From NCBI GenBank assembly GCA_030695565.1, contig JAUYRZ010000064.1, positions 1 to 64,000 of the forward strand: a DNA stretch of 64,000 nucleotides, written 5' to 3'. The stretch's first letter is position 1, and each line of letters begins with the position of its first letter. The DNA comes from Archangium sp. GTDB taxonomy: Bacteria; Myxococcota; Myxococcia; Myxococcales; Myxococcaceae. Shown here one piece after another: positions 1 to 64,000 of the stretch. The position numbers were made by a program, and so were the translations under genes. The notes beneath the pieces were generated by a model. The model searched no databases and was not told the origin of the DNA. It saw nothing but the letters and a program-made list of their open reading frames with translations.

Positions 1-1710
1 GTCGCACGATTCACGTTTCTCACCCCTCTCGCTCCAGGCGGGATGGCCGAGATCTGGCTGGCGCGCCAATCGGGGCTGAAGGGTTTCGAGAAGCTGGTGG
101 TGATCAAACGCATGATGACCTCGCTCGAGCACGACCCCGAGTACGTCGACATGTTCCTCACCGAGGCAAGGCTCGCCGCACAGCTGAGCCACCCGAACGT
201 GGTGCAGATCTACGAGCTGGGTGAAGAACACGGCTCGCTCTGCATGGTGATGGAGTACCTCGACGGAGAGGACCTCTCCGTGGTGCGCCGCACCGGTCAG
301 AAGCACGGCCTGCCGTTGCTCGATCACTACACGGCCAAGCTCATCTCGATGGCCGCCGAAGGCCTGCACTACGCGCACACCCGCACCGGCATCGACGGCA
401 AGGCGCTGGGCATCGTGCACCGCGACATCTCGCCGCAGAACCTGATCGCCACCTTCGATGGTGGGCTCAAGGTGGTCGACTTCGGCATCGCCAAGCTGGC
501 CACGCACCACACCAACTCGGGCAAGCTCAAGGGCAAGCTGGCGTACATGTCGCCGGAGCAGGCGCGGGGTGAGCCGCTCGATGCGCGCTCCGACGTCTTC
601 TCGTTGGGCATCGTGTTGTTCGAGGTGGTCACCCGCACCCGCCTGCTGCCCAAGCTCAACGACCTCGAGCTGCTCTCCTTGATGGGGGGCACCGATCCCC
701 TGCCTGCGCCTTCGGAGCGCCGCGCGGATCTGCCGCCGGGGCTGGAGCCCATCATTCAAAAGGCGCTCGCCCGCAGGCGCGAGCATCGCTACCAGAACGC
801 GCGCGAGCTGCACGAGGCGCTGGAGACCTGGCTGCGCGACAGCGGCAAACACGTCTCGGCCGGCGACATCGCCGACTACCTGCGCACCGTCTTCGCGCGG
901 CGCATTCACGAGCGGCGCCAGTTGATCGAGACCGCGATGACGACCGAGCTCACGCCCAGCTCGGCCAAACATCTGTCGAACATGGTGGCGCGCCAGGCCG
1001 CCAGCACGGGCACCTCGTCGAGTCACACCTCGACCCGTGGCGGCGAAGGCCTGCGGCGGCGGGCCCCGGTGATCGCGCTGGGAGCGATGGCGGTGCTGGT
1101 GCTGGGCATCGGCGCGGCGGTGATCAAACGGATGAACGACGCCGCCGAGGTGAATCAGGAGCCGGTCAAGCCGGTGGTGGCGATCAAAGCCCCACCCGCA
1201 GCGCCTCCGGTGCTGGTCATCGACACCGTGCCCGCGGGCGCGTTGCTGGTGGTCGATGGCGTGCAGCGTGGGCCCAGCCCGCAGACGTTGGAAGCGCTGG
1301 GGGTCGGCAGTCACCAGGTGCAGGCTTCACTCGAGGGTTTTCAGCCCGCTTCGAAGTCGGTGACGCTCGCGCGACCCGGTGAACGGGTGATGGTCGAGCT
1401 GGCCCTGCTCGCCGTTCCGGTGCCCGTGATGGATCCCGTTCCGGTGGGCAAGATGCCGCTGGTGGGGGCGAAGCCTCCGGTGCGGCGGCCGCTGGTGGTG
1501 GCGGCGGCGGGCAAGCTGACCTTGAAGACCACGCCGTGGACGACGGTGTTTTGGGGGAAGAAGAAGCTGGGTGACACCCCGCTGCTCAACGTGCCGTTGC
1601 CGGCGGGGAAACACCTGCTGCGGTTGATCAACCCCGAGAGCAACGCGGAGAACTCCATCGAGGTGGAGATCAAGTCGAACGAGACGACGGTCAAGAAGCT
1701 GAAGTTTTAG
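1..1710 (+). CDS. Ser/Thr protein kinase with PEGA-type C-terminus (5' truncated)
   Basis: Hanks-type kinase that enters the window from the left: the frame is open from base 1 and the residues before the first ATG (base 43) already form the Gly-rich loop (LAPGGMAEIWLA), so the true start is outside. Visible kinase motifs are the ATP-binding Lys (VVIKRM), HRDISPQN, DFG and MSPEQ. A linker is followed by one membrane segment (APVIALGAMAVLVLGIGAAV, around residues 355-375), so the kinase is cytoplasmic with an external tail. The tail carries a PEGA-like module (VLVIDTVPAGALLVVDG) and a second weaker one near the end. This architecture is common in myxobacteria. The substrate cannot be read from sequence. 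Its stop overlaps the stop of the convergent gene by 4 bases. Confidence 0.95.
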   Translation, partial: VARFTFLTPLAPGGMAEIWLARQSGLKGFEKLVVIKRMMTSLEHDPEYVDMFLTEARLAAQLSHPNVVQIYELGEEHGSLCMVMEYLDGEDLSVVRRTGQKHGLPLLDHYTAKLISMAAEGLHYAHTRTGIDGKALGIVHRDISPQNLIATFDGGLKVVDFGIAKLATHHTNSGKLKGKLAYMSPEQARGEPLDARSDVFSLGIVLFEVVTRTRLLPKLNDLELLSLMGGTDPLPAPSERRADLPPGLEPIIQKALARRREHRYQNARELHEALETWLRDSGKHVSAGDIADYLRTVFARRIHERRQLIETAMTTELTPSSAKHLSNMVARQAASTGTSSSHTSTRGGEGLRRRAPVIALGAMAVLVLGIGAAVIKRMNDAAEVNQEPVKPVVAIKAPPAAPPVLVIDTVPAGALLVVDGVQRGPSPQTLEALGVGSHQVQASLEGFQPASKSVTLARPGERVMVELALLAVPVPVMDPVPVGKMPLVGAKPPVRRPLVVAAAGKLTLKTTPWTTVFWGKKKLGDTPLLNVPLPAGKHLLRLINPESNAENSIEVEIKSNETTVKKLKF

Positions 1711-2747
1711 GAGGTGGCCCCTCGCCCCACCCCTGCGCGACCCTGAGGCGAGAGGGAGTGCAGGCGGGCTGCGAGCTCTCGCACGCCCAGCTCACTCTTC
1801 GGCGCCAGCTCGATGGAGAAGGCCGCCGTCTCCAGCCACCCTGCTTCCGCCGCGGTGCGCGCTTCGAGCCGCTCGAACTTCCGCCGCAACCCGTCGAACT
1901 GCTCCAGCGTGTCCTGATGCACGCGCAGCAACTGCGAGAGGTGCGTCTTCAATTCAGCGTCGGTGGTCACTTCGAGCTTCTCCTTGAGCGCGAAGACCGC
2001 CGCCCGCGCGTCCTGCTCCGCAGCGCCATCGAGCGAGCTGGCCGCGTCATCGTGTTCGGCTCTCGCGAGCACGCAGCGGGTCGCGCCTTCACGGGCCAGA
2101 TTCTCCAGCTGCCGGCGTGGTTCGCCTTTGGGCAACCTGTCGAGCGCCGCGCGCAGCCGCAGCCAGGCCAGGCGCACCCTGGGCTGATCGACGAGCTTCG
2201 GCTCCACGGTGTCGACCGCGAAGGTCACCGACGCCAACACCGCACCGGCGGTGATGAACAAGCCCGCGCCCGCCATCGCCAACCACGCAGGCATCGTGCC
2301 CAGGCCGAGGTGGCGCGCCGACAACCAGTACGCCACCAGCACGCACCACCCCGCGCCCAGGCTCGGCCCCGCAAAGGCCAGCAGCTTGCGCCACCAGGTG
2401 GCCGGCTCGAGCGCGAGCACCAACCCCAGCGGCACGGTGAAGAAGAACGGCAAGGCCGAGCCGTTCGCCCACGGAAGGAACAGCGTCGTGAGGCCCGTGG
2501 TGCCCAGCAGCGCGAGCCGGTAGCCGGGCGTCAGACGCGGCAGCACCAGCATGAGCAGGCCCGCGGCAAACGAGACGGCCAGGCTGACCACCGGCGCTCC
2601 CGGATCATACGGCCGCAGCAACCCACCCAGCCAGGCGCCGGCCAGCCCGCCCAGCACCCCCACGGCCGTGCCGTGCAGCAACCGCTTCTCCACTTCAGCA
2701 GCGTTCTCGAAACCCAGCCGCTGCCACGTCTCTTCGAGGGCGCTCAT
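1707..2747 (-). CDS. Polytopic membrane protein of unknown function with coiled-coil C-terminal half
   Basis: 346 residues. The first half contains about six hydrophobic segments (residues ~28-45, 52-69, then four more to ~178). The second half is charged and helical (repeated Arg/Glu/Leu heptad-like pattern, ~190-320), probably a cytoplasmic coiled coil. I do not recognise a family. The ATG lies one base after the stop of the vWA gene upstream, so it is almost certainly the last gene of the sigma/anti-sigma/vWA cluster. The last ~15 codons are formed by a copy of the dispersed palindromic repeat (1716-1759), which suggests that repeat insertion replaced or extended the original C-terminus. 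Confidence 0.75.
   Translation of the reverse strand: MSALEETWQRLGFENAAEVEKRLLHGTAVGVLGGLAGAWLGGLLRPYDPGAPVVSLAVSFAAGLLMLVLPRLTPGYRLALLGTTGLTTLFLPWANGSALPFFFTVPLGLVLALEPATWWRKLLAFAGPSLGAGWCVLVAYWLSARHLGLGTMPAWLAMAGAGLFITAGAVLASVTFAVDTVEPKLVDQPRVRLAWLRLRAALDRLPKGEPRRQLENLAREGATRCVLARAEHDDAASSLDGAAEQDARAAVFALKEKLEVTTDAELKTHLSQLLRVHQDTLEQFDGLRRKFERLEARTAAEAGWLETAAFSIELAPKSELGVRELAARLHSLSPQGRAGVGRGATS
1716..1759. repeat. Dispersed palindromic (REP-like) repeat, copy 1
   Basis: A divergent copy of the palindromic element seen again near 20.1, 20.7, 26.9, 27.3, 33.5, 55.1, 55.7, 58.1 and 62.4 kb (GGCCCCTCGCCCC ... GAGGCGAGAGGGAG). It sits at the convergent 3' ends of the kinase and the membrane-protein gene and is translated as the C-terminus of the latter. 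Confidence 0.6.
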
Positions 2748-2748
2748 G

Positions 2749-4104
2749 TCAGTACCCCGAGTTTTCGAGACCGAAGTCGGTGAGCTTCTTGCGCTCGAGG
2801 TGACGCGCGTACTCGCGCTTCTCCAGCGCGTTCCTCGAGCTGTTCAGCCCCTGGCGCACTTCATTGACCTGCATGTCGCCGGCCAGCGCGTCGGCGCTCA
2901 TGCCGAACACCGCCCTGGCATCGTCGAGCAGGCTGCCCGCGCGCGCCGTGTCACCGCGTTCCCACGCAGCGGCGGCCGCGACGAGCTTCAAGTTGCCCAC
3001 CGCACCGACGCCGCGCGAGAACACCGCCTCGTCACGCGAGCGGGCCACCGCGTCGGGGTCGTCGACCACCACGGCGCTGAAGCCGACGTCGCGTTGTTTC
3101 ACGGCGCCGTCGAGCGAACGCCAGGTGACGGTCGACGCCAAAGAAGCGACCTCGCCCACCGACGAGGGCAACGACTCGAGCCGCACCAGCACGCGGGTGG
3201 GCAGGTTGGGGCGGAGGTCGGCCAGGTGCAGCACCGGGTGACCGTTGACCAGGTCGAGGTGACGGCCGGGCACCTCGGCGACGCGGAAGCGGGTGGTGTC
3301 GAAACGCAGCTCGACGTTGCGGGCGATGGCGCTGCGCGCGGCGGTCACCTCGCGGCCGAGGATCTCCTCGAGGGCGCCGGCGTCTTTCAGGTAGCCGTAC
3401 ATGCCGCCACCCCGCTCCGACAGATGCAGCATCAACGCGCCGTCGATGTCCGCGCCCACGCCGAGCGCGGTGAAGGTGATCGCTTCATCGTGCACCCGGC
3501 CCGCCAGCGCAGCGAGCTCGGGCTCGGTGATCAAGCCCACCGTGGGCTGGCCATCGCTCACCAGCACCAGCCGCTTGGCGCCCGTCGCCGAGCGCAACGA
3601 ACCCCAGCCCGCCGTCACGCCCCCGGAGATGTTGGTGCTGCCCGCCGGTTGCAGCGCGTCGATGGCCGCGTGAAAGGCAGCCCGGCTCTGCGCGTTCACC
3701 CGGCGCAGCTCGAAGTCGGTGAGCTCGGTGCCGAACGCGACGAGCGAGAGTTCGTCACGCTCGGTGAGCAGCTCGACCAGCCGGTGCGCCGCCTTGCGCG
3801 CGTCTTCCATCTTCGAGCCCGACATCGAGCCCGAGGTGTCGAGCACCAGCGCCAGCGAGATTGGCAACTCGGTCTTCGCTTCTGCGTGCTCTTCGAGCGT
3901 GACCGTCAGCTCGGCGAACAGCTCGCTGCCGTTCTCATGCACCGCGGTGTGACTGGGGCGCGCTTCGATGCGCACGCCGCCACCTTTCGAGACGGACACC
4001 TCGCCGGGTCTGGCGATGACGGGGCGGGGCTTGGTGACGGCCGACATGAAAGCGGCCAGGGAGAGCGCGAGTGCGCTGCCGAGGAGAATGCGGGTCTTGC
4101 TCAT
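2749..4104 (-). CDS. von Willebrand factor A domain protein, membrane-anchored or exported
   Basis: 451 residues from the ATG at 4104, chosen because AGGAG lies about 7 bases upstream and an N-terminal hydrophobic signal/anchor follows (ILLGSALALSLAAFMSAV). An upstream ATG at 4143 would add 13 residues with no hydrophobic character. The vWA domain (~80-270) has an intact MIDAS start (VLDTSGSMSG, Asp89-Ser93) and the later Thr/Asp positions (GSTNISGG, VSDGQPT), so metal-dependent binding is plausible. This resembles bacterial vWA proteins of the YfbK type. It follows the anti-sigma gene (gap ~130 bp) and precedes the membrane-protein gene by one base, suggesting an envelope-stress regulon member. 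The ligand is unknown. Confidence 0.9.
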   Translation of the reverse strand: MSKTRILLGSALALSLAAFMSAVTKPRPVIARPGEVSVSKGGGVRIEARPSHTAVHENGSELFAELTVTLEEHAEAKTELPISLALVLDTSGSMSGSKMEDARKAAHRLVELLTERDELSLVAFGTELTDFELRRVNAQSRAAFHAAIDALQPAGSTNISGGVTAGWGSLRSATGAKRLVLVSDGQPTVGLITEPELAALAGRVHDEAITFTALGVGADIDGALMLHLSERGGGMYGYLKDAGALEEILGREVTAARSAIARNVELRFDTTRFRVAEVPGRHLDLVNGHPVLHLADLRPNLPTRVLVRLESLPSSVGEVASLASTVTWRSLDGAVKQRDVGFSAVVVDDPDAVARSRDEAVFSRGVGAVGNLKLVAAAAAWERGDTARAGSLLDDARAVFGMSADALAGDMQVNEVRQGLNSSRNALEKREYARHLERKKLTDFGLENSGY

Positions 4105-4181
4105 GGTGTGACTCCTGGTGGGCGACAGGAGGCACGGTCTCACGCGAGATCACCGCTCCGGCATCGGGCGAAGATCGAGGT

Positions 4182-4211
4182 CGGTCGTTCGACCGTCGGT
4201 CAGATGACCGA
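4182..4211 (-). other. Two adjacent short hairpins between anti-sigma and vWA genes
   Basis: CGGTCGTTCGACCG (4182-4195, 6-bp stem) is immediately followed by TCGGTCAGATGACCGA (4196-4211, 7-bp stem), both perfect inverted repeats with 2-base loops. They lie in the ~130-bp gap of the minus-strand cluster. No T-run follows, so this is not a standard terminator. It could be an RNA processing or attenuation element, or an operator for the vWA gene. Confidence 0.35.
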
Positions 4212-4233
4212 TGGCTTCACTCCCTTTCCGGCC

Positions 4234-4479
4234 TCACTTCGACTTGTTCATCTCGAGGCGCAGGAAGTCGGTGAGCTTGGTCGCCACTTCCCGGGGCATC
4301 TCGGCAATGAGGGCCTTGCGGCACAAACCCGGGGTGGCGCTGTAGCTCTTCCAGAAGTCTTCGCAGGGAGAACACCCACTCAGGTGGGCTTCGAGCTTGG
4401 CGCGCAAATCCGCGTTCAGCTCCCCGTCGAGGTATTCGAGCAGGTGCTCGACGCTGTCTTTGCAGTTGGAAGCGATCAT
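4234..4479 (-). CDS. Anti-sigma factor, zinc-finger (zf-HC2) type
   Basis: 81 residues from the ATG at 4479; the frame stays open to an ATG at 4536 that would add 19 unconserved-looking residues. The protein opens with SNCKDSVEHLLEYLDGEL and contains the H-x3-C-x2-C zinc-binding pattern (HLSGCSPC) typical of anti-sigma domains. There is no transmembrane segment, so it would be a soluble, ZAS/RsrA-like anti-sigma that may respond to redox or zinc. It lies 106 bases downstream of the ECF sigma gene on the same strand, the usual order. No strong Shine-Dalgarno is visible for either start, so the start is uncertain. Confidence 0.85.
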   Translation of the reverse strand: MIASNCKDSVEHLLEYLDGELNADLRAKLEAHLSGCSPCEDFWKSYSATPGLCRKALIAEMPREVATKLTDFLRLEMNKSK

Positions 4480-4585
4480 CGAGGGGCCATCAGGAGAGGA
4501 CAGCCCTTCATTGTTACGCAAGCCCCCCAGATGCAACGGAGATTGGAGCAGCGCTCCAGGGGCACTGAACGGATGAACAGAGGGT

Positions 4586-5218
4586 TCACGAGCGCTCAGC
4601 GTAGAAGTGGTCGATGGCTGCGCGCAGAGAAAGACGAGCGCGGTGCAGCCTGCTCTTCACGGCGGGAACGGTGGCCCCGGTGAGCTCGGCGATCTCTTCG
4701 TACGACAAACCCTCGAGGTCCTTGAGCACGAACACCTCGCGGTACTCATCTCCGAGCCGGGCAGCGCCCGCTTCGATGGCTTCGCGCAGCTCCTTGTCCA
4801 TCGCTTCGCCTTCGGCATCTCTGAAGTCGGAGACCTCGTCCACCAGGCTGCCGCGTTCGTTGAACTGCGGGCCGTCGAGCGGTGACTCGACCTGGTTGAC
4901 CACCTTGCGGTGACGCAGGCGCATCAACGCGTGGTTGGCGGCGATTCGGTAGACCCACGAACCGAACTGCGCGTCGCCCCGGAAGTTCTGGAGGTTGCGG
5001 TAGGCGGAGAGGAACGACTCCTGGAGCACTTCGGCGGCGTCGTCGGCCGAGTTGAGCATGCGCAGCGCAAGGCCGAACACCCGTGCCCGGTGGCGCTCGA
5101 CGAGCCCCTCAAAGGCGGCGACGTCTCCACGCTGGGCGCGGGTCAACAGCTCCGTGTCTTCCGACGGAATCAAAGGCGCGGCACCGTGGACTTTCCGACT
5201 CTCAGCGTCAAGCGACAT
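4586..5218 (-). CDS. RNA polymerase ECF sigma factor (RpoE-like)
   Basis: 210 residues from the ATG at 5218, with a weak AAGGGTGG-type ribosome site upstream; an in-frame ATG at 5272 would overlap the mpg 3' end. Sigma region 2 is clear (RARVFGLALRMLNSADDAAE, then LQESFLSAYRNL and FGSWVYRIAANHALM). Region 4 is also clear (LGDEYREVFVLKDLEG, then LSYEEIAELTGATVPAVKSR, then LHRAR). It directs polymerase to a stress-type promoter and is presumably held by the zinc-finger anti-sigma encoded just downstream. The downstream vWA and membrane genes are likely targets or partners. The promoter it recognises cannot be assigned from this window. Confidence 0.93.
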   Translation of the reverse strand: MSLDAESRKVHGAAPLIPSEDTELLTRAQRGDVAAFEGLVERHRARVFGLALRMLNSADDAAEVLQESFLSAYRNLQNFRGDAQFGSWVYRIAANHALMRLRHRKVVNQVESPLDGPQFNERGSLVDEVSDFRDAEGEAMDKELREAIEAGAARLGDEYREVFVLKDLEGLSYEEIAELTGATVPAVKSRLHRARLSLRAAIDHFYAERS

Positions 5219-5258
5219 GACCACCCTTGGGGTCTTACGGGCCGACAAAGTTCCGGTT

Positions 5259-5813
5259 TCACCTGCCTGCATGGCTCACGAAGGAGGACCGACGATCGTG
5301 AAAACGGAACGGCTTCTGGGCCCATTCCCCTGCGTAATCCACGCCAATCCGCGGACTGGCCGTTATGTGTGGCGGCGTTACCGATTCGCCACGCGCGATG
5401 AAGAGCGGCGGCTGGTTCAGCGGCAGGGCGTTCAGGCTCAAGCTGAGCCCCAGCGCGCGGGTGAGGCGGCCCGGCCCATCGGTGCGAACCCCCTCGGGAA
5501 TTCCCTCTCGTGGCTCGATGGCGCGAATGAGCACCGCCGCCCCGTCGCCCACCACCACGTTCACGCAGAGGTGCAGGCCGTAGACGAGAAAAAGGTAGGC
5601 GTGACCCGCAGGTCCGAACATCACCTCGGTGCGTTGGGTGCGCCCTTTGGACGAATGGCAGGCGAGATCGTGGGGGCCGACATACGCCTCCGTCTCCACG
5701 ATTCGACCCGCTCGTGCGCGGCCGCGCACGACGTGCACGAGATCCATGCCCAAGAGCGATTTTGCGACCTTCACGGCATCGCCTGAATGAAATGACAGCG
5801 GCAGCGGCTTCAC
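5259..5813 (-). CDS. mpg: 3-methyladenine DNA glycosylase (AAG/MPG family)
   Basis: 184 residues from a GTG at 5813 (VKPLPLSFHSGDAVKVAKSLLG), which matches the usual start of this family; longer open frame upstream is antisense to malQ and is rejected. The catalytic Glu motif is present (GRIVETEAYVGPHDLACHS) together with the substrate-pocket Tyr-rich stretch (GHAYLFLVYGLHLCVNVV). It removes alkylated purines from DNA by base flipping, starting base-excision repair. Length fits the family (~190-200). It is divergent from malQ with a 48-bp gap and lies 40 bp upstream of the sigma gene on the same strand. Confidence 0.93.
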   Translation of the reverse strand: MKPLPLSFHSGDAVKVAKSLLGMDLVHVVRGRARAGRIVETEAYVGPHDLACHSSKGRTQRTEVMFGPAGHAYLFLVYGLHLCVNVVVGDGAAVLIRAIEPREGIPEGVRTDGPGRLTRALGLSLSLNALPLNQPPLFIARGESVTPPHITASPRIGVDYAGEWAQKPFRFHDRRSSFVSHAGR

Positions 5814-5861
5814 GGCATCGAAGGTAACGCGGCCAACTTCGTGTAGACATTCACCCCAGCC

Positions 5862-7391
5862 ATGATGCCCACGGGACGACTTACCGGAATCCTGCAGCCC
5901 GTCTTTTCTCTGCGCAGTCACCACGATGTCGGCGTCGGCGACTTCGAGGCCTTCGACGCCTTGTTCGGGTGGATGCGCCAGGCCTCGCAGAAGTTGGTGA
6001 TGGTGCTGCCGTTGTTGCCCACCACGCCGGGCGACCCCAGCCCCTACTCCACGCGCTCTGCGTTCGGGTTGAACCCGCTGTTCATTCACCTGGGCTGGTT
6101 GCCTGAAGGCGTGCGGTTCAGCGCCGAGGAGCAGCAGGCCATCGACGCCGCGCGCGCCTCGCCCACCGTGCGCTACGACCTGGTCTTCCCCGTGAAGACC
6201 GCCGCGCTCGAGCGCGCGTTCGCCGCGTTTCAGGGCCAGGGCAGCACCGCGCGCAGCCGCGAGTTCGACGCGTGGTGCGTGGGGCAACGGGACTGGCTCG
6301 AGGGCTACGCGCTGTACGCCGCGCTCTCCGAATCGTTCGACCAGAAGCCGTGGTGGGAGTGGCCCGCGCCGCTGGCCACCAGAGAACCCCGCGCGGTGGA
6401 GGCGGCGCAGCGCGAACACAGCAAGCGGGTGCGCTACCACCAGTGGCTGCAGTGGGTGGCCGATGGCCAGTGGCAGCGGGTACGCAGGTCGGCGCAGCAG
6501 CACGGCATTCTGCTGTGTGGCGACGAGCCGTTCATCATCGCGCAGGACTCAGCCGACTGCTGGTGCTTCCCGAAGTTTCTCCGGCGCGACGGCAAGCTGG
6601 GGGTGCCGCCCGACGACTTCTCGCTCGACGGTCAAGACTGGGGCTTGCCCTGGTTCGACTTCGAAGCGCTCGCGCAGGATGGTGATGCGTGGTTGCGCAG
6701 GCGGGCCCGTCACGCCGCGGCCACCTACGACGTGCGCCGCATCGATCACGCCATCGGCTACTTCCGCCAATACGTGCGCGACGCGGATCACCCCACGGGC
6801 CGCTTCATTCCTTCCGACGAGCCGGCGCAACGCGCGCTGGGCGAGAAGAACTTCCGCCTGCTGTCGGAGGGCGCGGGCATCGTGGCCGAAGATCTCGGCG
6901 TCATCCCCCGCTTCGCCAAGGACGTGCTCGCGTCGCTGGGTCTGCCCGGCTACCAGGTGATGCGCTGGAGCCGCGAAGACGGCGTGTACCGCGACCCCCG
7001 GCACTATCCAGAGACCTCGTTGGTGACGACGGGAACGCACGACACCGAGACGCTGCGCGGTTGGTGGGAGACCACCAACGACTGGGAACGCGAGATGGCG
7101 TGCGCCACGTGGCCTGAGCTCAATACCTTCAAGCCGCCGCCCAGGGAGTGGAGCTTCGAGCTTCACGAGGCGCTGATGCGCGCGGCGCTCAACTCGCAAT
7201 CGGCCACGTGCATTTTCCCGTGGCAAGACGTGTTCGGTGAGGCCGAGCGTACGAATACGCCGGGCACCATGGGGCCACACAACTGGGGGTACCGGATGCG
7301 GCCCGAGGTGCAGCAGCTGGCCACCGATGCGGCGCTGCAGCGGGCGGCGAACTGGTTGACCCGCCTCGCCCATGAAGGCCGGCGCGGGTAG
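5862..7391 (+). CDS. malQ: 4-alpha-glucanotransferase (GH77, amylomaltase)
   Basis: 509 residues. It transfers alpha-1,4-glucan segments between maltooligosaccharides (glycogen/maltose metabolism), in the cytoplasm. Family hallmarks are the N-terminal GILQPVFSLRSHHDVGVGDF and DPSPYSTRSAFGLNPLFI, the nucleophile region (RRIDHAIGYFRQYV), the acid/base region (GIVAEDLGVIP) and the third Asp motif (TTGTHDTETLRGWWE). Length and motif order are normal for the short bacterial amylomaltase class. Two ATG codons are adjacent at 5862/5865. No glycogen genes are visible next to it. Confidence 0.95.
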   Translation: MMPTGRLTGILQPVFSLRSHHDVGVGDFEAFDALFGWMRQASQKLVMVLPLLPTTPGDPSPYSTRSAFGLNPLFIHLGWLPEGVRFSAEEQQAIDAARASPTVRYDLVFPVKTAALERAFAAFQGQGSTARSREFDAWCVGQRDWLEGYALYAALSESFDQKPWWEWPAPLATREPRAVEAAQREHSKRVRYHQWLQWVADGQWQRVRRSAQQHGILLCGDEPFIIAQDSADCWCFPKFLRRDGKLGVPPDDFSLDGQDWGLPWFDFEALAQDGDAWLRRRARHAAATYDVRRIDHAIGYFRQYVRDADHPTGRFIPSDEPAQRALGEKNFRLLSEGAGIVAEDLGVIPRFAKDVLASLGLPGYQVMRWSREDGVYRDPRHYPETSLVTTGTHDTETLRGWWETTNDWEREMACATWPELNTFKPPPREWSFELHEALMRAALNSQSATCIFPWQDVFGEAERTNTPGTMGPHNWGYRMRPEVQQLATDAALQRAANWLTRLAHEGRRG

Positions 7392-7422
7392 GGGAAAACC
7401 TCACTTCGAGTCAGCAGCAGTT

Positions 7423-7680
7423 TCAGTTGAGTACGGCCAGTAACGCGATCACGGCGATCAGCAGCACCAGCGCACCGACCGCCATCAGCGCGGAGTTCAT
7501 CATCATCTTCGAGCGCACCTCGGGCGCAAACGAGGACCGCTCGATTTTCCCGCACTTGCCGCAGTTGAACCCGGCAAAAGCGGCGTAGAGCAACATGCCG
7601 ACGAGACCACCGGCATGACCGGCCGCCGAGCTGCTTCCACGCTGAGCGGGGCCCCCACATTTTGGACACGCGTAGGTCAT
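7423..7680 (-). CDS. Small zinc-ribbon membrane protein
   Basis: 85 residues. Two C-x2-C pairs (CPKCGG near residue 5 and CGKCGK near residue 41) flank a hydrophobic stretch (GGLVGMLLYAAFAGFN), and a second hydrophobic helix closes the protein (ALMAVGALVLLIAVIALLAV). This is a zinc-ribbon plus two-helix layout seen in many uncharacterised myxobacterial proteins. Its start lies 52 bases from the TamA-like gene on the opposite strand, so the two share a promoter region. No function can be assigned. Confidence 0.75.
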   Translation of the reverse strand: MTYACPKCGGPAQRGSSSAAGHAGGLVGMLLYAAFAGFNCGKCGKIERSSFAPEVRSKMMMNSALMAVGALVLLIAVIALLAVLN

Positions 7681-7732
7681 GTCGCGAGCCTACTACTCCA
7701 CCACCTTGGCTCCACTGCTGTACAAGCATGGC

Positions 7733-9895
7733 GTGCGATGGCGCGTCTTCATCCCCGGGCTGGCGCTCGTCTGCCTGGCGGCCTGCGTCACCGCGCCGCC
7801 CACCCCTGATTCGAGGGAGGTCGACGACTTCGACATCGACGGGGTCAAGCAGCTCAAGACGTCCGACATCAAAGAGAAGATCGTCACCGCGGAGTCTTCT
7901 TTCCTCCCGGGTTGGGTGCCGCTGCTGGGCAAGACCGGGTGGTTCGACCCCATCACCTGGCAGGCCGACCTCCGCCGCATTCAGCGCTTCTACGAAGCGA
8001 ACGGCTTCTACCAGGCGCGGGTGCTCGAAGACGTGGTCACCGAGACGAAGCCGCGGCACGTGAAGCTGCTGGTCAAGCTGCGTGAAGGCGAGCCCGCACG
8101 GGTCAACGCGGTCGACATCACCGGCCTCGAGGCGCTCACCGCTGAGATGCAGGCCACGGTGACCGCAGAGCTCCCGCTCGAGACGGGCGACATCTTCCTG
8201 GAGGACGCCTGGTTTCGCATGAAGGCGCTCCTGAGCCTGCGACTGCGTGAGCTGGGTTTTGCCGAAGCGCAGGTCACCGGTGAAGCGATCGTCGATGCCG
8301 ACGCCGCCGCCGTCTCGCTCACCCTCACGCTCGAGCCGGGCACCCGCTTCCGCTTCGGCAAGTTGTTCGTGGCCACCGACGCCAACGCACAGGTGCCCGC
8401 AAAGCTCATCGCCAACCAGGCCTCGCCCGACTTCCCCGAAGGCGCGTGGTTCAGCGAGTCGGCGATGTCGGCGGCCCAGTCGCGCGTATTCCAGATGGGC
8501 GTGTTCGCCGGCGTGAAGGTGAACCGCGGCATTCCCGATCGCGCCGAGAGCACCGTGCCGGTGGTGATCGACGTGAAAGAAGCGCCCTTTCATTCGCTGC
8601 GGTTCGGCGGAGGGTTGGGCGGCGACCTCATTCGCCAGGAGGTGCGCCTCATCGGCGAGTACACCGATCGCAACCTCGGCTTCTCGCGCCTCTTCTTCAA
8701 GAACTCGCGGCTCGATCGCCTCACCTTGCGCGCGAAGCTCGGCATCGCCTTCTTGCCCAACGTGGTCGACGTGGCGCGTGGCTCGGCGCTCTCCAAGTGG
8801 GGCCCGACCGGCCGCGTCTACGCCGAGTACGAAGTGCCCCGCATGTTCGACCTGCGCACCCTGTCGTTCCAGGGGAGCCTCGACCTGCTGCGCACGCTCG
8901 ACAACACCTACGACTACTTCGCGCTCGAGGCGAAGCTGGGCGTCATCTGGCGGCCGCGCATCGACTTCACCGTCTTCCCTTCGCTCAACTTCGACGGCTA
9001 CCTGCTGCAGACGCCGCTGGAGCTGCGCGACACAGCGCCCGCCGAGGCGATCGGTTGCCCCCAGGCCCCCGAGGTCTGCTGGGTCACCTTCCTCGACCTG
9101 AACATCGAGTTCGATCGCCGCGACAACCGGCTCGAGCCCACGGCGGGCTACTACTTCGGGTTCGACGCGGCCGGCGGCATCTCGTCGGCGCTGCGGCTGC
9201 GGCCGTTCTTCAAGGTGACGCCCGAGGCGCGCGGTTACTTGAGCTTCGGGAAGTACAAACAGTTCACCCTCGCAGGCCGGGTGAAGTTCGGCGTGTTGCT
9301 CGCGCCGGAAAACGACACGCCCATCGTGGTGCGCTACTTCTCGGGAGGTGCAGGCATGCGTGGTTTCCAGCAACGGCGCCTCTCGCCGCAGATCGCCGTG
9401 CTCACCCGGGACGATCTTCCGACATGCCCGGATAAATCGAAGTTGTCGGGCCCCGACGCCTGCCCCAAAGACGGCACCACCCTGCCCATCGGCGGCGCGG
9501 GGCTCCTCGAGGCGGCCTTCGAGATCCGCTGGGCCGTCAGCGAGAACTGGATCATCGCGCTGTTCAACGACTGGGGCATCGTCGCGGAGAAGCCGTTGGG
9601 CCAGGGTCAGGACCTCGCTCAATCGCTGTACACCGCGGTCGGTTTTGGCGTTCGCTACAAGACGCCGCTGGGGCCCATTCGGGTCGACCTGGCGTACCGC
9701 ATGCCGCTGGGCGGGCCGCAGCAGGTGACCAACACCGAAGGCGCCTCCTTCCGCAGCGCGCCGGGCTGCTTCTTCGGGCTGGGCTCTGGGCTGCCCGTCG
9801 GCGATCCGTACGTGCGCGCGCCGAATGCCGCGGGCTACGCAGGTTCACCCGACAACCTCTGCAGCGCGCACCTCTCGATCGGCGAGGCCTTCTAA
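7733..9895 (+). CDS. tamA: TamA-like outer-membrane assembly protein (BamA/Omp85 family)
   Basis: About 720 residues from a GTG at 7733; an in-frame ATG at 7679 overlaps the start codon of the divergent gene and adds 18 residues of no clear character. The N-terminus reads as a lipoprotein signal (LALVCLAAC), which is unusual for an Omp85 protein. Residues ~40-320 are POTRA-like repeats (FDPITWQADLRRIQRFYEAN, RFRFGKLFV). The rest is a predicted beta-barrel ending in the typical last strand (LGPIRVDLAYRMPL). It would insert or export proteins at the outer membrane together with the TamB-like protein encoded immediately downstream. Confidence 0.88.
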   Translation: MRWRVFIPGLALVCLAACVTAPPTPDSREVDDFDIDGVKQLKTSDIKEKIVTAESSFLPGWVPLLGKTGWFDPITWQADLRRIQRFYEANGFYQARVLEDVVTETKPRHVKLLVKLREGEPARVNAVDITGLEALTAEMQATVTAELPLETGDIFLEDAWFRMKALLSLRLRELGFAEAQVTGEAIVDADAAAVSLTLTLEPGTRFRFGKLFVATDANAQVPAKLIANQASPDFPEGAWFSESAMSAAQSRVFQMGVFAGVKVNRGIPDRAESTVPVVIDVKEAPFHSLRFGGGLGGDLIRQEVRLIGEYTDRNLGFSRLFFKNSRLDRLTLRAKLGIAFLPNVVDVARGSALSKWGPTGRVYAEYEVPRMFDLRTLSFQGSLDLLRTLDNTYDYFALEAKLGVIWRPRIDFTVFPSLNFDGYLLQTPLELRDTAPAEAIGCPQAPEVCWVTFLDLNIEFDRRDNRLEPTAGYYFGFDAAGGISSALRLRPFFKVTPEARGYLSFGKYKQFTLAGRVKFGVLLAPENDTPIVVRYFSGGAGMRGFQQRRLSPQIAVLTRDDLPTCPDKSKLSGPDACPKDGTTLPIGGAGLLEAAFEIRWAVSENWIIALFNDWGIVAEKPLGQGQDLAQSLYTAVGFGVRYKTPLGPIRVDLAYRMPLGGPQQVTNTEGASFRSAPGCFFGLGSGLPVGDPYVRAPNAAGYAGSPDNLCSAHLSIGEAF

Positions 9896-12800
9896 GTGGA
9901 AGACCCGCGCGCCCTCGCCGCCAAGAAGCGCCGCCGCCGCATTCTGCTGGTGCTGCTCGTGCTCGCGCTGATCCCCATCGTGCTCCTCGGCGGCGTCTCC
10001 CTCTTCCTGGAGAGCCCCGCCGGAAAGCGTTTGCTGCGCGAGAAGGTGTTGGCGTTGGTCGGCGATTCGCTGGCCGGCAAGCTCGAGGCTGATCAGATCG
10101 AGCTGCGCGGCAACGATCACATCGTGCTGACGCACCTCAAGCTCTTCACGCCCGAAGGCGAGCTCGTCGCCTCGCTGGAGCGGCTGGAGGCCGACGTCGA
10201 TCTCCCTTCGCTCGCAGGCCAGCGGATCAACCTGAAGAACGTGTCGGTGGATCAACCCCGGCTGTTCCTCAAAGAAGACGATCGCGGCTGGAACCTGTCG
10301 CGGGCCATCGCCAGCAAGCCGTCGCTGCTTCCGGCAAAGCCGTCTGGCCCGCTCAAGTGGCGCGTGCAGGTCGAAGGCCTCGAGCTGCGCGATGGCCTCG
10401 TCGACCTGCAGCAGGGAGACAGGCGCATCACCGCCACCAAGCTGATCGCCCGGGGCGACGCGCAGGTGCGGCTGGAGCCGCTGGAGGTGACGGGGGAGCT
10501 CGACGTGAGCAGCGTGCTCACCTCACCGCTCGAAGAGACCCTGCACGCGAAGATGGCGGGCTCCACCAGAGAGGGCCCGCTGCACTACGACGTCGCGCTC
10601 ACGCTGGGTGGCACTTCGGCGAAGGCGAAGCTCGAGCTGCCCGGGCTGCAGGTGACCGTCGATGCGCTGGTGGCCGCGCCGCGTGAGGTGAGCGCGTTTC
10701 TTCCCGGCTGGCCCCTCAAGCCGGTGGTGTTCGGCAAGGGCTCGCTCAGCCCGAAGCAGGCGGCCCTGCAGCTCTCCGCGGGCAAAGCGCGCTTCACCAT
10801 CGACGCGAAGTACGACCTCGAGAACAACTCGGCGCAGACCCTGGTGGCTCGCGGCGACGACATCGATCTCCAGGAGCTGGTCGGCGCCTCGATGCCCAGC
10901 GACCTGGGGTTCGAAGCCACCGGCGCCTTGAGCGATTGGCGACCCGACACGCTCGCGGGCAAGGTCGACGCGAAAGCCACCTGGGACGCGAAGGGTGGCC
11001 AGCGCCTGCTCACCGCCAACCTCGCCGCCACCGCCGAGCGAGGCGAAGCGAAGGTGAGCTCACTCGAGGTGACCAGCCCCGGCGTGGCGCTGCGCGCGCG
11101 AGGCACCGCCAACCCGAAGACCGTGGACGCGTTCGGCACGCTCACCGCGGCCGACCTGAGCCAGGTGGGCAAGACGCTACGGGCGTTCGCGGGCATCGAG
11201 GTGGGAGGCCTGGGTGGCAACGGCGTCTTGCGCATCTCGGTCAACGGTCCTCTGCGCGGCCCGGCGGCCAAGGTGCTGGGCAAGCTCGACAGGTTCTCCA
11301 TCGCGGGTGTGGAGGCCGACCTGCTGCAGATCAACGCCGACCTGCCCGACCTGCTCCGACCGCTCGACACCGACGTGTTGATACACGCGAAACAGCTCCG
11401 CTTCGGTGATCGCGCCTTCAACGAGGTGACCTTCGATTTTCTGACCCGCGGGAGAGAGATCGATCTCGATCTCGCCACCAGGGGCATGGGCGACCTGCGG
11501 CTGCATGCGATTGGCCGCCTCGACAAAGACTCGAACGGCGTCGAGCTGCTGAAGACCGAGCTCAACGCGAGCGAAGCGAAGTGGCAGCTGGAAGCGCCCA
11601 CCCGGCTGCGTTGGGTCGATGGTTTCACCCTCGAGCCCTTCTCGTTGCGCGACGGAGAGCAGGTGCTCACCGGTTCGTTGACGATGACGCGCAGCAGGCT
11701 CGACGCGAAGGCGCGGGTGGAGCGGCTCGATCTCTCGAAGCTGCCGCACGTGGTGGCGCTGCCCTCGCTCCAGCTCGGCGGGCTGCTCGACGCCGACGCG
11801 CAGGTCACGGGCCGGCCCAGCAAGCCCGAGGTGGTGCTCGACGCGCGGCTCAGCAGCGGCCGGGTGAAAGGCTTCGACGAGCTCGACGTCGCCCTCAAGG
11901 GAAGCTGGATCGACGAGCGGGCGAAGGGCACGTTGACCGCGGCCAGCGCGCTGGGTCAGGTCGACGGCACGTTCGATCTTCCCGTGCTCGCGTTCCTCTC
12001 CGAGAAGCCGGGCGAAGGCACGGCGCGATTCACCGTGAAGGACCTTCCCGCCGCGGAGCTCGAGCGCCAGCTGGGCCAGGACCTGCCGGTGGAGGGCAAG
12101 GTCTCCGGCACGCTCGAGGTGAGCGGCAGCGGCGCACGACCGAAGGTGCGCTTCACCGCCGACGCCTCCGAGTTGACGCTGGTGCAGGATGATCGCCGTC
12201 TCGAAGTGAAGGAGATCCAGCTGGCCGTCTTCACCACCGAGACCTTCACGCTCGACGCCACGCTGAAGTTCCTCACCCTGGGCTCCGCGAGCGCGTTCGC
12301 GCTCTCCACCCCGCTCACGCTCGCTTCGGTTCGCAAACACGTGCCCACCGCCGAAGACCTGCTGTCCATGCCGGTCAAGCTGGCGATCTACCTGCGCCAC
12401 CTCGACCTGCATCAGCTCAACGCGCTGCGCCCCGTGCAAGACGACGAGCTGGCGGGCGCGGTGAGCGTGAGTGGAATCCTCACCGGCACCGCGAAGGCAC
12501 CCACCGGCGAACTCACCCTGAGCCTCGATGACCTCACCTATCCCCCGCTGCGCAAGGCGAGCGCGCGGCTCGAGCTGAAAACGGGCGCCAGCCACACCCG
12601 CTTGACCGGCACCGCCTCGGTGGGCGCAGCACAGGCCCTCCTGCTGACCGCCTCCGTCGCCGCGTTGCCCGAGCGTGCGCTGGGGGCGCTGCTGGGTGAA
12701 GGGGGCAACGCCGACGCGATGATCGAGTCGTTGCGCGACACCCCGCTGCAATTGGCGGCGACGATCAAGCCGTTCGACTTCGCGACGTTGATGACGACCG

Positions 12801-14419
12801 AAGAAGGCGAGAAGGCGCCAGCCGGGTTGATCAGCGCCACCCTGGAGGCCAATGGCACGCTCGAGTCGCCCAGCGTGCGCGTGGTCGGTGCGCTCAAGGA
12901 TCTCCGCTTCGATCGCGTGCAGCTCGGCAGCGGCCGCTTCGAGCTCAAGAGCACCGGCACCGAACAACGTTTCACCGTGGCCCTGGGCGGCGAAGGGCGC
13001 GACGACTTCAAGGCGAAGGGCACCACCGGCCTCGACCTGCGGCTCTCGAAGCTGCGCCGGGGGCTCGATTGGCAAGCGGCCCCCGTCGACGTCACGCTCG
13101 ACTCGCGCAACTTCGACGTGGGCTTCCTCTCGGGGGCGACCGAGCTGCTGCGCGTGGTGGCCGGCCGCGTCGACCTGACGGGGCGGGTGAGCGGCGTGCT
13201 GGGGCTGCCGAAGTTCGTGGGTGACGCCAGGGTGCGCGACGGGCGCATCGCGCTGGCGGGCTTCGGCGACTACCGCGACATCGGGCTCGAGCTGCACGCG
13301 GCCAACGATCTCATCGAGGTCAAGAAGCTCGAGGCGAGCAGCGGCGGCGGCAAGCTGCAGCTGGTGGCGAAGGCCGCGCGACAACAGTCGGGCGTCTTCC
13401 TGCTCACCAGCACCGGGAGCAGCGATCGGTTCCCCATCGTGGTGGATGATCAGCTGCAGGCCACCGCCACGCTGAGCTACCAGTTGGAAGGCGACGCCAG
13501 CTCGACCCTGGTCGACGTTCGCAAGCTCTCGTTGCCGCGCGTCGACGTCGGGTTGCCCGAGGTGAAGAGGAAAGACCTGCAAGACCTCGTGCGCCCCAGC
13601 GACATCATCGTGCTGCGTGGTGGCTCGAAGGCCACCCAACGCCGACGCCAGGCCGCCAAAGAAGCGAGCACCCATGCCAACAAGCCGCTGGTCATCCGCG
13701 CCCTCATCGACGCGCCCCGGAACATCTGGGTGCGCAGCTCCGACGTGAACATGGAGCTGGGGCTCAGTGATGGTTTCCGCGTGGAGCTCAACGACGGGCT
13801 GCGGCTCTACGGCGAGGCGCGGGTGCTCAGAGGCACGGTCGAGGTGATCGGCCGCGAGTTCACCGTGCAGCGAGACAGCCAGGCGCGTTTCGCAGGTCTG
13901 GCCGCGCAGCCCTACGTCAACGTGGGCGCGCTGCACGTGAACGCGCGCGAGCAGGTGAAGATCACCGTCGCCGTGGCGGGCAAGGGCACCGACCTCAGCA
14001 TCAAGGCCTCCAGCGAGCCGCCCATGCCGGAGTCAGACATCTACGCCGTGCTGGCCACCGGCCGGCGCAACCTGAAGACCAGCGGCGGCGCCACGCTCTC
14101 TCCGGGCCAGGCGGCCTCGGTGGTCGGTCAGCTCGCCGCCAGTCAGCTCAAGACCGTCATCGCCAAGAAGCTGCCCATCGACGTGTTCAACTTCGACACC
14201 AGCGACAACTTCGAGAAGGTGAAGCTCGACGTGGGCAAGTACCTGTCTGACACGGTCTACCTGGGCGGCTCGGTCGACATCGGCGCGAAACGCGAACGCG
14301 GCGAGAACGTGTGGGCGGGGCGGCTGGAGTTGCAGCTCACCAAGTCGATCTCGCTCGAGGCGTACGCCGGTGACGCCCTGTCCTTCGGCGCCGACGCGAT
14401 GTGGTCACGAGACTTCTGA
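9896..14419 (+). CDS. tamB: TamB-like translocation/assembly protein (DUF490)
   Basis: 1507 residues starting at a GTG that directly follows the tamA stop, so the two are translated as one unit. One N-terminal membrane anchor (ILLVLLVLALIPIVLLGGVSLFL) is followed by a very long AsmA/TamB-type repetitive beta structure, which in this family forms a groove spanning the periplasm to carry lipids or unfolded barrel proteins. The C-terminal ~350 residues carry the DUF490-like region (RVLRGTVEVIGREF, MPESDIYAVLATGR), ending FGADAMWSRDF. Its stop abuts the stop of the convergent kynA gene with no spacer. Confidence 0.92.
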   Translation: MEDPRALAAKKRRRRILLVLLVLALIPIVLLGGVSLFLESPAGKRLLREKVLALVGDSLAGKLEADQIELRGNDHIVLTHLKLFTPEGELVASLERLEADVDLPSLAGQRINLKNVSVDQPRLFLKEDDRGWNLSRAIASKPSLLPAKPSGPLKWRVQVEGLELRDGLVDLQQGDRRITATKLIARGDAQVRLEPLEVTGELDVSSVLTSPLEETLHAKMAGSTREGPLHYDVALTLGGTSAKAKLELPGLQVTVDALVAAPREVSAFLPGWPLKPVVFGKGSLSPKQAALQLSAGKARFTIDAKYDLENNSAQTLVARGDDIDLQELVGASMPSDLGFEATGALSDWRPDTLAGKVDAKATWDAKGGQRLLTANLAATAERGEAKVSSLEVTSPGVALRARGTANPKTVDAFGTLTAADLSQVGKTLRAFAGIEVGGLGGNGVLRISVNGPLRGPAAKVLGKLDRFSIAGVEADLLQINADLPDLLRPLDTDVLIHAKQLRFGDRAFNEVTFDFLTRGREIDLDLATRGMGDLRLHAIGRLDKDSNGVELLKTELNASEAKWQLEAPTRLRWVDGFTLEPFSLRDGEQVLTGSLTMTRSRLDAKARVERLDLSKLPHVVALPSLQLGGLLDADAQVTGRPSKPEVVLDARLSSGRVKGFDELDVALKGSWIDERAKGTLTAASALGQVDGTFDLPVLAFLSEKPGEGTARFTVKDLPAAELERQLGQDLPVEGKVSGTLEVSGSGARPKVRFTADASELTLVQDDRRLEVKEIQLAVFTTETFTLDATLKFLTLGSASAFALSTPLTLASVRKHVPTAEDLLSMPVKLAIYLRHLDLHQLNALRPVQDDELAGAVSVSGILTGTAKAPTGELTLSLDDLTYPPLRKASARLELKTGASHTRLTGTASVGAAQALLLTASVAALPERALGALLGEGGNADAMIESLRDTPLQLAATIKPFDFATLMTTEEGEKAPAGLISATLEANGTLESPSVRVVGALKDLRFDRVQLGSGRFELKSTGTEQRFTVALGGEGRDDFKAKGTTGLDLRLSKLRRGLDWQAAPVDVTLDSRNFDVGFLSGATELLRVVAGRVDLTGRVSGVLGLPKFVGDARVRDGRIALAGFGDYRDIGLELHAANDLIEVKKLEASSGGGKLQLVAKAARQQSGVFLLTSTGSSDRFPIVVDDQLQATATLSYQLEGDASSTLVDVRKLSLPRVDVGLPEVKRKDLQDLVRPSDIIVLRGGSKATQRRRQAAKEASTHANKPLVIRALIDAPRNIWVRSSDVNMELGLSDGFRVELNDGLRLYGEARVLRGTVEVIGREFTVQRDSQARFAGLAAQPYVNVGALHVNAREQVKITVAVAGKGTDLSIKASSEPPMPESDIYAVLATGRRNLKTSGGATLSPGQAASVVGQLAASQLKTVIAKKLPIDVFNFDTSDNFEKVKLDVGKYLSDTVYLGGSVDIGAKRERGENVWAGRLELQLTKSISLEAYAGDALSFGADAMWSRDF

Positions 14420-15262
14420 CTACTTCGGCGCCTCCAACTCAGTCCGCACGTCCCACAGCTCGGGAAAGAACGTGAGCCCCAGCGCGCGCTGCAGGAACGT
14501 CACCCCCGACGAACCACCGGTGCCCATCTTGAGGCCGATGATCCGGTGCACCGTCTTCATGTGCCGGAATCGCCACAGCTGAAACCGCTCCTCCATGTCG
14601 ACCAGCTTCTCGGCCATCTCGTAGGCGACCCAGTTGGTCTCGGGGTGTTCGTACACCTGCTTGAACACCCGCATCACCTGCTCGCTCTTCACGTAGGGCA
14701 AGGTGAAGTCGCGGTTCACGTGATCTTCGGGCACCGCGAGCCCCTTGCGGTGCAGGTAGCGCAAGAACTCGTCGTACAGACTGGGCTGCTCCAAACGCGC
14801 CTTGAGCCAGGCGTGAATCTCGGGCGAGTCGCGGTGCGGCAGAATCGCGTTCGCGTCTTTGTTGCCCAACATGAACTCGATGGCCCGGTACTGGTAGCTC
14901 TGGAACCCCGAGCTCTTGCCCAGCGCGTCGCGGAAGGTGAGGTACTCGGAGGGCGTCATGGTCTCCAACACCGCCCACTGCTCGAAGAGCATGCGTTGAA
15001 TGTGCGCCACCCGCGCGAAGATCTTGAAGCTCGAAGAGAGGTCGTCGCGCTTCACGCACTCGAGCGCGCGGTCGAGCTCGTGCAGCATCAGCTTCATCCA
15101 CAGCTCGCTGGTCTGATGCTGAATGATGAACAACATCTCGTCGTGTTGCGGCGAGCGCGGGCTCTGCGCGTCGAGCAAGCGGTCGAGCTGGAGATAACCG
15201 GCGTAGGTCTCCTGGCGCGCCAGATCGACGTGAATGCCCTTCTCGAGTTCGCGCTGAGTCAT
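14420..15262 (-). CDS. kynA: Tryptophan 2,3-dioxygenase
   Basis: 280 residues from the ATG at 15262. This haem enzyme opens the indole ring of L-tryptophan to N-formylkynurenine, the first step of the kynurenine pathway. Family motifs are plentiful: TYAGYLQLDRLLDAQ, HDEMLFIIQHQTSELWMKL with the active-site His, ESSGFQS-like GKSSGFQSYQYR, the haem-ligand region FRHMKTVHRIIG, and GTGGSSGVTFL. The family length is typical. No other kynurenine genes are next to it, so it may feed a dispersed pathway. An intrinsic terminator of the upstream minus-strand gene separates the two transcripts. Confidence 0.97.
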   Translation of the reverse strand: MTQRELEKGIHVDLARQETYAGYLQLDRLLDAQSPRSPQHDEMLFIIQHQTSELWMKLMLHELDRALECVKRDDLSSSFKIFARVAHIQRMLFEQWAVLETMTPSEYLTFRDALGKSSGFQSYQYRAIEFMLGNKDANAILPHRDSPEIHAWLKARLEQPSLYDEFLRYLHRKGLAVPEDHVNRDFTLPYVKSEQVMRVFKQVYEHPETNWVAYEMAEKLVDMEERFQLWRFRHMKTVHRIIGLKMGTGGSSGVTFLQRALGLTFFPELWDVRTELEAPK

Positions 15263-15288
15263 GCACCACTTCTGCGCGACTGCCGGGC

Positions 15289-15324
15289 AAAAGAAAAGCG
15301 GCCCGGACACGATGTCCAGGCCGC
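15289..15324 (-). terminator. Rho-independent terminator downstream of the AT-hook/Cys-motif gene
   Basis: A 12-bp stem with one mismatch and a 3-base loop (15298-15324, GCGGCCCGGACA / TGTCCAGGCCGC). On the minus strand it is followed at once by a T-rich run (complement of AAAAGAAAA at 15289-15297). It therefore terminates the minus-strand transcript from 15832 and insulates kynA. Confidence 0.8.
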
Positions 15325-15367
15325 CTCTCGGAGCCTCACCGTTCGGTGATGCTCACGGGTTCTCCCT

Positions 15368-15387
15368 GAAGCCGGCTTTCCGGCTTC
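15368..15387. other. Perfect 8-bp hairpin overlapping the stop codon
   Basis: GAAGCCGG-CTTT-CCGGCTTC, overlapping the stop codon region of the minus-strand gene ending at 15386. There is no T-run on either side, and the better terminator lies 45 bases further on. It could protect the 3' end or act as part of a tandem terminator. Confidence 0.4.
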
Positions 15388-15832
15388 ACTTCTTCTTGCG
15401 GGCCTCGGCGAGCGCCTTGGCGCCAGCGCGGCCGCGGGGCAACGCGAGGTTCTTCACCGACGACGGCGAAGCATCGGCCACCCAGTCCGACGGCAGGCGG
15501 CCGGTGCGGTCGAGCATGCGGAACTTCTGGTAGTGCGCCGCGCAGTACCCCTTGCTCCGGGCAGGCCGGCCGCAGCCGATGACCGCGCAGTCACGCGTAT
15601 CGCCCGAGGGCTTGCGGCCCCGCTTGGCGCCCGTGCTCGGCAACTTCACCGGAGCGAACGCGTTCTTGGGAGGGCGACCCGGGCCACGCTTGATGGGCTG
15701 GCCCAGTGCTGCGGCCAACCGCGCGATGATCGCGCCGTTGCCCTGAAGCTCCGCGAGCGCAGCGTGCACAGGCCCCAACGCTCGGGCCACCTCGTCCGCC
15801 ACCATTTCTCGAAGCACCTTGTCGACCGACAT
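15386..15832 (-). CDS. Predicted DNA-binding protein with AT-hook and Cys/His motif
   Basis: 148 residues. The middle has an AT-hook-type core (KRGPGRPPKN) and a second basic RGRKP patch. These are followed by a C-x4-C-x9-C-x2-H motif (CAVIGCGRPARSKGYCAAHY), which looks like a small zinc-binding fold found in several myxobacterial and phage proteins. The C-terminus is Lys/Ala-rich. Together these suggest a chromatin- or transcription-associated DNA-binding protein. It is monocistronic: its own terminator lies downstream, and a run of eight G residues (15854-15861) lies in its 5' leader 22-29 bases before the ATG. The family name is not known to me. Confidence 0.8.
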   Translation of the reverse strand: MSVDKVLREMVADEVARALGPVHAALAELQGNGAIIARLAAALGQPIKRGPGRPPKNAFAPVKLPSTGAKRGRKPSGDTRDCAVIGCGRPARSKGYCAAHYQKFRMLDRTGRLPSDWVADASPSSVKNLALPRGRAGAKALAEARKKK

Positions 15833-16062
15833 TTCTTGTTCCGTTTCCGTGAAGGGGGGGGACCAACTACATCACTGATAACAGCGAGGCTGTCTTAACA
15901 CTGAACAAACTCTACGCAACGACATTCAGGGCTCACTCGACGTGTCAGTGCTGACCCCGCGCGAAAAACGTACCGCGTTGACATCACTCTTCGCGAAGGC
16001 ACCGGCCATTCGTTCCGACGAAAGGGCCGTGGAGGGGCCGCCGCCGTGCACCCACGATGGCC

Positions 16063-17325
16063 TCAGGCAGCGGGATCCTCGAGGGGTTTGAGCTGATGCA
16101 ACGGGGGCAACGAACGCAACTGAGGGAAGGCCAGCGCCACGAAGGCCACCACCACCAGGGTGCCCAGGCCGCCGCCCACCACCGAGAGCAGCGGCCCGAA
16201 CATCGCCGCGGTGGCGCCCGACTCGAAGCTGCCCAGCTCGTTCGACATGCCGATGAACACGTAGTGAATGGCTGACACCCGGCCCCGCATGGAATCGGGC
16301 GTCAATGATTGCTCCAGGGTGGACCGAATGACGACAGACACGTTGTCGAAAACACCACTGAAGAACAACGCAACGAAAGACAACCACATCACCGTGGACA
16401 ACCCGAACACGATCATGGCGAGGCCGAAGCCCGCCACGGTGACGATCAACACGATGCCCGGCTTTTTCCAGGGAGGCAGGCGGGTCTGCAGCAACGCGGT
16501 GGAGAGCGCGCCCAACGCGGGCGCCGCGCGCAACCACCCCAGGCCCACCGGCCCCACGTGGAGCACGTCTTTCGCGTAGACCGGCAACAAGGCCACCGCG
16601 CCGCCCAGCAACACCGCGAAGAGATCGAGCGTGATGGCCGCCAGGAACACCTTGGTGCGGAAGACGAAACGCAGGCCCGCCAGCAGATCGCCCACGCCCT
16701 GGCTCTTGCCGGTCATCGCCGCGGGCCGGGCGGGGATCGACCAGAGCACCAGCACGAAGCCCAGGTGCGCCGCCAGCGCGAAGGCGAACGCGAGCTGCGC
16801 GCCGCTGATGAGCGCGATCAAGACGCCCGCGACGGCCGGGCCGGAAATCGAAGCGAGCTCGTAGGTGCTGGAGAACCACGCGGCGGCGTTGGCGAAGTCT
16901 TTGGACGGCACCAGCTGCGGCAACATGGCGCCCACCGACGGCCCGCGAAACGCCATGCCCACGCCGATGAAGAAGAGCACCGGGTAGTAGAGCGAGGGCG
17001 CCCCGTCCACCAGGCTCAGGGCCATCAACGCCGCGGCGCACAACGCGAGCGTGAGGTGGGCCGCGATGGCCACCCGGCGGCGGGGAAACCGGTCGGCCGC
17101 CACGCCCGCGGGCAGCGCGAGGCCCACCACGGGGATGACCTCGACCAGGCCGACCAGCCCCAGCGCCCAGGTGGAGCCGGTCTTTTCGTAGAGCTGCCAG
17201 CCGACGGCCACCGAGACCGAGGTGCTGGCCATGGCAGCGAGGAACCGGCCCACCGCAAACCGCGCGACCGCCGGGTGGCGAAACGCGGCGAAGGCGTCGT
17301 GAGCAGGAGGAGAAGCGCGGGTCAC
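16063..17325 (-). CDS. MFS transporter (EntS-like exporter family)
   Basis: About 420 residues from a GTG at 17325 (another GTG is one codon upstream at 17328). The GTG overlaps the TGA of the upstream lipoprotein gene (GTGA), indicating translational coupling. About 12 hydrophobic helices are visible, with the MFS loop motif (PAGVAADRFPRRRVAI) between helices 2 and 3 and the matching second-half loop (TPDSMRGRVSAIHYVFIG). The pattern SGPAVAGVLI and the overall layout are those of DHA3/EntS-type drug or siderophore exporters. The substrate is unknown. Confidence 0.9.
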   Translation of the reverse strand: MTRASPPAHDAFAAFRHPAVARFAVGRFLAAMASTSVSVAVGWQLYEKTGSTWALGLVGLVEVIPVVGLALPAGVAADRFPRRRVAIAAHLTLALCAAALMALSLVDGAPSLYYPVLFFIGVGMAFRGPSVGAMLPQLVPSKDFANAAAWFSSTYELASISGPAVAGVLIALISGAQLAFAFALAAHLGFVLVLWSIPARPAAMTGKSQGVGDLLAGLRFVFRTKVFLAAITLDLFAVLLGGAVALLPVYAKDVLHVGPVGLGWLRAAPALGALSTALLQTRLPPWKKPGIVLIVTVAGFGLAMIVFGLSTVMWLSFVALFFSGVFDNVSVVIRSTLEQSLTPDSMRGRVSAIHYVFIGMSNELGSFESGATAAMFGPLLSVVGGGLGTLVVVAFVALAFPQLRSLPPLHQLKPLEDPAA

Positions 17326-18398
17326 CACGTGCCGAGCTGCTTCTGCAGGGCGCACTGGCTCACGGAGGCCGGCAACATCAGCCGAACCCCGGGCTCCAAT
17401 TCGAGCCACTCCACGCCCAGCGCTGCTTCCACGTACTGATCGTCGCGGCCGATGATGGCGAAGGCGGTCTTCGCCTCGAGCACACCGACGTCGACGCGCT
17501 TCCCCTGGCTCTCGATGCTCACCGGCATCGACATCTCACAGGCCCGCCACTCCTGCTCGGGGGAGGCGACCGGGGGGAGCAGCTTCTTCTCCTCGGCCAG
17601 GGCCGCGCTGTCGCCGGGCGCCTGCAGGCCTTCCGCCGGGACCCAGCCCACCCACACCACCCCGTTGCGCGTGGGCACCACCAGCCGCGCTTCGTCTTTC
17701 TGGTGCGCGACCACGAAGCCGCGCAGGGGCAGCCGATGACTGATGAACTGCCCCACCGTGGGGCCGCCCGCCTGCGCCGAAGCCGACACGACCACGCGTT
17801 CAGGCACCCAGCGCTCCGGCGCAGCGTCAGAAAAGCCGCTCTGGGCCAGCTGGCGCCGGGCGAGATCTCCAGGTGGCTCGACCAGCGCGGAGAGGGAGAG
17901 CGACTCGCACGGAAGCTCGAGCGCGACCTGGTGCACCGGGTGAAACGCATCGAGCGATTCTGCAGCCGGCAGCACCAACGCGCGGCCGAGGTCAGCGTCG
18001 GCGACGCGCACGTGCCCCCCCTTGAGCAGCAGACCGGCGGCCCCCACCCGCACCGGCTCGTAGGCGCGGAAGACGGCGTCAGAGGTCACGTCGACATCGG
18101 CATCGAGCGTGAGGCCGGGGCCAGCCCACTCGCCTTGCAGGAGCACCACCGGGCCGGCCCGGCGAAGCACGGCAGAGATGCTGGACCCGCGCCAGAGTGC
18201 GCCCGCCCACCGCGCCCGCGCGCGGGCGAAGGGCTGGCCGGTGCCGCGCACCAGGAGCGGCCCGCGATCTTCCCACCGTGCATCACGCCACCAGCACAGC
18301 CCGACGGAGCGGAGCGAGAGGTTGGTCTTCCAGGCCTCGCGATGGGCCGGCGCGCACGAGGTCAACGCACAGAGCAGCAGCAGGCACCGTCGAATCAC
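17322..18398 (-). CDS. Lipoprotein of unknown function, coupled to the MFS gene
   Basis: 358 residues from a GTG at 18398, chosen because it gives a clean lipoprotein signal (RRCLLLLCALTSC, lipobox Cys near residue 13). The frame is open further upstream to 18674 but that part has no coding character. The body alternates short beta-type segments with SH3-like spacing (GVVWVGWVPAEGL, VVPTRNGVVWVGWV). No family is recognised. Its stop overlaps the start of the MFS exporter, so the two products may work together in envelope export. Confidence 0.75.
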   Translation of the reverse strand: MIRRCLLLLCALTSCAPAHREAWKTNLSLRSVGLCWWRDARWEDRGPLLVRGTGQPFARARARWAGALWRGSSISAVLRRAGPVVLLQGEWAGPGLTLDADVDVTSDAVFRAYEPVRVGAAGLLLKGGHVRVADADLGRALVLPAAESLDAFHPVHQVALELPCESLSLSALVEPPGDLARRQLAQSGFSDAAPERWVPERVVVSASAQAGGPTVGQFISHRLPLRGFVVAHQKDEARLVVPTRNGVVWVGWVPAEGLQAPGDSAALAEEKKLLPPVASPEQEWRACEMSMPVSIESQGKRVDVGVLEAKTAFAIIGRDDQYVEAALGVEWLELEPGVRLMLPASVSQCALQKQLGTW

Positions 18399-18645
18399 CC
18401 GCGAAGGAATAGCACACGAACACGGCACATCCCGAGCACCGGCTTCGCCGCAGTCGGGGTCGCGCGAGAAGGCCCACGCGAAACGTTTGCTGACCGCGCC
18501 TGCCGCGATCGTGTTGCTGGCGGGCCCGATGCCGAAGCTGATCTGGTCGTACTTCAGCGCGTCGACACCGGTGAACTTCACCGACTCGAGAGTCCTGGTG
18601 GAGTGAGGTCGACGACCAACGGCTCGTCGCGAGGAGCGCTGCGTC

Positions 18646-19209
18646 ATGAGGCTGGCCGTGACGGGCCCTCCCATTTCCTCTACAGCGTCACCCGTGCTCG
18701 ACCTCTCTCCTCAGCAGCGTGACGTCGTCGAGCTCCTGCTTCAAGCGCACATCGAAGCGCGCCAGGTGGTCTCCATGGCGGAGTCGCTCTCGGGTGGCAG
18801 CGCCACGTGTGGTGCGCAGGAGACCGCGACGACCATCGCGGATCACGTGGAGTGGATGCTCCCGCTCCACGGTGATGACGAAGACCAGTCGGTGGCGCCG
18901 CGGTTGATGGGACGTCACCGCGTGGTCGACGACGCGCTGGGAAAGATGAAGCTGCAGCACCTCTCGCTGGACGCACCGATGGCGCGGGTGCGCATGCTGT
19001 GCATGATTTTGTCGCGCGACATTTCGCGGTTGCACGCGCTGCGCTTCGAGCTGGGCGCGGCGGTGAAGGATCTCCGCGAGCGGCTGGCCGAACACCACGC
19101 GCTGGAAGAGTCGATCGTCTTCCCCGCGCTCAAGCGGCTGCTCTACGTGGACGAGCTCGAGTCGATCGGCATGGAGATGAGAGCGCGCCGGCTCGCTGCC
19201 GCGGCTTAG
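18646..19209 (+). CDS. Hemerythrin-like HHE-domain protein
   Basis: 187 residues, all-helical. Likely metal ligands are spread as in hemerythrin-type four-helix bundles: His in AHIEARQVV, HVEW and LPLHGDDEDQ, LHALRFELG, and the signature EHHALEESIVFPAL near the C-terminus (HHxxEE). Such proteins bind a di-iron centre and sense or store oxygen or NO in the cytoplasm. The annotated ATG gives a ~20-residue disordered leader; a later start is possible. It is convergent with the 150-aa gene, their stop codons overlapping by 4 bases. Confidence 0.7.
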   Translation: MRLAVTGPPISSTASPVLDLSPQQRDVVELLLQAHIEARQVVSMAESLSGGSATCGAQETATTIADHVEWMLPLHGDDEDQSVAPRLMGRHRVVDDALGKMKLQHLSLDAPMARVRMLCMILSRDISRLHALRFELGAAVKDLRERLAEHHALEESIVFPALKRLLYVDELESIGMEMRARRLAAAA

Positions 19210-19658
19210 TCCCCGAAGAGCCGGCGCAAGGCGGGCGCGTTGCGCGCTTCGTCGAGCAGCCGGCCCGAGACCAGCTTCTTCAAGACGTCGCGCTCGAGGG
19301 CCCAGACCTGGAGCATGTCTTCCCAGTCGCCCAGCACCACCAGCAGCTTCACGCGCGGCTCTTCACGGAAGAGATCGTTCAGGTTGTGCACGAGCGCTTC
19401 GACGTTCTCGAGCTCCCACTTCTCGACCAGCTCGCCCCAGCCGATCTCCATCACCAGCGGCGTCGAGGTGCGCACGTCGAGCACCTTGAAGGTGGTCACG
19501 CCCATCGCGAAGGTGAGCGCGCCGACGACTTCATCCGGAGTGGCCTGCAGCGAAATGCTCAGGCCGCCGACCAGCCGGCCCTGGTGACAACACTTGAGCA
19601 GGCTCTTCGGGAGCGGCCCGCGGCCCTGGGTCAGTCCCAGCTCACGTACCTGTTTCAT
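19206..19658 (-). CDS. Unknown 150-aa protein coupled to the ADA-SLOG-Nudix gene
   Basis: 150 residues, soluble, no signal. It begins after ATGA overlap with the stop of the three-domain enzyme, so the two are translated together. Visible features are a hydrophobic core alternating beta and helix (LVGGLSISLQATPDEVV, VTTFKVLDVRTSTPLVMEIG, VKLLVVLGDWEDMLQVWALE), an LGDWEDM motif and a C-terminal basic helix (NAPALRRLFGD). The pattern suggests a small alpha/beta domain. I do not recognise the family; given the tight linkage it may be a regulatory or substrate-supplying partner of the enzyme. Confidence 0.75.
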   Translation of the reverse strand: MKQVRELGLTQGRGPLPKSLLKCCHQGRLVGGLSISLQATPDEVVGALTFAMGVTTFKVLDVRTSTPLVMEIGWGELVEKWELENVEALVHNLNDLFREEPRVKLLVVLGDWEDMLQVWALERDVLKKLVSGRLLDEARNAPALRRLFGD

Positions 19659-22261
19659 CGGGACTCCAGCGCGAGGGCGAGCAGCTTCGCGTGATCGAAC
19701 GCGAGCCGGGGTGGCAACGCGTCGAGGGGGAACCAGCGGGCGTCGGAGGCATCATCGCCACCGGCCACCGCGCGGTGCTCGTTCAGGGTGACGCGGTAGA
19801 GCCAGGTGCGGCTCCAGGCAGCGGGGCTGTCTCGTTCATCGCGGCCGCCGCCTTCCACCTGCGCGACGAGCTGAACTCGGTCTCGCCACGCGCTCACGTC
19901 GAGGCCGGCTTCTTCATGGAGTTCACGGAGGGCGGTGTCGAGCGGTTGTTCAGCGTCGAACGTGAACGGTGAACCCCGAGCGGCATGGGTGTTCACGAAG
20001 CCGCCGGGGAGGGCCCACTGCCCTGGCTCCGCAGCCGCATCGTCATGCCGGCGAATCAGCAACACCTTCTCTCCCTCTCCCTGCGAAGCGGGGAGAGGGT
20101 CGGGGTGAGGGGCCACCGCGAACACCACCACATCCACCGTGGGGTTCACGCCGGGATGCCAGAACGGAGCAAACGCCGAGCGAAAGAACGCGCGATCATC
20201 CAAACGAAGCAACGCCTCGCGAGCAGAGTGAAATGCTCGACTCGGAACCTGCGCCGCATGCCGCCCACTCGCGCCATCCACGCCTCCGAGCGCCAGGTAC
20301 CTCAGCCTCAGATTCGCAGCCGCACGCAGCTCGTCGTGCACCACGTTGCCGCCACCGAAGAACAAGCACAACGCGTCGAGTTCCTTCATCAAGCCGTAGA
20401 GCTTCGGAGCCTTCTCGTGCGGCGTGGCCGCGAGAAGAATCGCCTCCGTCGGGCCGGGGCCGAGATCAACAGGGTCGGTCGCTTCGACGATGGTGGCGAG
20501 CACGCGGCGTTTGTGGAGCAGCGCGAGGCGGTGCACTTCGCCTTCGACGCCGGCGGAGGTGCCCCCGGTGATGAGCAGGGTGTCTTCGGGAAGTGAAGGG
20601 ATCAGCTCTTCGAGGACGTTGATGATCTTCGTTCGGCTTTCGGCGGAAGAACTGGCCCAGGCTTGTTTCCAGGCTCCGGCGATACAAAGGCCCCTCACCC
20701 CGACCCTCTCCCCGCTTCGCAGGGAGAGGGAGACGATGTTCAGCTGCTCGAGCCTCGCGAGCAGTTGAGTGCTTCGACTGGCGCGCGCCTTCTCGTTTCT
20801 CGCGGCCACTTGTGGCGTGTACGCGCGGGGCGGCGGCGCTGGCGGCACGGTGAACGTGGCCGGCTTCGCTGAGGTCACTTCGAGATCCCTCGCGAGGTAC
20901 GCACGCTCGGTTTCCCACAGCGTTCGGAGGTGCGCGTCGCTCAGCCCCGCAAGCCGCGCTGCTCGCAGCTCATCACCCGGCGTGGTCCCGTACAGCCCCG
21001 GTCCATCCGTCCCCAACACACACCGCACACCCGCCTCGAGCAACTGCACCAGCGGTACTTCATTCGTCGAGTGAAGGTTGTTGAGCGTGAAGTTCGAGGT
21101 CAGGTTCACCTCGACGTACGCACCCGACGCCCTCAACAAAGCGACCGCCTCATCACTCCCATACAGCGCGTGCCCGATGCGCAGCGTGACGTCGCAGCCC
21201 GCCACCGCCTCGCACGCCAGCCGTACGTTCTCCGGAAACGCCGGGTTCTCCCCCGCATGCACGCGGATGACGAAACCGGGCCGATGCGCACCCGCCCACT
21301 TCGCCACGCGCGTGATTCGCTCCTGAAAGGCGCGCGTCGAGTTGGTCTCGTGGCCCATCCAATCCACGCCCACCAGGTCTCGGCAGCCGCCCAGCGTCTC
21401 CAGCCGGGAGAGCAGATCGTCATCCCACTCCGGATCATTGTGCCGGGAGATCGCGGTGAGAAATCGCAGGGTGAGCCCGTGCTTCGCTTTCGCGCGCGCC
21501 GCACCTTCGATGGCCGCCTCCAGCCAATCGCTCCGGTACAGATCGCCGATGGACAGCTCCACGTGCCGCACGCCCATCGCCGCGTAGTCGGAGGCCACCG
21601 CATCGAGCAGCGAGGGGAACAGCTTCAGCGACTTGGTGAACGGCCCGCGGAGCCGGTACGCGCGCTCCATGTCGCGGAAGGTGCTCTGGCGATCCGCAGG
21701 CAAACAGAGCGCAGCGCGAAGCTTCTGCAGGTGCGCGGGTTCGAGCGAAGAGAGCGGCACCTCGCCGCTCAGCCCGCGAAGGCCTGCGTCTTCCAACAAC
21801 GCCGCGTCGAGACCGAGCCCGTGCGCGAGGCCCGTGTCGATCAACGTCTCCCCGCGTGGGCAACCCGCGAAGTGCGTGTGCAGATCAGTCAGCGGTGAAT
21901 CGTCGCGCCCGGAGTGCGCCCGCGGATGGGGAAACCCGGTCTCGGCCAGGTAGCGGAGCTCGAAGGGACACAACGGGGTGAGGGTGGTGAGCGTCTGGCC
22001 GTTCCACCGCGCGAGCTCGGTCTCTCCCAGCTTGAACGTGCCCGTGCCGCGAAACACACCCGAGGCATCGCCGTGAACGCCCTCGAGGGTCACGTGCTCA
22101 CGCAGCCGGGTGAGCGTTCGCGGCGGAACATCGAGCTCGGCCGACGAGCCCAGCGAGAGCCCCTTCGGGTTCGCGTTCCAGCGCAGGGTGCCCTCGCGAT
22201 CGATTGGCCAACTCACGGGCGCGAACGAAACACGAAGGGCGGCACGGAAGAAGTTCCGCAC
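19655..22261 (-). CDS. Three-domain enzyme: adenosine-deaminase-like, SLOG-like and Nudix hydrolase
   Basis: 868 residues. An unknown N-terminal region (1-120) is followed by an adenosine-deaminase-type amidohydrolase (~124-465) with HTHFAG, RVHAGENP (catalytic Glu), RIGHALYG, NLTSN and GTDGPG, so the zinc and base-binding residues look intact. Residues ~525-680 form a Rossmann-like domain of SLOG/LOG type (TLLITGGTSAGVEGEVHRLA and LFFGGGNVVHDEL). Residues ~705-868 are a Nudix hydrolase (LLIRRHDDAAAEPGQWALPG then RELHEEAGLD). Such a set would act on nucleotides or nucleotide-derived signals: deaminate, bind and hydrolyse. The linker (510-525) and part of the Nudix first hairpin (716-731) are translated dispersed repeats. 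The substrate is inferred only. Confidence 0.85.
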   Translation of the reverse strand: MRNFFRAALRVSFAPVSWPIDREGTLRWNANPKGLSLGSSAELDVPPRTLTRLREHVTLEGVHGDASGVFRGTGTFKLGETELARWNGQTLTTLTPLCPFELRYLAETGFPHPRAHSGRDDSPLTDLHTHFAGCPRGETLIDTGLAHGLGLDAALLEDAGLRGLSGEVPLSSLEPAHLQKLRAALCLPADRQSTFRDMERAYRLRGPFTKSLKLFPSLLDAVASDYAAMGVRHVELSIGDLYRSDWLEAAIEGAARAKAKHGLTLRFLTAISRHNDPEWDDDLLSRLETLGGCRDLVGVDWMGHETNSTRAFQERITRVAKWAGAHRPGFVIRVHAGENPAFPENVRLACEAVAGCDVTLRIGHALYGSDEAVALLRASGAYVEVNLTSNFTLNNLHSTNEVPLVQLLEAGVRCVLGTDGPGLYGTTPGDELRAARLAGLSDAHLRTLWETERAYLARDLEVTSAKPATFTVPPAPPPRAYTPQVAARNEKARASRSTQLLARLEQLNIVSLSLRSGERVGVRGLCIAGAWKQAWASSSAESRTKIINVLEELIPSLPEDTLLITGGTSAGVEGEVHRLALLHKRRVLATIVEATDPVDLGPGPTEAILLAATPHEKAPKLYGLMKELDALCLFFGGGNVVHDELRAAANLRLRYLALGGVDGASGRHAAQVPSRAFHSAREALLRLDDRAFFRSAFAPFWHPGVNPTVDVVVFAVAPHPDPLPASQGEGEKVLLIRRHDDAAAEPGQWALPGGFVNTHAARGSPFTFDAEQPLDTALRELHEEAGLDVSAWRDRVQLVAQVEGGGRDERDSPAAWSRTWLYRVTLNEHRAVAGGDDASDARWFPLDALPPRLAFDHAKLLALALESR
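20070..20114. repeat. Dispersed palindromic repeat, in-frame inside the Nudix domain
   Basis: A 45-bp copy identical, in inverted orientation, to the one at 20689-20733. Read on the minus strand it encodes VAPHPDPLPASQGEGE, placed between Nudix strands 1 (VDVVVFAV) and 2 (KVLLIRR). The PHPDPLP-type peptide is familiar to me as the translation of this kind of repeat in other GC-rich genomes. Confidence 0.85.
20689..20733. repeat. Dispersed palindromic repeat, in-frame between ADA and SLOG domains
   Basis: A 45-bp perfect inverted copy of 20070-20114. Read on the minus strand it encodes VSLSLRSGERVGVRGL, placed just before the first strand of the SLOG-like domain (LCIAG). The internal palindrome is CCCTCTCC...GGGAGAGGG. 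Confidence 0.85.
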
Positions 22262-22292
22262 CGCCCCGGGGTGTTTCAGGAGATCGATGAAC

Positions 22293-23339
22293 TTACTGGC
22301 AGACGTTGCCGGCGCTGCAGCGACCGCCGCTGCCGCACGTCGAACCCTGCGAGAAGCAGGTGGGGATGAAGCCGATCACCGCGTCGACGTCGCAGCACTC
22401 GGTCGGCATGCAGGGCGTGCCGATGAGGCTGCAGAGGCTGGGGAAGCCGCCATCGAAGCCGGGCAACCCGCCGCCGCCACCGCCGGTGCCGCCGCCGCCC
22501 ACGCAGGCCCCCGCGTCCGCCGCGTCGCAGGTCGCGCCGCCGAGGCAGGTGGTGCAGGCCGCGCCGAACGCGCCCTGGCCGCACTGCGCCTGGGTGTAGT
22601 TCGCAGGGAGCAGGCAGTTGTTGCCGTCACAGCAGCCCTGACAGGTGGTGGCGTTGCAGGTGGTGCCGCCGAAGCAGGTGCCGCCCTGGCAGGTCTGACC
22701 GGCCGCGCTGTCGCAGGTCTGGCAGAAGCCGCCCATCTTGCCGCACTGGGTGTTCATCATGCCGCCCTGGCAGGTGCCGGTGTTGATGTCGATGCAGCCG
22801 GTGCAGGGGGCGCACGCGCCGCTGACGCAGGTGTTGCCCATCATGCAGCTCGAGCACGCCGCGCCGCCGGCGCCGCAGCGGGAAGGCGTGGTGTTGGTGA
22901 TGCAGACGCCCGCGGCGGTGCAGCAACCATTCGCGCAGCTGGTCGCGTTGCACGAGCCGCCGTCCATGCCGCTGCCGCCGCCCGTGCCGCCGCCGGTGCC
23001 GCCACCCGTGGTGCCACCATCACCGCCGTTGCCTCCGCCCGTCGCGCCGCCGCCACCACCCGTGGTGCCGCCGGTGCACGCGCCGCCGAACTCAGCGTTC
23101 ACGTCGAGCTTCGCGCACGCCTGGCCGCCCGCACACACCGCGCAGGTCGCACCGCGCGCGCCGCAGGCCTCCGACGAGGTGCCCTTGAAACACTGCGCCG
23201 TGTCGTCGCAGCAGCCGTCACAGTTGGCCGCGTTGCAGCGAACGATGGGCGGCTGCTTGCCGCACGAAGAAGGAAGAACCGCAAAGACGAAGCCAATCGT
23301 GGCCCCGAGGACCAGCGCCTGGGTGGTGTTCGAACGCAT
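22293..23339 (-). CDS. Cys-rich modular lipoprotein or surface protein
   Basis: 348 residues with an N-terminal hydrophobic segment and possible lipobox (FAVLPSSC). Four or more Cys-rich modules of ~35-45 residues follow, each with the pattern C-N-A-T-x-C-x2-C-C...C...C-G...C-x2-C, and a Gly/Thr-rich linker (~91-124) separates the first module from the rest. Such disulfide-rich modules are typical of exported myxobacterial surface proteins. It is divergent from the ASH/vWA lipoprotein, sharing a 246-bp promoter region with a 17-bp palindrome. The function is unknown. The plus-strand frame that runs across it is an artefact. Confidence 0.85.
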   Translation of the reverse strand: MRSNTTQALVLGATIGFVFAVLPSSCGKQPPIVRCNAANCDGCCDDTAQCFKGTSSEACGARGATCAVCAGGQACAKLDVNAEFGGACTGGTTGGGGGATGGGNGGDGGTTGGGTGGGTGGGSGMDGGSCNATSCANGCCTAAGVCITNTTPSRCGAGGAACSSCMMGNTCVSGACAPCTGCIDINTGTCQGGMMNTQCGKMGGFCQTCDSAAGQTCQGGTCFGGTTCNATTCQGCCDGNNCLLPANYTQAQCGQGAFGAACTTCLGGATCDAADAGACVGGGGTGGGGGGLPGFDGGFPSLCSLIGTPCMPTECCDVDAVIGFIPTCFSQGSTCGSGGRCSAGNVCQ

Positions 23340-23437
23340 GTTGTTTTCTCCCTGAGGGGCCGGCTCAGTCCCCGAAGCCTACAGGCGGCAGCCTCTACAC
23401 ATTGCGCGGAGACCTCACAAGTGGATCACCCCTCGTG

Positions 23438-23454
23438 TTCTCAATGGTTGAGAA
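23438..23454. promoter_or_regulatory. 17-bp palindrome in a divergent promoter region
   Basis: TTCTCAATGGTTGAGAA, a perfect 7-3-7 inverted repeat about 100 bases from the minus-strand start (23339) and 131 bases from the plus-strand start (23586). The position and symmetry suggest an operator for a dimeric regulator of both surface-protein genes. A weak promoter-like pair (TTGATC ... TAGAGG, from 23523) lies closer to the plus-strand gene. Confidence 0.4.
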
Positions 23455-23585
23455 ATTGCGTGGTGTGCGGACCGGTGCGTCAGCTCATCACGCTGCGTCA
23501 TCGGCTCGCACATGTCGGGGGGTTGATCTCCTCTGCACACAGCATAGAGGATGCGCCGCGCTTCACCCTTCCCCGGAGTTCCCAC

Positions 23586-26500
23586 ATGCCTCACTCGTTC
23601 TTCGCGCGCAGCGCGCTGGTGCTGTCCACCTTCGTGCTCGCCGTTTCTGGTTGCCGTTGCGATGGCCAGAACATCGGCCGCACCAACGGCGAGATCGTCG
23701 TCATCTGGCGCAATGCCGCCGGCGAGCGCGTCACCAACCGCGACGCGACCTACGACTTCGGCCTCGCGCTGGTCGGTGAGCGCAAGAGCCAGACGATGAC
23801 GCTGCGGAACACCGGCGCCAACAGGCTCACCTTGCGTACGCTCGAGCTGAGCGAGGGCGACGAGGTGAGCTTCGGCCCGCCCCCCGGCCAGGTCACCAGC
23901 GACACGAGCACCTTTCAGTCGCAGTTCGCGGCCATCGAGCTGCAGCCCAACGAGCAGACCGAGCTCGAGGTGAGCTTCACCCCGCGCGGCCTCAAGGGGA
24001 ACTACCTCTCGAAGTTGCTGCTGACCACCGAAGGTACGCGCCTCGAAGACTCCACCGCGGTCATCACCCTCATCGGCCAGGGTGAGAAGGGCGCGTGCGA
24101 TCTCCCCACCATCATCGACTTCGGCAAGACGCCCATCGGCGAGACGCTGCCTTTCTCCGTGCCTTTCCAGAACCCCACCAGCCTGCCGGCGTTCGGCACT
24201 GCGGGCGCCATCGTCGGGCCTGACGCGGCGAACTTCGGCTACGCGGTGAACACGCCCGTGGGCCAGGTGCCCGTCGCTCCGCGCTCGAGCACCGACGTGG
24301 TGCTCACCTTCACGCCCACCGAGCTGCGCCAGTACGAGGCCACCGTGACGCTGACCGGCGCCGGCGAGTGCCCCGTCACCACCGTCATCCTGCGCGGTGA
24401 AGGCAGCAACGAGACGCTCACCTGGAGCCCCACCTCGCTCAACTACGGCTTCGTGAACCCGGGCTCGGAGACCATCAAAGAGGTCATCTTCGTGAACCCG
24501 GCCTCGGTGCCCATCGTCTTGACCGCGGTCACCTCGACGAACTCGGCTGACTTTTATCACGCAGTGCCCGCCGGCACGGACGCCACCAGGCTGAGCATTC
24601 CCGGCAACAGCGTGCCCTTCCCCATGCGCATCGCGTGCAACCCGTCGCTGCTGGGCGGTCGCACCGGCACCCTCACCTTCCAGACCGGCCTCACCCAGAC
24701 GCCGGGTGGCACCATCATGCTGGCCTGCACCGGCGGTGGTCCCCGCATTCGCGTCGCGCCCCGCCCCACCCTGTCGTTCGGCCGCGTGGGTTTCTTCCCC
24801 GGCAACTCGACCTTCTCGGTCACGCGCAAGGTGAACGTGCAGAACGTGGGCAGCCGCCCGCCGATGCCCGACCCCCTGTCGAACCTCTATCTGGGTGAAG
24901 TGGCCAGCGATGGCACGCCTGGCCAGCTGCCGCTGTTCGACCTCACGCCCGGCGCGGGCACGGCCGCCGACGAGTTCGAGGTTTCGCTCGGTTCTCCCTA
25001 CAACCCCGCGGTGGGCCTGCAGGCGATCGCCGGTTCGAACTTCGTCGACTTCACCGTCAAGCTGCGCCCGCAGTCGATCGGCATGAAGACCGCCACCTTC
25101 GTGCTGCACAGCAACGACGGCAGCGAGCCGAACATCACGGTGAACCTCACCGCCGACGTGCAGCAGCTGCCGCCCTGCACCTTCATCACCTCGCCTGCGA
25201 TGGCGAACTACGGCCTGGTGACGCCGGGCACCACGAAGGATCTGCCCATCACCATCACCAACACCTCGGTGACCGCGGGCGAGACCTGCTACCTCTCGGG
25301 CATCGAGCTGGGCGCGGGCAGCGACCTCGCCTTCTCCATCGTCGGCGGCAACATCGTCGAGAAGGAGCTCCAGCCTCAGGAGTCGTTCCAGGTGGTGGTG
25401 CGCGCGGCGCCTTCAGGCCCGACGCCCACGATGCTGCAGACCCTCACCGGTCAGCTCGTCTTCAACTCCACCTCGTCGGCGCGCCCGCAGGCTGCGATTC
25501 CCCTGCGCGCTTCGGTGGGCCCGGCCTGCCTCACGGTCACCCCTGACCCGATGGACTTCGGCACCGTGCGCGTCAGCTGCAGCTCGGCCTCGCGCAACTT
25601 CAACATCTACAACACGTGCTCAGCGCCGGTGACCATCAACGGTTTCACGATGCAGGCCGCGGGTGGCCAGCCCCCCGGTGGGCCGAACTGCCAGGGCAAC
25701 ATGCCCTGCCCCGAGTTCCGCCTCACCTCGAGCCCCATGATTCCCGGCGGTGGTCTCGTCATCAACCCGGGCGGCACCGCGCCGGTCACCTTCCAGGCCG
25801 CGTACCGCCCCATCGACGTGGGCAGCGACTCGGGCGCCGTGGCGATCGACGCGATTCAGAACGGTCAGAGCATCACGTACCTGGTGGGTCTGCAGGGCCG
25901 CGGTGACACCACCGGCATCCAGGTCGACACGTACACGCAGGACCTTCAGCCCAAGGCCGACATCCTGCTGGTGGTCGATGACTCGTGCTCCATGGCCGAC
26001 AAGCAGGCGGCGCTGGCGGCGAACTTCAACTCGTTCATCCAGTACGCCGTCGCGGCGAACGTCGACTACCAGGTCGGCGTCACCACCACGACCGAGGCGC
26101 AGATGGAGTGTGTGCCGGGCCTCGGCTGCTTCGCGAACATGTCGAAGGGTTGGGGCGGCAAGCTGGTCGTCGACGGCCCCACCGGCCTCAAGTTCGTCAA
26201 GCCCACCACGCCGGCGGTCAGCCAGGTCTTCTCGCGCCTGGTGAACGTGGGCACCAACGGCGGCGGCACCGAGGTTGCGCTCACCACGGCGGTGATGGCG
26301 CTGACGCCCCCGGTCATCTCGGCGGAGAACGCCGGCTTCGTGCGCCCTGACGCCAACCTCGCGGTGGTGATCATCTCCGACGCGAGCGACCAGTCGACGC
26401 AGCCGGTGACGTATTACCAGGACCTGCTGGTCAACGTGAAAGGCTTCCAGCGCCTCTCGTACTTCACCTTCAGCGCCATCACGCCGCGCCAGTCTGCGAC

Positions 26501-26882
26501 GCCGGCCAACTGCCAGTACGACGACCAGCTGTCCCCCGGGCAGACGACGAGCCACAACTCGACGCGCTACAACCCCATCGTGCAGTTCACCGGCGGCGTG
26601 GCAGACGAAATCTGCAACACCAACTGGTCCTCGACGCTGCAGAACCTCGGGCGCACCGCGTTCGGGTACCGCACGCAGTTCTACCTGAACAACGCGCCTG
26701 ACCAGGCGATGCAGCAGGTGGTGGTGCGGGTCAACGGCCAGGCGGTGATGGGTTGCGCGCAGGAGGCCGGCTGCACCACGTGGTGGTACGACTCCGCGTC
26801 GAACTCGATCAAGTTCGCGAGCACGGCGACGCCGCAGCCCGGCATCCCGCTCGAGATTCAGTACGTGCAGAGCTGCTTCTGA
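23586..26882 (+). CDS. Lipoprotein with ASH/choice-of-anchor repeats and vWA-like domain
   Basis: 1098 residues from the ATG at 23586, chosen for its lipoprotein signal (ALVLSTFVLAVSGC, Cys near residue 19) and CCGGAG upstream; the open frame extends far 5' but is antisense to other genes. About seven ASH-type Ig-like repeats (~60-780) share the pattern DFG-x-(V/T)...T-x2-N-x-G or N-x-S (YDFGLALVGERKSQTMTLRN, DFGKTPIGETLPFSVPFQN, NYGFVNPGSETIKEVIFVN). Around residue 790 a vWA-like domain begins with an intact DDSCS MIDAS (DILLVVDDSCSMADKQAAL). It is probably an exported, surface-anchored adhesion protein. A close structural paralogue lies at 58181-61114. Confidence 0.88.
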   Translation: MPHSFFARSALVLSTFVLAVSGCRCDGQNIGRTNGEIVVIWRNAAGERVTNRDATYDFGLALVGERKSQTMTLRNTGANRLTLRTLELSEGDEVSFGPPPGQVTSDTSTFQSQFAAIELQPNEQTELEVSFTPRGLKGNYLSKLLLTTEGTRLEDSTAVITLIGQGEKGACDLPTIIDFGKTPIGETLPFSVPFQNPTSLPAFGTAGAIVGPDAANFGYAVNTPVGQVPVAPRSSTDVVLTFTPTELRQYEATVTLTGAGECPVTTVILRGEGSNETLTWSPTSLNYGFVNPGSETIKEVIFVNPASVPIVLTAVTSTNSADFYHAVPAGTDATRLSIPGNSVPFPMRIACNPSLLGGRTGTLTFQTGLTQTPGGTIMLACTGGGPRIRVAPRPTLSFGRVGFFPGNSTFSVTRKVNVQNVGSRPPMPDPLSNLYLGEVASDGTPGQLPLFDLTPGAGTAADEFEVSLGSPYNPAVGLQAIAGSNFVDFTVKLRPQSIGMKTATFVLHSNDGSEPNITVNLTADVQQLPPCTFITSPAMANYGLVTPGTTKDLPITITNTSVTAGETCYLSGIELGAGSDLAFSIVGGNIVEKELQPQESFQVVVRAAPSGPTPTMLQTLTGQLVFNSTSSARPQAAIPLRASVGPACLTVTPDPMDFGTVRVSCSSASRNFNIYNTCSAPVTINGFTMQAAGGQPPGGPNCQGNMPCPEFRLTSSPMIPGGGLVINPGGTAPVTFQAAYRPIDVGSDSGAVAIDAIQNGQSITYLVGLQGRGDTTGIQVDTYTQDLQPKADILLVVDDSCSMADKQAALAANFNSFIQYAVAANVDYQVGVTTTTEAQMECVPGLGCFANMSKGWGGKLVVDGPTGLKFVKPTTPAVSQVFSRLVNVGTNGGGTEVALTTAVMALTPPVISAENAGFVRPDANLAVVIISDASDQSTQPVTYYQDLLVNVKGFQRLSYFTFSAITPRQSATPANCQYDDQLSPGQTTSHNSTRYNPIVQFTGGVADEICNTNWSSTLQNLGRTAFGYRTQFYLNNAPDQAMQQVVVRVNGQAVMGCAQEAGCTTWWYDSASNSIKFASTATPQPGIPLEIQYVQSCF

Positions 26883-26890
26883 AGTCCGTG

Positions 26891-26943
26891 CCTCCCTCTC
26901 CCCTCCGGGGGAGAGGGTCGGGGAGAGGGTCGGGGAGAGGGCT
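26891..26943. repeat. Dispersed palindromic repeat with partial tandem duplication
   Basis: The core palindrome (CCTCTCCCCTCCGGGGGAGAGG) is followed by the GTCGGGGAGAGG segment twice in tandem. It lies at the convergent ends of the ASH lipoprotein and rhodanese genes and touches the rhodanese stop codon. Confidence 0.75.
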
Positions 26944-27284
26944 TACCAGCGGTTCATCGAACCCAGGTTGAAGACCTGGGTGTAGCCACGGCTCTTGAGA
27001 ACCGAGCGGGCCATGGCGCTGCGTGTACCTGACGCGCAGTAGAGAATGAGGGGCTGGTCTTTGGCCCCGAGCTTGTCGTCGCTCAAGGCTCCCACGGGAA
27101 CGTTCACCGCGCCCTCGAGGTGACCTGCGGCGAACTCAGCCGGGCTTCGCACGTCGATCAGTTTGGCGCCCGTCTTCACCAGCGCGCGCGCTTTGTGGGG
27201 TGAGATCTGCCCGAGGCGTTTGAACACCATCAGCGCGGCGATCGCCGCGGTGAGAACAAGCCAGGGGACGTAGTCGGGATTCAT
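26943..27284 (-). CDS. Membrane-anchored single-domain rhodanese
   Basis: 113 residues. An N-terminal membrane helix (YVPWLVLTAAIAALMVF) is followed by a complete rhodanese fold with the family opening (LIDVRSPAEFAAGHLEGAVN) and active-site loop C-A-S-G-T-R after LILY. The Cys accepts sulfane sulfur, so it would handle thiosulfate or persulfide at the membrane. It closely resembles YibN/GlpE-type proteins. The gene is bracketed by inverted copies of the dispersed repeat (26891-26943 and 27296-27333). Confidence 0.93.
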   Translation of the reverse strand: MNPDYVPWLVLTAAIAALMVFKRLGQISPHKARALVKTGAKLIDVRSPAEFAAGHLEGAVNVPVGALSDDKLGAKDQPLILYCASGTRSAMARSVLKSRGYTQVFNLGSMNRW

Positions 27285-27295
27285 GTCAGCGACCG

Positions 27296-27333
27296 CCCTC
27301 TCCCCAACCCTCTCCCCCTCGGGGAGAGGGAGG
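27296..27333. repeat. Dispersed palindromic repeat
   Basis: CCCTCTCCCCAACCCTCTCC followed by CCTCGGGGAGAGGG, orientation opposite to the copy at 26891. It lies between the rhodanese start and the stop of the upstream minus-strand gene. Confidence 0.75.
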
Positions 27334-27371
27334 CAGAGCGTTGGAGTTGGTGGAGTGAGTGCTGAGTCGGC

Positions 27372-28388
27372 TCATTCCTTCGGAAGAGCCCGCAGCACGG
27401 CCTTGCCGTCTTTGATCACGACCTTGAACTCGACCGTCTTCGCGTTGTGCTGCTTCATCAACTCAGGCACCTGCTTACGCAACGAGCTGGCCACCGAGTC
27501 GAGGGTCACCGCCTTGGTGTCTTCCCCGCACCGCTTCTTGGCCATCACGTACGCGTCGTAGATGGCCTTCACCTTGGTGTCCGACAACCCTCCGTCGCCC
27601 CCCGCCGCGGGAGGCCGCGGCGGCGCGACTGCTGCAGGCCGAAACGCTGGATTGGACCCCGTGACCGGGGGGCGGATGGCCGGGTTCGAGCCCGTCGCAA
27701 CCGCGGGCTTGAACGCCGGCACGCTGCCCGTCGCCAGCGGCGCGCTGATCTTCGGCGGGCCACTGGGACGCGGCGGAATGGCAGGCGTGAGCGGCGCGAT
27801 GGGCGGTGTCAACGGCTTGAGACCCAGGGGCGGCGTCACCACCGGCCTGACGCCCCCGGCCGGAGTCACCGGCATGATCGCCGGCGCAATCCCCGTCACC
27901 GGCTTGACCTGCGGAGCAGCCGCCGCTGCCCGAGCCGAAGCCGCGGCCTCTGCCGCCGCCAGCGCCGAAGCGAGATCATCCGCGCCCTCGTCGAGATCGG
28001 AGAGATCGAGATCCTCATCCACATCGAAGTCGGAGTCAGCGCTCTGCTTCTTCTCGTCTTTCTTCTGATGGCGCTTCAGGCGCATCACGTCGCGTTTGTA
28101 GGTGCCCGCTTCGATCTGCTGAATCGTGCGCTCCCACAGTCGCTCGAACGTCAGCAGCTTCTGGCCGATGCTCTCGATGCGAAACTTCGCGGCCGTCTGG
28201 CGCACGAAGGAGCTCTTCAGCTTCATGTACTGCTTCTTGAACCCCTCGTGCTTCTTGAGCGGGGGCAACCGGTCGTTGCCCATGAAGTACTGGTCGTAAG
28301 CGGCTCGAAGCTCAGCCAGCTCGGCATCGAGCTCGTTGCAGCGCTGCATCGCATCTTCGGAGCCCTTGATGGCGCTACCGTCAGCCAT
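27372..28388 (-). CDS. MXAN_5187-like protein with Pro/Thr/Gly-rich linker
   Basis: 338 residues from the ATG at 28388; an alternative ATG at 28412 adds 8. The N-terminal ~115 residues are a helical coiled coil (ELDAELAELRAAYDQYFMGN, then KHEGFKKQYMKLKSSFVRQT). An acidic stretch (DFDVDEDLDLSDLDEG) and a low-complexity linker with TG-x-x-PAF-x-P units follow. The C-terminal ~65 residues (DTKVKAIYDAYVMAKKRCGE to VEFKVVIKDGKAVLRALP) match my memory of the C-terminal domain named after Myxococcus MXAN_5187. The cytoplasmic role is unknown. Similar linker units occur in the gene at 43906. Confidence 0.8.
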   Translation of the reverse strand: MADGSAIKGSEDAMQRCNELDAELAELRAAYDQYFMGNDRLPPLKKHEGFKKQYMKLKSSFVRQTAAKFRIESIGQKLLTFERLWERTIQQIEAGTYKRDVMRLKRHQKKDEKKQSADSDFDVDEDLDLSDLDEGADDLASALAAAEAAASARAAAAAPQVKPVTGIAPAIMPVTPAGGVRPVVTPPLGLKPLTPPIAPLTPAIPPRPSGPPKISAPLATGSVPAFKPAVATGSNPAIRPPVTGSNPAFRPAAVAPPRPPAAGGDGGLSDTKVKAIYDAYVMAKKRCGEDTKAVTLDSVASSLRKQVPELMKQHNAKTVEFKVVIKDGKAVLRALPKE

Positions 28389-28447
28389 GGCCTTATCGAC
28401 TCTTACCGGCACGGGGTCGCCACTCTACCCAGAACTCCTCGCAGGCG

Positions 28448-29701
28448 TCAGGCTGCCGTGAGGGCAGTGAGGTCGACGGCCGGGCGGGCCTTCACTTCGC
28501 GCAAATTCTTGGCCAGCAGGTAGCTGCCGAAGCTGAACATGGCGATCGAGATGAACTGGCTGGTCGAGATGTTGTACCAGGCGCCCGTGGGGATGCTGGG
28601 GATGAGGCCGTGGATGGTGCCGCGCTCCAGGTCTCCGCGGAAGAGCTCCACCGAGGTGCGGAGCACCGCGTAACACATGAGCCACATGGCGAAGATCTGC
28701 CCGTGGAACCGGCGCCAGCGGCGGGCGGTCATCAGCACCCCGAAGAGCACCATCTGCCCGAACGACTCGTAGAGCTGGGTGGGATGAATGGGGAGCGTGT
28801 GGCCGTGCTGCACCACCCAGTCGCTGATGCGCACCGCGCCATCGACGGCCTGGGCGGAGACCTGACCCGTCGACTCCACCACCCAACGCGTCTCGTTCGA
28901 GGCGTCGACCATCGAGCTGTAGGCGAGGCTGGGCGTGCCGCCGGCGCCGCCGAAGAGGTTCATCGCCTGCGTGCCGGGGAACTCCACCGCGAAAGGCGCC
29001 TTGGCATGCGTGGTGACGTCGCCCCAGCAGCAGCCCGCTGAGAAGCAGCCCAGGCGGCCGAAGGCCTGGCCGAGCGAGACGGTGGGAATGGCGAGGTCGG
29101 CCAACCGGAGGAACTCGATGCCGTTTCTCCGCGCGAAGATGATGGAGCCGATGGTCGCGCCGATGAGGCCGCCGTAGAAGACGAGGCCGCCCCCCAGGCT
29201 GAAGATCTTCACCGGGTCGGCCGCGTAGTCCTTCCAGTTCACCATCACGAAGAGCACACGCGAGCCGATGATGCCGCCGACGAAACAATAGAAGGCGAGA
29301 TCGTACATCTGCAGGCTGCGCTCGACGCCCTCTTTGCCCGGCCACTCGCGCAGCGCCAGCCACGAGATGACGGTCGTCGCGGTGATGAACCCCAGGCCGA
29401 TCATCACGCCGTAGGTGTGAATCGGAATGCCCTCACCCTTGCCCCGGCCGATGACCGGCACGTTGGGCAGCGCGTAATAGAGACCGAAACCTGCCAGCGC
29501 CACGCCCACCAGGCCGTAGGTGATGGCCCGGTTGCGGCGCTCGTCGGGGGTGGGCTCGACGGGGTTGCCCTTGGCGTCGACGCCGCCGGCGTTCCGCCAG
29601 CCGTTCATCGCGGAGTAGGCGACCAGCCCGAGCGCCACCAGATAGAGGAGCGCCTTGGAGAAGTCGGTTTCGAACACGAAGCGATACAGGACCGGCAGCA
29701 T
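28448..29701 (-). CDS. lgt: Prolipoprotein diacylglyceryl transferase
   Basis: 417 residues from the ATG at 29701, with AAGGAG upstream. It is the inner-membrane enzyme that attaches diacylglycerol to the lipobox Cys of prolipoproteins, the first maturation step. Multiple membrane helices, the H-x-Y-G motif (PIHTYGVMIGLG), GSRVLFVMVNW and the Lgt signature (GQAFGRLGCFSAGCCWGD) are all present, as is the C-terminal HPTQLYES region. It is longer than typical Lgt (~270-300) because of an N-terminal ~70-residue hydrophobic extension and an inserted loop after the signature. It lies downstream of marR and pal on the same strand, fitting a lipoprotein-biogenesis operon. Confidence 0.95.
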   Translation of the reverse strand: MLPVLYRFVFETDFSKALLYLVALGLVAYSAMNGWRNAGGVDAKGNPVEPTPDERRNRAITYGLVGVALAGFGLYYALPNVPVIGRGKGEGIPIHTYGVMIGLGFITATTVISWLALREWPGKEGVERSLQMYDLAFYCFVGGIIGSRVLFVMVNWKDYAADPVKIFSLGGGLVFYGGLIGATIGSIIFARRNGIEFLRLADLAIPTVSLGQAFGRLGCFSAGCCWGDVTTHAKAPFAVEFPGTQAMNLFGGAGGTPSLAYSSMVDASNETRWVVESTGQVSAQAVDGAVRISDWVVQHGHTLPIHPTQLYESFGQMVLFGVLMTARRWRRFHGQIFAMWLMCYAVLRTSVELFRGDLERGTIHGLIPSIPTGAWYNISTSQFISIAMFSFGSYLLAKNLREVKARPAVDLTALTAA

Positions 29702-29750
29702 GGGGCTCTCCGTACTCCTTTCGATGGGCCTCGCCAACACACCGAAATGG

Positions 29751-30215
29751 TCAGCTGTTCCCGGGCCTGCCGAGAATCGAGACGAGCTCGTCGAGCACCA
29801 CGCGCACGGTGGCAATTCGCCCCTCCGGCTCCTGCGCCAGCAGCCGGGTGACGGCGTGCTCGACGGTGCCCCCGCGCCGGGAGAGCAAGGTGCTGCCGGC
29901 GGCGGTGATGCGAAAGAGCGCCCGCCTTCGATCTTCTTTGTCCACCGTGCGGCGCAGCAGCTTCTGCCCCTCGAGGCGATCCAGCACGCCGGTCAACGTG
30001 CTGGGGTGGAGGTGCAGCGTGCGCGCGAGATGCCCCGCGGAGATGCCCGGGTTCTTCCCCACCAGCCGCAGCACCAGCCGCTGGAGCCCGGTCAGCCCCA
30101 GCTCGGACTGCATGCGTTTGGAGACCGTCTGGAGCTCGTGATCGAGCCGCCAGATGACCTGCAGGAACGCGAGCGTGTCGTCGAGCCGAACGTCTTGTTC
30201 ATCGGGCGCAGTCAC
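29751..30215 (-). CDS. MarR-family transcriptional regulator
   Basis: 154 residues from a GTG at 30215 with AAGGGG 7 bases upstream. The winged-helix MarR layout is clear: a dimerisation helix, GLTGLQRLVLRLVGKNPGI, recognition helix region LARTLHLHPSTLTGVLDRLE, and the wing with D-x-R-S-like KEDRRRALFRITAAG. It is a cytoplasmic dimeric repressor or activator, often ligand-released. It sits between pal (25 bp upstream) and lgt (49 bp downstream), so it is likely co-transcribed with both and may bind the palindromes in front of pal. Confidence 0.93.
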   Translation of the reverse strand: MTAPDEQDVRLDDTLAFLQVIWRLDHELQTVSKRMQSELGLTGLQRLVLRLVGKNPGISAGHLARTLHLHPSTLTGVLDRLEGQKLLRRTVDKEDRRRALFRITAAGSTLLSRRGGTVEHAVTRLLAQEPEGRIATVRVVLDELVSILGRPGNS

Positions 30216-30240
30216 CAGGGCCCCTTGTCACGACTCTCGT

Positions 30241-30753
30241 TCAGTTCGTAGCCCGCAGCACGTCGGCGCGCCGGTTGCGCGAGTGCGCCTCGGGCGTGTG
30301 CCCCGGGTCGGCCGGCTTCTCCGCGCCGTGGCTCAGGGTGTCGACCTGCGTGGGTTGCACGCCGAGCGCCACCAGGTACTTCCTCGCCATCTCGGCGCGG
30401 CGTTGGCCCAACATCAGGTTGTACTCCTGGGTGCCGAGCTCATCGCAGTTGCCCTCGACCAGCACCTGGAGCGCGCCGTGTTTGCGCAGCACCTCACCGA
30501 CCCGTTGCAGCGCCGTCATGCCCTCGGGGCTGAGCTGATCGCCGTTGAACTCGAAGTAGGCCGTGGCGTTGCGCAGGGCTTCGTCGAGCGCAGCCACCCC
30601 GTCGGGGGCCGCGGTGGGCGCGGGCGTCAGGGCCACCTGAGGCGCTGGAGCGGGCGCAGGCGCCGCGACGGGCTCAGGAGCAGCCGCCACCTTCTGATGG
30701 GCACAGCCCGCACCGACGACCAACAGCGCACACATGATCACGCTTCGCACCAT
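30241..30753 (-). CDS. pal: Pal-like peptidoglycan-associated lipoprotein (OmpA C-terminal domain)
   Basis: 170 residues from the ATG at 30753, with AGGAGG 6 bases upstream. A lipoprotein signal (CALLVVGAGC) is followed by an Ala/Pro-rich linker and a complete OmpA-like peptidoglycan-binding domain with the Pal form of the motif (EGNCDELGTQEYNLMLGQRR and SHGAEKP). It tethers the outer membrane to peptidoglycan. Typical Pal reads GHCDERGT; here His and Arg are Asn and Leu. No tolB is adjacent, so a paralogue of the Tol-linked Pal is possible. It heads a pal-marR-lgt cluster. Confidence 0.88.
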   Translation of the reverse strand: MVRSVIMCALLVVGAGCAHQKVAAAPEPVAAPAPAPAPQVALTPAPTAAPDGVAALDEALRNATAYFEFNGDQLSPEGMTALQRVGEVLRKHGALQVLVEGNCDELGTQEYNLMLGQRRAEMARKYLVALGVQPTQVDTLSHGAEKPADPGHTPEAHSRNRRADVLRATN

Positions 30754-30768
30754 GACGACCTCCTGAGA

Positions 30769-30788
30769 TTGGTTTGATTCCAAACGAA
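30769..30788. promoter_or_regulatory. Putative MarR-type operator 1
   Basis: TTGGTTTGATTCCAAACGAA, an imperfect 9-2-9 inverted repeat 16 bases upstream of the pal start. It shares the half-site TT-x-GTTTG with operator 2. A MarR gene in the same cluster is the obvious candidate binder. Confidence 0.5.
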
Positions 30789-30834
30789 TTGCCGACTGCG
30801 CTTCATACTGGCGTATACCACGCCCCGCATCTAA

Positions 30835-30854
30835 TTCGTTTGACCTCATACGAA
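30835..30854. promoter_or_regulatory. Putative MarR-type operator 2
   Basis: TTCGTTTGACCTCATACGAA, a 9-2-9 inverted repeat with one mismatch, ending 11 bases before the ATG of the divergent OmpA/MotB-like gene, so binding would cover its ribosome-binding region. Separated from operator 1 by 46 bases. Confidence 0.55.
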
Positions 30855-30865
30855 CTGGAGAGACC

Positions 30866-31783
30866 ATGAAGCCATTCTTCCGACTCCTCGCCGTGGCGGC
30901 CCTGGCCACCGGCTGCGTCACCACCAGCGAACACGAGAAGAAGATCGCCGAGCTCGACGCCTTGAGAGCCACTCAAGGGCAGGAGGCCGCGGCGAAGCAG
31001 CAGAGCCTGCAGGCCCGGGTCGACGCGCTCGAGACCAGGCGCGCCGCGCTGGAAGCCCAGGGCAAAGACCTCGCCTCCCAAATCGCGCTGCTGACCGAGG
31101 AGCGGGCGAAGCTGCGCAAGAACCTCGACGACAACTCGGCGTTGGTCGACGAGTTCAAGAAGCGGCTCGAGAAGCTGGGGCAGAACGTGGAGAAGCTCAC
31201 CAGCGAGCGGGGGCAGCTGGCCGGCGCGCTCGACGCCACCCGGGAACGGCTCGAGGAGCTGCGCAAGCAGAAGGCCGCTGCCGAAGCGCTCGCCGCCACC
31301 TTCCAGAGCCTGGTCTCGCGCCTCAAGTCGATGAGTGATGCGGGCCAGCTCAAGGTGAGCATCCGCGACGGGCGCATGTTGATCGCGATGCCCAACGACG
31401 TGTTGTTCGACTCGGGCCGCACCGACCTGAAGAAGGAAGCGCAGGTCACCCTGGCCAGCATCGCGCAGGTGCTCTCCACCATCAGCGATCGCCACTTCCT
31501 GGTGGCCGGCCACACCGACAACGTGCCGATTCGCACCGAGCGTTTTCCTTCGAACTGGGAGCTGTCCACCGCGCGCGCGGTCGAGGTGACGCGCTTCCTG
31601 GTGGCCAAGGGCATGAAGCCTGAGCTGCTGGCCGCGGCGGGGTACGGTGAGTTCGACGCGGTGGCGCCCAATGAGCCCGACACGCGCAGCCTCAACCGGC
31701 GCATCGAGATCGTGCTCCAGCCGAACCTGTCGGAGCTGCCTGCGCTGGGGGGCCTGATGCCCTCCGCCCCCACCGCCCGCTGA
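30866..31783 (+). CDS. OmpA/MotB-type lipoprotein with long coiled coil
   Basis: 305 residues. A lipoprotein signal (LLAVAALATGC) is followed by a coiled coil (~20-155, heptad Leu/Ala with many Glu/Lys) and a C-terminal OmpA/MotB domain (~165-290; VLFDSGRTDLKKEAQ, GHTDNVPIRT, NWELSTARAVEVTRFL, GYGEFDAVAPN, SLNRRIEIVL). It would bind peptidoglycan from an outer-membrane or periplasmic anchor, with the coiled coil as a spacer. It is divergent from pal with shared palindromic operators, so both envelope-tethering proteins are probably co-regulated. Confidence 0.93.
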   Translation: MKPFFRLLAVAALATGCVTTSEHEKKIAELDALRATQGQEAAAKQQSLQARVDALETRRAALEAQGKDLASQIALLTEERAKLRKNLDDNSALVDEFKKRLEKLGQNVEKLTSERGQLAGALDATRERLEELRKQKAAAEALAATFQSLVSRLKSMSDAGQLKVSIRDGRMLIAMPNDVLFDSGRTDLKKEAQVTLASIAQVLSTISDRHFLVAGHTDNVPIRTERFPSNWELSTARAVEVTRFLVAKGMKPELLAAAGYGEFDAVAPNEPDTRSLNRRIEIVLQPNLSELPALGGLMPSAPTAR

Positions 31784-31856
31784 GAGGAGTGCTCTCGGGT
31801 CGATCGGTCAGAATCACGGCGTGGTCGAGCGGCCCGCGCGCTGCCATAAGCAGCGC

Positions 31857-32609
31857 ATGACGGTCGAAGTGCGACGCGTGGTGGTGCCGGAGACGTTCGA
31901 AGCGACGCTGGTGGAAGCACGCATGGTGACGCCGCGCGTGCGCGAGCTCATCTTCGAGCGGGTCGACGGCAAGGCGTTCAGCTTCCAGTCGGGGCAGTGG
32001 GTGAGCCTGGTGTTGCCGCTCGTCGATGAGAAAGACAGGCCGCTGCGGCGCTCGTATTCCATCGCGTCGGTGCCCCGCCCAGGCTCCCGGTTCGAGCTGG
32101 TGGTCACCCGCGTCGACGAAGGCCGGGGCAGCACGTGGCTGCACGAGATGACGGTCGGCACCAGCCTCGAGGTGAAGGGGCCGCAGGGCATGTTCCAGCG
32201 CGCGGCCGACGCGGGGCCCTCGCTCTTCGTGGCCACCGGCACCGGGGTGGCGCCGTTTCGCGGCATGATTCACGACGCGTTGGCGGCCGGGGGCACCACG
32301 CCCTTGTGGGTGCTCTTCGGCGTGCGGGCCCCCGCCGACGCGCTCTACCGGGAAGAGTTCGAGGCGCTGGAGAAGACGAACCCGCGGCTTCGCTTCATGC
32401 TCTCGATGTCACGCCCGCCCGACGACTGGGCCGGGTACCGCGGCTACGTGCAGACCCACGTGCTCGACTTGTGGAGTCAGCTCTCCGAACACGGCCGCCC
32501 CGAGGCGTACGTGTGCGGCGTGAAGAAGATGCTGCTCGAGGTGCGCCAGGTGCTCAAGACGCACGGGTTCGCCGAGCGGGCGCAGCTGCACCTCGAGAGC
32601 TACGACTGA
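31857..32609 (+). CDS. FAD/NAD(P)-binding oxidoreductase (ferredoxin-NADP+ reductase-like)
   Basis: 250 residues from the ATG at 31857; an ATG at 31821 would add 12 residues. The FAD-binding barrel shows the R-x-Y-S motif ([10 protein letters not shown]), followed by the NAD(P) domain with GTG-x-x-P motif ([15 protein letters not shown]) and the C-terminal YVCGVKKM nucleotide site. No 2Fe-2S domain is present, so it would take electrons from a separate ferredoxin or act on flavin/haem partners in the cytoplasm. Its 3' end overlaps the convergent crotonase gene by 10 bases. Confidence 0.9.
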
Positions 32610-33508
32610 GGTTTGCGCTTGCTCTCGAGCTCGCGAATCTTCTCGCGCGCCTCGTCGCCTTCGGGAATGGGCTGGCCGCTGTCGCGATACGCCACCGCCG
32701 CCTTGAACCCTTCCGTCTGTGCGTAGCGGCGGAACCAGAGGCCTTCGGGGTTGTGGCGGGTGATGCCGTCGAAGAGCGTGGCGAGGTTCTGGGTCTGCTC
32801 GAGGCCCATGGTGAGTTGCACCTGGTTGACCACCATCTTGTGCATCGCCAGGTGGCTGCGCGGCACGCCTGAGATGCGGTCGGCCAGCTGCCGGGTGCGC
32901 GTCTCGAGCTGATCGACCGGCACGGAGTCGTTGGCGAGGCCCCAGGCCTTGGCGGTGACGCCGTCGATGGTGTCGCCGGTGAACATCATCTGCTTGGCGC
33001 GCGCGGCGCCGAGGCGGAAGGTCCACATGGCGGTGGTGGGGCAGCCCCACACGCGGGTGGGCATGTAGCCAATGCGTGCGTCGTCGGCCATCACCAGCAG
33101 GTCGCAGCACAAGGCGATGTCGCTGCCACCGGCGACGGCGGCGCCGTGCACCTTGGCGATGGTGGGCTTGGGGCTGCGCCACAACGACATGAAGTCTTCG
33201 GTGTTGCGCTTCATGTACGCGTAGTCGTCGAGCGGATCCCACGGGTGGCGCTCTTGTTGGCAGGGGTGATCGCCTTCACCGCCGCCGAAGATCGACAGGT
33301 CGTAGCCGCCGCAGAACCCCTTGCCTGCGCCTTCGACCACGATGACGTGCACGCTCGCTTCGGCGTTGGCCCATTCGACGGCGGCGCGCAGCTCTCGCGG
33401 GGTCTCTTCGTTGATCGCGTTGAGCTTCTCGGGCCGGTTGAGTACCAGCCGGGCGACGCGCGGGTTGAGGGGATCAGCGTCGATGCGCAACGTGGAGAAG
33501 GAGGGCAT
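32600..33508 (-). CDS. Crotonase/enoyl-CoA hydratase family protein
   Basis: 302 residues. The crotonase fold is clear: [20 protein letters not shown], the first oxyanion-hole loop ([11 protein letters not shown]) and the second ([19 protein letters not shown]). At the position where hydratases usually carry a catalytic Glu (GGG-x-E-LA) this protein has Asp-containing GSDIAL, so hydratase activity is uncertain and another acyl-CoA reaction is possible. A cytoplasmic acyl-CoA enzyme; the neighbours give no pathway clue. A dispersed repeat lies just upstream of its start. Confidence 0.88.
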
Positions 33509-33547
33509 GCGCAGTCGTACGACAGATCAGAAGTTCGATCAGCCTGT

Positions 33548-33578
33548 CTCCCTCTCCCCACCACCAGGGAGAGGGGCC
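33548..33578. repeat. Dispersed palindromic repeat
   Basis: CTCCCTCTCCCCACCACCAG followed by GGAGAGGGGCC; an abbreviated copy between two minus-strand genes, ending 2 bases before the stop of the Ig-like lipoprotein gene. Confidence 0.65.
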
Positions 33579-33579
33579 G

Positions 33580-36399
33580 TCAAGGCACCCAGAGCCGCAG
33601 CTCATCGGTGGAGGTGATGTAGAGCACGGCCGGCTTGTTCCCCGCGCGGATGGGCATGTGGGCCTTTGGAGAGGCGGAGAGCATGAGCGTCGCCAGTGTG
33701 GTGCTCGCCGCGCCGCAAGTGCCGGCGGTCATCTTGGCAAGGCGAAGGTCGGTTGCGCCCAAGCGCGAAGAGAAGAGCAACGTATTCTCTCCATTCCCAC
33801 CGAAGGAGGCGACCCGCACATCATCCGCGATGGGGCTCGACGGACGGTTGGCTTCCAACTCCTCGACCGGGCAAAGGACATCGCAAGCCACCAGAGGATG
33901 AAAGACAGCGTAGCGCGTACCGCCAGCCGACCACATGACGGCCAGGCAACCTCCTGAGGGTGTCATCGCCGTCTGATGCTGGGTGGCGCCCGAGGTGGTC
34001 GATTGGTAGCCGTTGCCGGAGCAGTTGTAGCTGCCCGAAAGCGTCTGGCGGCATCGGTAGTGCGACCAGCGCACCGAGGTCGCACCGGCCTCAACCGCCA
34101 CCCAGCTGTCGTTGGACTGCGCGAGCCGATGAGCCGGGTTGGGAAGCGTGCTGGCAGCAGCTCCTCGGGTGTACTGCGCGCCTTCAATGAAACCGAATAG
34201 GTCTGTCGCCGCAGCAGGCTCATTGCTCAACAGAGGGCGACTCAGCACGAGCCGGCGCGCAGCTCCAGCTGCGGACGTCTGAAGGACGCCGTCGAGGTAG
34301 GTCGACGTGGTGTGGCGTTGGCTCGCCGGAGCCGGGGGGATGAAGGTCGACAGGCCGATTCGGTGACTGCTCTGCAGCCCTGTGGTGACCACATTCCACG
34401 AGGTGACCGCCGGCGAGGTCCCTACGGGCTGGGTGAGCAACAAAGTGAAGCTGCCGCGGGTGTCTTTGTAGAGCGACAACCCATTCGCCAAGGTGTCGGT
34501 AGCCACGGTGATCACCCCGTCGGAGTCAGAGCTGGCGTCGAAGTCCTTCACGCCGGTGGCAATCAACAGGTTGGTGTTCGCCTGGAACGTGGTGGTCACG
34601 TGAAACTGGCGGGCCCCCCCTGCTACCGGATTGCCGTGGCCATCAGCGAGCGGCGCGACCGAAGCGCTGACGACCTGACCAAAGAAGCTCGTCAGCGGCA
34701 CCGAGTAGGTCGCGTGAGCATTGCTCCAGACGTCGTTCGAGGGCGCCGGCTGCGCTGCGAACAGCAACGCCGGGCTTGTGCTGAGAGCGCCGAAGACCGG
34801 CTCAGAGAACGTGATGACCGCCTGTGCGAGATCGACGTTCCGTGCGTTCGCCGCGGGCACCCAGCTCACGAGAGTCGGGATCACCCGGTCGGCAGAAAAC
34901 GACGAACTCGCAGTTCCTATGTTTCCAGCGCGATCCGTGGCCACCACTGTCGTCGGGTAGGTGGCCGGGTTGTCAGTCGCCGAAGTCGCCACCTGTCTCA
35001 TCGTTGCCGTGCCAGCGCTTCCATTGATGCTGGTGGTGCCCGCTTGAGCATCAGCGTCGGTGACCGTCCACGTGACGGTGACGTTCGGGTTCGCCGACAG
35101 CTGCGCCGCGTTGAACTTCTGGCCGGCGCTGGGAGAGGTGAAGGCGATGACCGGCGCCACGGTATCGACCGAGATGGGCACGGTGACCACCCGGCTGTTG
35201 CCCGCCAGATCGAGCGCGGTGACCTGCACCATCGCCGCCGAGAAATCCCGCTGAGGAACGGGGATGGACCCTGTCCACGAAGTAGGGCCACCGGTGAGCG
35301 CCACCTGCTGACCCTCGAGCGACGCGCCGACCTGCGAGGTTCCTTGCGAGGTCGTCACGGTGAGTGGAATCGCGACGCGGTGGATCGACGCAGACGCCGG
35401 TGACGTGACGGACAGCGTGGGCTGAATGCGATCGACCTTCACCGTCGTTTGAACCGTGGTCGTATTGCCCGCAGCATCCGTCACATCGACGCTGATGAGC
35501 TGATCCTGCTCGACGATCGCGGTGGTGAGCTCAGCGCTCCACCGGCCCGGCGACACTTCAGCTCCCATCACGGTGGTGCCACCAAACTGAAACACCGCGC
35601 TGGCGATAGCGCTGGGTTCGACCACCGCCACGACCGCGTTGAAACGCTCGGTGATGACGTACTGGTTGAGCGTCGGCGTGACGAAGGCGACTTCGGGCGC
35701 CACCCGGTCTCCGATGAACTGCACCACGTCTCGCGTCTGATTGCCGGCCGCGTCCGTGGCGAGGAGCTCGAACTCGAGCGGCGTGCCATTCGCGGTCGGA
35801 GGCACGGCGATGGTCTCCACGATCTCCGCTCCTGATTGCGGCGCGGGGACGGACGCCTGGTTGATTCGCAGGGTCGAAAGAGCACCACTGCCATCGGTGG
35901 TCTCGACGGCGAGCTCGAAGGTCGCGGTGCCGATCAAGCTCCCGGCCAGCGGCCGCACCACGCGGAACGCAGGCCCCACCCGATCGATCTTCACGGCGAC
36001 GTCCTTCGACACTTCAATGCGTTGGTCTTTCGCCTTCAGGGTCACGACGGCGTCCTGCGAGTCGAGCAAGGGTGCCTCGACGGCGATGGCGAAGCCGAAG
36101 CCGCCATCGGGCTCGAGGGTGATCGGGGTGGCTGCTCCGGTGCCGAGCTGCCACGTGGCTGCCGTCACCCTGGCGTCATCCGTGATGCGGCCGGTCAGCT
36201 CGAACGTCGGCGTGCTCACGACCCCAGACCGCGGCGTCACCACGATGACCGGCGCGAGGTCTTCCACGCACAAGAGGGTCTTGGCCTCACAGCGCTCTTC
36301 AGGGGTGCAGAAGTAGCTGCCGCATTCGCCGAGCGGCTTCGGCGGACACGCGGCCAACACCAATGACAGACACAGCCAACCCCAGATCCGAACGTGCAT
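33580..36399 (-). CDS. Large lipoprotein with bacterial Ig-like domains
   Basis: 939 residues from the ATG at 36399 (AGGGGG about 7 bases upstream; lipoprotein signal LCLSLVLAAC, Cys near 17). After a short Cys-containing segment come at least four Ig-like repeats of ~90 residues with recurring TDxAGN motifs (LLATDAAGNQTRDVV, VDVTDAAGNTTTVQTTV, ALDLAGNSRVVTVPI, VATDRAGNIGTA) and an SbsA-type Ig domain (PAANARNVDLAQAVITFSEP). The C-terminal third looks beta-propeller-like. It is an exported surface protein, probably adhesive or structural. It is divergent from the M36 protease gene (72-bp gap). Confidence 0.88.
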   Translation of the reverse strand: MHVRIWGWLCLSLVLAACPPKPLGECGSYFCTPEERCEAKTLLCVEDLAPVIVVTPRSGVVSTPTFELTGRITDDARVTAATWQLGTGAATPITLEPDGGFGFAIAVEAPLLDSQDAVVTLKAKDQRIEVSKDVAVKIDRVGPAFRVVRPLAGSLIGTATFELAVETTDGSGALSTLRINQASVPAPQSGAEIVETIAVPPTANGTPLEFELLATDAAGNQTRDVVQFIGDRVAPEVAFVTPTLNQYVITERFNAVVAVVEPSAIASAVFQFGGTTVMGAEVSPGRWSAELTTAIVEQDQLISVDVTDAAGNTTTVQTTVKVDRIQPTLSVTSPASASIHRVAIPLTVTTSQGTSQVGASLEGQQVALTGGPTSWTGSIPVPQRDFSAAMVQVTALDLAGNSRVVTVPISVDTVAPVIAFTSPSAGQKFNAAQLSANPNVTVTWTVTDADAQAGTTSINGSAGTATMRQVATSATDNPATYPTTVVATDRAGNIGTASSSFSADRVIPTLVSWVPAANARNVDLAQAVITFSEPVFGALSTSPALLFAAQPAPSNDVWSNAHATYSVPLTSFFGQVVSASVAPLADGHGNPVAGGARQFHVTTTFQANTNLLIATGVKDFDASSDSDGVITVATDTLANGLSLYKDTRGSFTLLLTQPVGTSPAVTSWNVVTTGLQSSHRIGLSTFIPPAPASQRHTTSTYLDGVLQTSAAGAARRLVLSRPLLSNEPAAATDLFGFIEGAQYTRGAAASTLPNPAHRLAQSNDSWVAVEAGATSVRWSHYRCRQTLSGSYNCSGNGYQSTTSGATQHQTAMTPSGGCLAVMWSAGGTRYAVFHPLVACDVLCPVEELEANRPSSPIADDVRVASFGGNGENTLLFSSRLGATDLRLAKMTAGTCGAASTTLATLMLSASPKAHMPIRAGNKPAVLYITSTDELRLWVP

Positions 36400-36471
36400 G
36401 AATGCCCCCTGCGAAGCTGACCGCCACATACCCCTCGCAGTGCGCGCGGGGAATGGCGATGCTCTCCGCCC

Positions 36472-39400
36472 ATGCTCTTTTCGCTCGTCGTCACTGGTGT
36501 GCTCGCAGCCTCCGATGCACCGCGCGAGTACGACGCGTTTCTCGAGAACACGCACGAGCGGGCGATCACCGACGGGCTGCGCCCCGAAGCCCTGGAGCTG
36601 CTCTCACGCAGCTTCGTCACCGCCGTCGAGCCGCGCCGGGGGGTGCCCACCCTGCTCTGGGCCGAACGATTTCCCGGCGCGCGCACGCTGCGCGACCAGG
36701 GCCTGACCGCACCGGAGGCCGCGCGCCAACACCTGCTCCGCTACGCCGCGGTGTACCGCCTCGCGCCTTCGCTGATCGGCCGGCTGGTGATCTCCGAGGT
36801 GCACGACCTCGGCAAAGGCGCGGTGATCGTGGGCTTCGCGCGCGCGCACGAGGGCGTGCCGCTGCTGCGTGACGAGCTCGACGTGGTGATGACCGAACGC
36901 TACGAGCTCATCGCGTTGACCGGCTCGTTGGCCACGCAGCCGCTCCCGCTGGGCGACTTCCGGCTGAGCGCCTCGACCGCCATCGCCACCGCGGCGCAGC
37001 ACCTCACGGGCACGTTCGCTTCGAGCGAGACGCTCCGCTTGCTGGCCGTGCGCGCGGGCGGCTGGTCGCTGTACGAGCGCGGCGTGTTCGTCTCTTCACC
37101 GCGCGCGCGCCGGGTGTACTTCGACGACGGCCAGACGCTGGTGCCCGCGTGGCACCTCGAAGTGGAGACGCCTTCGAAGCTGCACGCGCTGGTGCTCAGC
37201 GCCGTCGACGGCCGGCTGCTGTGTCTTGCGGATCTCGAGTCGAGCGCCGCGCACACGTACCGGGTCTGGGCTGATCCGATCGCACCCTTCCGCCCCCTCG
37301 ACTCGCCCGCGGGTGACACCGCGTTGCCCCACCCCACCGCGCTGCCCGACACCTTCAATCCGCTCGACGCCAGCCCCGTGCTGGTGACCCTCGACAACGC
37401 AGGCCTCATGTCGAACGACCCCTGGCTGCCCGCCGGCGCGACCGAGCTCTCCGGCAACAACGTGCACGCGTACGCCGACCTCGCGGCGCCCGATGGGCTC
37501 GATGGAGGGGGCGATCTGCTCGTGGTGCCGAGCGCCGGCGCGACCTTCGATTACACGTACGATCTCTCGCAGCCCTCGGGCTTCGCTCCGTCGCAGCGTT
37601 CGGCCTCAGCGACCCACGCCTTCTTCGTCACCAACTGGCTGCACGACGCGCTCTACGATCTCGGCTTCAACGAGACCGCGCGCAACGGCCAGCAAGACAA
37701 CTTCAACCGCGGGGGCCTCGGCGGTGACGCGGTGAACCTCGAAGTGCACGACTTCGCCGCGCGAAACAACGCCACCTTCCGCACGCGCGCCGATGGAGAG
37801 CCCGGCCGTCTGCAGCTGTTCATCTTCGACGAGCCTCGCCCCAGCACCCTCACCATCACCACCACCGCGTTGGCCGATGGCGGCACCTTCCTCGGAGCAC
37901 CGCCCGCAGTCACCCGCTCGCGGAGCTGGGACGTGACCGGCCCGGTGCAGACCGTCACCGATCTCGACGGCGGCTTCGGCGGCTGCGACCCGTGGATCAA
38001 CCCGGCCTCGTACACCGGCGGCGTGGTGATCCTCGACGCACCGATGGACGGCTGCAGCATCGGGCGACGCTTCGACGCCGCGAAAGATGCGGGCGTGGCG
38101 GCGTTGATCCTCAATGCCACGGGCTGCTTCTCCTTCACCGAACCTTCGCTGGTCGCCGTCTGTGTCGAAGCCGACGCCGGCACGCAGCTGCGCGAGCTGG
38201 CCGCGGGTGGAGCGACGATGAGCGCTCACCTCGAACGACCCGCGGGCGCGCGCGAGCGAGACGTGGCGCTCGACACCACCGTGGTCGCGCACGAGTACAG
38301 CCACTTCCTCACCGGCCGTCTGATCGGCGACTCGCTCGGCCTGCTCAACAGCCCCTCCCGCGCGATGGGTGAAGGCTGGAGCGACTTCGTTTCGTTGTGG
38401 CTCTCGATCCGCGACGCGGAGACCGGCCGGGGCGGTAACGACCTCTGGCAAGGCACCTTCGCCATCGGCGGCTGGAGCGTGGGCGGCCCCAACTGGGACG
38501 GCGCTTCGCGGCCCGCGCACTACTTCGGCTTCCGCCGCTATCCGTACTCCACCGATCGCACGAAGAACCCGCTCACCTTCAAGCACGTGGGCACCAACGT
38601 GCCGCTGCCGACGACCGCTGCGCGCGACTTCGGCGGCGGGCCCGACAACGCGCAGGTGCACAACGCCGGTGAAGTGTGGGCGAGCATGTTGTGGGACGCG
38701 CAGGTCAAGCTGCTGCGTAAACCCGGCGTGACCACCGAAGCCGCGCGCCTGGCCATGGGCCGCTACCTGCTCGCGGCCCTCAAGGCGACGCCCATGCTGC
38801 CCACCTTCATCGAAGCGCGTGACGCGCTGCTCGCGGTGGTGGCGGCGGAGAGCCCCACCGTCGACTTCCCTCTCTTTCAGGAGGCGTTCGCCCAACGGGG
38901 CCTGGGCGTGCTCGCGCAGTCGTCGGATCGCCGCTCCATCACCAACACCCCGCTGGCCGAAGACTTCACCGGCCCCGGCGGCAACTACCGGCTGGTGTCC
39001 GTCGCGCTCGATGACACCGACGACGACTGCGACTCCGATGGTCAGCTCGACTCGAACGAGACCGGCACCGTCACGGTGAAGTTGATGAACGTGGGCACAC
39101 GGCGGTTGAGCCGCTCGACGTTGCGGCTCAACAGCAGCAACCCGTCCCTGCAGGTCTCACCGTCACCGGTGATGGTGCCCGCGACCGAACCCTTCACGGT
39201 GGCCACGGTGACCGTGCCGACTTCGCTCGGCGTGACGGCCGGCTTCCAGTCTTCGGTGGTCTCGCTGGTGGTTCAGGATCCCGACATCTCGCTGCTGCAA
39301 GGCCGCTTCGAGGCCAGCGCCACGGTGCGGCTCAACGTGGATCTGCTGCCTTCGATGAAGGAGACCTTCGAGAACGACGCGCCGGGGTGGACCTTCGACG

Positions 39401-40596
39401 GCGACGGCAACTTCCCCTGGGAGCAGCTCTGGTTCGTGCGCTCCCTCAACACGGTCTCGCACGTGCTCACCGGCCGGGGCATGGATGGTTCGGGGGAGAG
39501 CACCGCCACCACGCCTCCGCTCGCCGTGGGCGCGGGACCGTTCACGGTCACCTTCACGCAGACGTACCTGTTCGAGACCAGCGTCCTCTTCCAGCACTTC
39601 GACGGCGGCCGGCTGGAGGTCTCGACGGACGGCGTGAACTTCAGCCCGGTGCCCGGCTCGGCGCTCACGCCGGCGTATCCCATCACCCTCGACGCGACGA
39701 CCAACAACCCGCTCGCAGGCCAGCAGGCGTTCGGCGGCTCGCAGTCTTCCGTGCAGACCGTCACCGTCGACTTCGGCACGCAGTACGCCAACCGCACCGT
39801 ATGGCTGCGCTGGCGCATCGGCACCGATGACGCGAGCGGCACCTCGGGCTGGAGCATCGACGACGTGCAGGCCAACGGGCTCACCACCGAGCCGTTCGTC
39901 GACGCCGTGCCTCACCGGAACAGGTGCACCAACCACCTGCCCATCGTCTCCGGCACCACCAGCATCACCGTGAACGAGCGCACTCCGGTGACGCTGCTGC
40001 CCGGCACCCTGAGCGATCGTGATCTCGACGCGCTCACCGTCACCTGGTCGCAGACCTCGGGCACCTCGGTCGAGCTGCTCGACGACACCTTCACCTCACC
40101 CGAAGTGGGCGCGGCGGGCGAGACGCTGGGTTTCCGCGTCACGGTCGACGACGGCAAGGGCGGCATGGACACCGACGACATGACGGTCACCGTGCGCAAC
40201 GTGAACCGAAGGCCCGAGGTGATGGCGGGCGGTTCCACCACGGTGGGCTCGGGTCAGACGGCCACCCTCGAGGCGACCGGCACCGATGCCGATGGAGATC
40301 CACTCACCTACCTCTGGCAGCAGCAGGGCGACGCGACGGTCACGCTGGGCGAGGCCACCGCGGCCCAGACCACCTTCGTCGCTCCCGAGGTGAAGGTGCC
40401 CGAGCTCATCTCGTTCCGGGTGATCGCCCTCGACGCGGACACCGCCAGCGAGCCCGCCTTCATCGCCATCACCATCACCCCGAAGCCCAGCTCCTGCGGC
40501 TGCACCACGCTGGAGCCGTTGTTGGCCTTCGGGGTGCTGCTCTTCCTGCGCCGACGACGCGTGGGGGCCTCGCCCCGGAAGGACGGGCAGTGCTAG
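36472..40596 (+). CDS. Secreted M36 (fungalysin-like) metalloprotease with MYXO-CTERM-like tail
   Basis: 1374 residues with an N-terminal hydrophobic signal (LFSLVVTGVLAAS). A propeptide-like region (~20-260) is followed by the M36 catalytic region: THAFFVTNWLHDALYDLGF, zinc site VVAHEYSHFLTG (HEXXH, ~607-611) and the downstream Glu motif (AMGEGWSDF). A PA-type domain is inserted before the zinc site (GGVVILDAPMDGC, AALILNATGC). The C-terminal half holds beta-sandwich domains and two PKD/Ig-like repeats. It ends SSCGCTTLEPLLAFGVLL followed by Arg-rich residues, a MYXO-CTERM-like signal for cell-surface retention. A predatory or nutritional protease. Confidence 0.93.
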   Translation: MLFSLVVTGVLAASDAPREYDAFLENTHERAITDGLRPEALELLSRSFVTAVEPRRGVPTLLWAERFPGARTLRDQGLTAPEAARQHLLRYAAVYRLAPSLIGRLVISEVHDLGKGAVIVGFARAHEGVPLLRDELDVVMTERYELIALTGSLATQPLPLGDFRLSASTAIATAAQHLTGTFASSETLRLLAVRAGGWSLYERGVFVSSPRARRVYFDDGQTLVPAWHLEVETPSKLHALVLSAVDGRLLCLADLESSAAHTYRVWADPIAPFRPLDSPAGDTALPHPTALPDTFNPLDASPVLVTLDNAGLMSNDPWLPAGATELSGNNVHAYADLAAPDGLDGGGDLLVVPSAGATFDYTYDLSQPSGFAPSQRSASATHAFFVTNWLHDALYDLGFNETARNGQQDNFNRGGLGGDAVNLEVHDFAARNNATFRTRADGEPGRLQLFIFDEPRPSTLTITTTALADGGTFLGAPPAVTRSRSWDVTGPVQTVTDLDGGFGGCDPWINPASYTGGVVILDAPMDGCSIGRRFDAAKDAGVAALILNATGCFSFTEPSLVAVCVEADAGTQLRELAAGGATMSAHLERPAGARERDVALDTTVVAHEYSHFLTGRLIGDSLGLLNSPSRAMGEGWSDFVSLWLSIRDAETGRGGNDLWQGTFAIGGWSVGGPNWDGASRPAHYFGFRRYPYSTDRTKNPLTFKHVGTNVPLPTTAARDFGGGPDNAQVHNAGEVWASMLWDAQVKLLRKPGVTTEAARLAMGRYLLAALKATPMLPTFIEARDALLAVVAAESPTVDFPLFQEAFAQRGLGVLAQSSDRRSITNTPLAEDFTGPGGNYRLVSVALDDTDDDCDSDGQLDSNETGTVTVKLMNVGTRRLSRSTLRLNSSNPSLQVSPSPVMVPATEPFTVATVTVPTSLGVTAGFQSSVVSLVVQDPDISLLQGRFEASATVRLNVDLLPSMKETFENDAPGWTFDGDGNFPWEQLWFVRSLNTVSHVLTGRGMDGSGESTATTPPLAVGAGPFTVTFTQTYLFETSVLFQHFDGGRLEVSTDGVNFSPVPGSALTPAYPITLDATTNNPLAGQQAFGGSQSSVQTVTVDFGTQYANRTVWLRWRIGTDDASGTSGWSIDDVQANGLTTEPFVDAVPHRNRCTNHLPIVSGTTSITVNERTPVTLLPGTLSDRDLDALTVTWSQTSGTSVELLDDTFTSPEVGAAGETLGFRVTVDDGKGGMDTDDMTVTVRNVNRRPEVMAGGSTTVGSGQTATLEATGTDADGDPLTYLWQQQGDATVTLGEATAAQTTFVAPEVKVPELISFRVIALDADTASEPAFIAITITPKPSSCGCTTLEPLLAFGVLLFLRRRRVGASPRKDGQC

Positions 40597-40606
40597 GTCT
40601 GGGCCC

Positions 40607-41854
40607 ATGTCCCGAACCCTCACCCTGATCTCACTGTCCGCGCTGCTGGGCGCGTGCGGAATGAACCCGGCTGGAGAAGTCGATGGCGGCGCTGGCGGGG
40701 GCACCGCGACCGGCGGAGGCACTGCCGCGATGGGTGGTGGTTCGGCGACGGGCGGCGGCACCGCGACGGGTGGCGGTTCGGCGACCGGTGGCGGCACCTC
40801 GACGGGTGGCGGCACCTCGACGGGTGGCGGTCCGGCGACGGGTGGCGGCTCGGCGACGGGTGGCGGCTCGGCGACGGGTGGCGGTTCGGCGACCGGTGGC
40901 GGCTCGGCGACCGGTGGCGGTTCGGCGACGGGTGGCGGCAGCGCGACGGACGGCGGCACGGCGACCGGTGGCGGCAGCGCGACGGCCGACGCAGGCACCG
41001 TGGTGCGTTTCGTGGCGATCGGCGACACCGGCAAAGGCAATCCAGATCAGTCTCTGGTCGGCGCCTCCATCGGCACCGTCTGCGCGGCCCAGGGCTGCGA
41101 CTTCGTGGTGCTGCTGGGCGACAACTTCTATCCGAGCGGCGTCACCTCCACGACCGACTCGCAGTGGCAGACGGCCTTCGTCGCTCCCTACGCCACGGTG
41201 AACGCGCCCTTCTACGTGGCCCTGGGCAATCACGACTACGGCGGGGAGGGCCTCGGCTACGACTTCGCCAGGGGGCAGAACGAGATCGACTACTCCGCGG
41301 TGAACCCCAAGTGGCGCCTGCCCGCTTTCCACTACAAGTGGGCCATTAGCAACGTGGAGTTCTTCGTCGCCGACACCAACCGCTCGATGTTCGCCGCCGA
41401 CAGCACCATGCGCTCCGACTTCGACACCTGGATTCCCGGCTCGAGCGCCTTGTGGAAGATCGTCTTCGCGCACCACCCCTACAAGTCGAACGGCAAACAC
41501 GGCAACGCGGGCAGCTACGACGGGGTTCCGTTCATCCCGCTGGTCAATGGCGCGAACGTGAAGTCATTCGTCGAGGCGCGGGTGTGCGGGCGCGCTGACT
41601 TCTACATCACGGGCCACGACCACAATAATCAGTGGATGCAGGACACCTGCTCGCGCTCCGGCTCCACGCTGCAGACCCAGCTGATCGTCTCGGGAGGCGC
41701 CGCGTCGACCACCCCGCTCGAGGGCAACAACCCCACGTATTACGAGAGCGACGAGCTGGGTTTTACGTACATCGTGATCAACGGCCGCAGCTTCACGGCC
41801 AGCTTCTACGATGCCCAGGGCGTTCAGCGGTTCACGCGCACCGTCACGAAGTGA
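40607..41854 (+). CDS. Secreted metallophosphoesterase lipoprotein
   Basis: 415 residues. A lipoprotein signal (LISLSALLGAC) is followed by a low-complexity Gly/Ser/Thr/Ala linker (~28-126), then a calcineurin-like phosphoesterase with all five metal-site motifs: AIGDTGKGN, LLGDNFY, LGNHDYG, FAHHPYKS and GHDHNNQW. This is the purple-acid-phosphatase-like class, so it would hydrolyse phosphoesters outside the cytoplasm. The gene starts 10 bases after the protease stop and is likely co-transcribed with it. The linker is encoded by DNA repeats that could vary in length. Confidence 0.92.
   Translation: MSRTLTLISLSALLGACGMNPAGEVDGGAGGGTATGGGTAAMGGGSATGGGTATGGGSATGGGTSTGGGTSTGGGPATGGGSATGGGSATGGGSATGGGSATGGGSATGGGSATDGGTATGGGSATADAGTVVRFVAIGDTGKGNPDQSLVGASIGTVCAAQGCDFVVLLGDNFYPSGVTSTTDSQWQTAFVAPYATVNAPFYVALGNHDYGGEGLGYDFARGQNEIDYSAVNPKWRLPAFHYKWAISNVEFFVADTNRSMFAADSTMRSDFDTWIPGSSALWKIVFAHHPYKSNGKHGNAGSYDGVPFIPLVNGANVKSFVEARVCGRADFYITGHDHNNQWMQDTCSRSGSTLQTQLIVSGGAASTTPLEGNNPTYYESDELGFTYIVINGRSFTASFYDAQGVQRFTRTVTK
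40690..40985 (+). repeat. Imperfect 18-bp tandem repeats encoding a Gly/Ser/Thr linker
   Basis: About 15 copies of a unit close to GCGACGGGTGGCGGCTCG, encoding A-T-G-G-G-S/T. The copies differ by synonymous and Ser/Thr changes. This lies inside the phosphoesterase gene, just after the lipobox, as is common in myxobacterial lipoproteins. Confidence 0.9.
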
Positions 41855-41902
41855 CGGACGACGCTTCATGAGGAAAGCAATGATCGGTGTTACGGCAGGT
41901 CA

Positions 41903-42226
41903 ATGCCCATCAACACCCGTCCGCTGAAGTTGTTGGTGATCGTCGCTGAAGCGGTGCTGCGTGATCGACTCGTCGCTGAGTTGAAGACCCTCGGCGTTCC
42001 GGGCTGCACCCTGACCCCGGCCATGAGCTGGGCCCTCGAGGGCCTCGGCTCAGGTGAGTTCGAAGGGCCTTCGGTGCGCATGGAGGTGGTCGCTTCCGTC
42101 GAGGCGGTCGACTCCATTCTCCTCGCGCTGTCGGAGAAGTACTTCGCCACCTGGTCCATCATGGCGTGGGTGACCGACGTGCAGGTGGTGCGGCCTGAAA
42201 AGTACGCAGTGACGCTGGGCAGGTAG
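41903..42226 (+). CDS. PII-like signalling protein (SbtB/CPII-type, short T-loop)
   Basis: 107 residues. The ferredoxin-like PII pattern is visible: first strand LKLLVIVAEAVLRDRLVAEL, T-loop region shortened to TLTPAMSWALEGLG, then VRMEVVASVEAVDSILLALS and a closing strand with VTDVQVVRPEKY, the ending typical of SbtB/carboxysome-type PII proteins. Members bind nucleotides or bicarbonate-related effectors and control partner proteins. GGCAGG precedes the ATG. It is followed after 23 bases by a PAS histidine kinase on the same strand, so it may modulate that kinase. The ligand is unknown. Confidence 0.75.
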   Translation: MPINTRPLKLLVIVAEAVLRDRLVAELKTLGVPGCTLTPAMSWALEGLGSGEFEGPSVRMEVVASVEAVDSILLALSEKYFATWSIMAWVTDVQVVRPEKYAVTLGR

Positions 42227-42249
42227 GCTGACGGCCTGACAGCACCGCG

Positions 42250-43785
42250 ATGGGGGGACACGCCTTGCTTTCTGAATCCGGGCCGCAGGGAAAGAACGAA
42301 GAGCGCTTTCGCCTCGCGGCGGCCGCAGCGCAGTCCATGGTCTACGACCTCGAGGTCCAGACCTTGCGCGTGCTCGAGATGGCGGGCGTGCAAGAGCTGC
42401 TGGGTCACGCGCCCGGCGAAGTCGAGCGGACGCTCCAGTGGTGGGATGAACAGATCTTTCCCGAAGATCTCGCCCGCTGCCGGGCGTCCTTCGAAAAGCT
42501 TCAAGCAGGAGTCGAAGACTCGCAGGTGCTGCGCTACCGCGTTCGCCATCGCGATGGGCATCTGCTCTGGGTCGAAGATCGAAGCACCGCGCTGCGAGAC
42601 GGCACCGGGCGGCTGGTTCGGGTGGTGGGCAGCCTGGTGAGCATCGACGCTCAGGTGAAAGCCGAAGAGGCCTTGAAGAGTGAACACGAACTCTTTCGGG
42701 CCAGCACCCGGCGCTTCGAACTCGCCCTGGAGAGCTCCCGCGTCGTCGTCTTCAACCAGGATCTCGAGCTGCGCTACACGTGGATCCACAACCCCGCGCT
42801 GGGGTTCCAGGTCTCGGAGGTCCTCGGCAAACAGGATCGCGACCTCTTCGAGCGTCGCGCCGACGCCGAGATGATCGAGGCGCTCAAGCGAGAGGTGATT
42901 CGAAGCGGCACTGGCTGCCGCCGCGAGGTGACGGTCTTTGCGAACGGTGCAGAACGCCGTTACGACCTGCGCGTCGAGCCGCTGCTCGATGAAGCGACGG
43001 CCATCACCGGAGTCACCTGCACGGCGATCGACGTCACGGATCAACGGGCGGTGGAGGAGGCCTTGCGCGCGGCGCTTCAGAAGGCCGAGGCCGCCGTGCA
43101 GGCCCGCGATGAGATCATGGCGCTCGTCTCGCACGACCTGAAGAGCCCGCTCGCTTCGCTGATGATGGGGGTCGAGGTCATCCGCGGTCACCTGCAGCTG
43201 AGCGCTGAGCTGGTGCACTCCGACCTCCAGCGGATGTCGCGGCAGATCTCGGTCTTGGACAGGTTGATCGACGAGCTGCTCGACGTGGCGCGCGTGCGGG
43301 GTGGGCAGGCGCTGGAGTTGGAGCGCACCCGCACCAACCTCGTGGCCGTGGTGCGAATGCTGGTGGAAGAGCACGCACAGATCTTCCCCTACCATCGGTT
43401 CGAGGTGACGGCGCCCGAAGTGCTCGAGGGTTGGTGGGACGCCCAGCGGCTGGCGCGCGTCATCACCAATCTGCTGAGCAACGCCACCAAGTACAGCCCG
43501 CGCGGGGGCCTCGTTCACCTCACGCTCGAGCAGCGCCCGGGGCCCTCGGGGCCGGTGGCCCTTCTCCAGGTCAGCGATGAAGGCATCGGCGTTCCCCTGG
43601 CAGATCGACCCCGCATCTTCGATTGGTATGCACGGGGGGCCAACGTCGCCCATGGCCTGATTCGAGGCCTGGGCATCGGCCTCGCAGGGGCGCGCCAGAT
43701 CGTTCAGCAGCACGGCGGCGCGATCTCCGTCGAGAGCGAAGAGGGCAAAGGCTCGGTCTTCGTGGTCGAGCTGCCGCTGCGCTGA
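42250..43785 (+). CDS. PAS-domain sensor histidine kinase
   Basis: 511 residues, no membrane segment. Two PAS domains (~15-140, with the PAC-like HRDGHLLWVEDRSTALRDGT; and ~150-275) lead through a coiled coil into HisKA (LVSHDLKSPLASLMMG, phospho-accepting His) and a complete HATPase domain with the N-box (VITNLLSNATKYSP), G1 (LLQVSDEGIGVP), F-box (RIFDWYARG) and G2 (GLGIGLAGARQIVQQHGG). It is a cytoplasmic sensor whose response regulator is not adjacent. It is probably co-transcribed with the PII-like gene just upstream. Confidence 0.95.
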   Translation: MGGHALLSESGPQGKNEERFRLAAAAAQSMVYDLEVQTLRVLEMAGVQELLGHAPGEVERTLQWWDEQIFPEDLARCRASFEKLQAGVEDSQVLRYRVRHRDGHLLWVEDRSTALRDGTGRLVRVVGSLVSIDAQVKAEEALKSEHELFRASTRRFELALESSRVVVFNQDLELRYTWIHNPALGFQVSEVLGKQDRDLFERRADAEMIEALKREVIRSGTGCRREVTVFANGAERRYDLRVEPLLDEATAITGVTCTAIDVTDQRAVEEALRAALQKAEAAVQARDEIMALVSHDLKSPLASLMMGVEVIRGHLQLSAELVHSDLQRMSRQISVLDRLIDELLDVARVRGGQALELERTRTNLVAVVRMLVEEHAQIFPYHRFEVTAPEVLEGWWDAQRLARVITNLLSNATKYSPRGGLVHLTLEQRPGPSGPVALLQVSDEGIGVPLADRPRIFDWYARGANVAHGLIRGLGIGLAGARQIVQQHGGAISVESEEGKGSVFVVELPLR

Positions 43786-43905
43786 GGTGGCCTTCACTTC
43801 GTCTCGAAGTCGCCCGCCACCGCAGGTGGGTGTGGGTGGAATCCCCTCAAACGTGCGGGGGCGGTGTCGATCTACCGGCGCGTTGGGGTTAGCCTCTGTC
43901 TCGTC

Positions 43906-44568
43906 ATGCCGAACGACCCGGACGATCCGTACGACGACGATCAGCCACAGGCGCCCCAGGACCTCTTCCCGTTCGACGAGATGTCTACGGGTGTGACCTC
44001 GTCGCTCCTGCGTCGCGCCAACGTGATCACCGGTGCGCCGCAAACCCAGTTGGCCCAGCCCGACCCCGCGCTCAAACCGATGACCGGCGCGCAGCTGGCC
44101 TTTCGCCCTTCTGCCCCGCCCCGCCCGGCCGCCCAGAAACCGGCCACCGGCACCCAGCCTGCCGCCAAACCCGGCACCGGAGCGCACGCGGCCTTCAAGC
44201 CCACCACCGGCGTGCAGCCCGCCTTCACGCCCACCACCGGCGTGCAGCCCGCCTTCACGCCCACCAGCGGCACGCACCCCGCCGTCAAACGCAGCGGCAC
44301 GGGAACCAACACCTTCGCCGCCTTCAAGCCGTCGGTCGACCCCATGCCGCGCGACGAAGCAGAAGAGCCGCCGGTGTTCGACCCGGAGCGGTTGCAGGCG
44401 CAGATTCGCGCGATGTCGATGACCGACTCTGCGCTGGGCCGCTCGGTGAAGTCGCAGAAACCCAACAAGGCGCCCAGCAGCTCGGCCGACGACACCTTCG
44501 TGAAGACGAAGATGAAGCAGGCCGAAGCGAAGGTGCCTGACTTCGATCTCGACGAAGACCTGGGCTGA
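43906..44568 (+). CDS. Low-complexity protein with TG-x-x-PAF-x-P repeats
   Basis: 220 residues from the ATG at 43906; an upstream ATG at 43864 would add 14 residues. The N-terminus is acidic (PNDPDDPYDDDQPQ). The middle (~40-145) is a Pro/Thr/Ala/Gly repeat with units such as PTTGVQPAFTP, partly an exact 30-bp DNA duplication. The C-terminal ~70 residues are charged with a helical MPRDEAEEPPVFDPERLQAQ and an acidic tail (PDFDLDEDLG). No folded domain is recognised; it may be a disordered hub protein. It ends 8 bases before the phosphopantetheinyl transferase gene, suggesting one operon. Confidence 0.75.
   Translation: MPNDPDDPYDDDQPQAPQDLFPFDEMSTGVTSSLLRRANVITGAPQTQLAQPDPALKPMTGAQLAFRPSAPPRPAAQKPATGTQPAAKPGTGAHAAFKPTTGVQPAFTPTTGVQPAFTPTSGTHPAVKRSGTGTNTFAAFKPSVDPMPRDEAEEPPVFDPERLQAQIRAMSMTDSALGRSVKSQKPNKAPSSSADDTFVKTKMKQAEAKVPDFDLDEDLG
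44201..44260 (+). repeat. Exact 30-bp tandem duplication
   Basis: Two perfect 30-bp copies (44201-44230 and 44231-44260) encoding the unit PTTGVQPAFT inside the low-complexity gene; flanking units are diverged copies. Confidence 0.95.
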
Positions 44569-44576
44569 CCCAGATC

Positions 44577-45227
44577 ATGAGACCCGGTGTGCCGCTGGAG
44601 CCCGGCGTGGTGCAGCAGGTGCTCGGCGCCTGGGTGCTCGCTGAACGCCGTGAACCGGGCGAGGTCGAGGTGACGCTGGGCGAGGCCGAACGGGCGCTGT
44701 TGGCCGAGATGCCCTGGCCGCTGCGCCGCTGTGAGTGGCTGGCCGGCCGGCGGGTGGCCAAACGGCTCTTGCAGCAGGCGATGGGCTTCGAGCCGTCGCG
44801 CACCCAGGTGCTCCCGCTCGAATCGGGTGCCCCGCGGGTGTCGTTCGACGGCGTGCCGCGCACCGACCTGGTGATCAACCTGAGCCACACCAAAGGCTGG
44901 GCGGTGGCGGCGGTGGCGCCATCGCGGGTGGGCATCGACGTGTGTGACGACGTCGACGGTGAGCGCATCGCCCGCATCGCGCGGCGGGTGTTCTCGGAAG
45001 GTGAAGCCGAAGCGTGCGGGGCGTTCGCCAGCCGGGAAACGCAGGCCGCCGTCTGGGCGCTCAAAGAAGCGGGCCTCAAGCTCTTCATCGGGGGCGTGTT
45101 CGACCCGGGGGCGCGCGCGATTCGGGTGGAGTCCCTCACCCCACCCCGCGTGGTGGCCCAGCCCGCGATGCAGGTGGCGCTGCTGCGGTTGCCTGACGCG
45201 GCGCTCGCCGTCTCCCGCGACGCCTGA
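44577..45227 (+). CDS. 4'-phosphopantetheinyl transferase (Sfp/EntD type)
   Basis: 216 residues. It moves phosphopantetheine from CoA to a carrier-protein Ser, activating acyl- or peptidyl-carrier proteins. Core motifs are the LSHTKGWAVAAVAP strand, the Mg-binding VGIDVCDD and the WALKEAGLK helix (W-x-x-K-E-A). It lies downstream of the low-complexity gene with an 8-base gap. No polyketide or peptide synthetase cluster is in the window, so it may serve the cell's general secondary metabolism. Confidence 0.92.
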   Translation: MRPGVPLEPGVVQQVLGAWVLAERREPGEVEVTLGEAERALLAEMPWPLRRCEWLAGRRVAKRLLQQAMGFEPSRTQVLPLESGAPRVSFDGVPRTDLVINLSHTKGWAVAAVAPSRVGIDVCDDVDGERIARIARRVFSEGEAEACGAFASRETQAAVWALKEAGLKLFIGGVFDPGARAIRVESLTPPRVVAQPAMQVALLRLPDAALAVSRDA

Positions 45228-45284
45228 AGCGCCCTCTCCTGCCGGAAACTGGACGAGCTACACCCCTGTGCCACTTTGCGGCGC

Positions 45285-45623
45285 ATGACGACGCGCCGCC
45301 AGACGCTCCGCCGCACCCTGCGCCTCCCGCTCTCCTTGGGGCGCCGCCTTCCCGCCCTGTCCGCCGACGTCTCCCGCGGCGGTTTTCAGGCTGAGCTGCC
45401 CCAGGTCTTCCTGCCGGGCTCGAAGGTGCACGGCTTCTTCCTGGTGGGCGAGAAGGAAGTCGCCTTTCGCGGCACGGTGGCCTGGGCCGAAGCAGGCAAC
45501 CCTCAGCTCTCGCTCTACAGCCGCATCGGCGTGGCGTTCGACGCGCTGCCTGAAGGTCTCTCGGGCGTGCTGGCCGCGCAGGATCGCAGGCCCAAGAAGC
45601 TCAAGCCGCGCGCGAAAAAGTGA
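45285..45623 (+). CDS. PilZ-domain protein
   Basis: 112 residues from the ATG at 45285 (a second ATG at 45276). Basic N-terminus (TTRRQTLRRTLRLPLSLG) then PilZ-type core with DVSRGGFQAELPQVF (DxSxxG motif), VAFRGTVAWAEAG and GVAFDALPEG. PilZ proteins usually bind cyclic di-GMP through an RxxxR plus DxSxxG; candidate arginines are present in the N-terminal stretch (R-R-x3-R-L), though not in the canonical spacing, so ligand binding is uncertain. Cytoplasmic adaptor, target unknown. Confidence 0.8.
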   Translation: MTTRRQTLRRTLRLPLSLGRRLPALSADVSRGGFQAELPQVFLPGSKVHGFFLVGEKEVAFRGTVAWAEAGNPQLSLYSRIGVAFDALPEGLSGVLAAQDRRPKKLKPRAKK

Positions 45624-45643
45624 ACTGAAGTAAGCCGCTCCAG

Positions 45644-46507
45644 GTGACGCCTCCCCGGCGAAATCCCAACAAGCGCCTGCAGACCTTGACCCTCGCGGTC
45701 ACGGTGGCGCTGGCGGTGGCGCTGGGCGGCATCATGTACCTGTCGCTGACGAGCCTGCCGTACCTGGCGACGTCTCCGACCACCGACCCTTCCTTCGGCG
45801 CGCTCAACGCGTGTCTGCTCAGCGCGGTGCCCGAGCGGCTGGGCTTCGCGGTGAGCCGTGATGGCGCCAGCGTGGCAGCGTGGTCACCCCGGCAGTTGGT
45901 GGTGTGCGCGGGGACTCCGCCGGTCGCGACGGTGTTTCCCCGCAGGGCGATCACCCAGGCCACCTGGGATGGTGAAGGTGGTTTGTGGATCGCCTCGGGC
46001 GGTTTCGATGGCGGAACCAGCGCCCTGTTGCGGCTGGAGAACGGTGAGTTCGTCGAGCGCGGTGCGTTCGCGCCGGCCGCGTTGGTGGGCACCGCGAAGG
46101 GTGTGGTGGGGCTCGAGCCGTCAGGTCAGTTGATCGCGCTGTCGTCCGCGGGCGAGGTCTCGGCCACCCGGGCGCTGCCGACGTCACGCAACGTTCACCT
46201 GCAGGTCAGTGGTGATGGAGCGTTGGTGGCGTTGTACGGCGGCGGCCGCTTCGCGGTGGTCGACGCGGTGACCCTGGAGTCCACGCCGGCGGAAGCGCCC
46301 TGCCCCGTGAAGAACGTCTGGTGGCGAGCGGGGGTGCCGTTGCTGTTGGTGGAGTGCATCGATCTCGCGCTCGAGATCAACGCCCTCGACTCGCACAGCG
46401 CGCTGGCCGAGCCGAGACGGCGAATCCCCGCCACGTTGGTGGGCGCACCGGGCCTCTACATTCAGAGCTGCGACGTGTTGCCCTGCACGGTGGAAGCCCC
46501 CCGCTAG
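45644..46507 (+). CDS. Membrane-anchored protein of unknown function, propeller-like
   Basis: 287 residues from a GTG at 45644. A basic N-terminus and one membrane helix (LTLAVTVALAVALGGIMYLS) precede a periplasmic/extracytoplasmic domain rich in short beta strands with WD-like recurrences (GFAVSRDGASVAAWSP, ITQATWDGEGGLWIAS, LQVSGDGALVALYGGG), suggesting a small beta-propeller. Four Cys occur in the second half (CPVKN, VECID, CDVLPC). It lies 20 bases after the PilZ gene and may be in the same transcript. No family is recognised. Its stop overlaps the stop of the convergent gene by 4 bases. Confidence 0.7.
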   Translation: MTPPRRNPNKRLQTLTLAVTVALAVALGGIMYLSLTSLPYLATSPTTDPSFGALNACLLSAVPERLGFAVSRDGASVAAWSPRQLVVCAGTPPVATVFPRRAITQATWDGEGGLWIASGGFDGGTSALLRLENGEFVERGAFAPAALVGTAKGVVGLEPSGQLIALSSAGEVSATRALPTSRNVHLQVSGDGALVALYGGGRFAVVDAVTLESTPAEAPCPVKNVWWRAGVPLLLVECIDLALEINALDSHSALAEPRRRIPATLVGAPGLYIQSCDVLPCTVEAPR

Positions 46508-47421
46508 CGAGAGGAGGTCAGTGGAGGAACGCGCGAGGACCACCACCGCATGGGGACCAGCTCCACACCCGCGGTGCGGTGGAGCATCACGTACCCCGCG
46601 TACAACACGCTGGTCATCACCGCATCCGTCAGGAACCGGTCGACGAAATCGGTGAGGAGCTCGTGAGGGAAGCGAGGAACCGAGAGCAACTCGAAGACGA
46701 CCGCGATGATCGACTCGAGAACGATCATCGGCACGAACGCCACGGCGATCGCGCTCACCCCAAAGCCCAGGCACAGCCAGAACCGCCCGCGCACGATCGA
46801 CTCCGAGGCCTCGAGCGCGTCGCGATCGCGTGACCGCAGCACCGCGATGCTGCTGAACATGATCAGGGTGGACTTCCAGAACGCGGGCACCAGCAGCAGC
46901 AACGCGAACCCGAAGATGATCAACCCCGAGCGAAACCGCACGCCGACCGCGCGGGTCCAGTTCTGCATGCCTTCGTTGAACGCGCCGCCGAGCGAGAGCG
47001 TGCGGCCTTCACCTCGAGCGATGAGCAGCGCGAGCATCGCCTGCGCGCCGATGATGCCCACCAGGAACTCGTACAGGCTGTTGACGCGAATCGAGCTGGA
47101 GATGGCCCTGAGGTCATCGCCCTCCTTCACCAGCACCATCTGCACCAGCGCTGCGGGGACGGCGAAGATCGCCGCCAACGCCAGCAGCCTGGGCAGCTCC
47201 GCCATCACCAGCTTGAAGCCGATGACGAAGGCGGGCACGAACTCGAACGAGCTCGAGTGGAGCCCGTACGGGTCGACCACGGCGGGCCCACACGCCGAGC
47301 AGAGCGGCGGCTCGGTGACCACGAGGCAGGTCTGGCAGCTGAAGCGGCCGCAGCGCTGACAGGTGGCGAGCGACGGCGCGTCGAAATGCAACGCGCAACG
47401 AGCGCCTTCCAGTTGTCTCAC
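46504..47421 (-). CDS. Polytopic membrane protein with N-terminal B-box-like zinc finger
   Basis: 305 residues from a GTG at 47421 that overlaps the TGA of the BIG2 gene (GTGA), so translation is coupled. An N-terminal zinc-finger motif (CALHFDAPSLATCQRCGRFS, then CQTC, then CSACG) is of the B-box-like type common in myxobacterial membrane proteins. Five or six hydrophobic helices follow (FVIGFKLVMAELPRLLALAA, LLIFGFALLLLVPAFW-like segments, VSAIAVAFVPMIVLESIIAV). The function is unknown; the coupling suggests a role with the surface-exposed BIG2 lipoprotein. Confidence 0.82.
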   Translation of the reverse strand: MRQLEGARCALHFDAPSLATCQRCGRFSCQTCLVVTEPPLCSACGPAVVDPYGLHSSSFEFVPAFVIGFKLVMAELPRLLALAAIFAVPAALVQMVLVKEGDDLRAISSSIRVNSLYEFLVGIIGAQAMLALLIARGEGRTLSLGGAFNEGMQNWTRAVGVRFRSGLIIFGFALLLLVPAFWKSTLIMFSSIAVLRSRDRDALEASESIVRGRFWLCLGFGVSAIAVAFVPMIVLESIIAVVFELLSVPRFPHELLTDFVDRFLTDAVMTSVLYAGYVMLHRTAGVELVPMRWWSSRVPPLTSSR

Positions 47422-50400
47422 GGCGTGACGGTCATCACTCCGAGCTGGTTCACGTTGAAGTCGAGACCCGCGTTTGCGCCCGCTCCATCGAGGTCGCAGT
47501 ACGTCCAGTTGGTGCCGTCGCGAGAGACGCGGCCGGTGTAGCCGTACGTGCCTGCTGCGGGCGCGGTGAACAGGCCCTGATACTCATCATCGTTGCCGAC
47601 CTGAACGTTGAACGAGGCAGGAACCCAGGTGAACCCGGCAGTGGTGGAGGGGTTGACCGCCGCGGGGCCAAAGCCCACCTCGGTGCGGATGGAGCTCGCG
47701 GGGCCGGGAGCGGCGGTCACGCCGGTCTCGAAGGCGCGGGTGTAGATGAGCCCTGAGGACGCGCCGGCCGCGACCGAGATGGTCGAGGGGAACTGAAGGA
47801 CGCAGAAGTCGAGTTCGGCGACGGTGTTCGTCTCGTTGGCCGTGCACGCGCAAACGACGGGAGTCGTCGAGCTGTTGCGCGGCGAGGGAGCGGCCGCGGT
47901 GAAGTCGGCCCCATTCACGTTGGTGTCAGCGCAGCCCGCGCCTCCGCGGAACACGGCCGTCGTATTCGAGGGCGCGGCCGTCGGGGTGCCGCCTTCGGAG
48001 CAGTTGGCGGTCGAGCCATAGCCGACGAAATCGAGTGATCCGGGGAGCGCGCTTGCACAGACCGTCGATGACAACGGAGCGACCGTCGGCGTGAGGGCGA
48101 CACGGCCTGCCGTCGCGGACATCGCAATCGAGGGCGTCCACGCGAAGTCCGGGACGATCGGAGCGATACCCGTTCCGGTGCCCATGCTCACCAAGAAGTA
48201 GCCACCTCCCGGCACGGTGACGTTGGGCAAAGGAACGACCGAGAAGGCGCCGGTGCCCGCTGCCGAGGCGTACTGCAATGCCATCCCGCTCAACGAGATC
48301 GGCGTCGAGCCGGGGTTGTGCAGCTCCACGTAGTCGGCGGTGAACGTGCCGCTCGCGCTGCCTGCGCCTCCGTACACCTGACTGATCATCAGCGAGGCAC
48401 CACACGGGCCATCGGTCGCGATCGTGAAGCCGTTGGCCTGGGTGAAAGTCGCGGCCAGCTGAACCTGAGCGGAGCTACGCGCGGGCGGGGTCACACGCAG
48501 CTTGTACGTGGCCAGCGGCGTGAGGGCAGCGCCGGGCGCCAGCGTGGCGACGGTGTTGCCGAGCGTCATCGTGGGAGCCGCCGCGGCGAAGCCGATACAC
48601 GTGGCGAAGTCGTCGTTGGAGAGCTGAAGCGTTCCCGTGCACGCGCCGGCGCTGGTCTGCGCGATCAACGAGGTGACGTCCATCGCGGTGTTGAACGTGA
48701 AGCTGACCGGTGCCCCGGCCCGCACTCCCGAGGTTCCATTTCCAGGCAGCGCTGCAGTGACCGTCGGAGCGGGCACGACCACGGTGACGGTCGTCGAACC
48801 GGTGATGCCCGTGCGGGTCACGTCGATCCGCGAAGTGCCCGCGGTGACGCCGGTCACCACACCCGTCGAGGCGACAGTGGCAACCGCGGTGGTCTGAGAG
48901 ACCCACGCCAAGCCGGTCGTGAAAATCTGCGTGGTGTTGTCGCTGAACGTGCCCGTGGCAGTCAGCGCGACGGTGCTGCCCGTGTTGACGGTGGGGTTTG
49001 CCGGAGTCACCGCGATGGAGACCAGCTCTGCCGCAGTGCAGTTCACCGTCTGGTCATCACTGATCGCCCCGAGCGTGACGGTGACCGTCGCGGTACCGAC
49101 CGCGAGGGAGGTCACCAGCCCTGAGCTCGAGACCGACGCGGTGGCCGAGGGCGACACCGACCAGGTCACCGATGAAGTGAGATCCGCCTGGCTCGCATCC
49201 GAGTACGTGCCGGTCGCGGTGAGCTGCGCCGTGCGGCCCAACGGCAGTGCAGCCGGAGCGCCGGTGATGATGAGCGCCACCAATGAGGGCGGCGTCACGT
49301 CGAGCGTGGTGCTGCCCACCACGCTGCCCTGCGTGGCGATCACCGTGGTGCTGCCCACTTCGACCGCAGTGGCCAGGCCTGCGCTGCCCGAGAGGTTGCT
49401 GATGGTCGCCGTCGCCGGAGTACCCGTGCTCCACGAGACCTGCGTGGTGATCACCTGCGTGCTCGAGTCGCTGTAGGTGCCCGTCGCGACGTACTGCTGC
49501 GTGCGCCCGCGCGCGATGGAAGCCGCCGCCGGGGTGACCGCGATGGAGACCAACGTCGCGCTGGCGACCGTCACCGTGACCACGGTCGATCCCGAAACCG
49601 AACCGGCCGTCGCGCTGATGGTGGAGCTGCCAGCAGCGACCGCGGTGGCCACACCTTCTGAACCCGCCGCGTTGGAGATGCCCACCGCCGCCGTGGCCGA
49701 CGACGCCCAGGTCACCTGCGTGGTGATGATCGCAGTGCTCGCATCGGAATACGTGCCCGTCGCGATGAACTGCTGCGTGGCCCCGGCCGCGAGCGTCGGG
49801 GTCGACGGCGTGACCGCGATGCTGACCAGCGCCGCCGGGCCCACCGTCAAGGTGGCCTGGCCCGTGACGGAGCCCAACGTCGCGGAGATGACAGATGAAC
49901 CTTCGGTGAGCGCGGTCGCCAGACCCGTGCTCGAGACAGAAGCGACGGCCGGGGTGGCCGAACTCCACGTCACCTGAGTGGTGAGCACCTGCGTGCTCGC
50001 GTCCGAGTACGTGCCGGTGGCGACGAGGTTGGCGGTGCGCCCGCGAGGAAGCGAAGCCGGGACGCTCACGGCGATCGACACGAGCGTCGCGTTGGTCACG
50101 GTCAGGGTGGTGTTGCCGGTGACGGCCCCCAGCGTGGCGATGACGGTGCTGTTGCCAGCGGTCAGCGCGGTGACCAGACCTTCACTGCCCGAGGCGTTGC
50201 TGGCGGTGGCGACCGCGGGCGTGCCCGTCGTCCAGGTCACCTGCGTGGTGAGGTCCTGCGTGCTGGAGTCCGAGAACGTACCGGTCGCGGTGAACTGCCG
50301 GGTGAAGCCCGCGGCCACCGAAGGCGACGCCGGGGTGACGGCGATCGAGGTGAGCTCGGCCGGAGTGACCTCGACGAACCGGCCGCCAGAGACGTTCCCC

Positions 50401-52271
50401 AGCGTCGCGGTGACGGTGGTGACGCCCACGCCCACGGCGGTGAGCAGGCCGCGCGAGCCGGCGGCATTCGAGATGGTCGCCACGCTCAGGGGCAACGAAT
50501 CCCACGAGACGCTCTGGGTGAGGTCCTGCGTGGAGTTGTCGGTGTAGACGCCGATCGCCGCCAGCTGGAGCGTGCGCCCGCGCGCCACCGTGGCGACCAT
50601 CGGGGTGACGTCGATGTGATCGAGCTGCAGGGAGGTCACGGTGACCGTGGTGTTGTCGGTGATGGTCCCCAGCGTGGCGGTCACAGTCGAAGTGCCCACG
50701 GCGACCGCGGTGAGCAGGCCGTGACTGCCCGCGGCGTTCGAGATGGTCGCGAAGGCGGGCGTGCCGGTGGACCAGGTCACCGAGGTGGTCACGTTCTGCA
50801 TCGAGCCATCCGACAGCAGGCCCATCGCGGTGAAGGCGCGGGTCTGGCCGCGGGGCACCGAAGGCGCGGTCGGCGAGATCCGCAGGCCGGTGAGGCTCGC
50901 GGCGGTCACCGTCAGCGGGGTGCTGCCGCTGATGGTGCCGCTGGTCGCGGTGAGGGTGGTGCTGCCTGCGGTCAGCGCCGTGACCAGGCCGGTGGACCCG
51001 GCCGCGTTGCTGATGCTGGCCACCGCGGGGGTGCTGCTGCTCCAGGTGACGCTGGTGGTGAGGTCCTGCGTGGTGGTGTCGGTGAAGAGCCCCGTCGCGG
51101 TGAAGGGGAAGGTCAGGCCGATCGACAGCGTGGAGGCCGCCGGGGTGACGGAGATCGACGCCAGCTCAGCGGGCGAGACCGTGACGAGCGTGCCGCCGGT
51201 GATGGGCCCGAAGGCCGCCGAGATGATCGAGGTGCCCAGCGCGACCGAGGTGACCAGGCCGCCGCTGGACACCGTGGCGTGGGCGAGCGTGCCCGAGCTC
51301 CAGGTGGCCTGCGTGGTGAGGTCTTCGGTGGTGTTGTCGGAGAACCGGCCGGTGGCGGTGAGCTGAAGGGTGAGGCCCAGCGGAATCGAAGGCGCGGGCG
51401 GCGTGACTTCGATGGCCGTGAGCACCGCGGCGGTGACGGTGATGGTGGTGCTGCCGGCCACACCATTGAGCGTCGCCGTGACGATGGAGTCGCCGAGGTC
51501 GACGGCGGTCGCGAGGCCGTCAGCGTCGACCGTCACCAGCGCGTTCGACGAGGTCCACGCCACCTGGGTCGAGAGATCCTGCGTGGTGCTGTCGGAGAAG
51601 CGGCCCGTCGCCACCAGCTGCTGCTTGATGCCCCGGGGAAGCGAAGGCAGCGCCGGCGTGACGTCGATGGCGATCAAGGTGGCCGTGCTGACCGTGACCG
51701 TCAGGGTGCCGCTCACGCCCGCCTTGCTCGCGGTCACCTGGGTCGAACCGCCCGCGAGCGCGGAGACCAGGCCCGTGGAAGAGACGGTGAGGAGGGTCTG
51801 ATCAGCCGAGCTCCAGGTGGCGTCGGTGAGCGCGGCGGTGGTGCCGTCGCTGAAGATGCCGGTCGCCGTCAGCTGCAGCGTGGTGCCGATGGCGAGCGTG
51901 GGCGAAGCGGGCGTCAGCTCGATGCGCGTCAGGCTCGGGCCCGCGCGGGCCACGATCACCGTCAGGCTGGCGCTCGCGTCGCGCAGCTTCGCGGTGACGA
52001 TGGCGGTGCCCGGAGCGACGCCCTGCAACGCGGCCGTGCCGTCGCCGGTGGAGCTCACCGTGAGCACCGCGTCGTCGCTCGAGGTCCACGTCGCGCCGTT
52101 CGCAGGGCTGGTGGTCGTTCCAGAGCGGACCTGCGCCGTCACGGTGCGCATTTCGCCCGGCGCGAGGGTGAGCGCCGCAGGCGAGAGCTCCAGCGTTTCA
52201 GGCGCGGAAGCGGGGGGGCAGGCAGCCAGCAACATCGACACCGCGGCGACGAAACGAATCGACAAGCGCAT
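47418..52271 (-). CDS. Giant lipoprotein with 13 BIG2 Ig-like repeats and a lamin-tail domain
   Basis: 1617 residues from the ATG at 52271, chosen for its lipoprotein signal (RFVAAVSMLLAAC); the frame also has an ATG at 52307. I count 13 tandem BIG2-type repeats of ~85-95 residues, each opening like L-x-S-I-x-V-T-P...P-x-x-x-x-x-G and continuing TATGxFSDxSTQDLTT...VTW. These are followed by an SbsA-like Ig domain and a lamin-tail-like domain (SLMISQVYGGAGSASGTFTA). It is an extended surface stalk, probably adhesive. Repeats differ in sequence, so they are not a recent expansion. The downstream zinc-finger membrane gene is translationally coupled. Confidence 0.9.
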   Translation of the reverse strand: MRLSIRFVAAVSMLLAACPPASAPETLELSPAALTLAPGEMRTVTAQVRSGTTTSPANGATWTSSDDAVLTVSSTGDGTAALQGVAPGTAIVTAKLRDASASLTVIVARAGPSLTRIELTPASPTLAIGTTLQLTATGIFSDGTTAALTDATWSSADQTLLTVSSTGLVSALAGGSTQVTASKAGVSGTLTVTVSTATLIAIDVTPALPSLPRGIKQQLVATGRFSDSTTQDLSTQVAWTSSNALVTVDADGLATAVDLGDSIVTATLNGVAGSTTITVTAAVLTAIEVTPPAPSIPLGLTLQLTATGRFSDNTTEDLTTQATWSSGTLAHATVSSGGLVTSVALGTSIISAAFGPITGGTLVTVSPAELASISVTPAASTLSIGLTFPFTATGLFTDTTTQDLTTSVTWSSSTPAVASISNAAGSTGLVTALTAGSTTLTATSGTISGSTPLTVTAASLTGLRISPTAPSVPRGQTRAFTAMGLLSDGSMQNVTTSVTWSTGTPAFATISNAAGSHGLLTAVAVGTSTVTATLGTITDNTTVTVTSLQLDHIDVTPMVATVARGRTLQLAAIGVYTDNSTQDLTQSVSWDSLPLSVATISNAAGSRGLLTAVGVGVTTVTATLGNVSGGRFVEVTPAELTSIAVTPASPSVAAGFTRQFTATGTFSDSSTQDLTTQVTWTTGTPAVATASNASGSEGLVTALTAGNSTVIATLGAVTGNTTLTVTNATLVSIAVSVPASLPRGRTANLVATGTYSDASTQVLTTQVTWSSATPAVASVSSTGLATALTEGSSVISATLGSVTGQATLTVGPAALVSIAVTPSTPTLAAGATQQFIATGTYSDASTAIITTQVTWASSATAAVGISNAAGSEGVATAVAAGSSTISATAGSVSGSTVVTVTVASATLVSIAVTPAAASIARGRTQQYVATGTYSDSSTQVITTQVSWSTGTPATATISNLSGSAGLATAVEVGSTTVIATQGSVVGSTTLDVTPPSLVALIITGAPAALPLGRTAQLTATGTYSDASQADLTSSVTWSVSPSATASVSSSGLVTSLAVGTATVTVTLGAISDDQTVNCTAAELVSIAVTPANPTVNTGSTVALTATGTFSDNTTQIFTTGLAWVSQTTAVATVASTGVVTGVTAGTSRIDVTRTGITGSTTVTVVVPAPTVTAALPGNGTSGVRAGAPVSFTFNTAMDVTSLIAQTSAGACTGTLQLSNDDFATCIGFAAAAPTMTLGNTVATLAPGAALTPLATYKLRVTPPARSSAQVQLAATFTQANGFTIATDGPCGASLMISQVYGGAGSASGTFTADYVELHNPGSTPISLSGMALQYASAAGTGAFSVVPLPNVTVPGGGYFLVSMGTGTGIAPIVPDFAWTPSIAMSATAGRVALTPTVAPLSSTVCASALPGSLDFVGYGSTANCSEGGTPTAAPSNTTAVFRGGAGCADTNVNGADFTAAAPSPRNSSTTPVVCACTANETNTVAELDFCVLQFPSTISVAAGASSGLIYTRAFETGVTAAPGPASSIRTEVGFGPAAVNPSTTAGFTWVPASFNVQVGNDDEYQGLFTAPAAGTYGYTGRVSRDGTNWTYCDLDGAGANAGLDFNVNQLGVMTVTP

Positions 52272-52360
52272 GGGGTGCCGTTTGGCGCAAATGCCCACGG
52301 CCTTCAATGTGGGTGGGTCGAAATCTTGAGCACGCGTGGGGGCGTTTTAGCCTTGCGGAT

Positions 52361-52813
52361 ATGGACAAGGTCTTCCTCACCGGACAGCTCGCAGAGAAGT
52401 TGAAGCGCATTTACGAGCAGGCCCTGCGGGCGGCCGAAGACGCGCGGTTGGAGGCGAAGACCGGCGCGCCCCGGGCGGTCAATCTGGCGGCGGCCACACG
52501 CACGCGGTTGGAGGCAGCGCAGGCCGCGTGGGAGGCCGTGAGCGACTTCAAGCCCGTGTCACTGCGCAAGGGCGAGCGCATCGGGTTGGGTGCGCTGGTC
52601 GAGCTGGAAGATGGTGAAGGTGGGAAGACGTTGTTCATGGCCCCCGCGGGCGCGGGCGAAGAGCTCACCGGGCCGGGTGGTGATGGGTTTCTCCACGTGG
52701 TCACGCCGGGCTCGCCCATCGGCAAGGGCTTGCTGGGGAAGAAGGTCGGCGACGTGGTCGAGGTGATGGTGAAGGGCGAGCTGGCGGAGTGGGACATCGT
52801 CTTCGCGGCCTGA
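52361..52813 (+). CDS. GreA/GreB-like protein with C-terminal FKBP-type domain
   Basis: 150 residues from the ATG at 52361. The C-terminal ~75 residues match the Gre C-terminal domain (IGLGALVELEDGEGG, then VTPGSPIGKGLLGKKVGDVV), which docks on RNA polymerase. The N-terminal part is a short coiled coil (LAEKLKRIYEQALRAAEDAR...LEAAQAAWEAV) whose tip region (EAKTGAPRAVNL) lacks the paired acidic residues of true GreA, so it may compete for the polymerase secondary channel without stimulating transcript cleavage, like Rnk or Gfh1. It could be a stress-type Gre homologue. Confidence 0.8.
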   Translation: MDKVFLTGQLAEKLKRIYEQALRAAEDARLEAKTGAPRAVNLAAATRTRLEAAQAAWEAVSDFKPVSLRKGERIGLGALVELEDGEGGKTLFMAPAGAGEELTGPGGDGFLHVVTPGSPIGKGLLGKKVGDVVEVMVKGELAEWDIVFAA

Positions 52814-52838
52814 AACCGAGGGGACGGGTGAGGGCCAA

Positions 52839-53813
52839 TCAAGTCGGCAACAAAGTCATCTCTTGCGAGAAGTCCTCTGAAGCAAACTCGAGCGTGAGCG
52901 CGCCACCGAGCCGCACCTTCGCGCCGGGCCGCACCAACAACTCTTCACCCCGCGCCACGGCGCGCCCGTCGATCTCCGTCGTACTGGTGGAGACCGAACG
53001 CAGCATGAAGCCATCCGCCCGGCGGTGCAGCTCGAAGTGCCACCGGCTGATCCGACTCTGCAGGTTCGGATCAGACAAGGTGATCACCACGTCATTCGCG
53101 ATGGCGCCGTCTTGCTCACGAAGGCGCCCGAAGCGAATCACGTCGAGCGTCGGCAGGCGCTGTTCAGAGCCGTCTTCGAAGCGCACCTTGGTGGGGAACT
53201 TGGTCGCATCGAGCCAATCCAGGGTGAACAGCTCTTGCGGCTTGTCGACGCCCTTGAGCTCCACCGCGCGCTGACGCCGGCTCTTCAGGCGCAGCTCGAT
53301 CTCCGTCAACTCCGAATGCGCCGCCAGCGAGAGGCGGATTTCGCCCGAGCCCGCCGACCCCGCCACCCGGCTGCAGAAGTTCACCGCGTCGCCGGCCACC
53401 AGCACGCCGTCGGTGAGCACCGGGCCGATGTGCACGCCGATGCGCAGGTTGAGCCGGTGTTCGGGCGCCCGCGAATCGTTGTCGCGCACGATCGAGCGCT
53501 GCAGCCCCACCATCGCGCGCGAAGCGGCAGTCACGCTGTCGAAGCAGAGAAAGACGCCGTCACCCGCAGTGTCGACCACCCGGCCGCCTTCAGGAGTGAT
53601 GGCCGCGTTCACCAGGTCGTAGTGGCGCTGCTGCAGCTTGCGGCCGGCCTCGTCACCGAACCGCGCGAAGTACGGCGTCGAGCCGACCACGTCGCTGAAC
53701 ACCAGGGCGAGCCGCTTCTCGAACCGGCGCACGATCGCCTTGGACAAGACGTCCTGAAGACGGATCAGCTCCGTCATCGACAACTGCTCTGCGAGTTCTT
53801 CGAAGGTACTCAC
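52839..53813 (-). CDS. Class III adenylate/guanylate cyclase with C-terminal FHA domain
   Basis: 324 residues from a GTG at 53813 (an in-frame TTG lies two codons upstream). The cyclase domain (~35-190) has both metal-binding Asp (VFSDVVGSTPYF and TAGDGVFLCF) and the Asn/Arg transition-state pair (VAGDAVNFCSRV). The specificity Lys usual before T-x-G-D is Asp here (VVDTAGDG), so substrate choice is unclear. The FHA domain (~215-310; IRFGRL, SRISRWHFEL) binds phosphothreonine, linking it to Ser/Thr kinase signalling. It lies 14 bases downstream of the TPR/CNB gene on the same strand. Confidence 0.9.
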   Translation of the reverse strand: MSTFEELAEQLSMTELIRLQDVLSKAIVRRFEKRLALVFSDVVGSTPYFARFGDEAGRKLQQRHYDLVNAAITPEGGRVVDTAGDGVFLCFDSVTAASRAMVGLQRSIVRDNDSRAPEHRLNLRIGVHIGPVLTDGVLVAGDAVNFCSRVAGSAGSGEIRLSLAAHSELTEIELRLKSRRQRAVELKGVDKPQELFTLDWLDATKFPTKVRFEDGSEQRLPTLDVIRFGRLREQDGAIANDVVITLSDPNLQSRISRWHFELHRRADGFMLRSVSTSTTEIDGRAVARGEELLVRPGAKVRLGGALTLEFASEDFSQEMTLLPT

Positions 53814-53827
53814 GGACAAAACCCAGC

Positions 53828-55093
53828 CTAGCGCCCCGCCGACAAGGTGCGGACTCGTTCTGCCAGGTTGCTGCTGAAGAGCCGGTAGATGCGCATGGCC
53901 GCGTTGGGTGTGTTGAACACGTATTGCTTGAAGGCCTCGCGGGAAATGAAGAGCGCCTTGACCTGGGTGCGCGCGGTGACCCGGGCCGAGGTGGGGCCGT
54001 CGAGCAGGAGCGAAATCTCACCCACGTAGCCGCCCACGCCCAGGGTGTTGAGCAGCCGCGAATCGGGGCCGATGCCGCTGAAGACCTCGACCTGGCCGTC
54101 GATGATGACGAAGAGCCCGCGGCCTGCCTGGCCGGGCTCGATGAGGTGCATGCCGACGCCAAAGCCGTGCTGCACGCAGACGCGGAACAACGAGCGCATG
54201 TCCTCCAGCGACAGGTCGCCGAACATCGGCAATGCCTTCAGAAAGCCGTACGCGTCTCCGCCGGGCGTGGCGGTGGGCATGGGCAAGGCGGCGCGCAAGA
54301 CGGGAATGGGCTGGGGGGTCTGGGAAGGCGCTGCGGGAATGCGGGCACGCACCTTGGCGGCGGCGGCCGGGTTGTTCGTCGACTCCAGCAGGCGCGCCAG
54401 GTACTCGAGCAGCCCGCTGTCGTTTCGGGTCTTCTCGGAGGCGCGCACGCTGGTCATCAACAACTCCACCGCGCGGTCGGTGTGACCGTGGTGGGTCATC
54501 AACTCTGCGAGCCGCATGGTGGGCTGAATCGCGTCGGGGGTGGCGGCCACGCAGGCGCGCAGGGTCTCCACTTCACCGTGCAGGTTGCCCAGGTCGCGGT
54601 AGAGCGCGGCGGCGGCTTCGAACTTCTGACCGCGCGCGAGCGTCTCGGCCATCTGCTCCTTGGAGCCCGCCTGGCCATAGAGCGCCACCGCGTCGTCGAG
54701 CCGGCCGCCTCGTTCGTAGGCAGCGGCGGCCTTCATGATTTCGCCGAGGCGCTTCCAGGCGTCGGCGGCGCGCACGAAGTCGTTGGCCTGCTCGAAACAG
54801 GGCGCGGCTTCCGCGTCGAGCTTGAGCGTCTGGTACACCTCGCCCGCAGCCGCGAAATCACGCGCGCGTTTGAACATCAGCGCGATGGCTTTTTTGAGCT
54901 CGAACGAAGCGGTGACGGCCTCGAGGATGAGGCCCGCGCGCGCGGAGGCACCGGTCTCTTCGTAGAGGCGCACCGCGCCGTCGATGTCTTGCCGGGCGAG
55001 CTGGCCTCGCAGCTGTGAGAGGGGACCACCGACGGGAACGAACTGGCCATCAGCGTCGTCGCCCAGAAACTCGAACTCGAGGGAATGCGTCAT
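53828..55093 (-). CDS. TPR protein with C-terminal cyclic-nucleotide-binding domain
   Basis: 421 residues from the ATG at 55093. The N-terminal ~260 residues are TPR-like helical repeats (LYEETGASARAGLILEAV, AAAGEVYQTLKLDAEAAPCF, ALYRDLGNLHGEVETLRACV). The C-terminal ~135 residues form a CRP-type cyclic-nucleotide-binding domain (FVIIDGQVEVFSG, VGEISLLLDGPTSARVTA). The Arg that normally grips the cyclic phosphate appears to be Thr in the phosphate-binding cassette. No DNA-binding domain is present, so it would act by protein contact. The cyclase-FHA gene follows 14 bases downstream; the two form a likely source-and-receiver pair. Confidence 0.9.
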   Translation of the reverse strand: MTHSLEFEFLGDDADGQFVPVGGPLSQLRGQLARQDIDGAVRLYEETGASARAGLILEAVTASFELKKAIALMFKRARDFAAAGEVYQTLKLDAEAAPCFEQANDFVRAADAWKRLGEIMKAAAAYERGGRLDDAVALYGQAGSKEQMAETLARGQKFEAAAALYRDLGNLHGEVETLRACVAATPDAIQPTMRLAELMTHHGHTDRAVELLMTSVRASEKTRNDSGLLEYLARLLESTNNPAAAAKVRARIPAAPSQTPQPIPVLRAALPMPTATPGGDAYGFLKALPMFGDLSLEDMRSLFRVCVQHGFGVGMHLIEPGQAGRGLFVIIDGQVEVFSGIGPDSRLLNTLGVGGYVGEISLLLDGPTSARVTARTQVKALFISREAFKQYVFNTPNAAMRIYRLFSSNLAERVRTLSAGR

Positions 55094-55131
55094 CTGTGAG
55101 CGGAAGCTACCACCGAGTGTGCTGCGCCTGT

Positions 55132-55175
55132 GCTCCCTCTCCATGCGCAGCGGGGAGCAGGGTCGGGGGGCACCT
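55132..55175. repeat. Dispersed palindromic repeat, diverged copy
   Basis: CTCCCTCTCCATGCGCAGCG followed by GGGAGCAGGGTCGGGGGGCA; in the divergent gap between the TPR/CNB gene and the DUF1801 gene, so it may also affect their promoters. Confidence 0.65.
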
Positions 55176-55213
55176 GCGCACCTGACAGCAGAACGCAGAG
55201 AGCTGGTACAGGA

Positions 55214-55681
55214 ATGGTCATGAAGAGTCGAAAGCCCGCGGGAAAGACGAAGCCGAAGGCTGCCGCGAAGAAGAAGCAGAAGGTGGTGCTGCTCTCGGGT
55301 GGCAACCCGCAGATCGCGAAGGGTGATGGCGACGCGCCGGTGCAGGCGTACATCGCCGCGATGCCGGGCTGGAAGAGTGCGCTCGGCAAACGCATCGATG
55401 CGCTCATCGAGAAGAGCGTTCCCAGCGTGCGCAAGACGGTGAAGTGGAACTCGCCCATGTACGGCGTCGAGGGCGGCGGGCTCTTCTTGGGTATGCACAG
55501 CTTCACCCGCTACGTGAAGCTGGCGTTCTTTCGCGGCGCGTCGCTCAAGCCGATGCCTCCGGGTACCAGCAAGGACCCCAAGACCCGCTACCTCGACATT
55601 CACGAAGATGACGCGCTCGACGAGGCGATGCTCTCGAAGTGGTTCAAGCAGGCGGCGAAGTTGCCGGGCTGGATGATTTAG
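55214..55681 (+). CDS. DUF1801-domain protein
   Basis: 155 residues from the ATG at 55214; the ATG two codons later at 55220 fits the upstream AGGA better. A Lys/Ala-rich N-terminal tail (KPAGKTKPKAAAKKKQK) precedes a DUF1801 (YdhG-like) domain: VQAYIAAMPGWKSALGKRID, VRKTVKWNSPMYGVEG and FTRYVKLAFFRGASLKP. The function of this family is not established; some members bind small ligands. It is convergent with the FAH gene. Confidence 0.85.
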   Translation: MVMKSRKPAGKTKPKAAAKKKQKVVLLSGGNPQIAKGDGDAPVQAYIAAMPGWKSALGKRIDALIEKSVPSVRKTVKWNSPMYGVEGGGLFLGMHSFTRYVKLAFFRGASLKPMPPGTSKDPKTRYLDIHEDDALDEAMLSKWFKQAAKLPGWMI

Positions 55682-55693
55682 CCCGGCTGCTAT

Positions 55694-55729
55694 GCCCTCA
55701 CCCTTGAAGCCCTTGAAGGGAGAGGAGAC
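55694..55729. repeat. Dispersed palindromic repeat, diverged copy
   Basis: CCCTCACCCTTGAAGCCCTT followed by GAAGGGAGAGGAGAC; between the convergent stops of the DUF1801 and FAH genes, able to form a hairpin (CTTGAAG/CTTGAAGG region). Confidence 0.6.
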
Positions 55730-55730
55730 A

Positions 55731-56714
55731 CTAAACGGCAGTGATGCGGACCCTTTGATCGATGCGGCCGAAGATGCTCTTTCCTTCGGCATCCTTCATT
55801 TCGATTTCGACGCGATCGCCGTTCTTCATGAACTGCGTCTTCGGCGCGCCGGTCTCGATGGTCTCGATCATCCGTACCTCCGCCAGACACGAGATGCCCC
55901 TCGCGCGCTCTTCGTTCGACACCGTGCCGCTGCCGAGAATCGTGCCCGCGGTGAAGTTCCGCGTCTTCGCGATGTGCTGCATCAGGTCGAAGAAGCTGAA
56001 GTGCATCTCGGGCCCCGCGTGCGTATCGCCCACCAACGTGCCGTTGAGCCAGGTCTGCAGCGTCAGGTGCAGCCGACCGTCTTTCCACGCGCTGCCCACT
56101 TCATCGGGTGTCACAGCGACGGGTGAGAAAGCAGTCGCCGGTTTGCCCTGGAAGAAGCCAAAGCCCTTCGCGAGCTCATCGGGGATCAAGTTCCGCAAAG
56201 TGACGTCGTTGACCAGCATCAGCAGCCGCACGTACTTGCCCGCGTTCGCCGAGGTGGTGCCCATCGGGGTGTCGCCCAGCACGACGGCGACCTCAGACTC
56301 GAAGTCGACGCCGAACTTTTCATCACGCGCCACGATGTCTTGCGTGGGCCCGAGCATCTCGGACGAGCCGCCCTGGTACACGAGGGGATCCGTCTTCAAC
56401 GTGGGCGGCGGCTCGGCTTTACGCGCCTTCCGCACCAGGATGACGTGATTCAAATAGGCCGATCCATCGACCCACTCATACGCGCGGGGAAGCGGCGCCA
56501 TCAGCTTGGTCGCGTCGAACGGCTCGCTCTTCACGGTGCCGGCTTCGAGCTCCGCAGCGAGCTTCTGGAGCTTCGGTTCCACCTCATCCCACATGTCCAA
56601 CGCCGCCTGCAGCGTGGGCGACACCCCTGTAGCGAGGGTCCAGGCCGAGAGATCTCTCTTCACCACGAGGAGGGCGCCATCCCGGCTACCCGTTCGCAAG
56701 GTCGCGAGCTTCAT
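55731..56714 (-). CDS. Fumarylacetoacetate hydrolase (FAH) family protein
   Basis: 327 residues. The FAH fold is clear: SAYLNHVILVRKARKAEPPP, the metal-binding DFESEVAVVLGD (two Glu and one Asp ligand), LVNDVTLRNLIP, GTILGSGTVSNEE and a C-terminal RVRI strand. Members cleave C-C bonds in 1,3-diketo acids such as fumarylacetoacetate or acylpyruvates, in the cytoplasm. It may belong to tyrosine or aromatic breakdown; the tryptophan dioxygenase is 40 kb away, so linkage is not supported. The exact substrate is unresolved. Confidence 0.9.
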   Translation of the reverse strand: MKLATLRTGSRDGALLVVKRDLSAWTLATGVSPTLQAALDMWDEVEPKLQKLAAELEAGTVKSEPFDATKLMAPLPRAYEWVDGSAYLNHVILVRKARKAEPPPTLKTDPLVYQGGSSEMLGPTQDIVARDEKFGVDFESEVAVVLGDTPMGTTSANAGKYVRLLMLVNDVTLRNLIPDELAKGFGFFQGKPATAFSPVAVTPDEVGSAWKDGRLHLTLQTWLNGTLVGDTHAGPEMHFSFFDLMQHIAKTRNFTAGTILGSGTVSNEERARGISCLAEVRMIETIETGAPKTQFMKNGDRVEIEMKDAEGKSIFGRIDQRVRITAV

Positions 56715-56803
56715 AGGCCCCTAGTCACCGGCTGGCCGGATCGAAGTCAAGGGCCGGGAAAGGACTTGTCTGCGGCAGAGAGGGGCCTACGCTGCCGTCG
56801 CTC

Positions 56804-58147
56804 ATGCCCGAGGAGCTGGGGCTTTCCCCCGTCCACCGCATCATCGAGACCTATTCCCGCGCTGTCGAAGCGCTGGGACTGGGTGTTCCTCCGCTCTTCA
56901 TCGAGCGGTGGGCGGTGGCGGTGCACCAGGCGCTCTCTTCCCGCGCGCGCGAGTTTCACACGCATCAACACGTGCTCGAGCTCGTGCGGGATGCGGATGC
57001 CATCGAGACGCTCGCCGCGCTGTACCACGACATCGTCTACGTTCAGGTCGACCTCGACGTGCCCACGCACTACGCCGAGCTGCTCCGGCCACTGGTCGCG
57101 CGCGACACGAGTGAACACGGCTGGAAGCTGCTGCCTCACTGCGGCACCGACCCGACCGCGAAAGACGTGCTCGAGGTGTTCGGGTGCACGCCGGGCCAGG
57201 TGCTCACGCCCTTCAGCGGCTTGAACGAGCTGGCCTCTGGGCTGGTCGCCGCCAAAGAACTCGAAGGCGTGCTCACCCGAGAGCAGATCCTCGCGGTGGT
57301 CGCGTGCATCGAGGCGAGCATTCCGTTCCGTGATGGTGAAGCGGTCGCGTTGCGCGATCGGCTCACCACGCTGGGCATCAGGCCCGAAGACATCGGCGTG
57401 ATGGTGCGGAGGGCCACCCGGCTGTCGAACAACGACGTGGGCAACTTCGCCGACCCCGATCCGGCGCGCTTCCTCGACAACACCTGGAAGCTCTTGCCCG
57501 AGACGAACCCGTCGCTCCACACCCCGACCACGTACAGCATCCGTGATTACCGGGTGGCGCTGATGAAGATGGAGGGCTTCCTCTCCAAGCTCCCCGCCGA
57601 GCGCGTGTTTCACACCTGGGGTGGTGAGCCTTCACCCGAAGAACACAGCAAGCGCATCGCCGCGGCCGCGAACAACATCCAGCTCGCCGTGCGCTACATG
57701 CGCTGCAAGCTGTACTCGTCGTCGGTCATCGAGGCGCTCGCCTCCGAGTCGGGTGGCGATGGGCCGCTCCCCTACTTCATCGGTGGCAACGCAGAGACGC
57801 CCGGCGCGAACATGAAACGCATCGAGCAGTTCATGCCCACGCCGGTGGTCGAGCGGGAAGATCTGGTCGACCCGATCCTCCGGCAGCTGCTGCAGGGCGG
57901 GCGCGCGACCAACTCGAGCTTCGACATCTCGCCTTCGCCGCTGGCCGATTATCTGTACGTCGCGCTCGGTGAGGCCCGGTTGATGAAGGGGCTCCAGGAA
58001 GCACGCACCATGTGGGACGCGACGATCTCTCCGCGGATGTTCCTCTCGCTGCAGCCTCGTGAGCCGATGTTGATCATCGCCAAGGCGACGGGCGAGATGG
58101 CGCCGACACGCGCAGGTGCGTTGGCTGAGTTGATGAAGCTCCTCTGA
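56804..58147 (+). CDS. HD-superfamily metal-dependent phosphohydrolase with extra C-terminal region
   Basis: 447 residues. The N-terminal ~190 residues carry an HD-type site: REFHTHQHVLELVRDADAIE followed by LAALYHDIVYVQ (H...HD pattern), as in predicted HD hydrolases that act on nucleotides or phosphoesters. The C-terminal ~250 residues are helical with no recognised domain (VFHTWGGEPSPEEHSKRIAA, ARLMKGLQEARTMWDATISP, LIIAKATGEMAPTRAGALAE). No signal peptide is present, so it is cytoplasmic. The substrate is unknown. Confidence 0.75.
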   Translation: MPEELGLSPVHRIIETYSRAVEALGLGVPPLFIERWAVAVHQALSSRAREFHTHQHVLELVRDADAIETLAALYHDIVYVQVDLDVPTHYAELLRPLVARDTSEHGWKLLPHCGTDPTAKDVLEVFGCTPGQVLTPFSGLNELASGLVAAKELEGVLTREQILAVVACIEASIPFRDGEAVALRDRLTTLGIRPEDIGVMVRRATRLSNNDVGNFADPDPARFLDNTWKLLPETNPSLHTPTTYSIRDYRVALMKMEGFLSKLPAERVFHTWGGEPSPEEHSKRIAAAANNIQLAVRYMRCKLYSSSVIEALASESGGDGPLPYFIGGNAETPGANMKRIEQFMPTPVVEREDLVDPILRQLLQGGRATNSSFDISPSPLADYLYVALGEARLMKGLQEARTMWDATISPRMFLSLQPREPMLIIAKATGEMAPTRAGALAELMKLL

Positions 58148-58179
58148 TCCCCCTCGCCCTGCGAAGCGGGGAGAGGGGA
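58148..58179. repeat. Dispersed palindromic repeat at convergent gene ends
   Basis: TCCCCCTCGCCCTGCGAAGC followed by GGGGAGAGGGGA. It fills the gap between the stops of the HD gene and the ASH lipoprotein gene and could act as a bidirectional 3' hairpin. Confidence 0.75.
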
Positions 58180-58180
58180 C

Positions 58181-61114
58181 TTACGGGTTGCACATCGTCG
58201 GGTACTCGAGCTCCACCACGTCGCCCGGCAACAACGTGATGCTGGTGAACGTCACCGCGCTGCGCGTCACATCGAACGTCCAGTTGCGCACCATGTTCGC
58301 GCCCTGCTCCGGCACGGCCACGCCACCCACCGTCACGTTCGGCAACGCCCCCGGAGCCAGCGGCGCCCGCAGCGACAACGACGCCCGCGCACCGAACAAG
58401 GTGGGCGCGACCGACGACTCGAACAACGTCGCATCACGCACGATGTCGCAGTGCTCTGCCACCACGCCTCCCAGTTGCTGAGCAGCCGTCCGCTGCAAGG
58501 TGTTGGGTGAGGCCTCGTCATACGTACAGCCGGTGCTCACCGCGCCGAACGGGCCCACCGCACTCCACGACAACCACTCGGGCCGCTGCGTGCCCTTCAA
58601 CGCGGCCAGCTGCGGAAGCAACACGGACATCGGCTGAACACTGCCCTCGCCTGCGTTGCTCAGCGACACCACGTTGAGGCTCGCGCTGCGCCGCAGAAAA
58701 CCGGCATTGAACCCCGCGATGCCCGGCCCGCTGAGCGCGGCGAGCGCAGGGCCCGCGAACGCCTCGATGGGGTTGCTCATGGCCGTGCCCACGTCGAACA
58801 ACTCCGCGAGTCGAGACGCCGGAAGGGTGTCGAGCGAGAGCCACTTCGCCGCGTCGACTTCCCGCAGCTGACCCAGCGTGGCGAGCGTCTCATCGGCCCG
58901 CACCGCTCCGATGCGAAGGCTCGCTCTTCTTGCCCGCGCGAGCGCGAGGAGTGAGTCTGCGCGCAAGGCGAGGCCATGCTGCATCTCACCTGCACCCGGG
59001 CTGGCGTCTTGAATGAGCACCGCATCGGCCGAGCTGGGCATCACGAAGCGATCGCGCTGGCGCCCACTCGCCTCAGCCCGACCCCGCAGCGGAACTCGCA
59101 GCTTGCGTGTGCCACCGGTGACCGCCACCTCGAGCTCGAGCACGCCCGCGTGAACCGACACCGTCGACGGGTCGAACGCCACGCGCAGCGCATCGGCCGC
59201 GAAGGTGGAGACCGCCAGCCGCTGCGGAGGCATGCCCACCAGGGTCATCGCCGCGCTGCCGCTCACCTGCGCGCTGGTGATCACCACGTCTTCATTCGCA
59301 CCCGAACACCGATTGCCCAGGCCGAACGACTGCACCCGCGCACCACACGAAGGCGTCACCACGCCGAAGTCCCACTGCTCGGGAGAGATGAACAAGCAGC
59401 CATCGTCACTCGACACCTCGAGGGGAATCGCGCGCACCGGCGCCGCCACCGAGTTCACCGAGAAACGCAGCGTGGGAAAGCGGCTGGTGCCCGGGGCGGT
59501 GGTGGGCAGGTACTCCACGTCGACCAGCCGGCGCTCGCCGGGGCTCACGGTGAACTGGGCGGGCCCCGCGCGCACGTCAGCGCTGCCGTCGATCCACAAG
59601 CCCTGCACCACGCAGGTGTTCAGCCCCTGATTCTCCAGCACCACCGCGCGCACCATCGGCGTGGGCGCGCGCACCGGCCCGAAGCTCACGGCCTGCGGCT
59701 GCGTCAGCACACAATCGGCCATCGGGCGAAGCCGCGCGGTCACCTCGAAACGAACCTCGGGCTGCTGCACGTCATCGGTGTGCAGCACCACGAACCATCG
59801 CCACGGTCCCGCGCCCGTCGGCCGGGTGCGCAAGGCGAGTGAAGCCTGCGCGCCCGGCGCAACGAGGATCGGACCGGCGAGGCCCTGGCAGACTCCAGTC
59901 ACTTCGTTGAAGGCGCCGGCACACAAATCACCTGCATGGGTGCCTGGATCGGCCTCGATGGTGAGCTGACTGACGGTGATCGCGCTCGGCGCGTCGTTGC
60001 TCAACGCCACCCCACTGGCGAGCGAGAGGCGTTCACCTTCGATCTCCGGCACCTCACCCAGCTCCATCGCGGAAGGCGTGACCAACAAACCCGCGCCCGC
60101 CCCCCGCGCGACGAGCGGTACCTCGAGCACGTCGGTGTCTGCCGTGACGACCAGCTTGCCGGTGACGGTGCCGGCGCCGAGCAGCCAGGCCGAGAGCGGC
60201 ACCTGCGCTTCACCGGGCCGCCACGCACCCATCGCATCGCGGTTGGCCGCGGGCAGCTCGAGCTGAGTCAGCCCCATGCGGAAGCCCGTGGTCGGACCAC
60301 CTGCTGAAGAAAACAGCTCCAGCGTCACCGGCACCACGCGGCTCAAGGAGTTGAGCAGCGTGGCGGTAGCCGTGGGCTGGCCGGGCGGCGTGATGGCTCC
60401 GAAGTCGACCGTGGTGGGGCTCGCGCCCAGGTATCGCTGCAGCACCGTCGCGCGCAGGGGCAGCTGCACCTCCTCGCACTCCGGACCCGGGTCGATGCGC
60501 CAGGTGGCGGCGTATTCGCCCACGCTGGGCGGTACGAGCTGAGCGCGCGCCTTGAGCGACTGCTGGGCGCTGATCGACTGCGTGCCCGACGGCGAATTGA
60601 CCGCGAGAATGAACGGCGCTCCGGGTGGCCCCACGAAGACATCGCGCCTGACCTCGAGCACGGGAAAATCGAACGAACGCTGGGGCCGCTCCGCAGGGAG
60701 CACCGCGCCGAAGTCGAGCTCGGCGGGCAACGCGCACCGGCCCGTCTCGAGGTGCCCGAAGAGGCTCAACGACGCGAGCTGCGTGCCCTGGCTCGAGGTC
60801 AGTCGCAGCGCGCCGTCGTGTTCTCCGGTCGGGGTGAACTCGATCAAAGCCGCCAGCAGGCCCCCGGCCTGAAGCGTTCCGCTGGCCAGCCCCGTGATGA
60901 GAAAGGCGTCGCCTTCGAGCTGGGGCTCCGCGAGCTCGACGTCGAGCTTCGAGACGTTGCGCACCATCACGGCCGTCTTCACGCGGCCGCCGCGGGGCCC
61001 AAAATCCAACACGGCGTCACGGGCGACCGTGCCGTCGGCGAGCTCGAAGACCAGCTCGCCTTCGGGCGCGGGGCAACCGAGGAAGAAAGGCAGGAGCAGG
61101 AGGAGCCGTCGCAT
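58181..61114 (-). CDS. ASH-repeat lipoprotein with degenerate vWA-like region
   Basis: 977 residues with a lipoprotein signal (LLLLPFFLGC). It has the same plan as the lipoprotein at 23586-26882: about six ASH-type repeats (VLDFGPRGGRVKTAVMVRN, ELDFGAVLPAER, VDFGAITPPGQP, SFGPVRAPTPMVRAVVLEN, WDFGVVTPSCGARVQSF), then a vWA-like part. Where the other protein has DDSCS, this one has QDASPGAGEM (~residue 700), so the metal-binding site is lost. The C-terminal ends also correspond (VELEYPTMCNP versus LEIQYVQSCF). An exported paralogue, probably a binding or scaffold partner. Confidence 0.88.
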   Translation of the reverse strand: MRRLLLLLPFFLGCPAPEGELVFELADGTVARDAVLDFGPRGGRVKTAVMVRNVSKLDVELAEPQLEGDAFLITGLASGTLQAGGLLAALIEFTPTGEHDGALRLTSSQGTQLASLSLFGHLETGRCALPAELDFGAVLPAERPQRSFDFPVLEVRRDVFVGPPGAPFILAVNSPSGTQSISAQQSLKARAQLVPPSVGEYAATWRIDPGPECEEVQLPLRATVLQRYLGASPTTVDFGAITPPGQPTATATLLNSLSRVVPVTLELFSSAGGPTTGFRMGLTQLELPAANRDAMGAWRPGEAQVPLSAWLLGAGTVTGKLVVTADTDVLEVPLVARGAGAGLLVTPSAMELGEVPEIEGERLSLASGVALSNDAPSAITVSQLTIEADPGTHAGDLCAGAFNEVTGVCQGLAGPILVAPGAQASLALRTRPTGAGPWRWFVVLHTDDVQQPEVRFEVTARLRPMADCVLTQPQAVSFGPVRAPTPMVRAVVLENQGLNTCVVQGLWIDGSADVRAGPAQFTVSPGERRLVDVEYLPTTAPGTSRFPTLRFSVNSVAAPVRAIPLEVSSDDGCLFISPEQWDFGVVTPSCGARVQSFGLGNRCSGANEDVVITSAQVSGSAAMTLVGMPPQRLAVSTFAADALRVAFDPSTVSVHAGVLELEVAVTGGTRKLRVPLRGRAEASGRQRDRFVMPSSADAVLIQDASPGAGEMQHGLALRADSLLALARARRASLRIGAVRADETLATLGQLREVDAAKWLSLDTLPASRLAELFDVGTAMSNPIEAFAGPALAALSGPGIAGFNAGFLRRSASLNVVSLSNAGEGSVQPMSVLLPQLAALKGTQRPEWLSWSAVGPFGAVSTGCTYDEASPNTLQRTAAQQLGGVVAEHCDIVRDATLFESSVAPTLFGARASLSLRAPLAPGALPNVTVGGVAVPEQGANMVRNWTFDVTRSAVTFTSITLLPGDVVELEYPTMCNP

Positions 61115-61192
61115 CGCGCCCGACCGTACACAGGATCCAGCTCACGGTGAGAGCGAGACAGATTCGCCGCGTCGCTGTAAATCGCGCCGCTC

Positions 61193-62398
61193 ATGAGCAT
61201 CCCCGTGCCACCGGTGCCGTCGTTTCCCCCCGCAGAGTTCACCCTGACCTCGGTGAAGGGTCTTTCGGCGGCGGGGGTGAAGGCCGGCATCAAGGCGAGC
61301 GGGAACCCCGACGTGGGCTTGCTGGTGTCGGACGCGCCCATGGCGGCCGCGGGCATCTTCACGCAGAACCACTACGCGGCGGCACCGGTGGCGATCTCCA
61401 AAGCGCACCTCGTTCGCTCGGGAGGGCTGGTGCGCGCGGTCATCGTCAACTCCGGCAACGCCAACGCATGCACCGGCGTGCAGGGCGACAAGGACGCGCT
61501 CGAGATGTGCGATCGCGTCGCGAAGGCGTTGGGGTGCCCCATCGAGCAGGTGCTGGTGTGCAGCACCGGCGTCATCGGCGTGAAGCTGCCGATGGACAAG
61601 GTGCGCGCCGGCATCGACGCCGCGCTCGCCGAGAAGGCCAACGACGTGGAAGCAGGGCGCCGCTTTCTGAGCGCGATCATGACCACCGACGCGTACCCCA
61701 AGGAGGCCTGCGCCCAGCACGCCGGCGCCACCATCGCGGGCGTCTGCAAGGGCGCGGGGATGATCGAGCCCAACATGGCCACCATGCTGGCGTTCATGGC
61801 CACCGATTGGGAGCTGCGCGCCGAGCAGCTCAAGCGCTCACTACCCACCATCGCGGCGAGCAGCTTCAACGCGGTGCACGTCGACACGCACACCAGCACC
61901 AACGACACGCTGCTTTTGCTGTCCACGCGGGCGCTGCCGCCTCCCAACGACTGGGCCCGGCATGTCGAGCCGGTGGCGCGCCGGCTCTCGTGGCTCATCG
62001 CGCGTGATGGCGAAGGCGCGACGAAGGTGACCACCATCGAGGTGACGGGCGCGGCTTCCGATGAAGCGGCCAGGGCGATCGCGAAGAAGGTGGCTTCATC
62101 GGCGCTCGTGCGCACCGCGCTGTTCGGCAACGATCCGAACTGGGGGCGCTTCACCAGCCAGGTGGGCAACGCTCCGGAGGTGAAGAACCCGAAGTCGTTG
62201 TCGTGCGTGCTCCAGGGCATCGAGGTGTTCCGCCAGGGAGAGCCGACCGCGTTCGATCGCGCCGCGGCCTCGAAGGCGATGGCCACCGAAGACGTGAAGC
62301 TCGAGCTCAAGCTCAACGACGGGCGTGGGCACGCGACGGTGATGACGTCTGATCTCGGGTACCGCTACGTGCAGGTCAACGCCGAGTACACGACGTGA
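61193..62398 (+). CDS. argJ: Glutamate N-acetyltransferase / amino-acid acetyltransferase (ArgJ)
   Basis: 401 residues. It transfers the acetyl group from N-acetylornithine to glutamate in the cyclic arginine pathway and may also use acetyl-CoA. Ntn-type autoprocessing site: KGAGMIEPNMATML with the cleavage and nucleophile Thr at residue 197. Other family motifs are VNSGNANACTG, STGVIGVKLPM, MTTDAYPKEA and NDPNWGRF. Length is normal. No other arginine genes are adjacent. A dispersed repeat lies just after its stop. Confidence 0.97.
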   Translation: MSIPVPPVPSFPPAEFTLTSVKGLSAAGVKAGIKASGNPDVGLLVSDAPMAAAGIFTQNHYAAAPVAISKAHLVRSGGLVRAVIVNSGNANACTGVQGDKDALEMCDRVAKALGCPIEQVLVCSTGVIGVKLPMDKVRAGIDAALAEKANDVEAGRRFLSAIMTTDAYPKEACAQHAGATIAGVCKGAGMIEPNMATMLAFMATDWELRAEQLKRSLPTIAASSFNAVHVDTHTSTNDTLLLLSTRALPPPNDWARHVEPVARRLSWLIARDGEGATKVTTIEVTGAASDEAARAIAKKVASSALVRTALFGNDPNWGRFTSQVGNAPEVKNPKSLSCVLQGIEVFRQGEPTAFDRAAASKAMATEDVKLELKLNDGRGHATVMTSDLGYRYVQVNAEYTT

Positions 62399-62406
62399 GC
62401 CCTTTC

Positions 62407-62463
62407 ACCTCTCCCTGCGAGCGGGGAGAGGTCGGCGCAAAGCGCCGGGTGAGGGGCCCACCT
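62407..62463. repeat. Dispersed palindromic repeat, extended copy
   Basis: The core (CACCTCTCCCTGCGAGCGGG) is followed by a second nested hairpin (GGCGCAAAGCGCC) and the GGGTGAGGGGCC end. It lies between the convergent stops of argJ and the tail-anchored protein gene. Confidence 0.75.
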
Positions 62464-62466
62464 CAA

Positions 62467-63000
62467 TCAGAAGGTCAGCAGCACCACGGCGAGCACGATG
62501 CCGGCGAGGGCGAGTGCACCGATGATCAACACCGGCACCAGCGAGCTGCGCTCCCGAGGATCCGGCGCACCGAAACCGGGCCGCGACACTGCGGGGTCGG
62601 TCACCGCAGAGGCCACTTCGTCACCGGTCACGTCGCAGCGCACGCCCAGCTCCTTGAGCACCAGCAGCAGCTTTTGCAACCAGCCGCGGTACTCCGCTTC
62701 CTGAACGTCGAACGGCTTGCGGAAGCGCGTCTCGTACGCCTTCTTGGCCGTGGCGTAGTCGCGCACCTCGGCCACCGCGGCGGCGAAGTCGACCCAGCCA
62801 CACACCAGCTGTTCGCCTGCACCGTTGAGCATGAGCGACTGACGCGCGAGCGCACCGCCGTTGCTGCTGGGGCCGCTCAGCTCGGAGATCAGCAACACGC
62901 GCTTCGACATGCCCAGCGGCACCGTGGCCAGACGGCTGGTCAGGATCTCGGTGTGCATCAACAGCGAGCTGGTCACCGCGGTGTAGACGTTCTGACTCAT
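62467..63000 (-). CDS. Tail-anchored membrane protein of unknown function
   Basis: 177 residues from the ATG at 63000. A soluble N-terminal part (~1-145; VPLGMSKRVLLISELSGPSS, GWVDFAAAVAEVRDYATAKK, LQKLLLVLKELGVRCD) is followed by a single C-terminal hydrophobic helix (VPVLIIGALALAGIVLAVVL) ending the protein. No signal peptide, so a cytoplasmic domain anchored by its tail. No family recognised. It is 38 bases downstream of the hybrid kinase gene on the same strand and probably in one operon with it. Confidence 0.75.
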   Translation of the reverse strand: MSQNVYTAVTSSLLMHTEILTSRLATVPLGMSKRVLLISELSGPSSNGGALARQSLMLNGAGEQLVCGWVDFAAAVAEVRDYATAKKAYETRFRKPFDVQEAEYRGWLQKLLLVLKELGVRCDVTGDEVASAVTDPAVSRPGFGAPDPRERSSLVPVLIIGALALAGIVLAVVLLTF

Positions 63001-63038
63001 TGCGGCGCGCATACCACTGGGCGCGTCGGCTGGGCGTG

Positions 63039-64000
63039 TCAGTGGGGCAGGCTCGTCGTCGCGCCCCGCGCTGGCTGCCGGGCCGCGTCGATCACCTTCT
63101 TCACCGCGCGCAACGTGGCACCGACGTCCGACAAGGCGTCGACCGCGGGCGCCCCGCGCCGGAGCGCGGTCTCGGCGAGCGTGGCGGCTTGCACCACTCG
63201 GGGCGCGCCCAACACGCTCGCAGAGCGTCTGAGCAGGTCGAGTCGCTGCTGGATTCTCAAGCTCTCCTCCGACGCCGGCCCCGCAACGACCTCGGTCATC
63301 AAGTCGGCAAAGTCGCTCAGGAACTGCTCGATGAGGAAGAAGAACTTCGCCGGCGACTCCACGGTCTGGGCAATCAGCCCATTGTCGAGACCCGGCAACG
63401 CCGGCAACGCGCCATCGCCGCTCGCGATGAAGCGGGGCACCACCAGGAGCGGAACACCGCGTGCCCTCTCCACGTGCTGCCGCACCGTCCTCACGAGGTG
63501 CGCCGGCTCCATGGGCTTGGTGATGAAGTCATCGACGCCTGCCTTGAAGGCGCGCTCCCGCTCGGCCAGCACGGCGCCCGCGGTCAGCGAGATGATCGGC
63601 AGCGTCAACCCGAGCTCACCCCGGATGCACGCCGTCGCCTCCGGGCCGTCCATCAGGGGCATCTGCGTGTCCATCAAGATGAGGTCGAAGGCCGAGGCGC
63701 TGCAACGCAGCAGCTCGACCGCGGCGAGCCCGTTCTCGCGCGCCGTCACGATCGCGCCCTCCCGTTCGAGCAGCCGCTGCGCCACCTCGCGGTTGAGCCG
63801 GCTGTCGTCCACCACCAACACCCGCACCCCTGTCAACCACTCGGACGCCCCGTCGAACTTCGTCGACGAGAGCTTCACCTGCGAAGCCTCATCGCCGCGG
63901 AGCACCTGGTTGAACGCGTTGAAGAGCGATGAGCCCGCGAAGACAGGGGGCAGCATGAACGCGCTGGCCAGCGACTGCCAGCCTGGCTCGACCTTCGAAC
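63039..64000 (-). CDS. Hybrid histidine kinase or multi-receiver protein (5' truncated)
   Basis: The gene runs off the right edge: codons upstream of the internal ATG at 63956 stay open to the window end. The first visible residues (MLPPVFAGSSLFNAFNQVLR) look like the last helix of a receiver or kinase domain. A complete receiver domain follows (~44-165 from that ATG; VLVVDDSRLNREVAQ, phospho-accepting Asp in LILMDTQMPLMDG, LTAGAVLAERERAF, FITKPMEP). The C-terminal ~100 residues resemble a histidine phosphotransfer domain (KFFFLIEQFLSDFADLM, ASVLGAPRVVQAATLAE) but the expected His is replaced by Asp, so phosphotransfer is doubtful. Confidence 0.85.
   Translation of the reverse strand, partial: SKVEPGWQSLASAFMLPPVFAGSSLFNAFNQVLRGDEASQVKLSSTKFDGASEWLTGVRVLVVDDSRLNREVAQRLLEREGAIVTARENGLAAVELLRCSASAFDLILMDTQMPLMDGPEATACIRGELGLTLPIISLTAGAVLAERERAFKAGVDDFITKPMEPAHLVRTVRQHVERARGVPLLVVPRFIASGDGALPALPGLDNGLIAQTVESPAKFFFLIEQFLSDFADLMTEVVAGPASEESLRIQQRLDLLRRSASVLGAPRVVQAATLAETALRRGAPAVDALSDVGATLRAVKKVIDAARQPARGATTSLPH

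Follow-up and report, generated by a model that had tools for sequence, protein, structure and literature searches.

A gene in the window that we analysed (64,000 nucleotides, Archangium sp., contig JAUYRZ010000064.1) encodes an adenosine-deaminase-type barrel, a SLOG domain and a Nudix domain in a single chain. Comparison of homologues shows that these three nucleotide-processing domains are held together by selection, and two of them match the ADP-ribose-handling halves of TRPM2. It is probably a so far unstudied enzyme for sensing and degrading ADP-ribose or a closely similar molecule. In its specific form, a soluble multi-domain enzyme whose ligand and substrate is ADP-ribose or a closely related adenine dinucleotide, this reading is tentative, and we place it slightly short of an even chance. 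The original prediction had called the same three domains from their motifs; all three calls were borne out, by Pfam for the deaminase and Nudix domains and by a fold search with a family model for SLOG.

The gene is an uninterrupted open reading frame on the minus strand that runs from 22261 to 19655 and gives 868 amino acids from the most upstream GTG. The plus strand across 19655-22261 is closed by stops. Codon 16 (22216) is also a GTG, in line with where the two closest homologues, L008 and L027, start (MIWP.. and MWPI..). Because these homologues begin at the position equivalent to codon 16, the true protein probably starts 15 codons downstream of the most upstream GTG and has ~853 amino acids. 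The single frame first described at 19655-22261 is therefore unbroken as claimed, with its strand now given as minus and its 868 residues probably reduced to ~853. Residues below are counted in the 868-residue frame.

19655..22216, minus strand: probable true coding sequence, from the GTG at codon 16, ~853 amino acids.
21971..22216, minus strand: N-terminal region, residues 16-97, weakly conserved, beta-rich in the predicted model m4e61125b422c.
20864..21970, minus strand: adenosine-deaminase-type TIM barrel, residues 98-466.
20195..20689, minus strand: SLOG domain, residues 525-689.
19658..20158, minus strand: Nudix domain, residues 702-868, ADP-ribose (NrtR/NadM-Nudix/NUDT9) group.

The survey of homologues bears out a real fusion. 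The order deaminase-SLOG-Nudix recurs at full length in two congeneric MAGs (L008/L026 and L027, labelled Archangium sp.; ~77% identity) and in a second Myxococcaceae genus, six of whose seven species carry it (L010-L014 and L037; ~39-43% identity), and contig-end fragments of it are present in two further genera (L015, L039). The fusion is patchy, being carried by 10 of 96 family genomes. The motifs quoted in the original prediction (HTHFAG/HAGE/GTDGP, GGTSAG...FFGGGN and RELHEE) are present and nearly invariant among the homologues. For each of the three domains pairwise dN/dS lies at ~0.10-0.27, with higher values for the linker and for the N-terminal region; the latter is 57% identical to the nearest homologues, compared with ~80% for the domains. 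A similar frame could arise if read-through or an assembly error had joined separate housekeeping genes; some relatives are MAGs, and repeats within the frame could in principle mislead an assembly. However, the same order is found in several independent assemblies, including that of G041, a single contig of 10.26 Mb, and each domain is under purifying selection. Because the order is conserved across genera, chance and assembly error are excluded, and an artefact has virtually no probability left. In the literature searched, we found nothing relevant on a SLOG-adenosine deaminase or Nudix-deaminase fusion, and an earlier mention is possible.

The deaminase domain is well defined. The Pfam A_deaminase model (PF00962) matches residues 222-448 above its cut-off (7e-20), and the barrel aligns with ADA, ADAL, Cad1 and AMPD structures at VIA Z 26-31. 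In the structure comparison, ADAL (N6-methyl-AMP), Cad1 (ATP), AMPD and ADA are tied as fold neighbours. Every metal and catalytic residue (HxH, His, Asp, catalytic Glu and His) is kept in all six aligned family members.

21872..21880, minus strand: HxH metal ligands H128 and H130 (TDLHTHFAG), aligned with the canonical adenosine deaminases L110 and L112.
21248..21259, minus strand: HAGE, with metal ligand H335 and catalytic E338, conserved in deaminase-bearing homologues.
21170..21172, minus strand: catalytic His H364 (RIGHALYG), conserved.
21005..21007, minus strand: metal ligand D419 (GTDGPGLYGT), conserved.

In mouse ADA, Asp19 contacts the 5'-OH of adenosine. The equivalent position, beside the HxH motif, is Ala or Gly in the six aligned family members (Ala in the window protein), which would suit a 5'-phosphorylated substrate. 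With no Asp at this contact position and 60.8 bits against a cut-off of 216.55, the window protein falls outside the canonical Add equivalog (NCBIfam TIGR01430). Judging from these features, a nucleotide is a plausible substrate for the deaminase. The same genome encodes a separate canonical adenosine deaminase and a separate LOG elsewhere.

The Nudix domain is matched by Pfam NUDIX (PF00293) over residues 729-862 (2.7e-15). A profile of seven family members, A6, was compared with solved structures and found NrtR-like 2fml (1.4e-15), SoNrtR 3gz8 (3e-12) and NadM-Nudix 2qjo (6.5e-10), followed by the TRPM2 chanzyme (2.8e-8), Nematostella TRPM2 (4e-7) and NUDT9 (9e-7); AraR, an arabinose-responsive regulator, was also among the matches. 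Single-sequence searches also matched the NrtR and NadM-Nudix models of NCBIfam. By its nearest profile neighbours, the domain groups with the ADP-ribose Nudix proteins NrtR, NadM-Nudix, NUDT9 and TRPM2, and ADP-ribose is its predicted ligand. In the A6 alignment the family has the GRDxRD, GG(D/S)DA and LAFDH blocks together with an intact REL.EE-type box.

19910..19927, minus strand: Nudix box core RELHEE (residues 779-784), catalytic residues intact in alignment A6.

The spacing of the box, GX5EX7REUXEEXGU, is canonical in L010-L013, whereas the window protein has a longer loop before the first Glu. NrtR and NadM-Nudix are the nearest sequence family, but the window protein lacks their DNA-binding domain or NMN adenylyltransferase. 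Its intact box also differs from that of MsNrtR, which lost hydrolysis through Nudix-box changes and still has ADP-ribose as its ligand (PMC6800001).

The middle domain was identified by its fold. Of the Pfam profiles proposed for checking the three parts, those for A_deaminase and NUDIX matched, and a whole-protein scan of the window protein gave no Pfam match at E<1 for the middle domain. Relatives give weak single-sequence matches, mainly to SLOG-clan models (LSDAT_prok, YAcAr, LDcluster4, DprA), and one homologue, L066, exceeds the LSDAT_prok (PF18171) cut-off (27.0 vs 25.4 bits), whereas the window protein has no match to this model. The SLOG family profile gave 0.07 with LOG At5g11950. 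A structure prediction, also proposed originally as a check, was built on 16 family sequences (model m2ba753b351c3; mean pLDDT 94.8, pTM 0.90). With this model, Foldseek found the MoCo carrier (5e-6), LOG (2e-5) and TRPM2/4/8 (~1e-4), and VIA-align superposed nearly all 165 residues at Z 17.7-13.2, with the MHR domains of TRPM2/4/8 at Z 13-15. According to this modeling, the middle domain is a SLOG domain, and the fold search is unambiguous. It has the Rossmannoid SLOG fold and the glycine-rich motifs of the superfamily.

20558..20569, minus strand: SLOG motif TGGT (residues 565-568), T and G fully or almost fully conserved in the 16-sequence alignment.
20330..20356, minus strand: SLOG motif GGGNVVHDE (residues 636-644), aligned to LSDAT GGNITKEE.

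The Z-scores of the MoCo carrier and LOG are at least as high as those of TRPM, so the ligand cannot be read from the fold. In a profile-profile comparison with sets drawn from Myxococcota, LSDAT_prok scored 41.9 (prob 84) and LOG 31.2 (prob 38), from shallow profiles of 5 and 19 sequences. The SLOG domain thus appears nearer to the TRPM-type (LSDAT) clade than to LOG, as a preference and not a proof because the profiles are shallow. The motif GGN(I/V)xxxE is common to the window SLOG family and LSDAT_prok, its closest clade by profile; the Myxococcaceae LSDAT proteins compared differ in looking membrane-anchored and, judged by eye, in having no apparent deaminase or Nudix domain. The ADP-ribose contact residues of TRPM2 could not be mapped onto the family SLOG. 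A LOG-like SLOG domain would permit ADP-ribose to be dismantled in three steps, in which the Nudix domain yields AMP, the SLOG domain frees adenine, and adenine or AMP serves as substrate of the deaminase. Consistent with this, a Lys occupies the aligned position of the HxRK Arg of LOG, a nearly invariant Glu stands at the second glycine motif, LOG structures with AMP are among the SLOG fold matches, and an adenine deaminase (3rys) belongs to the same deaminase family. We consider this scheme improbable, however, as the LOG signature PGGxGTxxE is absent (the motif reads GGGNVVHDE), PF03641 finds no match in the window protein, and the profile comparison favours the TRPM-type clade.

The nucleotide-handling role put forward in the original prediction is supported. 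Its generic modified or cyclic nucleotide now gives way to ADP-ribose-like molecules as leading candidates, given a Nudix domain of the ADP-ribose group and a SLOG domain that appears closest to the TRPM-type clade. Against ADP-ribose, the assignment is drawn from the kinship of the domains, ligands do change within Nudix and SLOG families (AraR is one of the Nudix matches), and several Bdellovibrionota relatives have no Nudix domain. If ADP-ribose is the substrate, the Nudix domain would cut its pyrophosphate to give AMP and ribose-5-phosphate, like NUDT9, which performs this split, and the choanoflagellate TRPM2 channel, which hydrolyses ADP-ribose (PMC11479946). The SLOG domain would bind the same molecule or its product, as a sensor or second site, like MHR1/2 of TRPM2, where both MHR1/2 and NUDT9-H have ADP-ribose sites (PMC11479946). 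The deaminase would turn an adenine nucleotide into its inosine form, removing or inactivating the signal. We infer that the three activities may form a sequential deaminate-bind-hydrolyse pathway.

Like TRPM2, the window protein has a SLOG domain (MHR1/2) followed by an ADP-ribose-group Nudix domain (NUDT9-H) in one chain. Unlike TRPM2, it has no channel domain or transmembrane part in its 868 residues, its SLOG domain directly precedes the Nudix domain, and a deaminase stands in front. Carried further, the likeness would make it a cytoplasmic bacterial ADP-ribose receptor-enzyme with a TRPM2-like sensing and hydrolysing pair, in which the deaminase adds a previously unknown step to a signalling or clearance pathway by deaminating ADP-ribose, or the AMP made from it, to an inosine form; this elaboration is unlikely. 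SLOG is also combined with other ADP-ribose-processing domains in the viral SLOG-Macro-NADAR proteins of the NAD-ADPr network (PMC9503650). That account does not mention adenosine deaminase, and the window family is cellular. Should the substrate prove to be ADP-ribose or one of its cyclic relatives, the family would point to signalling by, or clearance of, ADP-ribose in bacteria beyond the known defence systems. It would also offer a soluble protein in which to study ligand binding by a TRPM-type SLOG domain without a channel.

The phage-defence setting raised in the original prediction found no support. Neighbours were compared in nine loci and no conserved operon was found, only the nearest congener being syntenic. 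A 150-residue reading frame overlaps the stop of the gene by 4 nt; it is missing in the syntenic congener and occurs only once in the genome. Two scans of 2.9 million viral contigs, with the SLOG and deaminase profiles, found no viral relatives, and searches of phage and plasmid proteins returned ordinary adenosine deaminases and Nudix proteins only. Because no conserved neighbours were found beyond the closest congener, a defence operon is not supported, and neither is a defence setting. The sole PADLOC match of the window protein is CARF_ADA, to the deaminase half only (profile 259-560), and no CRISPR genes were recognised in the neighbourhoods read. This PADLOC model is generic, matching 178 of 189 Myxococcota genomes, mostly in stand-alone deaminase-sized reading frames.

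A stand-alone effector similar to Cad1 or RADAR can still be imagined, in which the SLOG domain would sense a phage-induced signal, the deaminase would make inosine nucleotides, and the Nudix domain would serve as off-switch. Cad1 sets a precedent by converting ATP to ITP once its CARF domain is bound (PMC11645235), and the window deaminase matches both Cad1 structures (Z 26-29) and the CARF-ADA profile. In Cad1, too, a deaminase barrel is joined to a Rossmann-type ligand-binding domain. The window protein, however, has SLOG instead of CARF, attached to the opposite end of the barrel, with an extra Nudix domain and no CRISPR setting. The match to human ADAL and ordinary ADAs is just as good, the PADLOC model is as widespread as noted, and neither defence neighbours nor a signal-making partner gene was seen in the neighbourhoods compared. 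We therefore regard a defence effector as improbable.

SLOG relatives of varying strength extend to the Bdellovibrionota, the phylum of the L028 genome, where they occur in 9 of 369 genomes. Their architectures include deaminase-SLOG, deaminase-SLOG with a weaker second SLOG-like part, SLOG-NadD-SLOG, SLOG-SLOG, and large proteins in which a SLOG relative is accompanied by uncharacterised N-terminal parts; several have no Nudix domain. NadD is an enzyme of NAD synthesis, and its place between two SLOG domains appears to tie the SLOG family independently to NAD metabolism, through a weak SLOG match. Two candidates were set aside, L040 and L041 (G183 and G189), the former with a frame unlike SLOG and the latter containing a stop. 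Beyond Myxococcota and Bdellovibrionota, the survey consisted of a close-relative scan of 84,980 species only, which under-samples the true spread.

Both phyla include known bacterial predators, and the family might instead scavenge, breaking down adenine nucleotides for nutrition with the SLOG domain as nucleosidase or carrier. Many Bdellovibrionota relatives start with hydrophobic stretches that look by eye like signal peptides, and the missing operon would also fit. On the other hand, the myxobacterial versions have no obvious signal peptide, a canonical adenosine deaminase and a LOG are already encoded elsewhere in the genome, and the distribution in the family is patchy. Scavenging or salvage is thus unlikely, and sensing and degradation of an ADP-ribose-like molecule remains our preferred reading.

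The coding sequence also carries, in two variable loops, two in-frame copies of a palindromic interspersed repeat.

20692..20730, minus strand: copy in the deaminase-SLOG linker, exact match to the genome-wide repeat, encoding ..SLSLRSGERVGVRG..
20073..20111, plus strand: second copy of the same repeat, in opposite orientation, in the first Nudix hairpin, encoding ..APHPDPLPASQGEGE..

The 39-bp palindrome, CCCTCTCCC-TGCGAAGC-GGGGAGAGGGTCGGGGTGAGGG, has 138 exact-pattern copies in the genome and none in a reversed control. Most of the other copies sampled lie outside a strongly coding-like reading frame by a rough GC3 test, which missed the present gene and so undercounts. The two copies in the gene fall in loops 514-518 and 718-729, which are among those that model m4e61125b422c predicts with least confidence. 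L008 has no repeat at either place. L027 has a copy elsewhere in the linker region, and in the same Nudix hairpin repeat-like arms flank a longer insert.

Two copies of a 39-bp palindromic repeat, which occurs 138 times genome-wide, lie within the gene for the deaminase-SLOG-Nudix fusion, in opposite orientations and both in frame:

20073-20111, + strand, palindromic repeat copy
20692-20730, - strand, palindromic repeat copy

The two copies lengthen loops of the fusion protein, resembling the in-gene palindromic elements of Rickettsia. Both are absent from the near relative L008, and another close homologue, L027, carries insertions of its own at the same regions. Elsewhere, the window contains a tandem array of an 18-bp unit (40673-41032) and a repeat series with units of 258-276 bp (48877-51692).

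Two further ORFs lie near the fusion gene:

19206-19658, - strand, 150-aa ORF whose ATG overlaps the fusion stop codon (ATGA)
14420-15310, - strand, candidate tryptophan 2,3-dioxygenase ORF, identified by eye

The 150-aa ORF has no match in Pfam or NCBIfam, no second copy elsewhere in the genome and no counterpart in the syntenic nearest relative, G003. The candidate dioxygenase ORF, about 4.3 kb from the fusion, is kept in synteny in G003. Tryptophan 2,3-dioxygenase catalyzes the first step from tryptophan in the direction of NAD.

A Nudix gene similar to that part of the fusion is found in a 635-kb uncultured phage (L054:1203-2121), whose DNA is readable when TAG encodes glutamine. This gene starts 28 bp downstream of a small ORF, whose product looks like a nucleoside-deoxyribosyltransferase-type Rossmannoid protein.

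SLOG-like domains also occur in large Bdellovibrionota proteins:

L063:5276-8935, large SLOG-like protein
L064:3919-7494, large SLOG-like protein
L066:7981-11748, large SLOG-like protein

Each is about 1200 aa long, with a signal-peptide-like start, at least one SLOG-like domain and a long N-terminal part that matches nothing in Pfam. In another Bdellovibrionota protein (L071:326-1957), two SLOG-like domains flank NadD (nicotinate-nucleotide adenylyltransferase).
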